A stretch of 64,000 bases of DNA. Origin: an uncultured Litoreibacter sp. (GTDB taxonomy: Bacteria > Pseudomonadota > Alphaproteobacteria > Rhodobacterales > Rhodobacteraceae). Every line of letters starts with the position of its first letter. Positions within the stretch are counted from its first letter, which is position 1. The notes under the pieces are model-generated. The model saw nothing but the letters and a program-made list of their open reading frames with translations. It searched no databases and had not been told where the DNA came from. The stretch lies in assembly GCF_947487515.1 (NCBI RefSeq), contig NZ_CANKWO010000002.1, positions 124,001-188,000 of the forward strand, read 5' to 3'. The position numbers and the translations under genes are program-made. Of the stretch, positions 1-64,000 are shown piece after piece.

Positions 1-60
1 ATGCAGCGAATGTCGGCTCTCCGCCCTTCTCTACAAAAGAACTAGGGGACGTCGTCCCCA

Positions 61-188
61 CGCGCCTGCAACACAATTAAACAGGGCCGTGTCCTCGGCT
101 GCGCCTGTGGGCCGCTCCAACCCTGTCGAATTGTATTGCACTTGCTACCCCCAACCCTCGCCGGGAGCAGGTTTTAGAGGCAGGCGCG
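61..188. ncRNA. Possible structured RNA (long imperfect hairpin, 6S-like shape; identity unproven)
   Basis: Arms 68-86 (GCAACACAATTAAACAGGG) and 121-139 (CCCTGTCGAATTGTATTGC) pair at 16/19 positions; outer arms CGCGCCTG 61-68 and CAGGCGCG 181-188 are perfectly complementary. No ORF explains the region. Confidence 0.3.
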
Positions 189-332
189 CTAAAGCGCTTT
201 GCTCAAAACCAGTTTTGAAAGGGTAATCATGCAAGACGTCATCTTAAACGACCAAAGGCAAAGCTATGCGTCGAAAAAGGTAAAGCTCCGTCGCAAATGG
301 CAGAACTATGTGTCGTTTCACAAAAGTAGAAG

Positions 333-409
333 TGGCGCGCTGGGGAGGATTCGAACCCCCGACCCCTTGATTCGTAGTCAAGTACTCTATCCAACTGAGC
401 TACCAGCGC
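333..409 (-). tRNA. tRNA-Arg (anticodon ACG), CCA encoded
   Basis: Reverse complement GCGCTGGTAGCTCAGTTGGATAGAGTACTTGACTACGAATCAAGGGGTCGGGGGTTCGAATCCTCCCCAGCGCGCCA folds as a cloverleaf with anticodon ACG. Confidence 0.93.
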
Positions 410-550
410 GCGGTGTGGGGGCGATGTAACCCTGCCTCAACAGCAATGCAACCCCAATTTAGCGAGTTCTGAAAAGAACGTTCGCCGGACAGCAAATTTC
501 AGCAAAGACAGGCCCGTGAAATGATCCATCAGGCGCATTCCTAGAAGTGG

Positions 551-1954
551 CTATTGTGCGGCTTGGCTGAACAAGGCGTTTTCCTTGGGCAAATACAACT
601 CGAATACTGTTCCTGACTCGTCGGAGCGCTGCAACGAGAGCTTTCCGCCGTGCCCGCGGGCGAGTTCGGCCGCAATCGCAAGCCCAAGTCCGCTACCGCC
701 TGCGCGCACTCCGCCTTCGAATGCTGTGAACAAATTCTCTCGTGCTCTGGGCGGCAGTCCTGGCCCCGTGTCCGAGACAATGACACACCAGCCATCCGAG
801 GATTCAGCGCCCGAGATGCTGATTTCCCCTGCTCCCCCCGCGGCTTCCAACGCCTGCCTTGCGTTTCGCACCAGATTTCCGAGTATTCGGTAAAGCTGCT
901 CACTATCACAGCGGACCATCATCTGTGTGGGAACATCGCAGACGAATTGAATGCCATCCGTTGCTGATAACTCTTCGCTTTTCAGTACGTCATCTGCGAT
1001 CTCAAACACTTGTGTGATCGCCAACTTGGGCTGCGCTTCGTCCACGCGGCCAAATGCCAAGGTGCTTTCACATAGGTTCACCGCGCGGCTAAGGGAATTC
1101 ACCAATTTGGGGGCCGAGCGTTGCACCGCAGGATCCTCCGAACGCTCCATTCGGTCCGCAAGCAATGTGGCAGTGGTCAGGATATTGCGTAAATCATGGC
1201 TGATCTTCGCGACAGCCCCCCCAAGCTGGGCAAGACGTTCCTTCTGCTTGAGCGAGCCGGTAAGCCGCGTTTGCAATTCGGCCAATGTGTCCTCTGCGGC
1301 CCGCAGCTCGTTGATGCCAGATGTCGGTTTGATCACCAGCCGCGCGTCCTCAGGTGCCTGCGCATAGGCCTCCATCGAATGAACAACACGCTTGATCGGC
1401 CTCACCATGAAACGCCCGACTGTTAAGAACAATAGAGCCGCAGAAAAAACCGAAATCACAGCCGAGAGAAAAAGGACGTTCAATCCATATTCAAGCATGG
1501 CGGTTCTAAGTGGGGCCTGTGGCATCGCAACTTCGATCAATGTGCCCGCCGCCTGTGTCGGCTCGCCGAGCACGCGAATTACCCCATCACGGGTGTCGAA
1601 CAATTGCTTCATCGCCCCCATAATCAGGTACCAAGCGGACGGATCGCGCAGATCAACCATTGTGGTCACCGCCCCTGGTACCGGCGAAGACAGCACAAGT
1701 TGGCTGGCCACGTCACGACGCAGGACAACATTATAGACCCCCGCGTTATCAAGCAGCTCCTGCGCCAAATCAGGAGAGATGCTTTGGTCTTGTGAGGCCA
1801 GCACCGACAAAGACGCAATCTGCGATTTTTCCAGACGGGCCAAAAGGTAATCCTGCCGGAATCGCGCAACAGAAGGGACGAAGATCAGTACCTCCGCAAT
1901 CATCACAAAGATGATCGACAGCAGCAAAAAACGGCCTGAAAGAGAATTGATCAA
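551..1954 (-). CDS. Membrane sensor histidine kinase (HisKA/HATPase)
   Basis: N-terminal TM segments, ISHDLRN H-box, GNLVRNARQAL N-box, DTGPGLP and GGSGLGLAIA G-boxes; TTG start with GGAGG upstream. Confidence 0.85.
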   Translation of the reverse strand: MINSLSGRFLLLSIIFVMIAEVLIFVPSVARFRQDYLLARLEKSQIASLSVLASQDQSISPDLAQELLDNAGVYNVVLRRDVASQLVLSSPVPGAVTTMVDLRDPSAWYLIMGAMKQLFDTRDGVIRVLGEPTQAAGTLIEVAMPQAPLRTAMLEYGLNVLFLSAVISVFSAALLFLTVGRFMVRPIKRVVHSMEAYAQAPEDARLVIKPTSGINELRAAEDTLAELQTRLTGSLKQKERLAQLGGAVAKISHDLRNILTTATLLADRMERSEDPAVQRSAPKLVNSLSRAVNLCESTLAFGRVDEAQPKLAITQVFEIADDVLKSEELSATDGIQFVCDVPTQMMVRCDSEQLYRILGNLVRNARQALEAAGGAGEISISGAESSDGWCVIVSDTGPGLPPRARENLFTAFEGGVRAGGSGLGLAIAAELARGHGGKLSLQRSDESGTVFELYLPKENALFSQAAQ

Positions 1955-1978
1955 GGGCCTACCTCCAACCAGCGCGCC

Positions 1979-3397
1979 TTAGGGAATGAACTTTTGAACA
2001 AATCCAACAACTCGCTTCACCATATCGCTTTCAAACAGTCTTGGCGAGAAATAGGCACCCGCCGCGCGTTTGTTCACCTCTCCCAGTGTGGGATAGGGGG
2101 CGACCATTCCGGCAATCTGACTCATTTTTAGGTTGTTTGCGATAGCCAGCGCCCAAACGCCGATCAAATCGCCCGCGCTTGCGCCCACAATAGAGGCTCC
2201 AACTGGGCGTCCTTTGACGACCATCACCTTGATCAAGCCCGTGGTTTTTCCTTCGGCAATTGCGCGGTCATTCTCGTGGAATGGAAAGCGGTAAACTTCG
2301 GCCTTATCACCATGCGCCTCCCGCGCTTCCGCTTCGGTCAAGCCGACTTGCGCCAACTCTGGGTCGGTATAGGTGGCCCACGGGATGTGGCCCTGCTTGG
2401 CCTTGGAGGGCAGTCCGAACAAAATCGAGCGGATGACAACACCAGCGTGATACCCAGCGACATGGGTAAACTGCAACTGCCCCGCCACATCCCCGATCGC
2501 ATAGACCTTTTTGTTGGACGTCTTCATCGACGCGTCTACCTCAATGCCCCGACGGGAATATTCGATGCCGGCTTTTTCCAAGTCCATATCGTGCACATTC
2601 GCCGCACGGCCAACCGCCATCAACAAATGCGTGCCTTCAAAAACGCGCCCGTCCTTGGCCTTCACGGTGATGTTGCCAGCTGTGCCGGAAATCTCTTCAG
2701 CGAGCGCATCTTCTTCAATGACCATCCCTTCTGCGCGCATCCGTTCCAACACAACCGCCGCCAGCTCTGGGTCATCCTTCCCCATCGCCTTCATGCCCTC
2801 AATTACGGTAACCTTCGCCCCAAGACGCAAATGTGCCTGCGCCATCTCAATGCCAATCGGGCCGCCGCCGACCACCAGCAGATGCTTGGGCAACTCACGC
2901 AAATCCCATAGGCTTTCGTTGGTTAGATAGGGCACATTCTCCAGCCCAGGAATAGGCGGGACAAAAGGCGAAGAGCCGGTCGAGATCACAACACGCCGCG
3001 CAGTAATTTCGGTGTCGCCTGCCTGAACCGTGTTTTCCCCCGTAAATCGCCCGCGTTCGCGGATCACGGTCACTCCAAGCCCCTCAAACCTCTCTTGACT
3101 GTCGACAGGCTCGATCGTTGCAATCACCTTGTTCACATGATCCTTCGCGGCCGCGTAATCCACCTGAGGCACCACGTCCGCCACCCCAAACATAGCACCG
3201 TGCCGCAAAGCATATGCTTGCTTGCCCGCCGCAATCAGCGCCTTGGAGGGAACGCAGCCATAGTTCAAACAGTCCCCCCCCATCTTGTGGTCTTCCAACA
3301 GCACCACTTTCGCCCCCATTTGCACAGCGCCAGCGGCCACCGACAAACCTCCGGAACCGGCCCCAATGACCAGCAAGTCGGTCGTAATTTTCTTCAT
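1979..3397 (-). CDS. FAD-dependent pyridine nucleotide-disulfide oxidoreductase (dihydrolipoyl dehydrogenase/mercuric reductase-like)
   Basis: MKKITTDLLVIGAGSGGLSVA FAD motif, GGDCLNYGCVPSKAL redox-active Cys pair; longer ORF start rejected because it overlaps the upstream gene. Confidence 0.88.
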   Translation of the reverse strand: MKKITTDLLVIGAGSGGLSVAAGAVQMGAKVVLLEDHKMGGDCLNYGCVPSKALIAAGKQAYALRHGAMFGVADVVPQVDYAAAKDHVNKVIATIEPVDSQERFEGLGVTVIRERGRFTGENTVQAGDTEITARRVVISTGSSPFVPPIPGLENVPYLTNESLWDLRELPKHLLVVGGGPIGIEMAQAHLRLGAKVTVIEGMKAMGKDDPELAAVVLERMRAEGMVIEEDALAEEISGTAGNITVKAKDGRVFEGTHLLMAVGRAANVHDMDLEKAGIEYSRRGIEVDASMKTSNKKVYAIGDVAGQLQFTHVAGYHAGVVIRSILFGLPSKAKQGHIPWATYTDPELAQVGLTEAEAREAHGDKAEVYRFPFHENDRAIAEGKTTGLIKVMVVKGRPVGASIVGASAGDLIGVWALAIANNLKMSQIAGMVAPYPTLGEVNKRAAGAYFSPRLFESDMVKRVVGFVQKFIP

Positions 3398-3399
3398 GT

Positions 3400-4134
3400 T
3401 TACAGTCCCTCTTTGCCGCGGACGGCCTTTATAATGATCGGCAGCAATGCCAAGGCGCATAGGCCAAGAATGGGCAATAGAATATGTGGCTCGAAGATGA
3501 TGCCCAGATTTGGGGTTTCGCCGCGCGCGAAGACCTCTCCCAACCCAGCGCCCACTGAGGTGTAGACCACCGACCCTGGGATAATCCCAAAGAACGTCGA
3601 GATCACAAAGCGGCGCAATGGCACATCCACCAAGGCGGGCACCAAGTTGGCCACAAAGAACGGCACCGCGGGCACAAGGCGGATCAAGAACAAAACAGAC
3701 CACTGGTTTTCATCAATGCCGTCTTTGATCGTCTTCACCATACCTTCGCTGTTCTCCATTTTGGCGGCCAGTTTGTCGCCAAATCCCATACGTGCGGCAG
3801 AAAATATCGCAGTAGCCCCGATCGTCGCGGCCGTGATGTTAAACAGAAACCCGGGAAACGTGGCAAAAAGGAAACCGCCCGTCAGCGTCGCGATCGCGGC
3901 CCCAGGCAAAGAGAACGCGACAATCACAATATAGATAGCGATGAACCCCAACACAGCCACAAGATAATTCGCGTCCCGAAACGCGATCAGCGCCTCACGG
4001 TTATCGCGCAATGCCTCAAAACTCAGGTAATCGCGTAGCGTAGAAGCGCCAATCAGTGCTGCAGTCAAAATGACAAGAAACGGTAGTTTTTTCCGCAAGG
4101 TAGATTTATTCGTGTTTGCCATCATCTCCGCCAT
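3400..4134 (-). CDS. TVP38/TMEM64 (DedA/SNARE-associated) family membrane protein
   Basis: Multiple TM segments, FSLPGAAIATLTGGFLFA and RLVPAVPFFVANLVPA motifs. Confidence 0.8.
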   Translation of the reverse strand: MAEMMANTNKSTLRKKLPFLVILTAALIGASTLRDYLSFEALRDNREALIAFRDANYLVAVLGFIAIYIVIVAFSLPGAAIATLTGGFLFATFPGFLFNITAATIGATAIFSAARMGFGDKLAAKMENSEGMVKTIKDGIDENQWSVLFLIRLVPAVPFFVANLVPALVDVPLRRFVISTFFGIIPGSVVYTSVGAGLGEVFARGETPNLGIIFEPHILLPILGLCALALLPIIIKAVRGKEGL

Positions 4135-4312
4135 GGGTTCAGCTCTGTGCAGTTGTAAGATGTTACGGTAGTGGGCGAATTCTTGATTATTTGATAGCGT
4201 CGTTCACGCGCGCTTGATCAAGGGTGAGTGAAACACCTGCTAGATAGTCAATTTAGGCGCAATTGGTTACAGCTTCTGGTAGAAATGTTGCAGAAATGGG
4301 CAGCTTTGCCCG

Positions 4313-4341
4313 TTGACGCAGAACGCAGGGCTGTCTATGAC
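4313..4341 (+). promoter_or_regulatory. Candidate sigma-70 promoter for rpmH-rnpA
   Basis: TTGACG (4313-4318) -17 nt- TATGAC (4336-4341), about 68 nt upstream of the rpmH start. Confidence 0.5.
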
Positions 4342-4409
4342 GCAGGCTCTGAACACATAAGGGTTCGAATCTATATTGGATTTGCCCCCGATCCGCAGGA
4401 GCCTCGCTC

Positions 4410-4547
4410 ATGAGCAAACGTACATACCAACCATCGAACTTGGTTCGCAAACACCGTCACGGCTTCCGTGCACGTATGGCAACCAAAGCTGGTCGCAAAA
4501 TCCTGAACGCGCGCCGCGCGAAGGGCCGGACGAAGCTGAGCGCGTAA
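4410..4547 (+). CDS. rpmH: 50S ribosomal protein L34
   Basis: [45 protein letters not shown] (45 aa, below the ORF-track cutoff); directly upstream of rnpA. Confidence 0.97.
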
Positions 4548-4572
4548 AGCGCCCTTCTTCTCGTTAATCTAG

Positions 4573-4971
4573 ATGCCGCCGGAGGCCCGCGAAACAGGAC
4601 AAGACGTCCCGGTCGTGGATACGCCACCGGCGGTTTTCGTTCGTCTGGACGTCATCAAAGCGCGGGCTGACTTTTTGCGTGCCGCACGTGCACGCAGATC
4701 CGGCCAGCCCGGTTTTCTTCTCCAAGCGCGCGCTAGGGGCGACGACGACAGCCCCCGCATTGGCTACACCTGCTCCAAAAAAATCGGCAATGCTGTGACG
4801 CGCAATCGCGCAAAACGCCGGTTGCGTGAGGTGGCGCGGCTGGTCTTGGGGGAAAAGGCGCAACAGGGTTGGGACTACGTTCTTGTCGGGCGCCCGAACG
4901 AAACGGTCTCGCGCCCCTTTGACCAATTGGTCGACGATCTGAAACGCGCCGTCGCGAAAGTACACGCATGA
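4573..4971 (+). CDS. rnpA: Ribonuclease P protein component
   Basis: RIGYTCSKKIGNAVTRNRAKRRLRE signature; follows rpmH. Confidence 0.95.
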   Translation: MPPEARETGQDVPVVDTPPAVFVRLDVIKARADFLRAARARRSGQPGFLLQARARGDDDSPRIGYTCSKKIGNAVTRNRAKRRLREVARLVLGEKAQQGWDYVLVGRPNETVSRPFDQLVDDLKRAVAKVHA

Positions 4972-5189
4972 CCCCGCTTGCGTGGATCTGCGCCCTGCCC
5001 GTGCGGGGCTACCGCGCCGTCTTCAGCCCTTGGGTCGGTCACAATTGCCGCTACGATCCAACCTGTTCTGCCTATGCCCTTGAAGCCCTGAGAAAACATG
5101 GTGGCCTTAAGGGATCATGGCTTGCCGCACGTCGTGTCGCGCGGTGCAATCCGTGGGGCGGAATGGGTGTGGACGACGTCCCCGACTAA
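4968..5189 (+). CDS. yidD: Membrane protein insertion efficiency factor YidD
   Basis: [33 protein letters not shown]; follows rnpA with ATGA overlap. Confidence 0.93.
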
Positions 5190-5238
5190 TGCGACTAGGC
5201 GCTTCCTTTGCGCGTGCCCTGCCCCTATAAGCGCGGTC

Positions 5239-6129
5239 ATGCTGGATAAAACTGACACCCCCGAAGAGCCCTTGGACGATATTCACGCTCTGTTTCACGG
5301 CGCGCCTTCCACAACCGAGTTCAAAAAGCTGCGCAAGCGTCTGATCCGCGATACGCGACAGGCCATTGATGACTTTGGTATGGTTGAACGAGGCGCCAAA
5401 TGGTTGGTGTGCCTGTCGGGAGGAAAAGACAGCTACACATTGTTGGCTGCCTTGACCGAGCTGCAATGGCGCGGGTTGCTTCCGGTCGAAATACTGGCCT
5501 GCAATCTGGACCAAGGTCAGCCCAATTTTCCCGCGACTGTTTTGCCGGAATTTTTGGAAAAGATGGGTGTGCCGAACCGGATCGAATATCAAGACACTTA
5601 TTCCATCGTGAAGGACAAAGTCCCTGCCGGTCGGACGTATTGCGCCCTTTGCTCACGTTTGCGTCGTGGAAATCTCTATAGAATCGCCCGCGAGGAAGGC
5701 TGCTCGGCCGTGGTTTTGGGTCACCACCGAGACGACATCCTAGAAACCTTCTTTCTTAACCTGTTCCATGGATCACGCCTGTCTGCGATGCCCCCCAAAC
5801 TGCTGAACGAAGAAGGCGACGTCTTCGTTTACCGCCCGCTCGCTTATGTTTCAGAGGCGGATTGCGAGCGCTTCGCGCGCGACATGAACTATCCGATTAT
5901 TCCTTGTGACCTATGCGGGTCTCAAGATGGGCTTCAACGTCAAAACATCAAACAAATGCTTGATACATGGGAAGAAAAATCGCCCGGACGTCGGCAGAAA
6001 ATGTTCCGCGCGCTTACCAATACCAACCCGTCACACCTGCTTGATCCAACTCTATTTGATTTTGCGGGGCTCACGCGAGATCCGGTAAAAGTTGAACAAA
6101 ACCCTCCGAACTTGCTGCCGGAGGATTAA
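5239..6129 (+). CDS. ttcA: tRNA 2-thiocytidine(32) synthetase TtcA
   Basis: SGGKDS PP-loop, CxxC cysteines ([18 protein letters not shown]); start [10 protein letters not shown] chosen over the long ORF start inside yidD. Confidence 0.9.
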
Positions 6130-6186
6130 CGCTCCGAACACGCGTTCCCCCTAGCGTTTCGTCATCGGAGTGCGAAAGGGTGAACA

Positions 6187-7701
6187 ATGGATCGGTTGAG
6201 GGTGAGCGTGTCGCGACTATTCAAATCTAGTCTGGTAACGCGGATGGGATTGGCGATGTTGCCGCTGTTCGCAGGGATAGCCTATGCGACAGGGCGGTGG
6301 GAAATCCTGATGCTCGCAAGCTTTGCCTTGCCGGTCTTATTGCTGGGCGTGCGTCCTGCTCAAGCCCGCCCCTACCGAATACAGCTACACACCGGCGGAA
6401 ATGCGACTTTCGACGCCGCCCTTGACGAAGCTCTTGCTCGGCCCGATCCCGCGTTTCGAAGTGCCGCTGTTATTCTGGAGCTGGATGGGCAGTCCGACTT
6501 ATTGGAGACTTGGGGGGCAGAAGGTGTCGATCAAATCACGTCCACATTGATTGATCGCCTTTGCTCAGTCTTGCGTACGAATGACGTCATCGTTCATCTT
6601 GATGCCCAGCGTTTCGCCGTGGCTTTGCCCAATGTTCGCGTTCCGGAATTAGGCGCGGTTATCTCGCTGATTGAACGTTTGCAAAAAGCAGCCAGCACCC
6701 CGATTCTCGTTGATCACGCCTATGTCTACACCACATTAAGCGCCGGCTTTTGCCTTGAAGCGCAGGCCCCCGACAAGACGGCGTCTTCGATGCGGAAATC
6801 CGCCCTGTTGGCGTTACTGGACGCTAAATCGAAGGGCACTGAAAGCTTGCGCGGTTACTCCAACAACACTCCTGCCGTGCCAGACGAACTTGGGGCGCAT
6901 GCTCAAGATGCGCTCCACGCCCTGCAAGCAGGTCAAATCGTTGCTTGGTTCCAGCCGCAAATCTCCACGGACACGGGGATGGTCACCGGTTTCGAGGTCT
7001 TGGCCCGATGGGATCACCCCACGCGCGGCATCATCGCCCCGATGGTTTTCTTGCCTGCGCTGGAGGCTGCAAATGCAATGGAGCAACTCAGCGAAACCAT
7101 GTTGCAACATGCCCTGCGGGCGATCCGCGCTTGGGATGTTGCCGGCCACAAGGTCCCTTCGATCGCGGTCAATTTCGCCACGCAGGACCTACGCAACCCC
7201 AGCCTTGTTGAGCGAATCAAATGGGATGTGGATCGGTTCGAAATAGAACCTCGGCGCCTGACCATCGAGATCCTTGAAACCGTTGTGTCCGAAAGTGATG
7301 ACGACATAATTACCCGCAACATCAGAGCCTTGGGGGATCAAGGGTATAGGATTGATCTCGACGACTTTGGGACCGGCCACGCCTCCTTGGCCAACATTCG
7401 GCGGTTTTCCGTTGATCGCATCAAGATTGATCGCTCCTTCATTACGCGTGCTGATGAAGATGCGGATCAACAACGCATGATCAACGCGATCATTAGCATG
7501 GCCGAGCAGATGGGAATTGAAACCCTAGCCGAAGGAATAGAAACCCTAGGGGAGAAAAGTATTCTGTCACAGCTAGGCTGCACACATATGCAAGGCTACG
7601 CGATTGCACGTCCGATGCCCTTCGAACACACAATAGCTTGGTTGCAGGAGCATAAAGATCGCCTGTCCAACACGCGCTACTTCCCCAAAAAGACGGGGTA
7701 G
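6187..7701 (+). CDS. Membrane-anchored degenerate GGDEF + EAL domain protein (c-di-GMP phosphodiesterase)
   Basis: EVLARW, VNFATQDL, EILET, DDFGTG, IKIDRSFI, AEGIE, QGYAIARPMP motifs; N-terminal TM; GGDEF motif not recognisable. Confidence 0.88.
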   Translation: MDRLRVSVSRLFKSSLVTRMGLAMLPLFAGIAYATGRWEILMLASFALPVLLLGVRPAQARPYRIQLHTGGNATFDAALDEALARPDPAFRSAAVILELDGQSDLLETWGAEGVDQITSTLIDRLCSVLRTNDVIVHLDAQRFAVALPNVRVPELGAVISLIERLQKAASTPILVDHAYVYTTLSAGFCLEAQAPDKTASSMRKSALLALLDAKSKGTESLRGYSNNTPAVPDELGAHAQDALHALQAGQIVAWFQPQISTDTGMVTGFEVLARWDHPTRGIIAPMVFLPALEAANAMEQLSETMLQHALRAIRAWDVAGHKVPSIAVNFATQDLRNPSLVERIKWDVDRFEIEPRRLTIEILETVVSESDDDIITRNIRALGDQGYRIDLDDFGTGHASLANIRRFSVDRIKIDRSFITRADEDADQQRMINAIISMAEQMGIETLAEGIETLGEKSILSQLGCTHMQGYAIARPMPFEHTIAWLQEHKDRLSNTRYFPKKTG

Positions 7702-7826
7702 AAAATCCTCGCGCCCTCAATGCGACAGACACCACCAAAAATCGCAAAAGGGCCAATACTGCTTGACCTTTTGGTCCTCAGCCTGTTGAACCGGCCTGAC
7801 TTAAAATTGACAGGTGGCCCCCCGCA

Positions 7827-9653
7827 ATGGACGATCAAAACAAGAACCTCATTCTTGCAACTGCGCTTAGCTTTTTGGTGATCCTTGGCTGGTTCTTTTT
7901 CTTCCCGCCTGAAGAACCCATTGTAGACCCCAATGCGACCCCTACAGCCGTCGTTCAAGAAGATGGGTCTGCGGCCCTTCCGCCGGCAACCGGCAGCGTC
8001 CCCACAGCGCCTGCGGCCGCGACGGTGGCACAGACCCGCGAAACTGCGTTGGCCGAAAACACCCGTTTGAAAATCGAAACACCAAGCCTGACGGGTTCGA
8101 TTTCCCTGACAGGCGGTCGCCTCGATGACTTGGCGCTCTCAAGCTACCGCGAAACTCTGGATGATGCGTCTGACAATGTGACGCTTTTGTCTCCGGTTGG
8201 AACCGACAACGCCTATTATGCGCTCTATGGCTGGGCGCCTTCGGGCTCTTTGACCTATGAGCAGGTTCCTGGCGCGAACACACAATGGAGCTTGACCCAA
8301 GGGGAAAATCTTGCCCCCAACTCGCCAGTTACTCTGACTTGGGACAATGGTGCCGGGCTTGTCTTCCACCGCATTTTCTCAGTCGACGAGAACTTTATGT
8401 TCACCGTCACTCAGAAGGTTGAAAACACGACTGGCGCTGCGCAACGCATTCAACCTTATGGCATCGTAGCCCGCCACGGAGAGCCCGAAATCGAAGGCTT
8501 CTTCATTGCCCACGAAGGCGTTGTGGTGATGGCAGATGGCGTGTTGGACGAGATCGATTACGACGACATGCCGGAGCTGCCAACCGTGGCCCGAGAAGCT
8601 GCAAACGCAAGTGTCGTAGAGGTGGGCGAAAAAGGATGGGTCGGGTTTGCCGACAAATACTGGATGACCACCCTTATCCCTGACAGCAGCAAGCCATTCA
8701 CGTCTGTGGTTAAATATGTGCCCAGCCATGACATTTACCAAACAGAAACACGCCTGCAGCCTGTCGACATCGCCGCTGGCGAAACCGCAGAAGTGACCAC
8801 GCGCCTGTTTGCCGGCGCGAAAGAATGGGACGCCATCAAAGAATACGAAGCCGCTGGCGTTTACAACTTCATCGACAGCATCGACTGGGGATGGTTCTTC
8901 TTCCTGACAAAGCCGATTTTTGCGGTCTTGCACTGGCTCAATACTCTTATCGGCAACATGGGCTGGTCGATCATTGCGCTGACGCTTTTGATTAAGGCTC
9001 TGCTGTTTCCGCTGGCGTATAAATCTTATGTCTCAATGGCGAAGATGAAAGAGCTGCAGCCTCAGATGGAGAAGATCAAAGAGAAGGCGGGCGACGACCG
9101 TCAGAAGCTCCAGCAAGCCATGATGGACCTCTACAAAAAGGAAAAGGTAAACCCCGCCGCAGGTTGTTTGCCGATCTTGCTGCAGATCCCGATCTTCTTC
9201 TCGCTATACAAGGTTATCTTCAACACAATCGAGCTGCGCCACGCGCCTTGGGTTGGCTGGATTCGCGACCTTTCCGCGCCTGACCCGTCCTCGATCCTGA
9301 ACTTGTTTGGTGCGTTGCCCTATGCCACACCAGAGCCTGGTTCACTCTTCTTCATTCTGTCCTTGGGCGTCTTGCCGATCATCTTGGGTATTTCCATGTG
9401 GTTGCAGCAAAAGTTGAACCCAGCCCCCACCGACGCCACGCAGGCGATGATCTTTGCGTGGATGCCTTGGGTGTTCATGTTCATGCTGGGTAGTTTTGCA
9501 TCCGGTCTGGTCATCTACTGGATCGCGAACAACGTGATTACCTTCATTCAGCAATACTCGATCATGCGCAGCCAAGGATATAAGCCCGATATCTTCGGCA
9601 ACATCAAAGCCGGTTTCAAACGGAACAAGGCCATAGAAGGTGACAAAAAGTGA
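7827..9653 (+). CDS. yidC: Membrane protein insertase YidC
   Basis: MDDQNKNLILATALSFLVILGW N-terminus; NPAAGCLPILLQIPIFFSLYKV; oxa1 domain. Confidence 0.97.
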   Translation: MDDQNKNLILATALSFLVILGWFFFFPPEEPIVDPNATPTAVVQEDGSAALPPATGSVPTAPAAATVAQTRETALAENTRLKIETPSLTGSISLTGGRLDDLALSSYRETLDDASDNVTLLSPVGTDNAYYALYGWAPSGSLTYEQVPGANTQWSLTQGENLAPNSPVTLTWDNGAGLVFHRIFSVDENFMFTVTQKVENTTGAAQRIQPYGIVARHGEPEIEGFFIAHEGVVVMADGVLDEIDYDDMPELPTVAREAANASVVEVGEKGWVGFADKYWMTTLIPDSSKPFTSVVKYVPSHDIYQTETRLQPVDIAAGETAEVTTRLFAGAKEWDAIKEYEAAGVYNFIDSIDWGWFFFLTKPIFAVLHWLNTLIGNMGWSIIALTLLIKALLFPLAYKSYVSMAKMKELQPQMEKIKEKAGDDRQKLQQAMMDLYKKEKVNPAAGCLPILLQIPIFFSLYKVIFNTIELRHAPWVGWIRDLSAPDPSSILNLFGALPYATPEPGSLFFILSLGVLPIILGISMWLQQKLNPAPTDATQAMIFAWMPWVFMFMLGSFASGLVIYWIANNVITFIQQYSIMRSQGYKPDIFGNIKAGFKRNKAIEGDKK

Positions 9654-10393
9654 CCGTAACTCTCGCTCATATCTGGCGCCACCCCGTCAAGTCACATGGG
9701 CGGGAGGAACTGTCCGAGGTAGCCCTGATTGAAGGGCAAACCATGCCGTGGGATCGCACTTGGGCCGTGGCTCATGAAGGGGCGCGGACAGATGGAACGG
9801 AATGGGCGCGCTGCGCGAATTTCTCGCGCGGTGCAAAAGCGCCGCAACTGATGGCGATTGATTGCAAGCTCGATGAAACCTCCGAGGCTTTGACGCTTTC
9901 TCACCCCAACCGCGAAACGGTTACTCTGCACCCAGAACGCGATGCGCCCCAATTCATGGATTGGGTGCGTCCGCTGATGCCCGAAAATCGCGCGCAGTCC
10001 ACGCATGTGGTTCGGGTGGAGGGGCGCGGCATGACGGATACGCCATTTCCTTCCCTGTCGATCGCCAACATAGCGACCCACGCCGCCGTTGAGGCGCAGC
10101 TGGATACGAAGCTTTCCATGCAACGTTGGCGCGCCAACCTATGGCTCGACGGGCTAGAAGCATGGGACGAATTCAACTGGGTCGGCAAAACACTTCGCAT
10201 TGGAGAGGTTGAGTTCAGCATCGAGGAACGCATCACCCGTTGCCTTGCAACGACAGTGAACCCCGAGACCGGCGAGCGAGACTCCGACACATTGGGCGCG
10301 CTCAAAACTTGGGGGCATCAAGACTTCGGTGTCTATGGAGTCGTCAAGAAATCCGGTGCAATTCGCACGGGTGATAAGGCACAAATCATATGA
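9650..10393 (+). CDS. MOSC domain-containing protein
   Basis: LAHIWRHPVKSHGREELSEVAL..; RITRCLATTVNPETGERD; DFGVYGVV. Confidence 0.82.
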   Translation: MTVTLAHIWRHPVKSHGREELSEVALIEGQTMPWDRTWAVAHEGARTDGTEWARCANFSRGAKAPQLMAIDCKLDETSEALTLSHPNRETVTLHPERDAPQFMDWVRPLMPENRAQSTHVVRVEGRGMTDTPFPSLSIANIATHAAVEAQLDTKLSMQRWRANLWLDGLEAWDEFNWVGKTLRIGEVEFSIEERITRCLATTVNPETGERDSDTLGALKTWGHQDFGVYGVVKKSGAIRTGDKAQII

Positions 10394-11043
10394 CCGAATT
10401 CACGTTCACCATCGCGGATGAACCCACCGCCGCAGAAGTCGAAAAGGGCCGCGTCCTCTTCGCCGGAGAAACCGACTTCCTTAAGGGCGTCGTCGCCATG
10501 GATGGCATGCCGCCTGCTGATCGCTTGGAAGTCTGCTTTGCCGGACGCTCAAACGTAGGTAAATCAAGCCTGATCAACGCACTGACCGGGCGGAAATCTT
10601 TGGCGCGGACGTCCAACACCCCTGGGCGTACGCAAGAAATCAACTTCTTCACGCTTGCAGAAAGCCACTTCCTTGTCGACTTGCCGGGATATGGTTTCGC
10701 CGAAGCCCCGCTCGCGGTTGTCCAAAAATGGCAACGCTTGTTGAAAGCCTATCTGTCTGGCCGCCAAACCTTGCGCCGTGCCTTTGTGCTGATTGATTCT
10801 CGACATGGGGTCAAACCAGTCGACGAAGAAATCCTGACGTTGCTCAACAAGTCCGCGGTGACCTTCCAAGTGGTATTGACCAAGATCGACAAGTTGAAAA
10901 AGGGCGAATTGGACAAGGTCATCGCGCAGGTCAGCACAGCACTTCAAAAGCACCCTGCCGCCTACCCCGAGATTGTTTTGACCTCCTCCGAGAAAGGTCT
11001 GGGCATTCCGACTTTGCGCCACATCATCGGCACATTGGTCTAG
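10390..11043 (+). CDS. yihA: Ribosome biogenesis GTPase EngB/YsxC
   Basis: FAGRSNVGKSSLINALTGRKSLARTSNTPGRTQEINFF. Confidence 0.95.
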   Translation: MTEFTFTIADEPTAAEVEKGRVLFAGETDFLKGVVAMDGMPPADRLEVCFAGRSNVGKSSLINALTGRKSLARTSNTPGRTQEINFFTLAESHFLVDLPGYGFAEAPLAVVQKWQRLLKAYLSGRQTLRRAFVLIDSRHGVKPVDEEILTLLNKSAVTFQVVLTKIDKLKKGELDKVIAQVSTALQKHPAAYPEIVLTSSEKGLGIPTLRHIIGTLV

Positions 11044-11112
11044 ATTGGTACGGCTTGGCAGAGCCGACGCCAAGCGATAGAACCTCTGAAACCCACAACT
11101 AACCGGCCTTAC

Positions 11113-11982
11113 ATGAAAAAGCAGACTGCAATGAACAGCAACTGGATTGAAACCGCGCAAACATTGTCGGCGGCGTTGCCCTATCTGCAGCGCTATGACG
11201 ATGCCATCATCGTGATAAAGCTGGGTGGCCACGCGATGGGTAGCGACGATGCTATGGACCTGTTCGCCCGTGATGTCGTGCTCATGCAGCAAGTCGGGAT
11301 CAATCCCGTGATTGTTCATGGCGGCGGCCCGATGATCAACGACATGTTGGCACGTCTTGGGGTGCAGTCGGAATTCGTGAACGGCAAGCGGGTCACTGAT
11401 GCCGCGACTGTAGAGGTCGTGGAAATGGTTCTCTCTGGGTCGGTCAACAAGCGCATTGTGCAAGCAATCAACCGCCAAGGCGGGCGCGGTGTCGGCCTAT
11501 CCGGTAAAGATGCCGCGATGATACGCTGCGAAGCGGCCCAACCCGAACTTGGGTTTGTGGGTGATCCGGTCGAAGTTAACCCAAGCGTCTTGCGGCAAAT
11601 GTTTGAGGCCAACATTATCCCCGTCATCGCCCCCTTGGGCTTCGGCGACGAGGGCGAAACCTTTAACATCAATGGCGATACGGCCGCAGGAGCAATCGCC
11701 GCCTCCCTCAAGGCAGACCGCCTGTTGCTGTTGACGGATGTGGCAGGGGTCAAGGATGACAGCGGCGAAGTCGTGACTGAGCTGACAGCCTCCCGCATTC
11801 GCCAGTTAACCGAAGATGGTGTGATCGCAGGCGGCATGATTCCCAAAACGGAAACGGCCTTGGCTGCATTGGATGGCGGCGTGCGGGCTGCGGTCATTTT
11901 GGATGGTCGCGCTCCAAACGCTTGCCTGCTGGAGTTGTTCACTCCACATGGTGCGGGGTCCTTGATCCGTCAGGACAGCTAA
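11113..11982 (+). CDS. argB: Acetylglutamate kinase
   Basis: [28 protein letters not shown] motifs. Confidence 0.96.
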
Positions 11983-12064
11983 ACGTCCCCCTACTCACAT
12001 AGAAGTTCCTGCACTGCGACGTCGGCCCCCTTGCCTGTTGGGCTTAACTGCGTAATTTGAACAC

Positions 12065-12859
12065 ATGGAAAATGAAGCACTCATCCGCCTCGTCGTCTTT
12101 GTAGGCCTGTTCTCTTTGTTCGCAGCCCTCGAGACCTTTGCCCCGCGACGCGACCGTCGCCAAACACGCAAGGCGCGCTGGACGACCAATTGGGCCATCA
12201 TCATCATAGATTCAGTTACCCTTCGTGCCATGGCGATCTTCTTGCCCTTGCTCGCGGTTGGTGCGGCCTATGATGCACAAACGAACGGATGGGGACTGTT
12301 CAACACCATTGAGTTGCCCAGCTGGATCGAGATCATTTTCGCCATTCTGATTCTGGATTTTGCCATATGGGCGCAACATCTGATCACTCATAAGGTGCCT
12401 CTGCTCTGGCGGCTGCATCAGGTTCATCACGCCGATGTTGATATCGATGTGACCACCGCCATCCGCTTTCACCCGATTGAGATAGCGCTGTCGATGTTGC
12501 TCAAGATCGGGTTGGTCTATCTGATGGGGCCTGCGGCTGTGGCCGTAATCCTGTTCGAGATCATCTTGAACGGCACTGCCATGTTCAATCACGCAAATAT
12601 CAAGCTCCCCTTAAGGATCGACGCCATCATGCGGATGGTGCTGGTCACCCCAGACATGCATCGCGTGCACCACTCCGTCCATCGCCATGAACACGATAGT
12701 AATTACGGGTTTTCCCTGTCGATATGGGATCGCATGTTCCGCACCTACATCGCGCAACCTGCTGAGGGCCACGACGACATGAAGATCGGCCTGCGATGGC
12801 AGGATGATCGCCCAGCGAAGCTTGGCTGGTCTCTGAAGATGCCCTTCCAAAAGTGGTGA
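12065..12859 (+). CDS. Sterol desaturase/fatty acid hydroxylase family protein
   Basis: Histidine motifs WRLHQVHHAD, MFNHANI, HRVHHSVHRHEHDSNYGF. Confidence 0.88.
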   Translation: MENEALIRLVVFVGLFSLFAALETFAPRRDRRQTRKARWTTNWAIIIIDSVTLRAMAIFLPLLAVGAAYDAQTNGWGLFNTIELPSWIEIIFAILILDFAIWAQHLITHKVPLLWRLHQVHHADVDIDVTTAIRFHPIEIALSMLLKIGLVYLMGPAAVAVILFEIILNGTAMFNHANIKLPLRIDAIMRMVLVTPDMHRVHHSVHRHEHDSNYGFSLSIWDRMFRTYIAQPAEGHDDMKIGLRWQDDRPAKLGWSLKMPFQKW

Positions 12860-13542
12860 CCCTCGCTGATATTCGCACCCTTTGCGCATCTCATAACCTC
12901 GCTGTGTTGGGGGCATTTCACCCGACACCCGACGATCTTGCCCCCGCCGGCAGTCAAACGCTCGTGCTGCTTGGCCCGTTGGAACCTGGGTTTTGGGACG
13001 CCTTCACAAGCAGCCCTGAATGGATGGACGATCTGGGCGACCCTATGGATCGTTGGTCGGCGCGGGTAATTTCCCGCTTGGCCGAAGCCCTTGGCGCAGA
13101 GCCGTTGTTCCCCTTTGGCGGCGCCCCTTTTCACCCCTTTTTCCGTTGGGCGCTGGCATCAGGCCAAGCATGGCAAAGCCCTGTTTCCCTGTTGGTTCAT
13201 GCGCAGGCCGGTTTAATGGTGTCCTATCGCGGGGCTCTCGCGTTTCAGGACGCACTTGACCTGCCCTCCATTCACGACCCCATTTTGGCCCCCGCTCAGT
13301 TGCGCCCTTGTGACGATTGCGCGGACAAACCTTGCCTTACGGCCTGCCCCTCCGGAGCGCTGGACGGCAAAGGATATGATGTTCCCAAGTGCCACGGCTT
13401 TCTGGATACGGAAGCTGGAAAGGCCCATTTATCACGGGGGTGTAATGTCCGTCGCGCTTGCCCGATCTCCCAAAGCTATGGCAGGGTGGAGGAACAGTCG
13501 GCGTATCACATGTCGATATTTCACAAAGGGGCCGCTACTTGA
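12853..13542 (+). CDS. Ferredoxin-like protein with cysteine cluster
   Basis: PCDDCADKPCLTACPSGALDG, GCNVRRACP cysteine motifs. Confidence 0.7.
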   Translation: MVTLADIRTLCASHNLAVLGAFHPTPDDLAPAGSQTLVLLGPLEPGFWDAFTSSPEWMDDLGDPMDRWSARVISRLAEALGAEPLFPFGGAPFHPFFRWALASGQAWQSPVSLLVHAQAGLMVSYRGALAFQDALDLPSIHDPILAPAQLRPCDDCADKPCLTACPSGALDGKGYDVPKCHGFLDTEAGKAHLSRGCNVRRACPISQSYGRVEEQSAYHMSIFHKGAAT

Positions 13543-14051
13543 AACTTATCCTCACCCGCCACGCCAAATCCAGCTGGGACGACCTAATGCTGGACGACCA
13601 TGACCGCCCGCTCAATGAAAGGGGTCAGTCGGCAGCGCAGCGAATGGGGAAATGGGTCGAGGGCCGCCGACATGTCCCCGCACAAGTGATCTCGTCAACG
13701 GCGACACGCGCAAACGAGACCGCAGAGCTGATGGTCAAAGCCATGGGTGGCGCACCAAGCCTGACCCTTGACGAAGGCCTCTATCACGCCTCAAGCGATG
13801 CGATTTTGGCCCGCATCCAACGCGCGCCGAAAGGTGATTTGATGATCGTCGGGCATAACCCTGGAATGGCAGAGCTGGCGTCTCGCATAGTGGATGTGGC
13901 GCCAACGCACGATAGATTTGGGGTTTATCCGACCACTGCGACCTTGATCACGGAAGTTCCCGTCGAGGATTGGTCAGAGCTAAAAATCGGCATGGCCCAA
14001 GTCATCCAATTCATTGTGCCGCGCGAATTGAAAGAGCTTCACACCGCTTAA
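13539..14051 (+). CDS. Histidine phosphatase family protein (SixA-like)
   Basis: LKLILTRHAKSSWDD RHG-type motif, VGHNPGMAEL; TTG start at 13539 overlapping the upstream stop. Confidence 0.85.
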   Translation: MKLILTRHAKSSWDDLMLDDHDRPLNERGQSAAQRMGKWVEGRRHVPAQVISSTATRANETAELMVKAMGGAPSLTLDEGLYHASSDAILARIQRAPKGDLMIVGHNPGMAELASRIVDVAPTHDRFGVYPTTATLITEVPVEDWSELKIGMAQVIQFIVPRELKELHTA

Positions 14052-14070
14052 ACCAAAGCTTCAAAACGTA

Positions 14071-14100
14071 AAAAGGTCCCGAGAAATCTCGGGACCTTTT
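14071..14100. terminator. Bidirectional intrinsic terminator
   Basis: AAAAGGTCCCGAGA-AA-TCTCGGGACCTTTT between convergent genes. Confidence 0.9.
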
Positions 14101-14120
14101 TGCATTGTGTGTATGTGATC

Positions 14121-14888
14121 TTAGTGACCGAGAATTTGGCTCAGGAACAATTGGGTCCGCTCGGACTTCGGGTTGTTAAAGAACTCTTCGGGTTCGTTTT
14201 GCTCTACGATCTGGCCGGCATCCATAAAGATCACGCGGTTCGCAACTTGACGGGCAAAGCCCATCTCGTGGGTCACGCAAAGCATGGTCATGCCCTCTTC
14301 CGCCAGCTCGATCATAGTGTCGAGCACCTCTTTGATCATCTCTGGGTCAAGCGCCGAAGTCGGCTCGTCAAACAACATGATGCGTGGCTTCATGCACAAC
14401 GAGCGGGCAATCGCCACACGCTGCTGCTGACCACCGGACAACTGACCCGGGTATTTGTTGGCCTGATCAGGGATTTTCACTTTCTCAAGGAAGTGCATCG
14501 CGATTTCTTCGGCTTCTTTCTTAGGTGTTTTGCGCACCCAGATCGGAGCCAACGTGCAGTTTTCCAAAATGGTCAGATGCGGGAACAGGTTGAAGTGCTG
14601 AAAGCACATGCCCACTTCGGACCGGATCTTGTCGATGTTTTTCAGGTCCGACGACAGCACGGTCCCGTCAACTTCGATCTTGCCCTTTTGATGCTCTTCC
14701 AAGGCGTTGATGCAGCGGATCAGCGTCGATTTTCCGGAGCCCGAAGGCCCACAAATCACGATACGTTCGCCACGTTGCACCGTCAGATCAATATCGCGCA
14801 GCACGTGAAATGTGCCGTACCATTTGTTCATGTTGGTGATTTCGATTGCGACCTCGTCGGAGACCGTCATTTGAGATTGTTGGTTCAT
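14121..14888 (-). CDS. aapP: Amino acid ABC transporter ATP-binding protein
   Basis: [24 protein letters not shown] Walker [16 protein letters not shown]. Confidence 0.9.
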
Positions 14889-14901
14889 GGTTCAGGTCTC
14901 C

Positions 14902-16446
14902 TTAGTGATGGCTTGTGTTGAGCTGACGCTCGAGCCACTGGGAATATTGCGAGATCGAGTAGCAGACGACGAAGAAGAGTAGCGCGCCGAAGCCGTACAC
15001 TTCCCAGTAAACACTGGTCCACTCAGTCGAGTTTTGGATCGGGCCACGGATCATCCCAACCAGATCGAACATCGAAATGATCGACACCAGTGTGGTATCC
15101 TTAAACAGCCCCACCGCGACGTTCACGATGCCCGGGATCGAGATCTTCAAGGCTTGTGGCAAGATGATCAGGCGGGTTGCTTGGGCGTAATCCAGACCAA
15201 GACTATCCGCAGCTTCATACTGGCCCTTCGGCAAGGCCGCGAGGCCCCCGCGGATCACCTCGGCAATATAGGCCGCCGAGAAAAGCGTGATCATGATGAT
15301 AACGCGCAAGATCAGGTCGAAGTTGGATTCTGGCGGCAAGAAGTAGGCCAGCATCACGTTCGCCACGAACAACAGCGTGATCAAGGGGACGCCACGGATG
15401 AATTCGATGAACACCACGCAGACGCCTTTGATCAACGGCATTGGCGACTGACGGCCAAGGGCCAACAAGATACCAAGCGGGATGGACAGCGACACACAGA
15501 TCGTACCAAGCAGCATGTTGAGCATGAAGCCCCCCATGTCACGCGAAGCAACCGCCGGCAGCTCAATCGGAGCAACCGCATTCAGCGCCATCCAGATCGG
15601 GGCGAGCAAGAAGCTGAAAGCCAAGTAGGCAAACAACAGCGATGCTACAATGGATACAAGTCCTCCATCCTCAAAGCTGTTGAAGATCGCGTAGCCCACG
15701 AAGATGCCCATCGGGATGCAGAACACGTAAGCGAAGATCGCCATGATCCAGAAGACGCCATAAGCTACGGTCGAAACCAATCCTTCAGTTCCCACGGAGT
15801 TCGCAATGAACACCAGTTCTTGCGCGCCAATGAACAGCAGATACGCCAAGCCCGCGCCACAAATCACGCCAATTGCACCAGCCACAAGCTTACGCACATC
15901 TACCGAAATTTCCGATGAAATCAGGCGGAAGATCAGAAGTGTGGCGATAATCAACCCAAGGATGGTCAGCGGCAGCCAAAGCGATCCGCCCCAAACCAGC
16001 CAGAAGGCCAAGAACGGGTAGAACGCTGTGAAAAACAACAACTTACGTGGCAATGACGAGAATAGCGCAGGGGCTGCAGCCACGAGTAGTAGCACGACAG
16101 ACAAAATGATGCGCCAGTACCCCTCAGGCGGGTACTTGAAGCCAAACACCAAGTGATCCCAGCGATCTACAAGAACCGCGAAGCAGGCCCCGTTTACACC
16201 ATCTAGAATTTCAAGGCATTCCTTACGGCTCGCCGCATCCCAGACCCCGTTATAGAACCACGGAAAGACGAAAACCGCGAAACGTGCCACCACATAGAAG
16301 GCGACCAAAGTTAGGATGGTGTTAAACACGCCAGAGAACAAATTGTCCTTGACCCATTTAACCGGACCCGACGCGGCCATTGGTGGGGCCGATGGCGGGA
16401 TTTGCTCTGTACGCACGAAGGCGACGTTGGATGTACTATCAGACAT
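14902..16446 (-). CDS. aapM: Amino acid ABC transporter permease
   Basis: EFIRGVPLITLLF, permease fold; operon position. Confidence 0.9.
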   Translation of the reverse strand: MSDSTSNVAFVRTEQIPPSAPPMAASGPVKWVKDNLFSGVFNTILTLVAFYVVARFAVFVFPWFYNGVWDAASRKECLEILDGVNGACFAVLVDRWDHLVFGFKYPPEGYWRIILSVVLLLVAAAPALFSSLPRKLLFFTAFYPFLAFWLVWGGSLWLPLTILGLIIATLLIFRLISSEISVDVRKLVAGAIGVICGAGLAYLLFIGAQELVFIANSVGTEGLVSTVAYGVFWIMAIFAYVFCIPMGIFVGYAIFNSFEDGGLVSIVASLLFAYLAFSFLLAPIWMALNAVAPIELPAVASRDMGGFMLNMLLGTICVSLSIPLGILLALGRQSPMPLIKGVCVVFIEFIRGVPLITLLFVANVMLAYFLPPESNFDLILRVIIMITLFSAAYIAEVIRGGLAALPKGQYEAADSLGLDYAQATRLIILPQALKISIPGIVNVAVGLFKDTTLVSIISMFDLVGMIRGPIQNSTEWTSVYWEVYGFGALLFFVVCYSISQYSQWLERQLNTSHH

Positions 16447-16448
16447 GA

Positions 16449-17666
16449 TCAGCGCTCCTTCAGCTTCATTGAGTTGTTGTAAATATTCATGATGAACGAG
16501 ATCGACAGCGAGATGATGAGGTAGAACATCATCAACAGCAGCACGGCCTCAATAGCGCGACCGGTTTGCAGCAAAGTGATGCCACCCAGCGTACCGGTCA
16601 AATCCATATAGCCCACCGCAATCGCCAGCGAAGAGTTCTTGGTGATGTTTAGATACTGCGAAATCAGCGGCGGAATGATAATCCGAAGCGCTTGCGGCAG
16701 AACAACAAGGTTCATGATACGACCCGGACGCAGGCCCAATGCACCAGCGGCTTCGGTCTGCCCCTTGGAGATCGCAAGGATACCAGCCCGCACGTTCTCG
16801 GCGATGAAGGCGCCTGTGTAAATTGCCAAGGCAAACCACAGTGCAATCAGAGAGCCGCGAATTTGCGCACCACCTGTAAAGTTGAAACCCTTCAGCTCTG
16901 GGTAATCCAATGAAATTGGGGACCCCATAACAAGTTGCGCCAGAATGGCAGGCACGAAGAAAAGACCGATGGTTGGCCACAAGGTCGGAACCATTTTTCC
17001 GTGGTCAAACAACTGCTTGCGTGCGTAGCGACGGAACAAGAAGATACCGATGATTGAGGCAATAAACACCCCGACGACCAACATGGAGCCGGTGCCCCAA
17101 ATCGGCTTTGGCAGGTAAACGCCACGGTTGGTGACTGCTACAGAATCAAAGAACCACATCGACGCGGTCGCGTTGTCCCCCCTAAACGCCCGAGGGGCCG
17201 GTGTGGCGTTGATCATGATCGAGAAGATGATCAAGATCCAGATAAGCACAGGTACGTTGCGGAAGATTTCCACGTAGAACGACATGATCTTGCGCACCAA
17301 CCAGTTGGGCGACAGGCGCAAAACCCCTGCGACCACTCCGATTACAGTGGCTGTGATACAGCCCAAAAACGCAACGATCAGCGTGTTCAACAAACCTACA
17401 ATTGCCGCACGACCATGGGTATCTTGGCTGTCATATGAAATCAGGCGCTGGTTGATATCATATCCAGCCTGCGCACCAAGGAAATCATATGAAATATTCA
17501 ATCCCGCTTCTGCGAGATTGCGTACGAGGTTTCCCCCGATAAAGGCCATGGCAGCGATGATCGCGACAAGCGCGATAAATTGAAATGTAAGAGAGCGGTA
17601 GCGCGTGTCGTTCAAAAGCATAGAAAGCTTGAACGACTCCTTGTGGGGGTCGGCTAATGTCGTCAT
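16449..17666 (-). CDS. aapQ: Amino acid ABC transporter permease
   Basis: EIFRNVPVLIWILI, EAAGALGLRPGRIMNLVVLPQALRIIIPPLISQYLN. Confidence 0.9.
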   Translation of the reverse strand: MTTLADPHKESFKLSMLLNDTRYRSLTFQFIALVAIIAAMAFIGGNLVRNLAEAGLNISYDFLGAQAGYDINQRLISYDSQDTHGRAAIVGLLNTLIVAFLGCITATVIGVVAGVLRLSPNWLVRKIMSFYVEIFRNVPVLIWILIIFSIMINATPAPRAFRGDNATASMWFFDSVAVTNRGVYLPKPIWGTGSMLVVGVFIASIIGIFLFRRYARKQLFDHGKMVPTLWPTIGLFFVPAILAQLVMGSPISLDYPELKGFNFTGGAQIRGSLIALWFALAIYTGAFIAENVRAGILAISKGQTEAAGALGLRPGRIMNLVVLPQALRIIIPPLISQYLNITKNSSLAIAVGYMDLTGTLGGITLLQTGRAIEAVLLLMMFYLIISLSISFIMNIYNNSMKLKER

Positions 17667-17764
17667 CTGGGACGTTCCCTGTCTTGGCTGGCGCTTAAAA
17701 TATGCACGTCATTTGCGCGTGCGGTGCTTCCAGCTCTTTGTCGTTGTAAGGTCTAGATAAGAAA

Positions 17765-17789
17765 AGGGCGCGATCTAGGATCGCGCCCT
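17765..17789 (-). terminator. Intergenic hairpin between aapJ and aapQ
   Basis: AGGGCGCGATC-TAG-GATCGCGCCCT perfect 11-bp stem. Confidence 0.6.
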
Positions 17790-17802
17790 CAACTTCAAGT
17801 AT

Positions 17803-18819
17803 TTAGCGGAACGGTGGCGAGTAAATCAAGCCGCCGTCAGTCCATTGAGCGTTCAAACCGCGTGCAAGACCGATTGGTGTCGCAGCGCCGATGTTTTTCT
17901 CAAAGATTTCGCCGTAGTTGCCAGCAACACCCAGTGCCGCTTTGGCCCAACCAGCGTCCAGACCCAGCATGGAGCCCAGTTCGCCTTCGGTGCCGAGCAA
18001 ACGGTTAACTTCTGGGTTTTCTGTGCCAGCAGACAGCTCTTCAAGGTTCACAGAAGTCACACCCAGCTCTTCAGCTGTGATCAGTGCGTTCAATGTCCAA
18101 CGAGCGATGTCAGCCCATTCGTTGTCGCCGTGACGTACCAGCGGGCCGAGTGGCTCTTTGGATACGATTTCAGGCAACAGAACATGTGCTGATGGGTCTT
18201 CGAAGTTTGCACGCTGGGCAGCCAATGCGGATGCGTCAGTTGTGTACACGTCACACGCGCCAGCGATATACTGCTGAACAGCTTCTGCACCAGTTTCGAT
18301 TGGAACTGGCTCATAAGAGATGTTGTTCGAGCGGAAGAAATCCGCAAGGTTCAGCTCTGTTGTTGTACCGGTTTGGATACAAACGGTCGCGCCGTCCAGA
18401 TCTTTAGCCGATGCAACGCCCAGCTCTGTTGGAACCATGAAGCCTTGGCCGTCATAGTAGTTCACGCCAGTGAATTCGAACTTCAGGTCGACGTCACGGG
18501 AGAATGTCCAAGTGGTGTTACGTGCCAGCAGATCGATCTCGCCGGAAGCCAGCGCCGTAAAGCGTGTTTTACCGGTTGTTGGAACGAATTCTACTGCGTT
18601 GCCGTCACCCAGAACAGCAGCTGCAACCGCGCGGCATACAGCCACGTCAAAGCCCTGCCATACGCCGCTTGCGTCTGGCTCAGCGAAACCTGGAACGCCG
18701 GTGGTAACACCGCAGTTCAGCTTGCCGCGTGCTTTTACTTCGTCAAGCGTGGCTGCCGATGCGCCGCCAGCAATGATGCCAGCAACGGTCAGGGCGCCAA
18801 GAAAAACGGATTTTTTCAT
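17803..18819 (-). CDS. aapJ: Amino acid ABC transporter substrate-binding protein
   Basis: MKKSVFLGALTVAGIIAGGASAATLDEVKARGKLNCGVTTGVPGFAEPD; start set at the signal peptide. Confidence 0.93.
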   Translation of the reverse strand: MKKSVFLGALTVAGIIAGGASAATLDEVKARGKLNCGVTTGVPGFAEPDASGVWQGFDVAVCRAVAAAVLGDGNAVEFVPTTGKTRFTALASGEIDLLARNTTWTFSRDVDLKFEFTGVNYYDGQGFMVPTELGVASAKDLDGATVCIQTGTTTELNLADFFRSNNISYEPVPIETGAEAVQQYIAGACDVYTTDASALAAQRANFEDPSAHVLLPEIVSKEPLGPLVRHGDNEWADIARWTLNALITAEELGVTSVNLEELSAGTENPEVNRLLGTEGELGSMLGLDAGWAKAALGVAGNYGEIFEKNIGAATPIGLARGLNAQWTDGGLIYSPPFR

Positions 18820-19063
18820 GTTAACCTCTTCCTGATGGTCCACTCCTTTTGCGGAGTGATTTATTCGGCCGAGTGAAAGGCCGTGAGCGATACTAAGAGA
18901 AACAACTTCCCTTGGTGAGGCTGAATAAGGCCAAATCAACACTAGAACGTCAAGCCAATTTGCCGAATTGACCCACGGTAAGTTTGTGAATTTGATCGAA
19001 AAATCTGCGAAATATTCGAAAAATGATACAATGCCTCGCAATTATTGAGCATTCGTCGCCAAA

Positions 19064-19771
19064 TCAGGCACAAAGCACAAAGAATTCATCGGCCCGAATT
19101 AGGTCACGCTTTTTGATCGCTGCCTGAGCTTCGGCTTCGTCATCTCGCCCCCATTGCGCGACCTGCCACTCCTCATCGATTCGGCTCAAATCCCAAGCTT
19201 GCTCGGCCGATAAGCGCCCCCGCGTGACCGCCAACCCCAAGATCAAAGAACCGGTAATCGCCACAAGATCGTGAAACGCAGTCAGTCGAAAGGCATCAAA
19301 TTGCGCAACATGCCCCCGCAACGTCGAAAGGGTCTTCGCCTCTTGCGGTTCATGCATAATACCACTGCGTAGCTGCAACGGTGCCCCAAGATCGGTTGCA
19401 GCCCAGTCAATCAGGGAATCCCACCCCTGCGCTTGTTTGGCGATCAGCCCGTCGGGGCCATCTGCGCGGTAGCACAACAGATCACTGTCTCCATAGGCCG
19501 CCAGCATATCCACCACTTCATCGTGCTGCGCAGACACCTTGTCCAACGCGGCATTTGCTGCGCGCGTCACGGGCATCGTCAACGGGTCGATCTTTTCGGA
19601 TTGCGCATCCCATTCCGCGGCCATTGCCTCTGCCATGGCCTTCGTGGGAACCTGCACCAAAGTTTTTACAGGCGTCCGAACCGAGCGCCCGTCCAAGAGC
19701 ACAGTGTACCCCCCGTCAACAGCCTCAACCGTCGTCGTTTTCCAAAACCGTTTTGCTGCCCAGTCACTCAT
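19064..19771 (-). CDS. ATP12-family F1-ATPase assembly chaperone
   Basis: RFWKTTTVEAVDGGYTVLLDGRSVRTPVKT; TMPVTRAANAALD. Confidence 0.88.
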   Translation of the reverse strand: MSDWAAKRFWKTTTVEAVDGGYTVLLDGRSVRTPVKTLVQVPTKAMAEAMAAEWDAQSEKIDPLTMPVTRAANAALDKVSAQHDEVVDMLAAYGDSDLLCYRADGPDGLIAKQAQGWDSLIDWAATDLGAPLQLRSGIMHEPQEAKTLSTLRGHVAQFDAFRLTAFHDLVAITGSLILGLAVTRGRLSAEQAWDLSRIDEEWQVAQWGRDDEAEAQAAIKKRDLIRADEFFVLCA

Positions 19772-20451
19772 GATGGCGTGCTCCAAATCTTATGTAGCGC
19801 GGCGTCCAACTCCGCGTAGGTGTCAATAATCAAGCTCGCCCTTGGCTTCAAAACTTCAGGCGTATGATAGCCCCAGCCAACCCCGATCGAGGCCATTGAC
19901 GCATTTGCCGCCATGTCCATGTCATAGCTGGTGTCGCCGATCATCACCGAATGCGCGGCGTCGACGCCCACGTCATACATGCATTGCTCCAGCATCGACG
20001 GATGTGGCTTCGAAGGGTGATCATCCGCGACCTGAGCAGTAACAAAATATCGTCGCAGATCATGGGCATCCAGCAAGTGGTCCAACCCGCGACGCGACTT
20101 TCCCGTCGCAATCCCTAGCAATATGTTGTCTTGCGCATGCAGGCGCTCAATCGCGTCACGTGCCCCCGCATAAAGCGGGCTGCTATCGGTGCTATCGCGC
20201 AGCTTTCGCGATGTCATGAATGACCGCTTATACCCTTCCACAAGTGCGTCACCGTGTTCGGGGTACAAATTTGGGGCCAATTTTTCGAAAGCCGCATGCA
20301 AGGACAGCCCCACAATGCCCAAGATGTCGGCCCGTGACGGCACCGGCTGTCCAAGTGCCTGAAACGAACTCGCCATAGCGCTGACAATGTCGTCTTGGCT
20401 ATCCACCAACGTCCCGTCGACATCAAAAACAACGAGCTTTAACTCTGCCAT
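19768..20451 (-). CDS. HAD-family hydrolase (phosphoglycolate phosphatase-like)
   Basis: LVVFDVDGTLVDSQDD; VMIGDTSYDMDMAANA. Confidence 0.9.
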   Translation of the reverse strand: MAELKLVVFDVDGTLVDSQDDIVSAMASSFQALGQPVPSRADILGIVGLSLHAAFEKLAPNLYPEHGDALVEGYKRSFMTSRKLRDSTDSSPLYAGARDAIERLHAQDNILLGIATGKSRRGLDHLLDAHDLRRYFVTAQVADDHPSKPHPSMLEQCMYDVGVDAAHSVMIGDTSYDMDMAANASMASIGVGWGYHTPEVLKPRASLIIDTYAELDAALHKIWSTPS

Positions 20452-21497
20452 TTTTCATCCGCATCAAACGGGTCATTCGGCACATCGTTCTCGGTCCAGC
20501 CAAGGAAGTCCCATGTGCGTTGCATATGCGTCGGCAACTCTGCCTTTATGGTTACCATCTGGCCGGTAACAGGGTGTTCAAACTCCAAAGAGCGCGCGTG
20601 CAGATGCAGCTTCTTGCTGATCTCATCCCCCAGTTGCGACCCCCAGCCGTCGCCCATATTTTCCTGACCGGAGCCTCCGTATTTGCCGTCGCCGACAATC
20701 GGGTGGCCCATCTCCGCCATATGCGCGCGTAGCTGGTGGGTGCGGCCGGTCACCGGCACAAGTGCCATCCAAGAGGCGCGCTGACCAAGGAAACACAGCG
20801 TCGCGTAATCCGTTTGCGCGCGCTTCGCACCCTCTGTCGTCGCCACATCGCGCGGATGGACGCAATGCATCTTTTCGCCCTCGCCGCCTTTGCCATGACC
20901 GCCTGCTTTGACCAAACCGTATTTGATCGTCCCGATCTTTGGGTAAGGCACGCCGGCCACCATTGCCCAGTAAATCTTGCGCGTACCGTGATGGCGGAAG
21001 GCCGCAGTCAACGCCGTGGCCATCGCAGGGGTGCGCGCCAGAACCAAAACGCCCGACGTGTCTTTGTCCAAGCGGTGCACCAGTTTCGGCGTGTCGTGGC
21101 GATCAAAGCTCAAGGCCGCGGCCATGCCATCCACGTGGCGCGTGGTTTTGGAGCCCCCTTGAACCGCCAAGCCCGGCGGCTTGTTCAACGCGATGATATG
21201 GTCGTCCTTATAGATGACGCAGTCGCGGATCATTTTGGCGTCCGCTTTGGAGACATGCGGCATGCGCACTTGCGCTTCCATATCTTCTTGCGTGGGCAAT
21301 GGTGGGATGCGCACCTCTTGACCCGGTCCGACGCGCGTATTGGATTTCACGCGGCCACCGTCAACGCGGATTTCGCCTTTGCGGCACATCTTTTCGATGC
21401 GGCCCTGCGGGACATGTGGGAATTGCTTGCGAAACCAGCGATCCAGCCGTTGCTCTGCTTCGTCGGGGCCAACTTTAAGGGTCTGAACCTTGCTCAT
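20439..21497 (-). CDS. rluC: RluA-family 23S rRNA pseudouridine synthase (RluC-type)
   Basis: S4 domain N-terminus, LVHRLDKDTSGVLVLART, VTGRTHQLRAHMAEMGHPIVGD. Confidence 0.88.
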   Translation of the reverse strand: MSKVQTLKVGPDEAEQRLDRWFRKQFPHVPQGRIEKMCRKGEIRVDGGRVKSNTRVGPGQEVRIPPLPTQEDMEAQVRMPHVSKADAKMIRDCVIYKDDHIIALNKPPGLAVQGGSKTTRHVDGMAAALSFDRHDTPKLVHRLDKDTSGVLVLARTPAMATALTAAFRHHGTRKIYWAMVAGVPYPKIGTIKYGLVKAGGHGKGGEGEKMHCVHPRDVATTEGAKRAQTDYATLCFLGQRASWMALVPVTGRTHQLRAHMAEMGHPIVGDGKYGGSGQENMGDGWGSQLGDEISKKLHLHARSLEFEHPVTGQMVTIKAELPTHMQRTWDFLGWTENDVPNDPFDADEKWQS

Positions 21498-21871
21498 GCG
21501 AATAGTCCTCTGGCGATCATCACGCCTGCGATCAGTCCGGCTATGGACAGAATGACGGAAGCCAGCACATATAGACCGGCGGCACCGGTCTGGCCACGCT
21601 CAAATAAAGTAAATGCCTCAAGGGAAAAGGCGGAAAACGTTGTGAACCCCCCGAGCACACCCGTCATGATGAACGGGCTGAGATGGGTGTTGGACGTCTT
21701 GGCAGCGATGACCACGAACAGCCCCATAAGAAAGCTGCCAAAAATGTTCACTGACATGATGGCCAGCGGGAACCCCGAGCCGGTCAGCTTGAGGACGCCA
21801 ACACCTGCGAGAAACCGAAGCGCGGCCCCGATGGCCCCACCAAGGGCAACTTGAAGAGTGGTATAAAACAT
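21494..21871 (-). CDS. crcB: Fluoride efflux transporter CrcB
   Basis: GGAIGAALRFLAG, NIFGSFLMG, GVLGGFTTFSAFSLE. Confidence 0.93.
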   Translation of the reverse strand: MFYTTLQVALGGAIGAALRFLAGVGVLKLTGSGFPLAIMSVNIFGSFLMGLFVVIAAKTSNTHLSPFIMTGVLGGFTTFSAFSLEAFTLFERGQTGAAGLYVLASVILSIAGLIAGVMIARGLFA

Positions 21872-21902
21872 GGGCGTTCTGTGTGCCTTGCTTGGGCCAG
21901 AG

Positions 21903-23207
21903 TCAAGTTTCGCGTTTTGCCCGCAACTTCGAAAAATAATCCAAGCGGCGTTTCAGCTCTCGCTCAAAGCCCCGTTCAACAGGAAGGTAGTAAACCCCAC
22001 GCTTCATGGTTTCGGGAAAATAGTTCTGCCCCGAAAACCCGTCCTCTGCGTCATGGTCATAGGCGTATCCGTCCCCATATCCTTGATCTTTCATCAAAGA
22101 CGTCGGGGCGTTCAAAATATGCTTGGGCGGGGGCTCGGATCCGGTTTTCTTGGCGGCGTTCATCGCTGCTTTATAGGCCACATAACCGGCATTCGACTTT
22201 GGCGCCAACGCCAGATAGGTCACGGCCTGTGCCAATGCCAATTCCCCTTCCGGTGAGCCAAGGCGCTCGTAGGTTTCCCACGCATCGAGGCAAACGCGAT
22301 GGGCATGGGTGTCCGCCAAGCCAATGTCTTCCACGGCCATACGTGTGATCCGCCGTGCCAGATACCGCGGGTCTTCCCCCCCTGTCAGCATTCGCGCGTA
22401 CCAATAAAGCGCCGCATCAGGGTCTGACCCACGCACCGATTTATGCAACGCCGAGATCAGGTTGTAATGACTGTCGCCCGACTTGTCGTATTGCGCTGCC
22501 CGACGCATCAGGCGTTTACCCAAACCTTCGGTATCCAGATTTTCGTCAATTTTCCATGCGCTCACCTGCTCAATCAGGTTCAGCAACGCCCGCCCGTCAC
22601 CGTCCGCCATTTCCAGCAGCGCCGCACGCGCGGGTCCATCAAGCGGAAGGGGTTTGTTGACGTTCTTTTCCGCGCGTTGGGCCAACCGCTCCAGATCAGC
22701 AAGTGACAGGCGCGTCAGCACCAAGACCTGAGCACGAGAGAGCACAGCGGCGTTCAACTCAAACGACGGGTTTTCAGTTGTGGCCCCCACCAACAAAATG
22801 GTGCCATCTTCCATATAGGGCAAAAACCCGTCTTGTTGCGCCTTGTTGAAACGGTGAATTTCGTCAACGAACAACAATGTCCCCTGCCCGTTCTGGCGGC
22901 GGATTTTGGCGGCTTCAAAGACTTTCTTGAGGTCCGGCACACCGGTAAATATCGCGCTGATTTGCACGAAATGCAGATCGGTTTCATCCGCCAGAAGTCG
23001 CGCAATCGTCGTCTTGCCTACACCGGGAGGCCCCCAAAAGATCAAAGACGACAATGCGTCCGAGGCCAGCATCACCCCCAAGGGGCTGTCGGGCCCAAGA
23101 ACTTGTTCTTGACCAATCACCTCCCTCAAAGTTGTCGGCCTCAAGCGATCCGCAAGAGGTTGCATCTTGGACGGCGTCTTCGCGCCTGTATCAAACAGAT
23201 CCGCCAT
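21903..23207 (-). CDS. rarA: Replication-associated recombination protein A
   Basis: PLADRLRPTTLREVIGQEQVLG, GPPGVGKTTIARLLA, LFVDEIHRFNKAQQD, VGATTENPSFELNAA. Confidence 0.95.
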   Translation of the reverse strand: MADLFDTGAKTPSKMQPLADRLRPTTLREVIGQEQVLGPDSPLGVMLASDALSSLIFWGPPGVGKTTIARLLADETDLHFVQISAIFTGVPDLKKVFEAAKIRRQNGQGTLLFVDEIHRFNKAQQDGFLPYMEDGTILLVGATTENPSFELNAAVLSRAQVLVLTRLSLADLERLAQRAEKNVNKPLPLDGPARAALLEMADGDGRALLNLIEQVSAWKIDENLDTEGLGKRLMRRAAQYDKSGDSHYNLISALHKSVRGSDPDAALYWYARMLTGGEDPRYLARRITRMAVEDIGLADTHAHRVCLDAWETYERLGSPEGELALAQAVTYLALAPKSNAGYVAYKAAMNAAKKTGSEPPPKHILNAPTSLMKDQGYGDGYAYDHDAEDGFSGQNYFPETMKRGVYYLPVERGFERELKRRLDYFSKLRAKRET

Positions 23208-24589
23208 TAAAGACGGAACCGGTAGGAAAACCGTTGCCCGCCGCGTAGCCCGTCAATCTGCCAACGGCGACTGCGTTCCTTTGCGGCGGTTTCCACATCC
23301 GAGGTACTGACGATTTCTTGTCCGTTGATGGCGCTCAGCACATCGCCCACACGCAGCCCGACACGGCTCAAGGCCCTGCCCACCTGCGTCACCACGACAC
23401 CTTCGGACGCAGCTGTCGGGAGCTTCAACTCCGATTGCACGGCCGGATTTATGTTTGCGACCCCAAGCCCCTGCAAGGTGCCTTCGGTCACAAGAATTGC
23501 TTCACGCGCGGGGGTGTCGGGGGCCTCGATAAGCGCAACCTTTGCGACTTTGGTTTCGCCTTCCGACAGGAATTCCACAGATATGTCTTCGCCAACTGGT
23601 CGCACGGACATCCGAAACAACATCTCGGCGGGCGTGTTTACCGGCTGACTGTCAACGGACAGCACGATGTCCCCTGGCTTCAATCCGGCAACCGCAAACG
23701 GGCTCACGGGATGAAGCGAGGAAATCACAACCCCCTCAGGCACGCTTAGTCCAAACCCTTCGGCAAGCGAGAAATCTACCGCCTGCCCGAAAATGCCCGC
23801 CCAAGCTTGCGTAAAGCGATCATTGCCAGCGCGCGCCTGTTCTACATATCGCGCGACCAAATTGGCGGGGATCGCGAAGCCAACACCGTTGGACCCTCCG
23901 GATCGGGTCAAAATAGAGGTATTCACCCCGATCAACTGCCCTTGCACATCTATCAGCGCACCACCGGAGTTTCCGGGGTTAATCGCCGCATCAGTTTGCA
24001 AATAGTAACCGCGCGCGTTGCCGGTGGCCGTGCCAGAGCGCGCCAAGCCTGAAATGATGCCCGAGGTTACAGTCTGCCCGATCCCAAACGGGTTGCCGAT
24101 GGCCAGCGCCAATTCGCCCACCTCGACACTGTCACTGTCGCGAAAATTCAAGTGTGGCAGTGGTGTGTCTGCATTGATCTTCAAGATCGCCAAATCGCTA
24201 TCTTGATCTGCCAGTAACACCTCTGCTTTAAACTCGCGGCGGTCCGTTAGAACTACGCGAATTTCAGTGGCCATGCCGACAACATGGTAATTCGACACAA
24301 CGATGCCGTCATCAGACAGGATTACACCAGACCCGAGGGAGTTCTGCACGCGTGGGCGTGTCGTGCCAAAACCGCGGAACATGTCCTCGAACATCGGGTT
24401 TCCACGAAACGGGCTTTCGGACTGCTGAACGACGCGATTAGCAAAAATGTTCACGACTGCGGGAGCCGCTTCTTTAACCAGCGGCACGAAGCTAAGGCTG
24501 ATCTCTGCTTGGCTTTCCGGTGTCTTGACCTCGGAAAAGGCGGGAAAGGAAACAGCGAGACTTAGAAGGACGGGTAAAAGCAATCGCAT
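23207..24589 (-). CDS. Deg/HtrA-family periplasmic serine protease with two PDZ domains
   Basis: Signal peptide; SNYHVV, DSDLAILK, AINPGNSGGAL catalytic triad regions. Confidence 0.92.
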   Translation of the reverse strand: MRLLLPVLLSLAVSFPAFSEVKTPESQAEISLSFVPLVKEAAPAVVNIFANRVVQQSESPFRGNPMFEDMFRGFGTTRPRVQNSLGSGVILSDDGIVVSNYHVVGMATEIRVVLTDRREFKAEVLLADQDSDLAILKINADTPLPHLNFRDSDSVEVGELALAIGNPFGIGQTVTSGIISGLARSGTATGNARGYYLQTDAAINPGNSGGALIDVQGQLIGVNTSILTRSGGSNGVGFAIPANLVARYVEQARAGNDRFTQAWAGIFGQAVDFSLAEGFGLSVPEGVVISSLHPVSPFAVAGLKPGDIVLSVDSQPVNTPAEMLFRMSVRPVGEDISVEFLSEGETKVAKVALIEAPDTPAREAILVTEGTLQGLGVANINPAVQSELKLPTAASEGVVVTQVGRALSRVGLRVGDVLSAINGQEIVSTSDVETAAKERSRRWQIDGLRGGQRFSYRFRL

Positions 24590-24656
24590 GGAAAACCCCT
24601 ATTTGTGCGTCCCATAGATATGCAGTCCCCGACGCGGGAATTCAATGCGTGCTTGG

Positions 24657-25226
24657 TTACAGATCACCCTCATAGGCAAGGCGACGGCGGCGACGTTCGG
24701 CTAGGATTTCCAGACGAGGGTACCAGTTGTAACGCTTGTCCTCCAAGGTTTTGCTCCAGAACAACGTGCCGCCATGACGCCATGGGTCCAACACGATGGC
24801 GTCATACATCGTGTCCCCTTTCGCAGAAATCAGCGCAGTGCTGTGGGAAATCAGGATCGGATTAAGTCCATTGGCGATGGCGCGGTGCACTTCCAGTGTT
24901 TTGAAGTTTTGCTTATTCAACTCGGCTTGCAGGTCTTCTGCCCAATGCCAACATAGGCCGCGTTCTTTCTCGCCCCTGTTGACCTTGCGATTGTGGGCCA
25001 GTGGCGCGTCTTCAATGCCGTATTGCGCGGCCAAGGCGACGGGGTACTCGTAAGCGATGCGGGCCGCGCGGGCGGCCTCAGCGGGATCAACGTGATCGCC
25101 AAGCGCAACAATGCTCCGGGCCAAGGCTTTGATTTGCACGTCGGTAGGCGTCTCGATTGGCCGATTACTGCAACCAGCCAAGGCCAAGGCCATCACTGAC
25201 GTACCAAGGAATGTTCTTCTTAAAAT
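24657..25226 (-). CDS. Conserved lipoprotein of unknown function (start uncertain)
   Basis: LALAGC lipobox; in-frame upstream codons give (ATT)LRRTFLGTSVMALALAGC; the ORF-track GTG start (25196) truncates the signal peptide. Confidence 0.6.
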   Translation of the reverse strand: MLRRTFLGTSVMALALAGCSNRPIETPTDVQIKALARSIVALGDHVDPAEAARAARIAYEYPVALAAQYGIEDAPLAHNRKVNRGEKERGLCWHWAEDLQAELNKQNFKTLEVHRAIANGLNPILISHSTALISAKGDTMYDAIVLDPWRHGGTLFWSKTLEDKRYNWYPRLEILAERRRRRLAYEGDL

Positions 25227-25308
25227 GACACTTACCTATCCGCTGTATGTTTGCGCAAAAACTAGTGCGCAGAACTTCCCTTGTCGAGCGGATGACCAAA
25301 AAGTGAAA

Positions 25309-25332
25309 AGCCCCGCCGGTAAGGGCGGGGCT
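25309..25332 (-). terminator. Hairpin downstream of rplQ
   Basis: AGCCCCGCC-ggtaa-GGGCGGGGCT followed on minus strand by TTTTC. Confidence 0.75.
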
Positions 25333-25360
25333 GTCCAAAATGCCTCTGATTAGGGGCGAA

Positions 25361-25777
25361 TTATGCGGAAGCTTCTTCTGCTTCTAGGCGGGCTTTGTCA
25401 GCGGCACCCTTCGCGGAGACGTCGCGGTCGACGAACTCGATGATTGCCATTGGCGCCATGTCGCCATAGCGGAAGCCAGCTTTCAGAACACGAACGTAAC
25501 CGCCTTGGCGGTCTTTGTAGCGTGGGCCCAAAACGTCAAACAGCTTGGCGACGTCTTTGTCTTGAACCAGCTTGCTTGCGGCCTGACGGCGGGCGTGCAG
25601 ATCGCCACGTTTCGCCAAAGTGATCAGCTTTTCGATGATCGGGCGAAGCTCTTTGGCTTTCGGCAGTGTTGTTTTGATTTGCTCGTGCTCGATGAGCGAG
25701 CCACACATGTTGATGAACAGCGCTTTGCGGTGCTCGTGTGTACGGTTTAGGCGGCGGTAGCCTCGTGCGTGACGCAT
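25361..25777 (-). CDS. rplQ: 50S ribosomal protein L17
   Basis: [46 protein letters not shown]. Confidence 0.98.
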
Positions 25778-25915
25778 TTGGTCGTTCCTTCTATCTATAC
25801 TTTGTACGGGTCACCGATGCGTGTCGATGCCTCTGTTGGGGCGGGATTGCCCATATGTTCCCGGTCATTGCGCCGGAATTGGTAGGGTCCGCCGATATGG
25901 CGAACCCTGAAACTT

Positions 25916-26932
25916 TTAGAACGCGTCTTCGAATTTCTTGGCAAGATCTTCGATGTTCTCTGGTGGCCAATCCACGATGTCCATCCCGAGGTGCAAGCCC
26001 ATGCCAGACAGCACTTCTTTGATCTCGTTGAGGGACTTGCGGCCGAAGTTCGGAGTGCGGAGCATCTCGGCTTCGGTCTTTTGGATCAGGTCGCCAATGT
26101 AGACGATGTTGTCGTTCTTCAGGCAGTTTGCCGAACGCACAGACAGTTCCAGCTCGTCCACTTTCTTCAGCAGAAGTGGGTTGAACTCAAGCTCGTCTTC
26201 GTCGTCCTGCGCACGGGCGGACTCTGGCTCGTCGAAGTTGACGAAGATGCCCAGCTGGTCCTGAAGAATGCGCGCTGCGTAAGCAACTGCATCGTCAGGC
26301 GTCAGGGAGCCGTCAGTTTCGACTTTCATAGTCAGCTTGTCATAGTCCAGCACTTGACCTTCACGGGTCGGCTGCACGTCATAAGACACTTTCTTAACAG
26401 GCGAGAAAATTGCGTCGATCGGGATCAAGCCGATAGGCGCGTCCTCAGGCTTGTTCTTCTCAGCAGAGACATAGCCTTTGCCCGTGTTGACCGTCAGCTC
26501 CATGAACAGCTCAGCGCCGTCATCGAGGTGGCAGATCACGTGGTCACGGTTCAAAATCTCGATACCTGCGGAATCAGAGATGTCACCAGCGGTTACAACT
26601 GCTGGGCCTTTCGCGGAAACTGACAGGCGCTTAGGCCCTTCAACTTCCATGCGGATGGCCACGCCCTTAAGGTTCAAAATCACGTCGGTGACGTCTTCGC
26701 GCACACCAGCAATTGAAGAAAACTCGTGCAGAACGTTGTCGATTTGTACGGACGTAATAGCCGCACCTTGCAACGAGCTCATCAAAACGCGACGAAGGGC
26801 GTTGCCCATAGTCAGACCGAAACCACGCTCCAGCGGCTCAGCAATAACAGTTGCTTTGCGCGCAGGGTCGTTGCCCGGCTTTACGTCCAATTGGGTTGGC
26901 TTAATCAGCTCTTGCCAGTTCTTGTGGATCAT
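25916..26932 (-). CDS. rpoA: DNA-directed RNA polymerase alpha subunit
   Basis: [15 protein letters not shown]..; [26 protein letters not shown]. Confidence 0.98.
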
Positions 26933-27051
26933 AGGTGTCGCCTCCATGCTCGGTCCGGATCATGTCCAATATCAGGACCACTCGAGGTTAAAATGACAAA
27001 CACGGACCCCGCCTAAAATACAGACGGGGACCGCGCGATAGAATACGTAGC

Positions 27052-27441
27052 TTAGACGCGGCGACGCTTTGGTGGGCGGCAGCCGTTGTGGGCCATTGGC
27101 GTCACGTCACGGATGGACGAGATTTGGAAGCCAGCAGCAGCCAGCGCACGCAGCGCGGACTCACGACCAGAGCCTGGGCCCTGAACTTCGACTTCCAGCG
27201 TTTTAACGCCGTGTTCCTGAGCCTTGCGGCCTGCGTCTTCGGCAGCCATCTGAGCGGCGTAAGGTGTCGATTTACGCGACCCTTTGAAGCCCATGGTGCC
27301 TGCGGAGGACCAAGAGATTGCGTTGCCCTGAACGTCAGAGATCAGGATCTTTGTGTTGTTGAACGAGGAGTTAACGTGCGCAACGCCAGCGGCGATATTC
27401 TTGCGGACCTTTTTCTTCGTACGTACTTTTTCACGTGCCAT
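27052..27441 (-). CDS. rpsK: 30S ribosomal protein S11
   Basis: [45 protein letters not shown]. Confidence 0.98.
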
Positions 27442-27455
27442 GGATCAGATCTCCC

Positions 27456-27824
27456 TTACTTCTTCTTACCAGCAATGGCCTTTGCAGGGCCTTTGCGAGT
27501 GCGTGCGTTCGTGTGGGTCCGTTGACCGCGAACAGGGAGGTTACGACGGTGGCGCAGGCCACGGTAGCAACCCAGATCCATCAAACGTTTGATGTTCATG
27601 GTTGTCTCACGACGCAAGTCGCCTTCGACGTTGTAGTTTTCGTCGATGTGCTCACGAATTTTCAAAATCTCGGCGTCCGAGAGATCGTTCATGCGGCGAG
27701 CAGAGTCGATACCGATCGCTTCACAAATCGCTTTCGCGGAAGTGTGGCCGATGCCGGTGATGTAAGTCAGTGCGATGGGGACGCGCTTTGCGTCTGGCAG
27801 GTTAACGCCGGAAATACGTGCCAA
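27456..27824 (-). CDS. rpsM: 30S ribosomal protein S13 (TTG start)
   Basis: [52 protein letters not shown]; start codon reads TTG. Confidence 0.98.
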
Positions 27825-27980
27825 GTGGCAATTCCTTTTTCAGTCGCGGTTCCGTAGCTCCGGAACCTTTTTTCACAACGTAAGCCCGAAGGTTTTTCAA
27901 AACCTGCGGGCTTGGCTTAGATATGGTCAACACCGTGTCGGCTAGCTAGGCCGTGGCGCGATTCCCTAAAGGGATGATGC

Positions 27981-28009
27981 GGCTTAGGAGGTTTTTAACA
28001 TATGGTCAA
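27981..28009 (-). promoter_or_regulatory. Candidate promoter for rpsM-rpsK-rpoA-rplQ
   Basis: On minus strand TTGACC -17 nt- TAAGCC. Confidence 0.4.
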
Positions 28010-28036
28010 TAGCCCCCCACCCAGTCGCGGGGATTA

Positions 28037-28608
28037 CTAATCCAAAACCTCTGAGATAGCAGTCGCCACCTCGTCGATTTCGCCCAACCCGTCAACGCTG
28101 CTGAGATCGCCTTTGGCGTAGTAGTAGCCAATCAGCGGGGAGGTCTTTTTGTAGTATTCCATCAGGCGAACCTTCAGGCTTTCCTCATTGTCGTCAGCGC
28201 GGGCAGTCTTACCGGCGGCGCGTGCCTCCTCGGCGCGGCCAACGATACGGCCAACCAGAACGTCGTCGTTCACCGCCAACTCGATCACTGCGTCCAGCGA
28301 GGCGCCGTGCTTGGCCAGCAAAGCCGAAAGCGCATCCGCCTGATGCAGGGTCCGCGGGAAGCCGTCAAAGATAAAACCGCCGGCGTGATCGCCTTCCAGC
28401 TTTTCCTCGATCAGGCCGATCACGATCTCATCGGTGACCAACTGCCCCGCATCCATGATGGCAGCAACTTTGTTGCCCATCACGGTGCCAGAGCTTTTAG
28501 CCTCGCGCAGCATGTCGCCCGTCGACAGCTGGATCATGTTGCGTTCGTCCACAAGCTTTGCGGCCTGTGTCCCCTTACCCGCTCCGGGTGGTCCAAGCAA
28601 AATAATAT

Positions 28609-28612
<4 letters not shown>
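28037..28612 (-). CDS. adk: Adenylate kinase
   Basis: [35 protein letters not shown]. Confidence 0.98.
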
Positions 28613-29976
<1,364 letters not shown>

Positions 29977-30085
29977 GTGCGATGTATCCCTGTCTAGATA
30001 TGCACAGCGCCGCGAACGGGGCTTCCCGTCGCGGCGCTGGAAAACTTGTCAGTTATGTAAGGGGCGCATAGGCCCCTCACAAGGC

Positions 30086-30553
30086 TTATTCAGCAGCAGC
30101 CGCAGTGTTAAGCTTGCCGCCGGCCTTTTCAACAGCTTCAACAGCCGTTTTAGAAGCGCCAGTAACAGTCAATGTCACTTTGGATGTGATCTCGCCTTTG
30201 GCCAGAATGCGAACGCCGTCAAGCTTGCGACGCACGAGGCCAGCTTCAATCAAAGCGTCCTCGGTGATGTCGCCTTTGGCGTCCAATTTCTTGGCGTCGA
30301 TGAACTTCTGGATCATGCCGAGGTTCACAACAGCGAAAGATTTCTTGTTGCGGGAGTTAAAGCCGCGCTTAGGCAAGCGCATGTACAGTGGCATTTGGCC
30401 ACCTTCGTAGCCATTCAGGGCAACACCCGAGCGGGATTTTTGACCTTTGATACCACGGCCACCCATCTTACCTTTGCCGGAGCCTGGGCCACGGCCGATG
30501 CGTTTCTTGGTTTTTGTAGCGCCTGGATTGTCGCGTAGTTCGTGCAGTTTCAT
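30086..30553 (-). CDS. rplO: 50S ribosomal protein L15
   Basis: [43 protein letters not shown]. Confidence 0.98.
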
Positions 30554-30646
30554 GTCGCTTCTCCTATTGCCGGAAGGGTCCTCGAAGCGAAATGGACCAA
30601 ACGCGGCGTTTCTTGTTGATTCTGTAGGCCGGATGCCCACCGGGGG

Positions 30647-30675
30647 TGTTTAGGGGGTCATTCTACTTGTTGCAA
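30647..30675 (-). promoter_or_regulatory. Candidate internal promoter upstream of rplO
   Basis: Minus strand TTGCAA (30675-30670) -17 nt- TAAACA (30652-30647). Confidence 0.4.
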
Positions 30676-30773
30676 GCAGCATGAAATAGATAATTCAAAG
30701 GACAGTGGAAAACTTTTCATCCAGAATATATCTTTCTAGATAGAAACCATGGCGAAAAATTATCGTGCGGGCC

Positions 30774-30814
30774 GTCAAGAGATTCTTGACACCTACGGTC
30801 TAGGTTCCATATAT
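30774..30814 (+). promoter_or_regulatory. Candidate promoter of the NYN gene with palindrome over the -35
   Basis: Perfect inverted repeat GTCAAGA-GAT-TCTTGAC (30774-30790) overlaps -35 TTGACA (30786-30791); 17 nt spacer; ATATAT (30809-30814). Confidence 0.5.
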
Positions 30815-30826
30815 GAGTTATTCACC

Positions 30827-30846
30827 TCACATGGTATATCCTGTGA
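30827..30846. promoter_or_regulatory. Operator-like inverted repeat
   Basis: TCACATGGTATATCCTGTGA, 8 of 10 half-site positions symmetric, just after the predicted NYN transcription start. Confidence 0.35.
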
Positions 30847-30851
30847 GATAG

Positions 30852-30880
30852 GCCGCGCCGGAAGGCGCGGCTTTTCCTTT
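30852..30880 (+). terminator. Intrinsic terminator inside the leader of the NYN gene
   Basis: GCCGCGCC-GGAA-GGCGCGGC followed by TTTTCCTTTTTT, 24 nt before the SD/TTG start. Confidence 0.75.
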
Positions 30881-30894
30881 TTTGGGAGATTCAT

Positions 30895-31509
30895 TTGAGA
30901 GATGTCATTGTCTACGTAGACGGCTTCAACCTGTACCATGCATTAGATGAACTAGGCGACGACAGCCTTAAGTGGTTGTGCCTGAGGCGCTTATCCGAGG
31001 GTTTGATAGGGCCAAGAGAGCGACTTAAGCAAGTAAAATACTTCTCAGCCTATGCAACTTGGATTCCAGGTGCTTATGGCCGTCATCGCGCCTACGTATC
31101 CGCTCTAGGCGCAGAGGGCGTTAAGTTTATACCAGGGAAATTCAAGAAAAAGTATCTAAAATGCAAGAAGTGCCGTGCCCCGTATCAAACTTATGAAGAG
31201 AAAGAGACAGACGTAAACATAGCCATACATCTTATCCGAGATACCTTTGAAGACTCATTTGATAGGGCCATAGTTATATCAGCTGATACTGACATGAGGC
31301 CGGCTATAGAAATGGCGCGCAATATAAACGGAACTAAGTCCATTGACATCGTGACCCCTCCTAAACGCTTTAGTCGAGCGAGATCCTTAAATCCATTGCT
31401 TCAGATCTCTACCGGTAAAATCAGAGCCGCTCGTCTGAATGATCACTATGAACTTGAAGGCGGAAAATCCGTGACTATTCCAGAGAACTACAAGCCGGTA
31501 AGTTCATAA
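30895..31509 (+). CDS. NYN (DUF88/LabA-like) domain protein, putative PIN-like RNase
   Basis: VIVYVDGFNLYHAL, VKYFSAYA, CKKC, KETDVNIAIHLIRDTF, RAIVISADTDMRPAI motifs; TTG start after GGGAGA. Confidence 0.85.
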   Translation: MRDVIVYVDGFNLYHALDELGDDSLKWLCLRRLSEGLIGPRERLKQVKYFSAYATWIPGAYGRHRAYVSALGAEGVKFIPGKFKKKYLKCKKCRAPYQTYEEKETDVNIAIHLIRDTFEDSFDRAIVISADTDMRPAIEMARNINGTKSIDIVTPPKRFSRARSLNPLLQISTGKIRAARLNDHYELEGGKSVTIPENYKPVSS

Positions 31510-31511
31510 AA

Positions 31512-31545
31512 AACGCCCCGCTTTTCAGCGAGGCGTTTCTAATTT
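31512..31545. terminator. Bidirectional terminator between NYN gene and rpmD
   Basis: AACGCC-CCGCTTTTCAGCGA-GGCGTT; minus-strand transcript ends GGGGCGTTTTTTATG. Confidence 0.8.
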
Positions 31546-31574
31546 TCAACCCGTCGAAGTGCTAGGCGCGGAGC

Positions 31575-31763
31575 TTAGCCTTTTTCTTCGATGATCTCTA
31601 CCATGTGCGAGATTTTCGCGACCATGCCGCGGATGGAAGGTGTGTCTTCCAGCTCACGGGTTTTGTGCATCTTGTTCAGACCCAGACCGACCAGCGTAGC
31701 GCGCTGTTTGGCGGGGCGACGGATTGGCGAGCCAATCTGTTTTACAACAATAGTTTTAGCCAT
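31575..31763 (-). CDS. rpmD: 50S ribosomal protein L30
   Basis: [47 protein letters not shown]. Confidence 0.97.
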
Positions 31764-31774
31764 TGATCAGATCC

Positions 31775-32350
31775 TTACGCTTCGGCTTCAGCCGGGGCGG
31801 CTTCAGCAGTTGCAGGGGCGTCCGACTTCAAGATGTCGGCAACTTTCTTACCGCGACGCTGCGCAACCATACGAGGCGACGCTTCGTTCACGAGACCGTT
31901 CAAAGTAGCACGGATCATGTTGTAAGGGTTTTGCGAACCGATGGATTTCGCAACAACGTCCTGTACGCCGAGCATCTCGAACACAGCACGCATTGGACCA
32001 CCAGCGATGATACCAGTACCTTGTGGCGCAGTCCGCATCACAACTTTACCAGCACCGTGACGGCCAGCTACATCGTGGTGCAACGTGCGGCCTTCGCGCA
32101 GTGGAACGCGGATCATTTGGCGCTTGGCTTGCTCGGTGGCTTTGCGGATGGCCTCTGGGACCTCTTTCGCTTTACCTTTACCAAAGCCTACGCGGCCTTT
32201 TTGGTCGCCAACAACGACAAGTGCGGCGAAGCCAAAGCGCTTACCACCTTTAACAGTTTTCGATACGCGGTTGATCGCAACCAGACGATCTGCAAATTCG
32301 GGTGTTTCTTCCCGATCGCGGCGACCGCGATTTCCTTGTTCTCTTGCCAT
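31775..32350 (-). CDS. rpsE: 30S ribosomal protein S5
   Basis: [50 protein letters not shown]. Confidence 0.98.
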
Positions 32351-32448
32351 TGGGCAATTCCTTAATTCATGCGCCTAGGGCGCTTTTGGTTCAATCGCAG
32401 TGGGCGTGAGCCCCCCGATCATCGAGGCCCGTCAGGACCTGCAAAAAT

Positions 32449-32470
32449 GGGCACCCCCAAGGGAGTGCCC
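32449..32470 (-). terminator. Terminator/attenuator-like hairpin between rplR and rpsE
   Basis: Minus strand GGGCACTCCCTTGGGGGTGCCC followed by ATTTTTG. Confidence 0.55.
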
Positions 32471-32476
32471 AAAGAC

Positions 32477-32836
32477 TTAGATTTTCAGACCAGCTTCACG
32501 GGCAGCTTCGGCCAAGGCCTTCACTTTACCGTGGAACAGGAAACCACCGCGGTCGAAGTAGGCTTCGGATACGCCAGCTTTTTTGGCGCGTTCCGCAATC
32601 GTTGTGCCGACTTTGGTTGCAGCTTCGATGTTGTTTTTGCCAACGATGCCCAGATCCTTCTCAAGGGAAGAAGCCGAAGCCAGCGTGACACCATTCACGT
32701 CATCGATCAGCTGCACGCTGATGTTTTTGCTCGAGCGGTGAACGGATAGACGAACACGTCCAGCGTTTACCTTGCGAAGTTTGTTCCGAACGCGCAGGCG
32801 GCGTTTGATGAACAGATCGCGTTTAGTATTAGCCAT
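32477..32836 (-). CDS. rplR: 50S ribosomal protein L18
   Basis: [46 protein letters not shown]. Confidence 0.98.
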
Positions 32837-33369
32837 TATTTCTTCTTCCCTTCTTTGCGGAAGACGAACTCGCCTTTGTAGCGGATGCCTTTGCCTTTGT
32901 AAGGCTCTGGCTTGCGCCACGCGCGGATGTTGGCGGCCACTTGGCCTACCAGCTGCTCGTCAATCCCCTCGATGGTGATCTGAGTAGGCTTGGGAGCCAC
33001 AACAGTTACACCCTCAGGCACTTCATACACAACGTCATGCGACAGGCCGAGGTTCAGCTTCAGGTTTTTGCCTTCCATCGCGGCGCGGTAACCCACACCT
33101 TGAATTTCAAGCTCTTTCGTGAAGCCGTCGGTCACACCAGTCACCAAGTTTGCAACCATAGTGCGGCTCATGCCCCACTGCTGGCGTGCGCGCTTGGAAG
33201 TGCCGCGAGGCGTGATGGTCACAACGTTGTCTTCGACAGCGAGAGACACATCGTCAGTTGCTTTGAAGGAACGAACCCCTTTAGGGCCCTTAACTTCGAT
33301 GGTCTGGCCAGAAACGGACGCGGAAACGCCGGAAGGCAGATCGACTGGTTTTTTACCAATACGAGACAT
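32836..33369 (-). CDS. rplF: 50S ribosomal protein L6
   Basis: [44 protein letters not shown]. Confidence 0.98.
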
Positions 33370-33381
33370 ACTAGGCGCTCC

Positions 33382-33774
33382 TTAGAATACCGTGCAAAGC
33401 ACTTCGCCGCCAACGTTCTGGCTGCGCGCATTTGCGTCCGACATCACACCGCGAGGTGTGCTGACAATCGACACGCCCAAGCCCTGACGGACTGTTGGGA
33501 TGTCTTTGGAACCCACGTAAACGCGACGACCAGGTTTAGAAACCCGCTTCAGTTCGCGAATAACAGGGGTGCCTTCGTAATATTTCAGCTCAATGTTCAA
33601 AGCCGGGTGACCGTCTTTGCCAGTAACCGACTCATAGCCACGGATGTAGCCTTCGTCTGCGAGGACGTCCAAAACCCAAGCGCGAAGCTTGGAAGCTGGT
33701 GTCTCGACAGTGGCTTTGCCGCGAAGCTGCGAGTTACGGATACGTGTGAGCATATCTGCGATAGGATCGTTCAT
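33382..33774 (-). CDS. rpsH: 30S ribosomal protein S8
   Basis: [51 protein letters not shown]. Confidence 0.98.
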
Positions 33775-33789
33775 AATCTAATGCCCTCC

Positions 33790-34095
33790 TTACCAGCTGG
33801 ACTTAACCATGCCGGGGATCAGGCCAGCAGAGCCCAAGTCCCGCAACATGATCCGGGAAATCTTCAGCTTACGGTAGTAAGCGTGAGGACGGCCGGTCAG
33901 TTGGCAGCGGTTGTGCAAACGAGTAGCCGAGCTATTGCGCGGCAGTTCAGCCAATTTCAGGCGCGCTTTGAAACGCTCTTCCATTGGTTTTTCTTGGTCG
34001 TTTGCGATTGCGAGCAGAGCTGCACGTTTAGCGGCGTATTTCTTCACCAGCTTTTCGCGCTTCTTTTCGCGTTCGATCATTGCTTTTTTAGCCAT
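33790..34095 (-). CDS. rpsN: 30S ribosomal protein S14
   Basis: [58 protein letters not shown]. Confidence 0.98.
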
Positions 34096-34114
34096 GTCTA
34101 ATTCCCTCCAGCGA

Positions 34115-34678
34115 TCAGCTGTTGAAAGGCATGTTGAAAGCTTTCAACAGGCTCTTTGCTTCAGCGTCGGTGGTTGCGGTGGTGCAGATAACGATATCCA
34201 TGCCCCAGGCTTCATCAATCTTGTCAAAGTCGATCTCTGGGAACACGAGGTGCTCCTTCAGACCCATGGCGTAGTTGCCACGGCCGTCAAACGACTTGCC
34301 CGAAATGCCGCGGAAGTCACGGATACGAGGCATTGCGATTGTGATCAGGCGATCAAGGAATTCGTACATACGCTCGCCGCGCAATGTAACCTTGGCACCA
34401 AGAGGCATCTCTTCGCGGACACGGAAGCCAGCGATCGATTTCTTAGCACGGGTCACCATGGCTTTTTGGCCAGCGATGGCGGTCAGGTCAGCAGCAGCCG
34501 CAGCGGGCTTTTTGCTGTCTTTAACCGCAGCTTTACCAGCGCCGATATTCAGGACGATTTTGTCCAGACGCGGGATCTGCATGTCGTTTTTGTAGCTGAA
34601 TTCTTCTTTCATGGCGGCACGGATTGTGTCGACATAAACAGTCTTCAGACGCGGGGTGTAGTTTGCTTGGTCTAGCAT
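34115..34678 (-). CDS. rplE: 50S ribosomal protein L5
   Basis: [50 protein letters not shown]. Confidence 0.98.
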
Positions 34679-34983
34679 TAGATCACGTCCCCTGTTGTCT
34701 TTGCGAAACGCACTTTCTTGTCGCCGTCCATTTTGAAGCCCACGCGAGTGGCCTTACCGTTGGCGTCGATCAAGGAGAGGTTGCTCAGCTGGATTGGCAT
34801 CGCTTGTGGTACGCGACCACCTTGCGAGTTCTGGCTTTGCTTCACGTGGCGGATGGCAACGTTGATGCCTTCCACAATCGCTTTACCGGTCTTTGGGTTC
34901 ACGGAGGAAATAGTGCCCTCTTTGCCCTTGTCCTTACCGGTCAGCACGACGATCTTGTCGCCTTTTTTCAATTTAGCAGCCAT
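34678..34983 (-). CDS. rplX: 50S ribosomal protein L24
   Basis: [41 protein letters not shown]. Confidence 0.98.
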
Positions 34984-34984
34984 A

Positions 34985-35353
34985 TCACAGCACCTCCGGC
35001 GCGAGCGAAATGATTTTCATGAAGTTCTTGCCGCGCAATTCGCGAACAACTGGCCCAAAGATACGTGTACCTACTGGCTCATTGTTGTTGTTCAGAATAA
35101 CCGCTGCGTTGCGGTCAAAGCGGATGGCAGTGCCATCTTCGCGACGAACTTCTTTAGCTGTGCGAACAACGACGGCTTTACGAACGTCGCCTTTTTTCAC
35201 ACGGCCGCGTGGGATGGCTTCCTTAACCGACACGACAATAATGTCGCCGACGGATGCGTATTTACGCTTGGAACCACCCAAAACCTTAATGCACTGAACA
35301 CGGCGAGCGCCGCTGTTGTCAGCCACATCTAGGTTGGTCTGCATCTGGATCAT
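34985..35353 (-). CDS. rplN: 50S ribosomal protein L14
   Basis: [46 protein letters not shown]. Confidence 0.98.
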
Positions 35354-35423
35354 TTGATGTCTCCCGACCTTTGGGGACCTACCTTCAGGCCCCAGGGTTT
35401 CGAATAAATCGAAAAGCTATCGT

Positions 35424-35654
35424 TTAACCGACGATAACTTCCCAACGCTTGGTTTTGGACTTCGGCGCGCATTCTTGAATGCTAACCTTGTCACCCACGT
35501 TAAACGTGTTCTTCTCATCGTGAGCCCGGTACTTTTTGGACTTACGGATAATCTTTTTCATCACTGGGTGCTGAAAACGGCGCTCAACGGAAACTGTTAC
35601 AGTTTGCTCGTTCTGGTTGCTGGTGACGACACCACTCAGGATACGCTTAGGCAT
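35424..35654 (-). CDS. rpsQ: 30S ribosomal protein S17
   Basis: [47 protein letters not shown]. Confidence 0.97.
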
Positions 35655-35863
35655 TAGTTAGCCTCCCCAGCTGCAGCTTGCGCTTTTTCGTTCAGGATTG
35701 TTTTCACACGTGCAGCACCGCGCTTAACGTCGCGCATACGTGCAGTGTTTTCGAGTTGGCCGGTGGCCTGTTGGAAGCGCAAGTTAAATGCTTCCTTTTT
35801 CAGTGCGACAAGCTCTTCATTGAGCTGGTCAGCAGTCTTCTCGCGAAGCTCGCTGGCGTTCAT
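35654..35863 (-). CDS. rpmC: 50S ribosomal protein L29
   Basis: [57 protein letters not shown]. Confidence 0.97.
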
Positions 35864-35941
35864 AGCCTTTTCCTTTTTCAAACATCGGAGGGCCCCTAAA
35901 AGAGGTCACCCTGATTCCAATGGAGTTCATGATGAAATGTG

Positions 35942-35970
35942 GCTTTAGACCCCTGCCCGATATATTGCAA
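35942..35970 (-). promoter_or_regulatory. Candidate promoter upstream of rpmC
   Basis: Minus strand TTGCAA (35970-35965) -17 nt- TAAAGC (35947-35942). Confidence 0.35.
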
Positions 35971-36118
35971 GCCCTGTCGCTGACTCTGCGCGTATATCTG
36001 TAAAATAGGGGCTTACTTGCGTCTTGGGTTACGATGTCACAAAGCGCTCTCATCGCTTTTTCCAGCAAAAGCGACTGCCGCGCTGGTTCAATTTCCCTTT
36101 GTGAGATATTGAACCGAT

Positions 36119-36739
36119 ATGACCAAAATCAGATCCCTCTTCGTGACCCGCCTCTACCAAGCCCGCCTGTCCGATCATGGCACTCCCATTGATCCTGAGG
36201 AGCTGGAGGACGAATGCCTTGGCACCGCCGAGGATGACGAGGCCGGTCAGGACTGGTGCGAGGAAAACCAATTCGCGGGCTACACCAGCTATGCGTCCCT
36301 GACGGACCTGCCGTGGCGCTCCCCGATCTTTAAGGCTGTGGTTGAGGCGCTGGACAAACACGTCGCCGCATTCGCCGCGGACCTAGAGCTGGACCTAGAC
36401 GGGCGCGAGCTGAAGCTAGAGGACATCTGGATCAACATCCTGCCCCAAGGCGGCATCCACACCTCCCACATCCACCCGCATTCGGTGATCTCCGGCACCA
36501 CCTATGTGGCCATGCCCGAAGGCGCATCGGCACTGAAGCTGGAGGACCCACGGTCGCAAATGATGATGGCCGCCCCCACCCGCCTGAAAGACGCGCGCGA
36601 AGAGATGCGGCAGTTCATCTATGTGAAGCCAGTGGTTGGTGACGTCCTGCTATGGGAAAGCTTCCTGCGCCATGAGGTGCCGATGAATATGGCTGAGGAT
36701 GATAGGATTTCAGTCTCGTTTAACTACGCTTGGGGGTGA
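36119..36739 (+). CDS. Putative 2OG-Fe(II) oxygenase (TIGR02466-type)
   Basis: DIWINILPQGGIHTSHIHPHSVISGTTYVAMPEG; GDVLLWESFLRHEVPMNMAEDDRISVSFNY. Confidence 0.82.
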   Translation: MTKIRSLFVTRLYQARLSDHGTPIDPEELEDECLGTAEDDEAGQDWCEENQFAGYTSYASLTDLPWRSPIFKAVVEALDKHVAAFAADLELDLDGRELKLEDIWINILPQGGIHTSHIHPHSVISGTTYVAMPEGASALKLEDPRSQMMMAAPTRLKDAREEMRQFIYVKPVVGDVLLWESFLRHEVPMNMAEDDRISVSFNYAWG

Positions 36740-37010
36740 GGAACTTGCATCGAGTGTTGGTGGAACCGTTTGATCCGGCGCTGATTGTGAGCGGACCGAT
36801 GGTAAACCTACATGTGAGTGGCGCGGCAGGGCTGCGAACGGTGGTGCGTCGCGGGTTTTGGGGCTAGGCTAATATTTCAGTTGAGAACTAAGCCGCACAC
36901 AGCAAAGTAAATACGATACCCGCGAAATTAGTTTCACTTTTCAATTGAACTAAACAAAATTTCTTGGATGGGCACTTGGAACACAACACCTAGTATCTCG
37001 GCTAAGATTG

Positions 37011-37385
37011 TTAGTTCCCCGCACATTCTTCAAGCCAAAATTTGCACCAAGTTTCATTTTTCAGACCATGAGCCAAGCGTAGCTTCCTTTCAATAACGTT
37101 TCTCGCAGTGAGTGGGTCAATTTCGGCACCGTCTTCAAATTCTTCATCAAATCCCACTATGCTTAAATCAACTCGAAGTGGTCGATTGCTTTCGCTCACG
37201 ACCTCAAATACCTCCATAGAACATACATACATGTTCCTGCCAAAAATTTCTGGCAGAACGTCTAAGAGAACAGTAGTTGGCACATAGTCGGAAGAAGAGC
37301 CATCTGAGGCACTCTTAATTAGTTTGTCTGTATTCTTGCTCATTGTGAACCTTGTCTTCTTCGTATCAGGCTCATTGTTTTTCAA
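37011..37385 (-). CDS. Hypothetical protein (AT-rich orphan)
   Basis: 124-aa ORF in an intergenic slot behind repeat copy A; no recognisable domain. Confidence 0.5.
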   Translation of the reverse strand: MKNNEPDTKKTRFTMSKNTDKLIKSASDGSSSDYVPTTVLLDVLPEIFGRNMYVCSMEVFEVVSESNRPLRVDLSIVGFDEEFEDGAEIDPLTARNVIERKLRLAHGLKNETWCKFWLEECAGN

Positions 37386-37432
37386 TGTAACTCAATGTGA
37401 TTTAATCCAAATAACTACGGCTTAAGCCAAAA

Positions 37433-37498
37433 CAAGAAAGCCTCAGCGGTTTCTCAGCGGGGCTTCACTATGGCTACCGATGCGGAACGCGCGTTTTC
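37433..37498 (-). repeat. Terminator + AACGCGCGTT repeat, copy A
   Basis: caagaaagcctcagcggtttctcagcggggcttcactatggctaccgatgcggaacgcgcgttttc; shares architecture and 3' half with copies B and C. Confidence 0.8.
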
Positions 37499-37527
37499 AA
37501 AAACTCACAGCCCCCGCCCGCGTCGCG

Positions 37528-38034
37528 CTAAACCTCGACGACCTCATCAGGGAACTCCGACCGCAGCTCGGCTTTTACCTTGGTCAACGCCTTGCCCAAT
37601 AGGTTCTGACCCGGCCATTCTGCCGGTGGCGTGACAGCGGCTGTCGCGGCGTCCAAGCCTATGCCCCAAATGGTATCTACCGGACTTGCCTCGACCAAGA
37701 GCTTTGCCCCCGTCTGAAACAGCTTGCGGCGCAGGCCTTTGTTTTGCCGGAACTTCGCAAGGTTGATCTGCAGGACGATCTCGCTTTTGTGGGCATCCCA
37801 TGTCGCGCCATCAAAGCCCGCCACCTTTTGGCCAAGCGCCTTTTGCTTGCCTGGATCCTCCGCCTGAAAAATTTTGGCCGCGATTTCATCGTCGTTAAAG
37901 AGCTTGGCTTTGAGGTACATCATCGCCTGCTCGGCACAATTGAAAACGGCCCCGTCTATTTCAATCTTTGACGGCTGCCACTGGCTAAAAGGGCCGGTCC
38001 AATAGAAATGATATTCGTCATGTAAATCAGTCAT
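37528..38034 (-). CDS. NADAR (YbiA/DUF1768) family protein
   Basis: FYWTGPFSQWQPSKIEIDGAVFNCAEQAMMYLKAKLFND; TIWGIGLDAATAAVTPPAEWPGQNLLGKAL. Confidence 0.88.
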   Translation of the reverse strand: MTDLHDEYHFYWTGPFSQWQPSKIEIDGAVFNCAEQAMMYLKAKLFNDDEIAAKIFQAEDPGKQKALGQKVAGFDGATWDAHKSEIVLQINLAKFRQNKGLRRKLFQTGAKLLVEASPVDTIWGIGLDAATAAVTPPAEWPGQNLLGKALTKVKAELRSEFPDEVVEV

Positions 38035-38061
38035 CCCCTCTTCTAGCCCTGAATGTGGATG

Positions 38062-38130
38062 CAAAAAAGCCCCCGCCGATGTCTCAGCGGGGGCTTCTTA
38101 ATGTCTACCGATGAGGAACGCGCGTTTTCG
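38062..38130 (-). repeat. Terminator + AACGCGCGTT repeat, copy B
   Basis: caaaaaagcccccgccgatgtctcagcgggggcttcttaatgtctaccgatgaggaacgcgcgttttcg; minus-strand terminator GCGGGGGCTTTTTTG. Confidence 0.88.
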
Positions 38131-38194
38131 TAGTAAAAGCAATGAGAGCGTCACTCGGTTGTGTTGGAGCACACCAGCAATTCAGATCCTACAC

Positions 38195-38587
38195 TCACTG
38201 ACGCTCTATGATGGTTAGGATGTAGAGTGATTGAAAAATCATCAAAATTACACCCGATATTATCATCAAGAAGCAAAGAGTGCTGAACAGAGTCGATCGA
38301 TTGGTAGCCGCTGAAAGTATGAAGAATTTAAATCCGGACGTCGTTGCATCATCCTTAAACGTATAAAGGATCATAGCTGAAAAGATCAGTATGTGTGGAA
38401 GTGCGAGCAAAACAAACCCGTGTGTGTTTACCGCAGTAGAATACTTAGACATAAGGGCACTGGGAAGTGTGCCCAAAATCACTCGCTGAGCAAGAAGCGC
38501 CACTGCAATTGAGACCGCCAACCATGCGGTCCATTTCAATAGTCGCTTGTTCAGAGGGATGGACTCAAGAGTCATGGTTTTTATCAT
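38195..38587 (-). CDS. Hypothetical small membrane protein
   Basis: 130 aa with several hydrophobic stretches (WTAWLAVSIAVALLAQRVIL, TLCFLMIISGVILMIFQSLYIL). Confidence 0.55.
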   Translation of the reverse strand: MIKTMTLESIPLNKRLLKWTAWLAVSIAVALLAQRVILGTLPSALMSKYSTAVNTHGFVLLALPHILIFSAMILYTFKDDATTSGFKFFILSAATNRSTLFSTLCFLMIISGVILMIFQSLYILTIIERQ

Positions 38588-38653
38588 TCAAATTACTAAT
38601 GGCGCGCGCAAGTCGCAATTCTCACCCAATTTATTACTTATTAATTTCCCAAA

Positions 38654-38720
38654 CAAAAAGCCCCCGCCGATGTCTCAGCGGGGGCTTCTCTATGTCTACG
38701 GTGGCGGAACGCGCGTTTTC
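38654..38720 (-). repeat. Terminator + AACGCGCGTT repeat, copy C (rplP side)
   Basis: caaaaagcccccgccgatgtctcagcgggggcttctctatgtctacggtggcggaacgcgcgttttc; near-identical to copy B. Confidence 0.88.
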
Positions 38721-38746
38721 TTGAAAACACGCTGCCTCCGCCAACT

Positions 38747-38764
38747 TCGTTCGCTAGCGAACGA
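38747..38764. repeat. Perfect 18-bp palindrome after rplP
   Basis: TCGTTCGCTAGCGAACGA, 5 nt past the rplP stop. Confidence 0.85.
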
Positions 38765-38769
38765 CGGGA

Positions 38770-39183
38770 TTACCAGTCTTCGCGTACGACGACGCGTGTT
38801 TTGATAGGCAGCTTCATCGCAGCAAGGCGCAGGGCCTCGCGTGCAACTGCGTCGTTCACGCCGTCGATTTCGAACATCATACGGCCAGGTTTGACCTTAC
38901 ATGCCCAAAAGTCCACGGAACCTTTACCCTTACCCATACGAACTTCGATAGGCTTGGAGGTCACTGGCAGGTCTGGGAAAATACGGATCCAGACACGGCC
39001 TTGACGTTTCATGTGACGCGTCATTGCACGACGGGCAGCTTCGATCTGGCGTGCAGTGATACGCTCAGGTTCAGTTGCCTTGAGGCCGTAGGTGCCAAAG
39101 TTCAGGTCTGTCCCGCCCTTTGCTTCACCCTTGATGCGGCCTTTGTGCATCTTGCGAAATTTAGTACGCTTTGGTTGTAGCAT
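38770..39183 (-). CDS. rplP: 50S ribosomal protein L16
   Basis: [53 protein letters not shown]. Confidence 0.98.
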
Positions 39184-39197
39184 TCTTCACGCCCCCC

Positions 39198-39905
39198 TTA
39201 GCGACGACCGCCAGCACCGCGAGGTGTTGGGCCGTCTTGGAGTTCCTGTTGCTTACGGTCACGCGCTTGTGGATCGTGTTCCATGATCTCGCCTTTGAAG
39301 ATCCATGTTTTGATCCCGATGATGCCATAGGCAGTCATCGCTTCAACGTGTGCGTAATCGATGTCGGCACGCAGGGTGTGCAAAGGCACGCGGCCTTCAC
39401 GGTACCATTCGGTCCGCGCGATCTCGGCGCCACCAAGGCGGCCAGCGAGGTTCACACGGATGCCAAGGGCACCCATACGCATTGCGTTCTGTACCGAGCG
39501 CTTCATAGCGCGACGGAAGGACACACGACGTTCCAGCTGCTGGGCGATGGACTCGCCTACCAGTGCTGCGTCCAATTCAGGCTTACGAACCTCAAGGATG
39601 TTGAGGTGCAGTTCGCTTTCGGTGAACGCGGCCAGCTTCTTGCGCAGACCTTCAATATCGGCGCCTTTTTTGCCGATGATGACGCCTGGGCGTGCTGTGT
39701 GGATTGTCACGCGGCACTTTTTGTGCGGACGCTCAATGATCACACGGCTGATGCCGGCTTGTTTGCACTCAACTTTGATGAACTCGCGCATCCGGATGTC
39801 TTCCAGAAGCATGTCACCGAAGTCTTTGCTTTCAGCGTACCAGCGGCTGTCCCAGGTGCGGTTGACCTGAAGACGCATGCCGATAGGATTTACTTTATTA
39901 CCCAT
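39198..39905 (-). CDS. rpsC: 30S ribosomal protein S3
   Basis: [33 protein letters not shown]. Confidence 0.98.
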
Positions 39906-40291
39906 TATGCCTGCTCCTCAGCTTGAACTTGGCGCACCTTGATTGTCAGCTCGGAAAACGGCTTAACGATCTTGCCGAACCGGCCACGGGCCCGAGGGCG
40001 ACCGCGTTTCATGGTCAAGTTTTTGCCAACATAGGCTTCGGCCACGATCAGATCATCCACGTCAAGGTTGTGGTTGTTCTCAGCGTTCGCGATTGCGGAC
40101 TGCAGGCATTTCTTAACGTCGTCAGAGATACGCTTCTTGGAGAAAGTCAGGTCGGACAAAGCTTTGTCCACTTTCTTGCCACGGATCAGCTGAGCCACGA
40201 GGTTCAGTTTTTGCGGGGAAGTACGGAGCATGCGCAGTTTTGCCATTGCTTCGTTATCTGCCACGCGGCGGGGGTTCTTATCCTTACCCAT
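39905..40291 (-). CDS. rplV: 50S ribosomal protein L22
   Basis: [61 protein letters not shown]. Confidence 0.98.
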
Positions 40292-40294
40292 GGC

Positions 40295-40573
40295 TTACTT
40301 CCTTTTCGCTTTTTTATCAGCGGCGTGACCGTAATAGGTACGAGTTGGCGAATACTCACCAAACTTCTGACCGATCATGTCTTCGGTTACGCTAACTGGG
40401 ATGTGCTTCTTGCCGTTGTAAACACCAAAGGTGAGGCCAACAAACTGAGGCAAAATGGTAGAGCGGCGAGACCAGATCTTGATCACGTCGTTGCGGCTGC
40501 TGTCTTTCGCAGCTTCGGCCTTCTTCAACACATAAGCGTCGACGAAAGGACCTTTCCATACAGAGCGAGACAT
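40295..40573 (-). CDS. rpsS: 30S ribosomal protein S19
   Basis: [60 protein letters not shown]. Confidence 0.98.
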
Positions 40574-40576
40574 CTA

Positions 40577-41419
<843 letters not shown>

Positions 41420-41514
41420 GCTTTCTGTCTTCCGTTTTGGAGCAGCGGGACTTACCGCTGCTTGGTTTATAGGGCCCCGAAGGTCCCCGAATTAAAGTGC
41501 TCATGCGAGCAACA

Positions 41515-41544
41515 GCAAAGCCCCAGACGAATCTGGGGCTTTGC
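41515..41544. terminator. Strong hairpin upstream of rplB
   Basis: GCAAAGCCCCAGA-cgaa-TCTGGGGCTTTGC, perfect 13-bp stem. Confidence 0.65.
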
Positions 41545-41553
41545 CGATGTCGG

Positions 41554-41582
41554 TGTTTAGGTTGGAGGGTGTTGCGGGTCAA
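41554..41582 (-). promoter_or_regulatory. Candidate internal promoter upstream of rplB
   Basis: Minus strand TTGACC (41582-41577) -17 nt- TAAACA (41559-41554). Confidence 0.45.
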
Positions 41583-41606
41583 GGGGGTTAGTAGAGGAAT
41601 TACCCT

Positions 41607-42035
41607 TCAAAACGCTTTTGGAACTTTTCCATTTTTGGGCTGTGCAAGAACTTGAACCCCATCGTCCCAAACTATCTTTCCTGGGTTCGTCAAACGGACT
41701 TCCCGTATCTCGCAACCTGCCAGAGTAAGTACTGATGCCAATTCACGTGCGCGCATAACGACGCTACCTTTTTTCGAACAGGAAAAGCTCGCATCCTTAT
41801 GAAACCAAAACAGAGACTTTCGGACATCAGAAGTCCTCGCTTTCCCTTTGAGGCGTGGATAGGTAAGGCCACCTCCACCGCCCTTGATAAACCAATAGAA
41901 GGCTTCATCATGTGCCCGCTGAACACTTCCCTTTTGTACCGAAAAATCAACGTCATCGCGCGCTGCAAACATCCCAAGTTCAGCGTCAACAGTCGGGTGC
42001 GGTAAGTTAGTAACAAAACGAATGAACATTGCCAT
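41607..42035 (-). CDS. Hypothetical protein inserted between rplW and rplB
   Basis: 142-aa ORF flanked by hairpins; no recognised domain. Confidence 0.5.
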   Translation of the reverse strand: MAMFIRFVTNLPHPTVDAELGMFAARDDVDFSVQKGSVQRAHDEAFYWFIKGGGGGLTYPRLKGKARTSDVRKSLFWFHKDASFSCSKKGSVVMRARELASVLTLAGCEIREVRLTNPGKIVWDDGVQVLAQPKNGKVPKAF

Positions 42036-42254
42036 AAGCTAACAGCTCCGGGTTATCCGTATCAACAGAAAGCCGCGCATCGCAGGACCGGGGGATGGCG
42101 ATCAAACCTTCTTGGACACCACTTTATGGCAGCCAAGCACGTCCTCCCTATCAAGATACAACCCAGCCCAACCAAATCGCCAGCCCGTGGGACGGTCCGG
42201 CGATGCTCGGCGCCTGCGGCTTGATTCCGAGCTGGATGGAGCGGACCAACAAAA

Positions 42255-42280
42255 AAGCCCCGCTCATCAGAGCAGGGCTT
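42255..42280 (-). terminator. Terminator downstream of rplW
   Basis: Minus strand AAGCCCTGCTC-tgat-GAGCGGGGCTTTTTTG. Confidence 0.8.
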
Positions 42281-42321
42281 CTTCAATTCTATGCGTAGTG
42301 CGGGGTCGCCCCCTGCCCTAC

Positions 42322-42618
42322 TTAAAGACCAGTGGAGACGTCGATTGTGTTACCTTCTTCGAGGGTAACATACGCCTTCTTCACGTCCTTACGGCGACCA
42401 GGCTGGCCACGGAAACGCTTGACCTTACCTTTGGTGATGGAGGTGTTAACCGCCTTCACCTTGACGCCGAAGAGTGTTTCCACCGCTTCTTTGATCATCG
42501 GCTTGTTCGAGTCGATAGCGACCTCAAATACAACCGCGTTGTTCTCCGAGGCCATAGTGGCTTTCTCGGTGATCAACGGCTTGCGGATCACGTCGTAGTG
42601 CTCAGACTTCGTGCTCAT
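42322..42618 (-). CDS. rplW: 50S ribosomal protein L23
   Basis: [53 protein letters not shown]. Confidence 0.98.
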
Positions 42619-43235
42619 GACAGGCGAGCCTCCAGTGCTTCGAGACCAGCTTTGGTGATAACCAAAGTGTCGCGTTTCAGGATGTCGAAGACATTCGCGC
42701 CCATAGTTGGCAGAACGTCCAGACCAGCGATGTTGCGGGCAGCTTGAACGAAGTCAGCATTCACGTCGGCACCGTCGATGATCAAAGCGCGCTTCCAGCC
42801 CAATTCCTTAACCTGTGCGGCCAAAGTTTTGGTTTTCACGTCTTTCACGTCGATGCTGTCGATGATGACCAGCTCGCCTGCAACCGCTTTGGCGGACAGG
42901 GCGTGCATCAGGCCAAGCTTACGAACCTTCTTAGGAAGATCGTGGCCGTGGCTGCGAGGTGTTGGGCCCTTGTAGACACCACCACCGCGGAAGATCGGAG
43001 CCGAACGCGCACCGTGACGTGCGCCACCAGTACCTTTTTGACGGTAGATCTTCTTGGTCGAGTAGTTCACTTCGGAACGGGTCTTCACCTTGTGCGTACC
43101 AGCCTGCGCGTTGTTGCGCTGCCAGCGAACCACACGGTGCAGGATGTCTGCACGTGGCTCCAAGCCGAAGATGGCGTCAGACAGCTCTACGGAGCCGGCC
43201 GATTTGCCGTCAAGTTTGATTGCATCAGCTTTCAT
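42615..43235 (-). CDS. rplD: 50S ribosomal protein L4
   Basis: [58 protein letters not shown]. Confidence 0.98.
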
Positions 43236-43965
43236 CGGACGCATCTCCTTCTGGGGCAGCAGCTTCAGCTGGTGCTTCAGTTACAGCGGCGGAACGCAAA
43301 GCGGCAGGGAAGACAACGGTGTCAGCCAAAGGCTTCTTCACGGCGTCTTTAACGGTGACCCAGCCACCTTTGGAACCAGGAACGGCGCCTTTGATCATGA
43401 TCAGACCGCGATCAACGTCAGTTTTGACAACTTGCAAGTTTTGCGTAGTCACGCGGGCAGCGCCCATGTGGCCGGCCATTTTCTTGCCTTTGAAAACCTT
43501 ACCAGGATCTTGACACTGACCGGTAGAGCCGTGCGAACGGTGAGAGATAGACACACCGTGTGTCGCGCGAAGACCGCCAAAGTTGTGACGCTTCATCGCA
43601 CCAGCGAAACCTTTACCAATCGAGGTGCCAGCTACGTCAACGTATTGGCCCTCAAAATAGTGCTCCGCGATGATTTCTTCACCAACGGGGATCAGGTTTT
43701 CCTCAGCAACGCGGAACTCAGCGACCTTGCGCTTAGGCTCCACCTTCGCAGCGGCGAAGTGGCCGCGCATAGCTTTGGATGTGCGTTTTGCTTTCGCTGT
43801 GCCAGCACCGAGCTGAACCGCTGTGTAGCCGTCCTTCTCCATTGTGCGGTTGGCAACAACTTCCAGCTTGTCGAGTTGAAGAACGGTTACAGGGATCTGC
43901 TTGCCGTCTTCCATGAAGAGGCGGGTCATGCCAACCTTCTTCGCAATTACACCAGAGCGCAACAT
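43225..43965 (-). CDS. rplC: 50S ribosomal protein L3
   Basis: [78 protein letters not shown]. Confidence 0.98.
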
Positions 43966-43978
43966 TCAGTAGCCCTCC

Positions 43979-44290
43979 TTAAACCGAGATCTGGACGTCA
44001 ACGCCAGCAGCAAGGTCGAGCTTCATCAGCGCGTCCACAGTCTGCGGAGTTGGGTCAACGATGTCGAGCAGACGCTTGTGCGTACGGATCTCGAACTGAT
44101 CGCGGGATTTTTTGTCCACGTGTGGGCCACGCAGAACGGTGAATTTTTCAATCTTGTTTGGCAAAGGGATCGGGCCACGAACGTCAGCGCCGGTGCGCTT
44201 GGCTGTGTTAACGATCTCTTGAGTAGATGCATCAAGTACCCGGTAGTCGAATGCTTTCAGGCGGATGCGAATGTTTTGGCTTGCTGCCAT
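43979..44290 (-). CDS. rpsJ: 30S ribosomal protein S10
   Basis: [73 protein letters not shown]. Confidence 0.98.
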
Positions 44291-44415
44291 GACATATATC
44301 CCTCGAATGAGGTCTTAACGGATTGGAAGATACCAGCTCATCCGGCACCCTCATCGCGTCTATTTTCCAGAACAAAAGAAGGGCACGCATGGCGTACCCC
44401 TGTTCCGATGTGGGT

Positions 44416-44444
44416 GCTATAGGGCGAGTCGGCGGTTGTGGCAA
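44416..44444 (-). promoter_or_regulatory. Candidate S10 operon promoter
   Basis: Minus strand TTGCCA (44444-44439) -17 nt- TATAGC (44421-44416). Confidence 0.5.
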
Positions 44445-44445
44445 G

Positions 44446-44462
44446 GGGGTATTAAAACCCCC
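44446..44462 (-). terminator. Hairpin downstream of the 44476 gene
   Basis: GGGGGT-ATTAA-ACCCCC-type stem in caagggggtattaaaaccccctag. Confidence 0.45.
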
Positions 44463-44475
44463 TAGAGGTTTTACC

Positions 44476-44889
44476 TCAACTTATCTTGCAATCGCCTTTG
44501 GCACGAAAATCGTTCCCGTAACCTAGTGGTTTAGCAATCACGCTCACCTTGCCCGTATTTTTATGCAGCAAAGCTCTGTAATTGAACGCTGGTGTTCGCT
44601 GGTTCGATTTGCTTTTGGTACCGGTCAAAATCCAACGCAAAATCATTTTGTCCTGAGTGTTCCGAACCAATTTGGAACTCTTCACCTTACCGCCCATTTC
44701 TTCTGCGGTAGGTTTCAATAGTTCGATCGTTTTTTGAGTCGTATCAACTTCAATAATCGAAATTTTCGGAATCCACCCCCCGCTTTTGTGCATGTCTGTC
44801 ATAGTACAATTAAGAGTCATAGTCGCGGCAGAAGTGCTTGTTGCAAAAACCGAAGCAAAAATAGCGGCCAATACGGTGAGGCGTTTCAA
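44476..44889 (-). CDS. Hypothetical secreted protein
   Basis: Signal peptide MKRLTVLAAIFASVFATSTSAA; inserted between tuf and rpsJ. Confidence 0.6.
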   Translation of the reverse strand: MKRLTVLAAIFASVFATSTSAATMTLNCTMTDMHKSGGWIPKISIIEVDTTQKTIELLKPTAEEMGGKVKSSKLVRNTQDKMILRWILTGTKSKSNQRTPAFNYRALLHKNTGKVSVIAKPLGYGNDFRAKGDCKIS

Positions 44890-44979
44890 AATAAATCTCC
44901 TATTACAAACTCACTTTTATTCGCATGGGTTCTCTACACTGACAACAACCTTTTCAGAACATTCAAAAGAAAGAAGGCC

Positions 44980-45008
44980 GCCGCATTTCTGCGACGGCCT
45001 TTTTTTTA
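44980..45008. terminator. Terminator downstream of tuf
   Basis: GGCCGCCGCA-tttc-TGCGACGGCC TTTTTTTT. Confidence 0.85.
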
Positions 45009-45037
45009 GTAACAACCGAGTGGGTTCTCTGCTCTCA

Positions 45038-45101
45038 TCGTTCTTACGAACGACTACCGCAGGTCACCCACCGTCGCGTTTCGCTCAGCGAAACGGCGAC
45101 G
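45038..45101. repeat. Two stacked hairpins in the tuf 3' UTR
   Basis: TCGTTC-TTAC-GAACGA (45038-45053) and CGTCGCGTTTCGCT-C-AGCGAAACGGCGACG (45072-45101) ending at the tuf stop codon. Confidence 0.7.
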
Positions 45102-46277
45102 TTACTCAGTAATCTTAGACACAACGCCCGCGCCAACTGTGCGGCCGCCTTCGCGGATCGCGAAGCGCAGGCCTTGCTCCATCGCGATTGGTGCGATCAG
45201 CTCAACGTCGAACTTCAGGTTATCGCCTGGCATAACCATCTCGGTGCCAGCTGGAAGCTGAACTGTGCCGGTTACGTCAGTAGTCCGGAAGTAGAACTGT
45301 GGACGGTAGTTCGCGAAGAACGGTGTGTGACGACCGCCTTCTTCTTTGGTCAGAATATAGGCTTCTGCTTCGAACTTGGTGTGTGGAGTAACGGAGCCTG
45401 GCTTAACCAGAACCTGACCGCGCTCAACGCCGTCACGGTCGATGCCGCGCAACAGAACACCAACGTTATCGCCAGCTTCACCACGATCCAGCAGCTTGCG
45501 GAACATTTCAACACCAGTACAGGTGGTTTTCGCTGTGTCGCGGATACCAACGATGGACAGCTCGTCGCCCACGTTCACAACGCCACGCTCAACACGGCCA
45601 GTGACAACTGTACCACGGCCAGAGATCGAGAATACGTCCTCGATTGGCAGCAAGAACGGCTGGTCAACAGCGCGCTCTGGTGTTGGGATGTATTCGTCAA
45701 CAGCAGCCATCAACTTCTTGATCGACTCTTCACCGATTTCAGGTGTCTTGCCTTCCATAGCAGCCAGTGCGGAGCCAGGGATCACAGGAATGTCGTCGCC
45801 AGGGTAGTCGTAGGAAGACAGCAGTTCGCGGATTTCCATTTCAACCAGCTCAAGCAGCTCTTCGTCGTCTACTTGGTCAACTTTGTTCATGTAGACAACC
45901 ATCTTAGGGATGCCAACTTGGCGACCCAGCAGGATGTGCTCACGAGTTTGTGGCATTGGGCCGTCAGCCGCGTTCACAACCAAGATCGCGCCGTCCATTT
46001 GCGCCGCACCAGTGATCATGTTTTTCACGTAGTCAGCGTGGCCTGGGCAGTCAACGTGCGCGTAGTGACGTGTCTCTGTTTCATACTCAACGTGCGCTGT
46101 GGAGATCGTGATACCACGTGCTTTTTCTTCTGGCGCGCCGTCGATCTGGTCGTAGGCTTGGAAGTCGCCAAAGTACTTCGTGATTGCTGCTGTCAGCGTG
46201 GTTTTGCCGTGGTCAACGTGGCCGATTGTGCCGATGTTAACGTGCGGTTTAGAGCGTTCAAACTTTTCCTTAGCCAT
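45102..46277 (-). CDS. tuf: Elongation factor Tu
   Basis: [37 protein letters not shown]. Confidence 0.99.
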
Positions 46278-46367
46278 GATGGCCTCCTGTTTATGTCTAT
46301 GTGCAGGTGGCGGGTTCGACCCGATACCTAAAAGGGAAACGATGCGCGCCCGAGGCGCGCACCGGAA

Positions 46368-48485
46368 TTATGCAAATTTGGCCTGAATTTCTTCAGAGAT
46401 CGCGTTTGGCACTGGCTCGTAGTGGTCGAACTGCATGGTGAAGTTCGCACGACCCGAAGACATCGAACGCAATGTGTTGATGTAGCCGAACATGTTCGCC
46501 AAAGGCACGAAGGCGTCGATGGCAATCGCGTTACCGCGAGCATCTTGACCCTGAACCTGACCACGACGTGATGTCAGATCACCGATGATACCACCTGTGT
46601 ATTCGTCAGGTGTCACAACTTCGACCTTCATCACTGGCTCCAGAAGTTTCGCGCCAGCTTTGCGCATACCTTCACGCATACACATACGTGCAGCGATCTC
46701 GAATGCCAGAATGCTGGAGTCAACGTCGTGGAACTTACCGTCGATCAAAGCAACTTTGAAGTCGATCACAGGGAAGCCAGCCAATGGGCCGCTGTCCATA
46801 ACCGAGTTGATGCCTTTTTCAACGCCAGGGATGTATTCCTTAGGAACAGCACCACCAACGATGCGGCTCTCGAAGGAGAACCCTTCGCCAGGCTCTGTCG
46901 GAGTGATGATCATCTTCACTTCGCCGAACTGACCAGACCCACCAGACTGCTTCTTGTGGGTGTAGCTGTGCTCGACTTCGTGACCGATAGTCTCACGGTA
47001 AGCAACCTGAGGCGCACCAATGTTGGCTTCAACTTTGAATTCGCGCTTCAGACGGTCCACGAGGATGTCGAGGTGAAGCTCGCCCATGCCCTTCATGATG
47101 GTTTGACCGGACTCAAGGTCGGTCTCAACACGGAAGGATGGATCCTCTGCAGCCAGACGTTGCAAACCAATCGACATTTTCTCTTGGTCGGCTTTTGTCT
47201 TAGGCTCAACGGCGATCTCGATCACTGGATCTGGGAACGTCATTGTTTCAAGAACAACCTGCTCTTTGTCGTCGGACAGAGTGTCACCCGTTGTGGTGTC
47301 TTTCAGACCGGCAAGCGCGATGATGTCACCAGCATATGCTTCGGTGATTTCGTCTTGCTTGTTGGAGTGCATCATAACCATACGGCCGATACGCTCTTTA
47401 CGACCTTTGGTTGTGTTCATCAGCGTGTCACCCTTGGCAAGTGTGCCAGAGTAGATACGTGTGAACGTCAGCGTGCCCATGTAAGGGTCGTTCATGATTT
47501 TGAACGCAAGGCCAGAGAATGCCATGTCATCATCCGCACGGCGGGCGATGTCACGTGTCTCTGTCTCATCGCCAGGCTTAAAGCCCATGTAGTCAACTAC
47601 GTCGAGCGGGCTCGGCAGGTAGTCAACAACAGCGTTGAGAAGCGGCTGAACGCCTTTGTTTTTGAACGCGGAGCCACCCAGAACCGGCACGAATGCCATT
47701 GCCAGTGTGCCCTTACGAAGCAATTTGCGCAGTGTTGGAACGTCAGGCTCGTTGCCTTCAAGGTATTCCATCATCGCGTCGTCGTCCATTTCGACGGCGG
47801 CTTCGATCATTTTGCCACGCCATTCGTTGGCCATATCTTGAAGCTCTGCACGGATTGGGCGTTTTTCCCAAGTCGCGCCGAGGTCTTCGCCGATGTAGAC
47901 CCACTCTTGCATGGTTACGAGGTCAACCAGACCTTCCAGCTCGGTTTCCGCGCCGATTGGCACGCCGACTGGAACAGCTGTTGCGCCTGTACGGTCTTCG
48001 ATCTGTGCAACACAGTTGAAGAAGTCCGCGCCGATCTTATCCATTTTGTTCACGAATACGATCCGTGGAACTTTGTAGCGATCAGCCTGACGCCAAACAG
48101 TTTCTGTCTGAGGCTCAACACCAGCGTTGCCATCCAGAACACAAACGGCACCATCGAGAACAGCCAAGGAACGCTCAACTTCAATAGTGAAGTCAACGTG
48201 ACCCGGAGTGTCGATGATGTTCATGCGGTGCTTAGGAGAATCCGGTGTTGTGCCGTCTTCTGTACGTTCCCAGAATGTCGTCGTCGCAGCGGAAGTAATT
48301 GTAATACCCCGTTCCTGCTCCTGCTCCATCCAGTCCATCGTTGCTGCGCCGTCGTGGACTTCGCCGATGTTGTGGGATTTGCCCGTGTAGTACAGGATCC
48401 GCTCGGAACAGGTGGTTTTACCTGCGTCGATGTGGGCCATGATACCAAAGTTGCGGTACAGCTCTAGTGGAAATTCGCGTGCCAT
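46368..48485 (-). CDS. fusA: Elongation factor G
   Basis: [69 protein letters not shown]. Confidence 0.99.
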
Positions 48486-48500
48486 ATCAGGTGCGTCCCT

Positions 48501-48983
<483 letters not shown>

Positions 48984-49355
48984 TTACTTCGGACGCTTCG
49001 CGCCGTATTTCGAACGACGTTGTTTACGATCTTTAACGCCTTGGGTATCCAGAACACCGCGCAGGATGTGGTAACGGACACCCGGAAGGTCTTTTACACG
49101 ACCGCCGCGGATCAGAACCACAGAGTGCTCCTGAAGGTTGTGGCTTTCACCTGGAATGTAGGAGATGACCTCGAAGCCGTTTGTCAGGCGCACTTTGGCA
49201 ACCTTACGCATAGCGGAGTTCGGTTTCTTAGGTGTCGTTGTATAGACACGTGTGCAAACGCCACGCTTTTGCGGGCATTGCTCTAGGTGCTGAGACTTGG
49301 AAGTCTTGCGTTTTGGCTGGCGCGGTTTGCGGATCAGCTGTTGGATCGTTGGCAT
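48984..49355 (-). CDS. rpsL: 30S ribosomal protein S12
   Basis: [60 protein letters not shown]. Confidence 0.98.
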
Positions 49356-49579
49356 TGAGGATCGTCCCCTTGGTTTCAAACTCGTTTGGAACACACGCGC
49401 GTGCGCCCCGCTTAATTCTTGGTTGTGATTGCGCGTCCGCAAACACAAAGACCCGCATCGGGTTACCCTACCTGGGTTCCGAGCGGTGAGGTTACAGAGG
49501 ATCGGGACGAGTAAGTGTCCGGATCGTGACCACATAAATTTTGAGTACAAGCCGAGCGTTCCCCGACCTGCTTGCGCGC

Positions 49580-49608
49580 CTGATAAGCGGAGTCGCGCAA
49601 GGTGTCAA
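49580..49608 (-). promoter_or_regulatory. Candidate str operon promoter (rpsL-rpsG-fusA-tuf)
   Basis: Minus strand TTGACA (49608-49603) -17 nt- TATCAG (49585-49580). Confidence 0.6.
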
Positions 49609-49637
49609 CAGCAGCGGCCGCTTCGCGCAGTCCTGCG

Positions 49638-50549
49638 TCACCGTTGACGCACAGCTTTCCCCCGCCGCTTTGCCGCTACCCGTTCACGGTAGAGAGTAAA
49701 CAACCCCGTCGCGACAACGATTGCCGAGCCCAGCAGCGTCACCTCATCAGGCCAGTCCCCGAAGACAATCAGCCCAAGAAGCAAGGCCACGATAAGACTG
49801 GTATAACGAAACGGGGCAACAAAGCCGATTTCACCAAACCGCATTGCCGACACCGAGAAAACATAGCCCCCGATAACGAAGAAGCTTGCCCCGCCCAGCC
49901 ACATCGCTGAAGTCGCACTCAGGGGGGTCCATTGCTCTGTCAGGCTTCCAACTCCGCCAATAAGAAATACCCCGAAGGCCGCCGCCAGCGCGATCGTCAT
50001 TGAGGGAACCGACGATGATATGCGGCGCGCACAGAGATCCCGAATTGTAACGCAGGCGACTGCCAGCAGCACGTAGATGGAATAGACCGAAAACCCGCCA
50101 TCATCACCAAACAAGAAAGGTGGCTGCAGTATCAAGATCACGCCAATAAAGCCTACTAGAATTGCCAACAGGCGTTTCCAGCCCACAGCCTCACCCAAGA
50201 ACAACGCACCGGCCAAAGTGACGGTCAAAGGTAGGGCTTGTAGAATGGCCGTCACATCCGCAATCGGCATGTGATAAAGGGCGGATATAAAAAAGTAGGC
50301 CGAGCCAAGTTCTGCGACCGAACGCACCGCAATAAGCAGCTGATCCTTGCGGGCAAACTGCGCACGCAGCCCCCCCGAACGCCACGCCATAAACCCCAGA
50401 AAAAGCATCACCGGAACAGAGCGCAACATCAGCGCCTGAAACAACGGAACGTCACCAGACAGGGACTTCATGCAAACATCGTTCAACGTGAAAGCTGTCA
50501 TTGAGCCCATCATGAATAGGGCACCGCGAATGTTATCTGAAATGGCCAT
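49638..50549 (-). CDS. EamA/DMT-family transporter
   Basis: Ten hydrophobic segments; GALFMMGSMTAFTLNDVCMKSLSGDVPLFQALMLRSV. Confidence 0.85.
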   Translation of the reverse strand: MAISDNIRGALFMMGSMTAFTLNDVCMKSLSGDVPLFQALMLRSVPVMLFLGFMAWRSGGLRAQFARKDQLLIAVRSVAELGSAYFFISALYHMPIADVTAILQALPLTVTLAGALFLGEAVGWKRLLAILVGFIGVILILQPPFLFGDDGGFSVYSIYVLLAVACVTIRDLCARRISSSVPSMTIALAAAFGVFLIGGVGSLTEQWTPLSATSAMWLGGASFFVIGGYVFSVSAMRFGEIGFVAPFRYTSLIVALLLGLIVFGDWPDEVTLLGSAIVVATGLFTLYRERVAAKRRGKAVRQR

Positions 50550-50598
50550 GATTTCGCGAATATCATTGAAGCGCGCATCTAGATAGCACCAAAAGAAA

Positions 50599-50626
50599 AG
50601 CCCCCGCCGAATTCTCGGCGGGGGCT
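50599..50626 (-). terminator. Terminator downstream of rpoC
   Basis: AAGCCCCCGCCGA-att-TCGGCGGGGGCTT. Confidence 0.9.
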
Positions 50627-50650
50627 TCGTGATTTCACCTCAAGCAGGAC

Positions 50651-53600
50651 TTATTCGTCGCGGCTCTCTGGGGTTTCGACCATGATGGACGCCATTGGAT
50701 CGTCTGCGACGGTTTCCTCAGGGGCAGCCAATGCAAGAGCGGCTTCTGCCTCGGCCTTGCGGGCCTCGACAACCACATTGTCACGATCCGTAGCAATGCG
50801 GCGCATTTTTTGCGTCGCACCACCGGTACCAGCTGGGATCAGGCGGCCAACGATGACGTTCTCTTTTAAACCAATCAGTTTGTCACGTTTGCCCATTGTA
50901 GAGGCTTCCGTGAGAACGCGGGTCGTTTCTTGGAACGATGCAGCGGAGATAAACGAACGCGTTTGCAGCGACGCTTTGGTGATCCCCAGCAGGATAGGTT
51001 CGCCGGTTGCCGGCTCCCCACCTTTGGAAATCGCCTTCTCGTTGGCGGCATCAAACTCGGCCTTGTCAACGTGTTCGCCCTTCAAAAGTGTCGTCATCCC
51101 AGAGGATTGAACTTCCCACTTCTGCAGCATTTGACGCACGATAACTTCGATGTGTTTATCGTTAATCTTCACGCCTTGCAGACGGTACACGTCTTGGACT
51201 TCGTCGATCATGTAGTCGGCCAAAGCCTCAACACCCATAATGCCAAGGATATCATGCGGCGCAGGGTTGCCGTCCATGATGTAGTCACCTTTTTGCACGA
51301 AGTCGCCTTCGGCTACTGGGATGTGCTTCCCTTTTGGCACCATGTATTCGACTTTGTTGTCCGGATCCTCGGAGGACTCAATCGCGATGCGGCGCTTGTT
51401 TTTGTAGTCCTTGCCGAAGCGAACGTAGCCATCGATTTCCGCGATGATAGCGTGGTCTTTAGGGCGACGTGCCTCAAAGAGTTCAGCCACACGTGGAAGA
51501 CCACCGGTAATGTCCTTGGTTTTGGCACCCTCACGAGGGATACGCGCAACCACGTCACCGGCTTTGATGTCCTGACCGTCTTCGATCGACAGAATGGCGT
51601 CTACAGACATTGGGTAAGTGGCAGGGTTGCCATTTTCCAAACGCACAGGTTCGCCGTCAGGGCCTTCGATCAGCACTTCAGGTTTCAGCTCGTTGCCTTT
51701 TGGCGCTGCGCGCCAGTCCACAACGATCTTCTGTGTCATGCCGGTTGCGTCATCGGTCTCATCCTTAACGGCGATGCCGGAGATGAGGTCGACAAAACGG
51801 GCCTTACCGTCTTTTTCAGCGATGATTGGCAATGTGTACGGATCCCATTCAAATAGCTTGTCGCCGCGGGCCACTTTGGCCTTATCTTTGACGTGCAGTT
51901 TGGAGCCGTAGCCGATTTTGTGACGCGCGCGCTCGGTGCCGTTGGCATCGGTGATTGTGAGTTGCATGTTGCGCCCCATAACCACTTTTTCGCCTGCGGC
52001 GTTCTCAAGGATGGAGGCGTTCTCGAACGCGACCTTACCTTCTTGCGAAGCCTCAAGGAACGATTGCTGGCCACCCTGCGCAACACCACCAATGTGGAAC
52101 GTCCGCATTGTCAGCTGTGTACCAGGCTCACCGATCGACTGAGCAGCGATAATACCGACAGCTTCACCAGTGTTCACCAGCGTACCACGGGCCAAGTCGC
52201 GGCCGTAGCACATGGCGCAAACGCCTTCTTCAGCTTCACAGGTCAAAGGCGAACGCATACGGGCAGTTGGAATATCCGCCGCATCGATTGCGTCAGCTTT
52301 ACGCTCGTCGATCAGCTCGTCACGGGCGACGATGATTTCGTCCGTGCCAGGCATCAAGATGTCTTCTGCAGCTGTACGACCCAAGAGACGTTCACCGATG
52401 GAAGCCACAACTTCACCGTCATTCACCGCGGAGGATGCGTTGATGAAGTTTTCAGTGCCACAGTCATGCATGCGAACGATGCAATCTTGCGCCACGTCAA
52501 CCAGACGACGTGTCAGGTAACCGGAGTTCGCAGTCTTCAAAGCCGTATCCGACAGACCCTTACGGGCACCGTGGGTGGAGTTGAAGTACTCAAGAACGCT
52601 GAGGCCTTCTTTAAAGTTCGAGATGATCGGCGTCTCGATGATTTCACCGTTCGGCTTGGCCATAAGACCACGCATACCGCCCAGCTGTTTCATCTGAGTA
52701 ACCGAGCCACGCGCACCGGAGTGGGCCATCATGTAAACCGAGTTCGGTTCATTTTCAGCGCCCGCCTCATCACGACCAGAGTCAGAGATGTTAGACATCA
52801 TCGCGTCAGTCACTTGGTCGTTACATTTCGACCATGCATCGATGACTTTGTTGTACTTCTCGCCCTGCGTAATCAGGCCGTCCATGTACTGCTGTTCGAA
52901 CTCTTTGACCTGACCGCGTGTGCCGTCAACGATTGGCCATTTGGTGTCTGGGATCAGCATGTCGTCCTTACCGAACGAAATGCCCGCTTTAAACGCTTCG
53001 CGGAAACCCATGGTCATGATCTGGTCACAGAAGATTACGGACTCTTTCTGACCACAGTAGCGGTAGACAGTGTCAATAACCTGCTGAACTTCCTTCTTAC
53101 GCAGAAGGCGGTTCACCAGCGAGAACGGTGCTTTCGCGTTGATTGGCAACAAGGCACCCAAGCGGATACGACCCGGAGTGGTCTCGAAGCGCGTCAACAC
53201 CTCGTTCCCTTCCGCATCGATCTGCGGCAGGCGCGCTTGGATCTTGGCGTGCAAGTGAACCTCACCGGAATCCAGCGCGTGCTGAACTTCGTCGACATTC
53301 GAGAAGATCTTGCCTTCGCCAAGCATGCCTTCGCGTTCCATGGTGATGTAGTACAGACCAAGGATCATATCCTGCGATGGCACGATAATCGGAGCACCGT
53401 TCGCAGGGGACAGGACGTTGTTGGTCGACATCATCAGAACACGTGCTTCAAGCTGGGCTTCCAGCGAAAGAGGCACGTGAACAGCCATTTGGTCACCGTC
53501 GAAGTCGGCGTTAAAGGCCGAACAGACCAGCGGGTGCAGCTGGATGGCTTTCCCTTCGATCAGAACCGGCTCGAACGCTTGGATACCCAAACGGTGCAAT

Positions 53601-54892
53601 GTCGGCGCACGGTTCAGCATCACTGGGTGTTCGCGGATCACTTCGTCGAGGATGTCCCAAACTTCTGGACGCTCTTTTTCAACAAGCTTTTTCGCCTGCT
53701 TCACGGTGGAGGACAGACCTTTGGCCTCCAGACGCGAGTAGATGAACGGCTTGAACAGCTCGAGTGCCATCTTCTTGGGCAAACCACATTGATGCAATTT
53801 CAGCTCTGGGCCCGTCACAATGACCGAACGTCCAGAGAAGTCGACGCGCTTACCCAAAAGGTTCTGACGGAAGCGACCTTGCTTCCCTTTCAGCATGTCG
53901 GACAAGGACTTCAGCGGGCGCTTGTTGGCACCAGTGATAGTCCGGCCACGACGACCGTTGTCGAACAGCGCATCCACAGATTCCTGCAACATACGCTTTT
54001 CGTTGCGCACGATGATATCAGGTGCGCGAAGCTCGATCAGGCGCTTCAGGCGGTTGTTCCGGTTGATCACGCGGCGGTACAGGTCGTTCAGATCGGACGT
54101 CGCAAAGCGGCCGCCATCAAGTGGGACCAGCGGGCGCAGCTCTGGCGGGATCACAGGAACCACTGTCAGAACCATCCACTCTGGGCGGTTGCCGGATTCA
54201 AGGAAGTTCTCAACCAGTTTCAGACGTTTGATGATCTTCTTCGGCTTCAGCTCACCTGTGGCCTCTTTGAGGTCCTCACGCAACTGGTCAGCCTCTGCTT
54301 CCAGATCGATCGCAGCCAGCATTTCGCGGATCGCTTCTGCACCGATGTTGGCGGTGAAGGCGTCCATGCCATAGGCGTCTTGAGCGTCGAGGAACTCTTC
54401 CTCATTCATCAATTGGCCGTAAACAAGGTCAGTCAGACCCGGCTCGATGACAACGTAGTTCTCGAAGTAGAGAATACGTTCCAGATCACGCAGCGTCATA
54501 TCCAGCATCAGGCCGATCCGCGATGGAAGCGACTTGAGGAACCAGATGTGCGCTACTGGGGCTGCCAGCTCGATGTGGCCCATACGTTCGCGACGTACTT
54601 TTTGAAGCGTTACTTCGACACCACATTTCTCGCAGACAACGCCGCGATACTTCATGCGCTTATATTTACCGCACAGGCATTCGTAGTCTTTAACTGGGCC
54701 AAAGATGCGCGCGCAGAACAAGCCGTCCCGCTCTGGCTTGAACGTACGGTAGTTGATGGTTTCCGGCTTTTTGATCTCGCCGTAGGACCAGCTCAAGATA
54801 CGCTCGGGCGAGGCCAAAGAAACTTTGATTTCGTCAAAGCTCTTTGGTGCCGCGATCGGGTTGAACGGGTTGTTTGTCAGTTCCTGGTTCAT
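50651..54892 (-). CDS. rpoC: DNA-directed RNA polymerase beta' subunit
   Basis: [41 protein letters not shown]. Confidence 0.99.
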
Positions 54893-54941
54893 TTTGCGTC
54901 CTTACAAATTAGGGGATGGGTTGAGTGGGGCGCTCGGCGCC

Positions 54942-57900
54942 CTACTCCTCCTCCGCATCCAGGAGTTCCATGTTGAGGCCGAGGCCTCGGACTTCTTTCA
55001 CGAGAACGTTGAACGATTCCGGAATACCGGCCTCGAAGTTGTCCTCGCCTTTGACGATCGACTCGTAGACTTTCGTCCGGCCTGCCACGTCATCCGATTT
55101 CACCGTCAGCATTTCTTGCAAGGTGTAAGCGGCCCCGTAAGCTTCAAGCGCCCAGACTTCCATCTCCCCGAAGCGCTGACCACCAAACTGGGCTTTACCA
55201 CCCAGAGGTTGCTGCGTGACGAGCGAGTATGGACCCGTAGAACGAGCGTGGATTTTGTCGTCCACAAGGTGGTGCAGTTTCAGCAGGTATTTGACACCTA
55301 CGGTCACAGGACGGGCGAATTGCTCACCAGTGCGGCCATCATACAGAACCGACTGACCCGAAGTGTCAAAGCCCGCTTTTGTCAGCGCGTCGTTGATGTC
55401 GCTTTCTTTCGCACCATCAAAAACCGGCGTCGCAATTGGAACACCGCGGCGCACGGCCTCGGCAGATTCAATCATGTCGGTTTCAATCATGCCGCCGAAG
55501 GCTTCATTGTAGGTCTCGGCACCATATGCGTGCTCAAGCGCATCACGCACAGGCTGGCTGTCGCCAGTCCGCTTGAAGTCTTCCAAAGCGTCGTCAATTT
55601 TCAGACCCAAGCCGCGTGCGGCCCAACCCATGTGGGTTTCAAGAATCTGCCCAACGTTCATACGTGAAGGCACACCCAGCGGGTTCAGACAGAAGTCGAC
55701 CGGAGTACCATCTGCGAGGAATGGCATATCCTCCATTGGAACAACCTTGGAGATAACACCTTTGTTGCCGTGACGGCCGGCCATTTTGTCGCCCGGCTGA
55801 AGCTTGCGCTTCACAGCAACGAAGACCTTAACCATCTTCATGACGCCCGGTGGCAAGTCATCACCACGGCGGACTTTTTCGACCTTGTCTTCAAAACGGG
55901 CCTGAAGCGCGTTCTTTTGCGCCTCATATTGACCGTTCAGGGCCTCAAGGGCTGCGGCTTCGGTTTCTTCAGCCAAAGCAAGCTGCCACCATTGACCACG
56001 AGACAACATTTCCAACAATTCTGGTGTGATTTCCGAGTTCGGCTTAACGCCTTTCGGACCTTTCACAGCAGTTTTGCCGATCAGCATTGCCTGCAGACGT
56101 GAATAGATGTTGCGGTCAAGAATGCCCATCTCATCGTCGCGGTCACGCGCAAGGCGTTCGATTTCCTCACGCTCGATCTGCAAGGAGCGTTCGTCTTTCT
56201 CAACGCCGTGACGGTTAAAGAGGCGCACCTCAACAACAGTCCCGAAGTCACCCGGCTTCACGCGCAGCGATGTGTCACGCACATCGGAGGCTTTTTCACC
56301 AAAGATGGCGCGCAGAAGCTTTTCTTCCGGCGTCATCGGGCTTTCGCCCTTCGGTGTGATCTTACCGACCAGAATGTCACCCGGCTCTACGTCCGCGCCG
56401 ATGTACACGATGCCAGCCTCGTCGAGGTTGCGCAGCGCTTCTTCACCAACGTTTGGAATGTCGCGTGTGATTTCTTCTGGTCCAAGCTTCGTATCACGAG
56501 CAGCGACTTCAAACTCTTCGAGGTGAATCGAAGTGAAGACGTCGTCACGCGCAATGCGCTCGGAGATCAGGATGGAGTCCTCATAGTTGTAGCCGTTCCA
56601 TGGCATAAACGCGACGAGCACGTTCTTACCAAGGGCCAACTCGCCCATGTCGGTGGACGGACCATCGGCAATAACCTGACCGGCGGACACCACGTTGCCC
56701 ACTTTCACCAGCGGACGCTGGTTGATGCAGGTGTTTTGGTTGGACCGCTGGAACTTGCGCAGACGGTAGATATCCACGCCTGGATCGCCTGGGGCCAGAT
56801 CATCTGTTACGCGAACAACGATACGTGTCGCATCCACTTGGTCGATGATGCCGCCACGGTGGGCCTGAATGGCCGCACCCGAATCCGTTGCAACCACGCC
56901 TTCAATACCGGTGCCCACATATGGCGCATCAGCTTGCAGCAATGGAACAGCCTGACGTTGCATGTTCGACCCCATCAGGGCGCGGTTCGCATCGTCATTC
57001 TCAAGGAACGGGATCAAGGAAGCAGCGACCGAGACCAACTGCTTCGGGCTCACGTCGATCAGGTCCACATTGGCGTTGCTTTGCAGCATGTATTCGCCGG
57101 ACTGACGGGTCGAAACCAATTCGTTAACGAACTTCATGTTGTCATCAAGGTTGGCGTTTGCCTGCGCAACAGTGTGGCGCATTTCCTCGGTTGCGGACAT
57201 GTATTGCACATCGTCCGTGACAACACCGTCCACAACTTTGCGGTAAGGTGTCTCGATGAAGCCGTATTTGTTCACGCGGGCAAAGGTCGCCAACGAGTTG
57301 ATCAGACCAATGTTCGGACCCTCGGGTGTCTCAATCGGGCACATGCGGCCGTAGTGAGTTGGGTGAACGTCGCGAACCTCAAAGCCTGCACGTTCACGTG
57401 TCAGACCACCTGGTCCAAGCGCGGACAAGCGGCGCTTGTGCGTGACTTCGGACAGCGGGTTGGTTTGGTCCATGAACTGCGACAGCTGCGAGGAGCCGAA
57501 GAATTCACGCACCGCAGCCGCAGCCGGTTTCGCGTTGATCAGGTCTTGTGGCATCACTGTGTCGATTTCGACAGAGGACATACGCTCTTTGATCGCGCGC
57601 TCCATGCGCAGCAGACCAACGCGGTACTGGTTCTCCATCAACTCGCCAACGGAACGCACACGACGGTTGCCCAAGTGGTCAATGTCGTCGATGTCGCCGC
57701 GACCATCGCGCAGGTCAACCAGCGCTTTGATGCAGGAGATGATGTCTTCCTTGCGCAGGGTGCGCACGGTGTCTTCAGCATCCAGATCAAGACGCATGTT
57801 CATCTTCACGCGACCAACGGCCGACAGGTCGTAGCGCTCGCTATCGAAGAACAATGTGTCGAACAACGCGGATGCGGATTCAACGGTGGGCGGCTCGCCC

Positions 57901-59078
57901 GGGCGCATAACGCGGTAGATATCCATCAGCGCGGTTTCGCGGCTGAAGTTCTTGTCCACGGCCACAGTGTTGCGGATGTATGGGCCCACGTTGACGTGGT
58001 CGATGTCCAGAGTTGGAATCGTGGTAACACCGTTGTCGATCAAAGTTTTCAGAGTGCCGCCTACGACCTCTTCGCCCTTTTTGTCCAACTCCCAAGTCAG
58101 CTCGTCACCGGCTTCAACCCAGATTTCGCCGGTCTCTTCGTTGATGATGTCACGCGCTACAAAACGACCGATGATGCCCTCAAACGGCAACAGGACGTTT
58201 TCGACGTTCCCTTCTTCGATCAGTTTCTTAACTGCGCGCGGTGTAACTTTCTTACCCGCTTCTGCAATCACTTCACCGGTTTTGGCGTCAATGATGTCGG
58301 CAGCAGGCTTGGTGCCTTTGATCCGCTCTGGGAAGAACTTCGTGGACCAGCCACCTTTCTTCACTGCGTTGAAATCTACGGTATCGTAATAGGCATCCAT
58401 GATGCCTTCTTGGTCCAGACCCAATGCGTAAAGCAGGGTAGACACAGGCAACTTACGACGACGGTCGATACGCGCAAAAACCACATCCTTGGCATCGAAC
58501 TCAAAGTCCAGCCAAGAGCCGCGGTATGGGATGATGCGGCATGCGAACAGCAGCTTACCCGAGGAGTGGGTTTTGCCTTTGTCGTGGTCGAAGAACACGC
58601 CAGGGGAGCGGTGCATCTGGGAAACGATAACACGCTCGGTGCCGTTCACAACGAAGGTACCATTTGGGGTCATCAAAGGCATGTCGCCCATGAAGACGTC
58701 TTGCTCTTTGATATCTTTAACCGACTTCGCGCCTGTATCCTCATCGATATCAAACACGATCAGACGAAGGGTTACTTTAAGCGGGGCGCTGTAAGTCATG
58801 TCGCGCTGCTGACATTCCTCAACGTCGTACTTTGGCTTTTCGAGTTCGTATTTTACGAACTCCAGAATTGCGGTTTCATTGAAGTCTTTAATCGGGAAAA
58901 CCGATTGGAAGACGCCCTTGATACCTTCACCGTCCATCGGCGCCAGCTGGTCGCCGGACTTCAGGAAAAGATCATAAGAGGACTTCTGCACTTCAATAAG
59001 GTTTGGCATTGCCAAAACTTCATTAATTTTGCCGAAATATTTACGGATGCGTTTTTGACCAACGTATGTTTGAGCCAT
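54942..59078 (-). CDS. rpoB: DNA-directed RNA polymerase beta subunit
   Basis: [79 protein letters not shown]. Confidence 0.99.
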
Positions 59079-59317
59079 GCTCGTCAAAGCCTTTCAATTT
59101 CCTCGGATATGTCACCCCGGGGCCGGGTGGCATACCACTTGGATCAAGGAGATGTGGTTCAATACTTGCGCGCCTTCCCACGGGCGTGCTCCCGAACCTG
59201 ATACCGCTCCTTAGAAAAGGCTCCAAAACAAAGCCCTCTCTGAGACGCGGAAAGCCGGACCCGGAATTAACCCGGATCCAGCCATTATTTTGACGACGCA
59301 GCAGTGCTGCGCGACAA

Positions 59318-59695
59318 TTACTTGAGCTCGACTTCTGCGCCAGCTGCTTCCAGCTTGCCTTTGATGTCTTCTGCTTCTGCTTTGTCGACGCCTTCTTTGA
59401 CAGCTTTGCCGCCAGCTTCGACCAAGTCTTTTGCTTCTTTGAGGCCCAGACCAGTGATGCCACGGACTTCTTTGATGACGTTGATTTTTGCTGCACCAGC
59501 AGAAACCAGGATTACGTCAAACTCGGATTTTTCTTCCGCTGCGCCACCAGCAGCGTCGCCGCCGCCAGCCATCATGACTGCGCCACCGGCTGCAGGCTCG
59601 ATGCCATACTCGTCTTTAAGGATGGTTTTCAGTTCTTGTGCTTCGAGAAGGGTCAGACCAACGATCTCTTCAGCAAGTTTTTTCAGATCAGCCAT
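59318..59695 (-). CDS. rplL: 50S ribosomal protein L7/L12
   Basis: [57 protein letters not shown]. Confidence 0.98.
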
Positions 59696-59767
59696 TATAC
59701 TGTTTCCGTTCTATTAAGTTGTGTTCCAACGCGTAGGCATTCGCCCCACGAAAGTATCGTCCCGAGG

Positions 59768-60283
59768 TTAAGCGGCTGCTTTGTCCTCGATGGTGCTGAG
59801 AATGCTTGCGACGTTCGAAGCAGGTGCGCCAATCGCGCCGGCAATGTTCGAAGCAGGGGCACCGATGCAACCCACGATGGAAGCAATAAGCTCCTCGCGG
59901 CTTGGCATGGCGGCCACGGCTTTAACACCAGCGACATCCAACGCGTTTTCGCCCATAGCACCCCCAAGGATAACGAGCTTTTCGTTGTCCTTGGAATAGT
60001 CGTTCACCACTTTCGCGGCGGCGACTGGGTCCTCTGAGTAGGCGAGAACGGTCATTCCCTCGAGGTATTCAGCAATGCTTGCGCATGGCTGGCCCTCAAG
60101 AGCGATTTTGGCGAGCCTGTTCTTGGCGACGCGGACAGACCCACCAGCTTCGCGCATACGCGCACGCAGGTCTTGCATCTCGGCAACCGTGATACCTTCG
60201 TAGTGGCTAACCACTACGACGCCAGAGCTTTCAAAGATTTGGCCGAGCTCTTCGACCAGTTTCTCTTTTTGTGCTCTATCCAC
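59768..60283 (-). CDS. rplJ: 50S ribosomal protein L10
   Basis: [62 protein letters not shown]. Confidence 0.97.
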
Positions 60284-60474
60284 AGTTTCACTCCAATTGT
60301 GGGGATTGCTCCCCGGCTCAGTCTACCGGATCACTCCGGCGGTTGGGTCCATCGTACACGGGACGCCCGAACCGCCTGGAGTTCTCACCCACAGTCAATC
60401 TGGTCTGATCCCGTCTCAGGCAGGAATTAAAGGGGTTTAAGGCCCCAACCCGCCATCTCGGACGAAACGCAAAA

Positions 60475-60499
60475 GAGCGCGTGACGAATCGCGCGCTCT
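60475..60499 (-). terminator. Hairpin downstream of the Hint-domain gene
   Basis: Minus strand AGAGCGCG-CGATTCGTCA-CGCGCTCTTTTG. Confidence 0.65.
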
Positions 60500-60586
60500 A
60501 AAGCATGGGTTCAATTAGTCCCCTGAGGCCCAAAAGCCAAGACCGATCATGCGAAATATTGCAAGTTTCTCAAATTTTTTCTGAAC

Positions 60587-61675
60587 TTAGGACTGCAGCA
60601 GCGGCTGCGCGTTCTTTCGGTGCCGCGAAAGCAGTTGTCGCATCGGATCCCCCTTCATGATGACGCGCGCAGGTGACCCCGCCGCCTCTATCAATTGTGG
60701 GAAGAATTCTTCGATCTCTTTTCGCGCCGCCGCGTTGATAGATTTCAACGCCACAGGGCCGGTGAGCAGGGATTCTGTCGGGGCCCCTTCGGCGAAAATG
60801 ATCTCATGGTGATCCAGCAAAATGTGGTAGTAACTGACCACCGAAAAGTCCTTGGCATAAGAAATTCCAGGCAGGCCCAACAGCTTTTTCGCCGCCACCA
60901 GAACCTCGGTCTGCCCCGCAACTCTTTGCGCGATCTTGGAGCTGACAATCATTCGGTGCTGCTGCGATACAACCAAATCTGCAACGGGCAACCCCATACC
61001 CAACGCCCCTGCCTCAATCCGAATAGGGGTGAACCTACCGGTCGCAAGAAAGGAGGACGTGCCGATCCATCGAACGGGCTGCGCACCACGATCTTGGGTC
61101 ATGATGAGGTCACCAACCTGCAGCTCCTCCACCGGGCGTTCCCCCCTGAGGGTCAGGATACGCGCACCGGCGGTAAAACAAGTCACAAAATCTGGGTCCT
61201 CGCGGCTGGCAGTTAGTCCGGAAAAATTGCTCCCAAGCAAACTGTCCAAGGTCAAAGACCGAATTGCAGCAGCCTCTAGCGCCACCTGGTCGGAATTGGC
61301 CGAGAATTCGGGGGCCAGATATGTGTTCCCGTCTGTGTCTTGAAAAATAACCGCTGTAATCGTCGCGGTCGTGCCGTCAATATAGGTGATCGTTGCATTG
61401 TAGACAGATGTGCCGTCAAAGGTCTGATCCGGCCCTCCGTCTATCGAGAAGGTCTCGTTTGAGGCGTTGTTGTTCATGTCGTAGGCCGTCGACACGCCCC
61501 CTGACGTTCCGGTTGAGCCCGGAGACAGCGTTTGAACATCATTGACCAAAGCGTCGCCGGCACCACCAAACGTCAACCCCACCAAAGCGCCTGCGCCCTC
61601 GGCCGAGTTGTTTCCTTCGATGGTGTCCATGTCCGATTGGACACCAAGGGATATCACGTCAAAAGTTGTTGCCAT
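60587..61675 (-). CDS. Hint (Hedgehog/intein) domain-containing protein
   Basis: CFTAGARILTLRGERPVEELQVGDLIMTQDRGAQPVRWIG; VSQQHRMIV; YYHILLDHHEIIFAEG. Confidence 0.9.
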   Translation of the reverse strand: MATTFDVISLGVQSDMDTIEGNNSAEGAGALVGLTFGGAGDALVNDVQTLSPGSTGTSGGVSTAYDMNNNASNETFSIDGGPDQTFDGTSVYNATITYIDGTTATITAVIFQDTDGNTYLAPEFSANSDQVALEAAAIRSLTLDSLLGSNFSGLTASREDPDFVTCFTAGARILTLRGERPVEELQVGDLIMTQDRGAQPVRWIGTSSFLATGRFTPIRIEAGALGMGLPVADLVVSQQHRMIVSSKIAQRVAGQTEVLVAAKKLLGLPGISYAKDFSVVSYYHILLDHHEIIFAEGAPTESLLTGPVALKSINAAARKEIEEFFPQLIEAAGSPARVIMKGDPMRQLLSRHRKNAQPLLQS

Positions 61676-61911
61676 TTACCTACTGGCCGCCTCCACGTCA
61701 CCGACGCGGATATCACCATCCTAACAGTTACCAAAACTACGGACGCATTTTGCGCCATGCCTTAGAGTTAGGTGCATTTTCCTAAAATTATCAGGGGAAA
61801 AGGGTCGGAAGTTCAGCACAGGCTGGATCACGCGCAGATCATCCGGCTTGATGGCATTTCCGGCAAGTATTGGCTGGCATGGGGCCTCATGCCCCATATA
61901 GGGATGATGCG

Positions 61912-61943
61912 AAAAGATCACCCAGTTGGACGGGTGACCTTTT
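61912..61943. terminator. Hairpin upstream of the Hint gene / downstream of the cytidylyltransferase gene
   Basis: AAAAGATCACCC-agttgga-CGGGTGACCTTTT. Confidence 0.7.
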
Positions 61944-62004
61944 CAATAGGCTTGCGCCGATGGAAGCGCAGAGAATGAAATGGGAAGGCGTTGAGGCGCC
62001 GTAT

Positions 62005-62412
62005 TTACGCTGAGTGCCTCAAAACATTCGCACGAATTTCAGTTGTCGAAACATCGATTGTGCGTGGTAAATACACCACCTGACACAGGCTCTTCAAACT
62101 ATCGAATTCACCCTGCCAGTCGTCCCCCATACCAAAAACGTCGACATTGAAGCGCCTGATATCAAGGACCTTCTGACTCCAGCATTTTTCGGGAACAACC
62201 TCTTCAACAAAGCGGCACGACCGCAGAATCGAGGCGCGGTCTTCATAGGATATCACCGCCTTTTTGCCCTTACGCGCGTTGAAGTCATCGGTCGACAATC
62301 CAACGATTAACCGATCACCAAAATAGCTTAACCGTTCCAGTAAACGGACATGCCCCACATGAAACATATCGAACGTCCCATACGTCAGTACGACCTTGTC
62401 CTTACTCTCCAT
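62005..62412 (-). CDS. Glycerol-3-phosphate cytidylyltransferase-like nucleotidyltransferase (TagD-type)
   Basis: VVLTYGTFDMFHVGHVRLLERL (HxGH), GMGDDW, STTEIRA motifs. Confidence 0.88.
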   Translation of the reverse strand: MESKDKVVLTYGTFDMFHVGHVRLLERLSYFGDRLIVGLSTDDFNARKGKKAVISYEDRASILRSCRFVEEVVPEKCWSQKVLDIRRFNVDVFGMGDDWQGEFDSLKSLCQVVYLPRTIDVSTTEIRANVLRHSA

Positions 62413-63367
62413 TGTTCAACTCGCTCAATAATGCCGAGAACTTCTGTTTCTGGGCCACCCAAGGAAACGTGAACCGCGAATTCGGAATTCTCCAGTCGTC
62501 GCCATAATTCTCCTTAAGCAACACCTCGGGATGTGCAGGCAATGGAACGCCACTAATCGGGCAGGTCTTCAAAGGCCAAACATCTGAGTACGTTAATTGT
62601 TTGCGAGAATACGGAAAAATATTGTAGCGGCGGTGCGTCCCATAGGCTGGGAATAAATCCACTTCGAAGCCTTCAATATTTGGAAGTTTGATAATCGCAT
62701 TCTTGCTTTCAATCAGACGGCATTCAATCCCCTCCGCAAGCAGGCAGGCCAAGAGAAGCTTGAACTCTTCGGCTGCATCCTCGTCACGGCGCACCGGCAA
62801 TATTACCGCAAGATCAACATCGTCATCGTAAGGAATAAGCCCCTTATCGCGGACCAAACCCAAAAGCGTCCCAGAGTTCGCAAAGGCCTCGTACCCCAGA
62901 TCATTCAGCACCGCTATTATCTTGCGGATACCTTCATAGATGGCCTCTTCCTCACAATCCGCTAGCTGCTTGTCCATAAAGCCGTGCGCGCCAAACGAAA
63001 CGCCGCCCAGATGCTCCTTAAGCTGATCTTCGAAGCTGTCATACAAGTGCATCGCTCCGGCCTTCTCCCGAGCTTCGCGCAACATAGCCATCTGTTTGTT
63101 CGCGGCTGCCGCACGACAGCGACCCACAACCGCGTTTGCGACGAATGCTTCGCGGAACTCTATAAGGCCGCGTAGCTCTGCTGGCATGTCATCCATGGCA
63201 CGCAGACGTTTTCGCGGCTGTAAATCCGAATTGTTTTCTTGCAACGCTCTAATTGCGTCACTTCTAAATTCAATTAATTCTTCGTGCTTACCCACACTAA
63301 AAACTCCAACACACAAAATAACTACAAACACTTCAATCAACGAAGTATGGCGCAATTTAAACGTCAA
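62402..63367 (-). CDS. LicD-family protein (phosphocholine/phosphoglycerol-transfer type)
   Basis: ANSGTLLGLVRDKGLIPYDDDVDLAVI nucleotidyltransferase motif; EVDLFPAYG; overlaps the cytidylyltransferase start. Confidence 0.85.
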   Translation of the reverse strand: MTFKLRHTSLIEVFVVILCVGVFSVGKHEELIEFRSDAIRALQENNSDLQPRKRLRAMDDMPAELRGLIEFREAFVANAVVGRCRAAAANKQMAMLREAREKAGAMHLYDSFEDQLKEHLGGVSFGAHGFMDKQLADCEEEAIYEGIRKIIAVLNDLGYEAFANSGTLLGLVRDKGLIPYDDDVDLAVILPVRRDEDAAEEFKLLLACLLAEGIECRLIESKNAIIKLPNIEGFEVDLFPAYGTHRRYNIFPYSRKQLTYSDVWPLKTCPISGVPLPAHPEVLLKENYGDDWRIPNSRFTFPWVAQKQKFSALLSELNNGE

Positions 63368-63430
63368 TTAAAATTAATAATTAATAAAATTTGGTTAACA
63401 TTTCGCAAGCAAAACAGTTTTCCATAAAAA

Positions 63431-63454
63431 AAGGCGCTCCAAACGAAGCGCCTT
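63431..63454. terminator. Terminator downstream of rplA
   Basis: AAGGCGCTccaaacgaAGCGCCTTT; minus strand continues into TTTTTTTATGG. Confidence 0.8.
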
Positions 63455-63512
63455 TCAGAAATTTTTAGAGCAGCGACTAAGCGCCTATATAATAGGCACT
63501 CATTCCTTCGCT

Positions 63513-64000
63513 TTAGTTGCCAGTTGCGTTGTCCACAGAGATGGTAACGCTTGGGCCCATTGTCGAAGACACAACGATCTTCTTCATGTATGTGCCCTTG
63601 GAACCCGCTGGGCGAGCTTTGCCAACTGCGTCGATAAACGCGCGAACGTTTTCAACCAGCTTGTCTTCGCCGAAAGAAGCTTTGCCGACACCTGCGTGTA
63701 CAACACCAGCTTTTTCAACTTTGAACTGAACTTCGCCGCCCTTCGCAGCTTCAACAGCCGCTTTGACGTCCATAGTAACTGTACCAACCTTCGGGTTAGG
63801 CATCAGGTTACGTGGGCCAAGAACTTTACCCAGACGACCAACGATTGGCATCATGTCTGGTGTTGCAATGCAGCGATCGAAGTCGATCTTGCCGGATTGC
63901 ACGATTTCCATCAGGTCCTCGGCACCAACGATGTCTGCGCCAGCCGCTTTGGCTTCTTCAGCTTTCGCATCACGCGCAAAAACAGCAACGCGCATGGTTT
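63513..64000 (-). CDS. rplA: 50S ribosomal protein L1 (5' end outside window)
   Basis: [36 protein letters not shown] open to the window edge. Confidence 0.96.

Follow-up and report, generated by a model that had tools for sequence, protein, structure and literature searches.

Genes and features of the locus

We analysed a window of 64,000 nucleotides (positions 124001-188000 of its contig) from the 3.34-Mb genome of an uncultured Litoreibacter species. On the minus strand of this window, the order is rplP, copy C of a repeat, orf130, copy B, a NADAR gene, copy A, and orf124. After orf124 follow a 2OG-Fe(II) oxygenase gene (2OG gene) on the plus strand and then rpmC-rpsQ-rplN-rplX on the minus strand. 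The features are as follows, in window coordinates.

38770-39183, minus: rplP (ribosomal protein L16; Pfam PF00252, E 4e-55), left anchor of the putative hotspot
38655-38768, minus: copy C, the predicted 3'UTR of rplP itself (folding; orthologous single copies behind rplP in sister species), with P1 hairpin (38747-38768), P2 hairpin (38703-38742) and terminator P3 (38655-38688)
38195-38587, minus: orf130, predicted small membrane-type protein without a match in Pfam, NCBIfam or PADLOC; resident first gene behind rplP, present also in L. albidus (69% at the amino acid level)
38130-38162, minus: stranded far arm of the P2 hairpin that adjoins the 2OG gene in other species
38063-38129, minus: copy B, a terminator preceded by the distal half of an rplP-type P2 (91% over 66 nt to copy C; L. 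albidus alignment)
37528-38034, minus: NADAR / riboflavin-intermediate N-glycosidase-like gene (Pfam NADAR, E 5e-49; NCBIfam TIGR02464 above its cut-off)
37433-37532, minus: copy A, a decayed, nearly full-length rplP-type 3'UTR (alignment; 74% over 132 nt to the rplP 3' flank)
37011-37385, minus: orf124, orphan gene without a relative among 177 genomes, plasmids or viral contigs
36119-36739, plus: 2OG gene (TIGR02466), conserved within the putative hotspot
36044-36083, minus: orphan P2 hairpin with a GGCA/GAGA loop, between the 2OG gene and rpmC (model matches, species comparison)
35654-35881, minus: rpmC (ribosomal protein L29), right anchor of the putative hotspot (position and synteny)

For the NADAR gene, the ATG at 38034 is more likely to be the start than the TTG at 38064 at which the open reading frame had been called. 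The stop codon of this gene comes from the first bases of copy A, and the NADAR of a relative is three codons longer. We rejected an anti-phage assignment, as the NCBIfam anti-phage NADAR model stayed far under its cut-off; a match to the PADLOC candidate profile PDC-M42C tells only that the protein is a NADAR.

Origin of the repeats

A reading of the locus from the sequence only had described three terminator-plus-palindrome modules that separate accessory genes. The modules exist near the positions it gave: the 15-mer GGAACGCGCGTTTTC has exactly three exact copies in the genome, all at the rplP-rpmC locus, and the similarity extends past the 15-mer. With one mismatch, one copy was found elsewhere in the genome, without terminator context. 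The terminator stem alone also recurs elsewhere (contig position 174589), but in the genome-wide search the combination of palindrome and terminator was restricted to the rplP-rpmC locus. A generic family of intrinsic terminators, which had been named in advance as the finding that would undo the reading, was thus ruled out, because the combination does not stand behind other genes of this genome.

When the 3' flank of rplP was used as a query against the interval, it recovered copies B (E 6e-19) and A (E 4e-18) with the identities listed above. In gene direction, copy C consists of the small P1 hairpin right after the rplP stop codon, the long P2 hairpin, and the terminator P3. The module layout proposed before was right about the two parts but not about their order, as the palindrome precedes the terminator on the gene strand. 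The palindrome is likewise real, although GGAACGCGCGTTTTC is the reverse complement of one arm of the longer P2 hairpin, whose arms are GGCGGAGGCAGCGTGTTTTC and GAAAACGCGCGTTCCGCC. Among the three copies, only copy C contains the complete P2. Copy B runs from the tip of P2 through the terminator, and copy A from the loop of P1 to just past a degenerate terminator, so that copy A is longer than the 37433-37498 first assigned to it. Terminators had been ascribed to all three copies; B and C indeed fold as strong terminators in gene direction (z -4.4 and -5.0), but the stem of A is degenerate (z +1.07). There is no repeat copy behind orf124.

In sister Litoreibacter species, a single orthologous 3'UTR copy is located behind rplP. 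Copies A and B are no closer to the rplP 3'UTRs of other species than to copy C, and a terminator variant, GAGACATC, is common to B and the resident copy C and does not occur in the copies of other species. As judged by these alignments, the modules are shown to be predicted 3'UTRs ending in a terminator, with A and B derived from the 3'UTR of rplP. An Rfam search gave no family matches at the repeats. Known Rfam elements in the window are a Rhodo-rpoB RNA (59108-59198, minus) and an L2-Alphaproteobacteria ribosomal leader (41422-41488, minus).

P2 as a 3'UTR element

We built a model of P2 from the rplP P2 hairpins of nine relatives. The model matched about 17-37 nt behind the stop codons of tufA, tufB, ettA, lepA, gatB, and groEL (gene identities from NCBIfam) and also behind rplP in other genera, across Rhodobacteraceae. 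The P2 hairpins of the window are located at 45030-45061 (minus) behind tuf, at 36044-36083 (minus), and, in a derived form, in copy C (minus). In an alignment of 51 sequences, 14 of 17 pairs showed changes on both sides, and 96% of the cells were paired, versus 78% in shuffles and less than 48% in slid controls, in an alignment that was fitted to the model and therefore favours it. The internal loop of four by four nucleotides, GGYA/GAGA, is conserved. P2 thus proves, on comparative evidence, to be a covarying hairpin of the predicted 3'UTRs of rplP, tuf, ettA, lepA, gatB, and groEL. It matched no Rfam family, and the literature that we searched contained no description of it.

The 5S rRNA of this genome carries GGUA/GAGA, at a site that we take from known 5S anatomy to be loop E, the binding site of L25. 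The resemblance of the P2 loop to loop E suggests a testable idea, namely that P2 may mark a translation-linked 3'UTR regulon.

The junction of copy B

L. albidus has the order rplP-C-orf130-2OG, and copy B, NADAR, copy A, and orf124 are all absent. Its alignment with the window genome is continuous from rplP through copy C and orf130 and diverges within the stretch CTCATTGCTTTT-CTACG. That stretch corresponds to the P2 that follows immediately after the stop codon of the convergent 2OG gene in three species, L. albidus, L. ascidiaceicola, and L. meonggei. In the window genome, the far arm of the 2OG P2 was left behind orf130, where it is fused through the loop to the rplP-type half-P2 of copy B; the 2OG gene itself lies about 1.4 kb from its stranded arm, past NADAR-A-orf124. 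Because the L. albidus alignment breaks there, the left edge of B-NADAR-A-orf124 can be placed at the hairpin tip within a few bases. The comparison shows a block that appears to have entered at a P2 hairpin, of which the left edge was mapped and the right edge could not be placed. Sliding identity of the flanks to five species, a comparison between species only, revealed no clear change of the nearest relative.

The orphan P1-P2 hairpin pair in the region of 36044-36083 is shared with L. arenae and cleanly absent in L. albidus and L. meonggei. It looks as if this pair was gained or lost as one unit.

The rplP-rpmC interval in Rhodobacteraceae

In 45 genomes of other alphaproteobacterial families, the gap between rplP and rplN was 476-728 nt, as in a contiguous operon; a gap of more than 1 kb was found in none of these 45 genomes versus 43 of 67 other Rhodobacteraceae genera. 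We collected 73 Rhodobacteraceae intervals, about 71 of them distinct, as two pairs are an identical genome fetched twice. The distance between rplP and rpmC ranged from 0.86 to 6.7 kb. The 252 ORFs in the 73 intervals fell into 141 clusters, including 119 singletons, and the 2OG gene was present in 58 intervals, in either orientation. The cargo differs in nearly every Litoreibacter species, and the interval as a whole differs in every relative examined, so that the invariance once considered as an objection does not hold.

We annotated 30 cargo proteins, all from Litoreibacter intervals; the cargo of other genera was clustered only. The annotated proteins include an acyltransferase, a sulfotransferase, a TetR regulator with a cyclase, a Fic/MazE-like pair, a Tle1-like lipase, and many unknowns. 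Neither these 30 proteins nor the window's own genes include an integrase or transposase, and the turnover of the cargo bears out the earlier proposal that the locus behind rplP acquires genes without a visible integrase. Four intervals, from different lineages, have a Fic/Doc gene in common. In Aestuariivita boseongensis, a NADAR gene lies directly behind rplP and its terminator; its product is 59% identical to that of the window and is the second closest found, the closest being in genome G013 at another genomic place. The comparison of the intervals shows that the rplP-rpmC interval of Rhodobacteraceae has the properties of a gene-exchange hotspot inside the S10-spc ribosomal operon.

Delivery by a mobile element was rejected in view of the 30 cargo proteins without integrase or transposase and of orf124, which has no plasmid or viral relative. 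NADAR matches on plasmids were all below 60% identity.

Comparable scars in other genomes

Convincing extra copies of the rplP 3'UTR were found in only 4 of about 71 distinct intervals, including that of the window. In Ruegeria atlantica HKCCD9150, a broken stretch of rplP, matching nucleotides 173-294 and 367-414 at 77-83% identity, lies behind the first cargo gene and is followed by a decayed copy of the 3'UTR with terminator; the interval contains a 2OG remnant as well. We regard this rplP remnant and terminator copy as an independent case. Two Litoreibacter genomes (G017 and G020) carry extra partial rplP 3'UTR copies inside the interval. L. halocynthiae, L. ascidiaceicola, and genome G015 carry 2OG genes that are duplicated or incomplete, and genome G009 has a short 2OG-like ORF (judged by eye).

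Extra repeats in Chachezhania and Shimia were excluded from the count, as they are a REP-like element and a generic terminator. REP-like palindromes of the form GTGGG..CCCACCCTACGG were seen in and around the rplP 3'UTR and within the interval in Chachezhania sediminis, G015, and G009.

Explanations of the array

We interpret the array as recombination scars in an integrase-free gene-exchange hotspot between rplP and rpmC, without dedicated cassette sites, and assign this reading a probability of about 0.6. The incoming DNA would be the same locus of relatives, each piece bringing the 3' end of rplP and a different first gene, and would be joined downstream of the resident rplP 3'UTR (copy C). 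One side would be guided by homology to the anchors (the rplP 3' end, the 2OG gene, and the ribosomal genes), and the other would be joined at short matches inside the 3'UTR hairpins. Each event would leave part of an rplP 3'UTR, and the outcome would be a stack of three alternative genes for the first place behind rplP, each with an rplP-type terminator before it. The vehicle may be transformation or gene transfer agents; donors, order of events, vehicle, and RecA dependence are the parts of this scheme that we infer. RcGTA-type agents, which a passage of PMC9836097 describes as well conserved in Rhodobacterales, or transformation could deliver such fragments. The occurrence of remnants of the anchor genes themselves (2OG, and rplP in Ruegeria) agrees better with homology-assisted recombination than with a specific recombination site.

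Purely local duplication, in which replication slippage or template switching at hairpins produced further copies of the rplP 3'UTR inside this genome and the genes between them arrived independently, is an unlikely account that retains some weight, because no donor was found in the searches of genomes, plasmids, and viral contigs for orf124 and because A and B are no closer to the 3'UTRs of other species than to C. Similarity of A or B to the 3'UTRs of relatives was not decisive for naming a donor. The terminator variant shared by B and C agrees with a local origin, as do junctions at hairpin tips, which are typical template-switching sites, and related hairpin deletions in genomes G002 and G012. 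However, local duplication leaves unexplained the new gene behind every copy, the NADAR behind rplP in another genus, and the rplP remnant between cargo genes in Ruegeria.

The junctions also raise the idea that P1 and P2 are structure-directed joining points, at which foreign genes would become attached to the tips of hairpins, folded or extruded, through hairpin cleavage, template switching, or some recombinase. With only two junctions at hairpin tips, a directing role of the hairpins is not proven, and we consider this idea quite improbable. It is also doubtful, to a high degree, that the array was shaped by selection for insulation, in which an rplP-type terminator is retained or acquired by genes landing behind rplP, since read-through from the ribosomal operon is harmful, and the repeats are functional 3'UTRs. 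The strong terminator folds of B and C in gene direction and the conservation of P2 in the 3'UTRs of translation genes fit this proposal, but the terminator stem of A is decayed, B has only half of P2, and most cargo of other species lacks such copies. As insulation accounts for retention and not for origin, it and the recombination-scar reading can both be true.

The uniform orientation with one gene per repeat, the hairpin-tip position of the left junctions of B and A, and the presence or absence of the orphan hairpin pair as a unit would suit attachment sites for an integron-like recombinase encoded elsewhere, possibly acting on folded hairpins, but this is very improbable given repeats that were copied from the anchor's 3'UTR, leftover pieces of anchor coding genes, no recombinase at the locus or among the 30 cargo proteins, and cargo elsewhere that is mostly not bounded by repeats. 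The same evidence, with extra copies in so few intervals, speaks against the cassette-like system with dedicated boundary sites of the sequence-only reading; its notion of repeats as boundaries survives only insofar as repeats do lie at the junctions and the left edge of B falls exactly in a repeat.

Relation to known systems

Integron gene cassettes are genes of the same orientation separated by imperfectly palindromic attC repeats. The rplP-rpmC genes share the single orientation and the imperfectly palindromic repeats, but these repeats are terminator-bearing copies of the rplP 3'UTR, arrays are not a regular feature of the locus, no integron integrase IntI was found among the locus genes or the cargo tested, and the cargo in most relatives lacks repeats, whereas each integron cassette is bounded by a recombination site. 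REP/BIME elements are short intergenic palindromes with many dispersed copies and a RAYT transposase. P2 is likewise a short intergenic palindrome, with 1-10 P2-like matches per genome in relatives and three weak model matches in the window genome; unlike REP/BIME, it is mostly found at the orthologous 3' ends of translation genes, and the window genome has its 15-mer form at this locus only.

Homology-facilitated illegitimate recombination is known from natural transformation. With one homologous side and a junction of a few bases, it would yield anchor duplications like those seen here; in contrast to it, the rplP-rpmC junctions are at hairpin tips, and the present case is known from sequence alone. 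The term is used in passages of PMC6382021 and PMC8116780.

A close parallel is the model of integrase-free hotspots of horizontal gene transfer, which is defined within species (Oliveira et al. 2017, PMC5635113). As in that model, genes turn over fast at one spot between conserved core genes, and the cargo, without integrase or transposase in the 30 Litoreibacter proteins, is highly diverse between genomes; high accessory turnover between core genes and the lack of a recognisable mobile element (in the proteins tested) are thus both found here. The rplP-rpmC case differs in lying inside the S10-spc ribosomal operon of one family, in turnover shown across species and genera instead of within species, and in the stacked anchor 3'UTR copies and anchor-gene remnants left as visible scars.

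Under our reading, a hotspot of gene exchange lies within an operon that is among the most conserved in bacteria, and it does so in only one alphaproteobacterial family among the families tested. Its nearly base-resolved scars allow testing of the joining mechanism in integrase-free hotspots, which has so far been inferred mostly from statistics. If joining at hairpins were true, a conserved RNA element of translation genes would double as an entry site for gene cassettes. For the incoming genes, the recombination-scar reading means that a gene can gain a terminator by inheriting the 3'UTR of the anchor gene.
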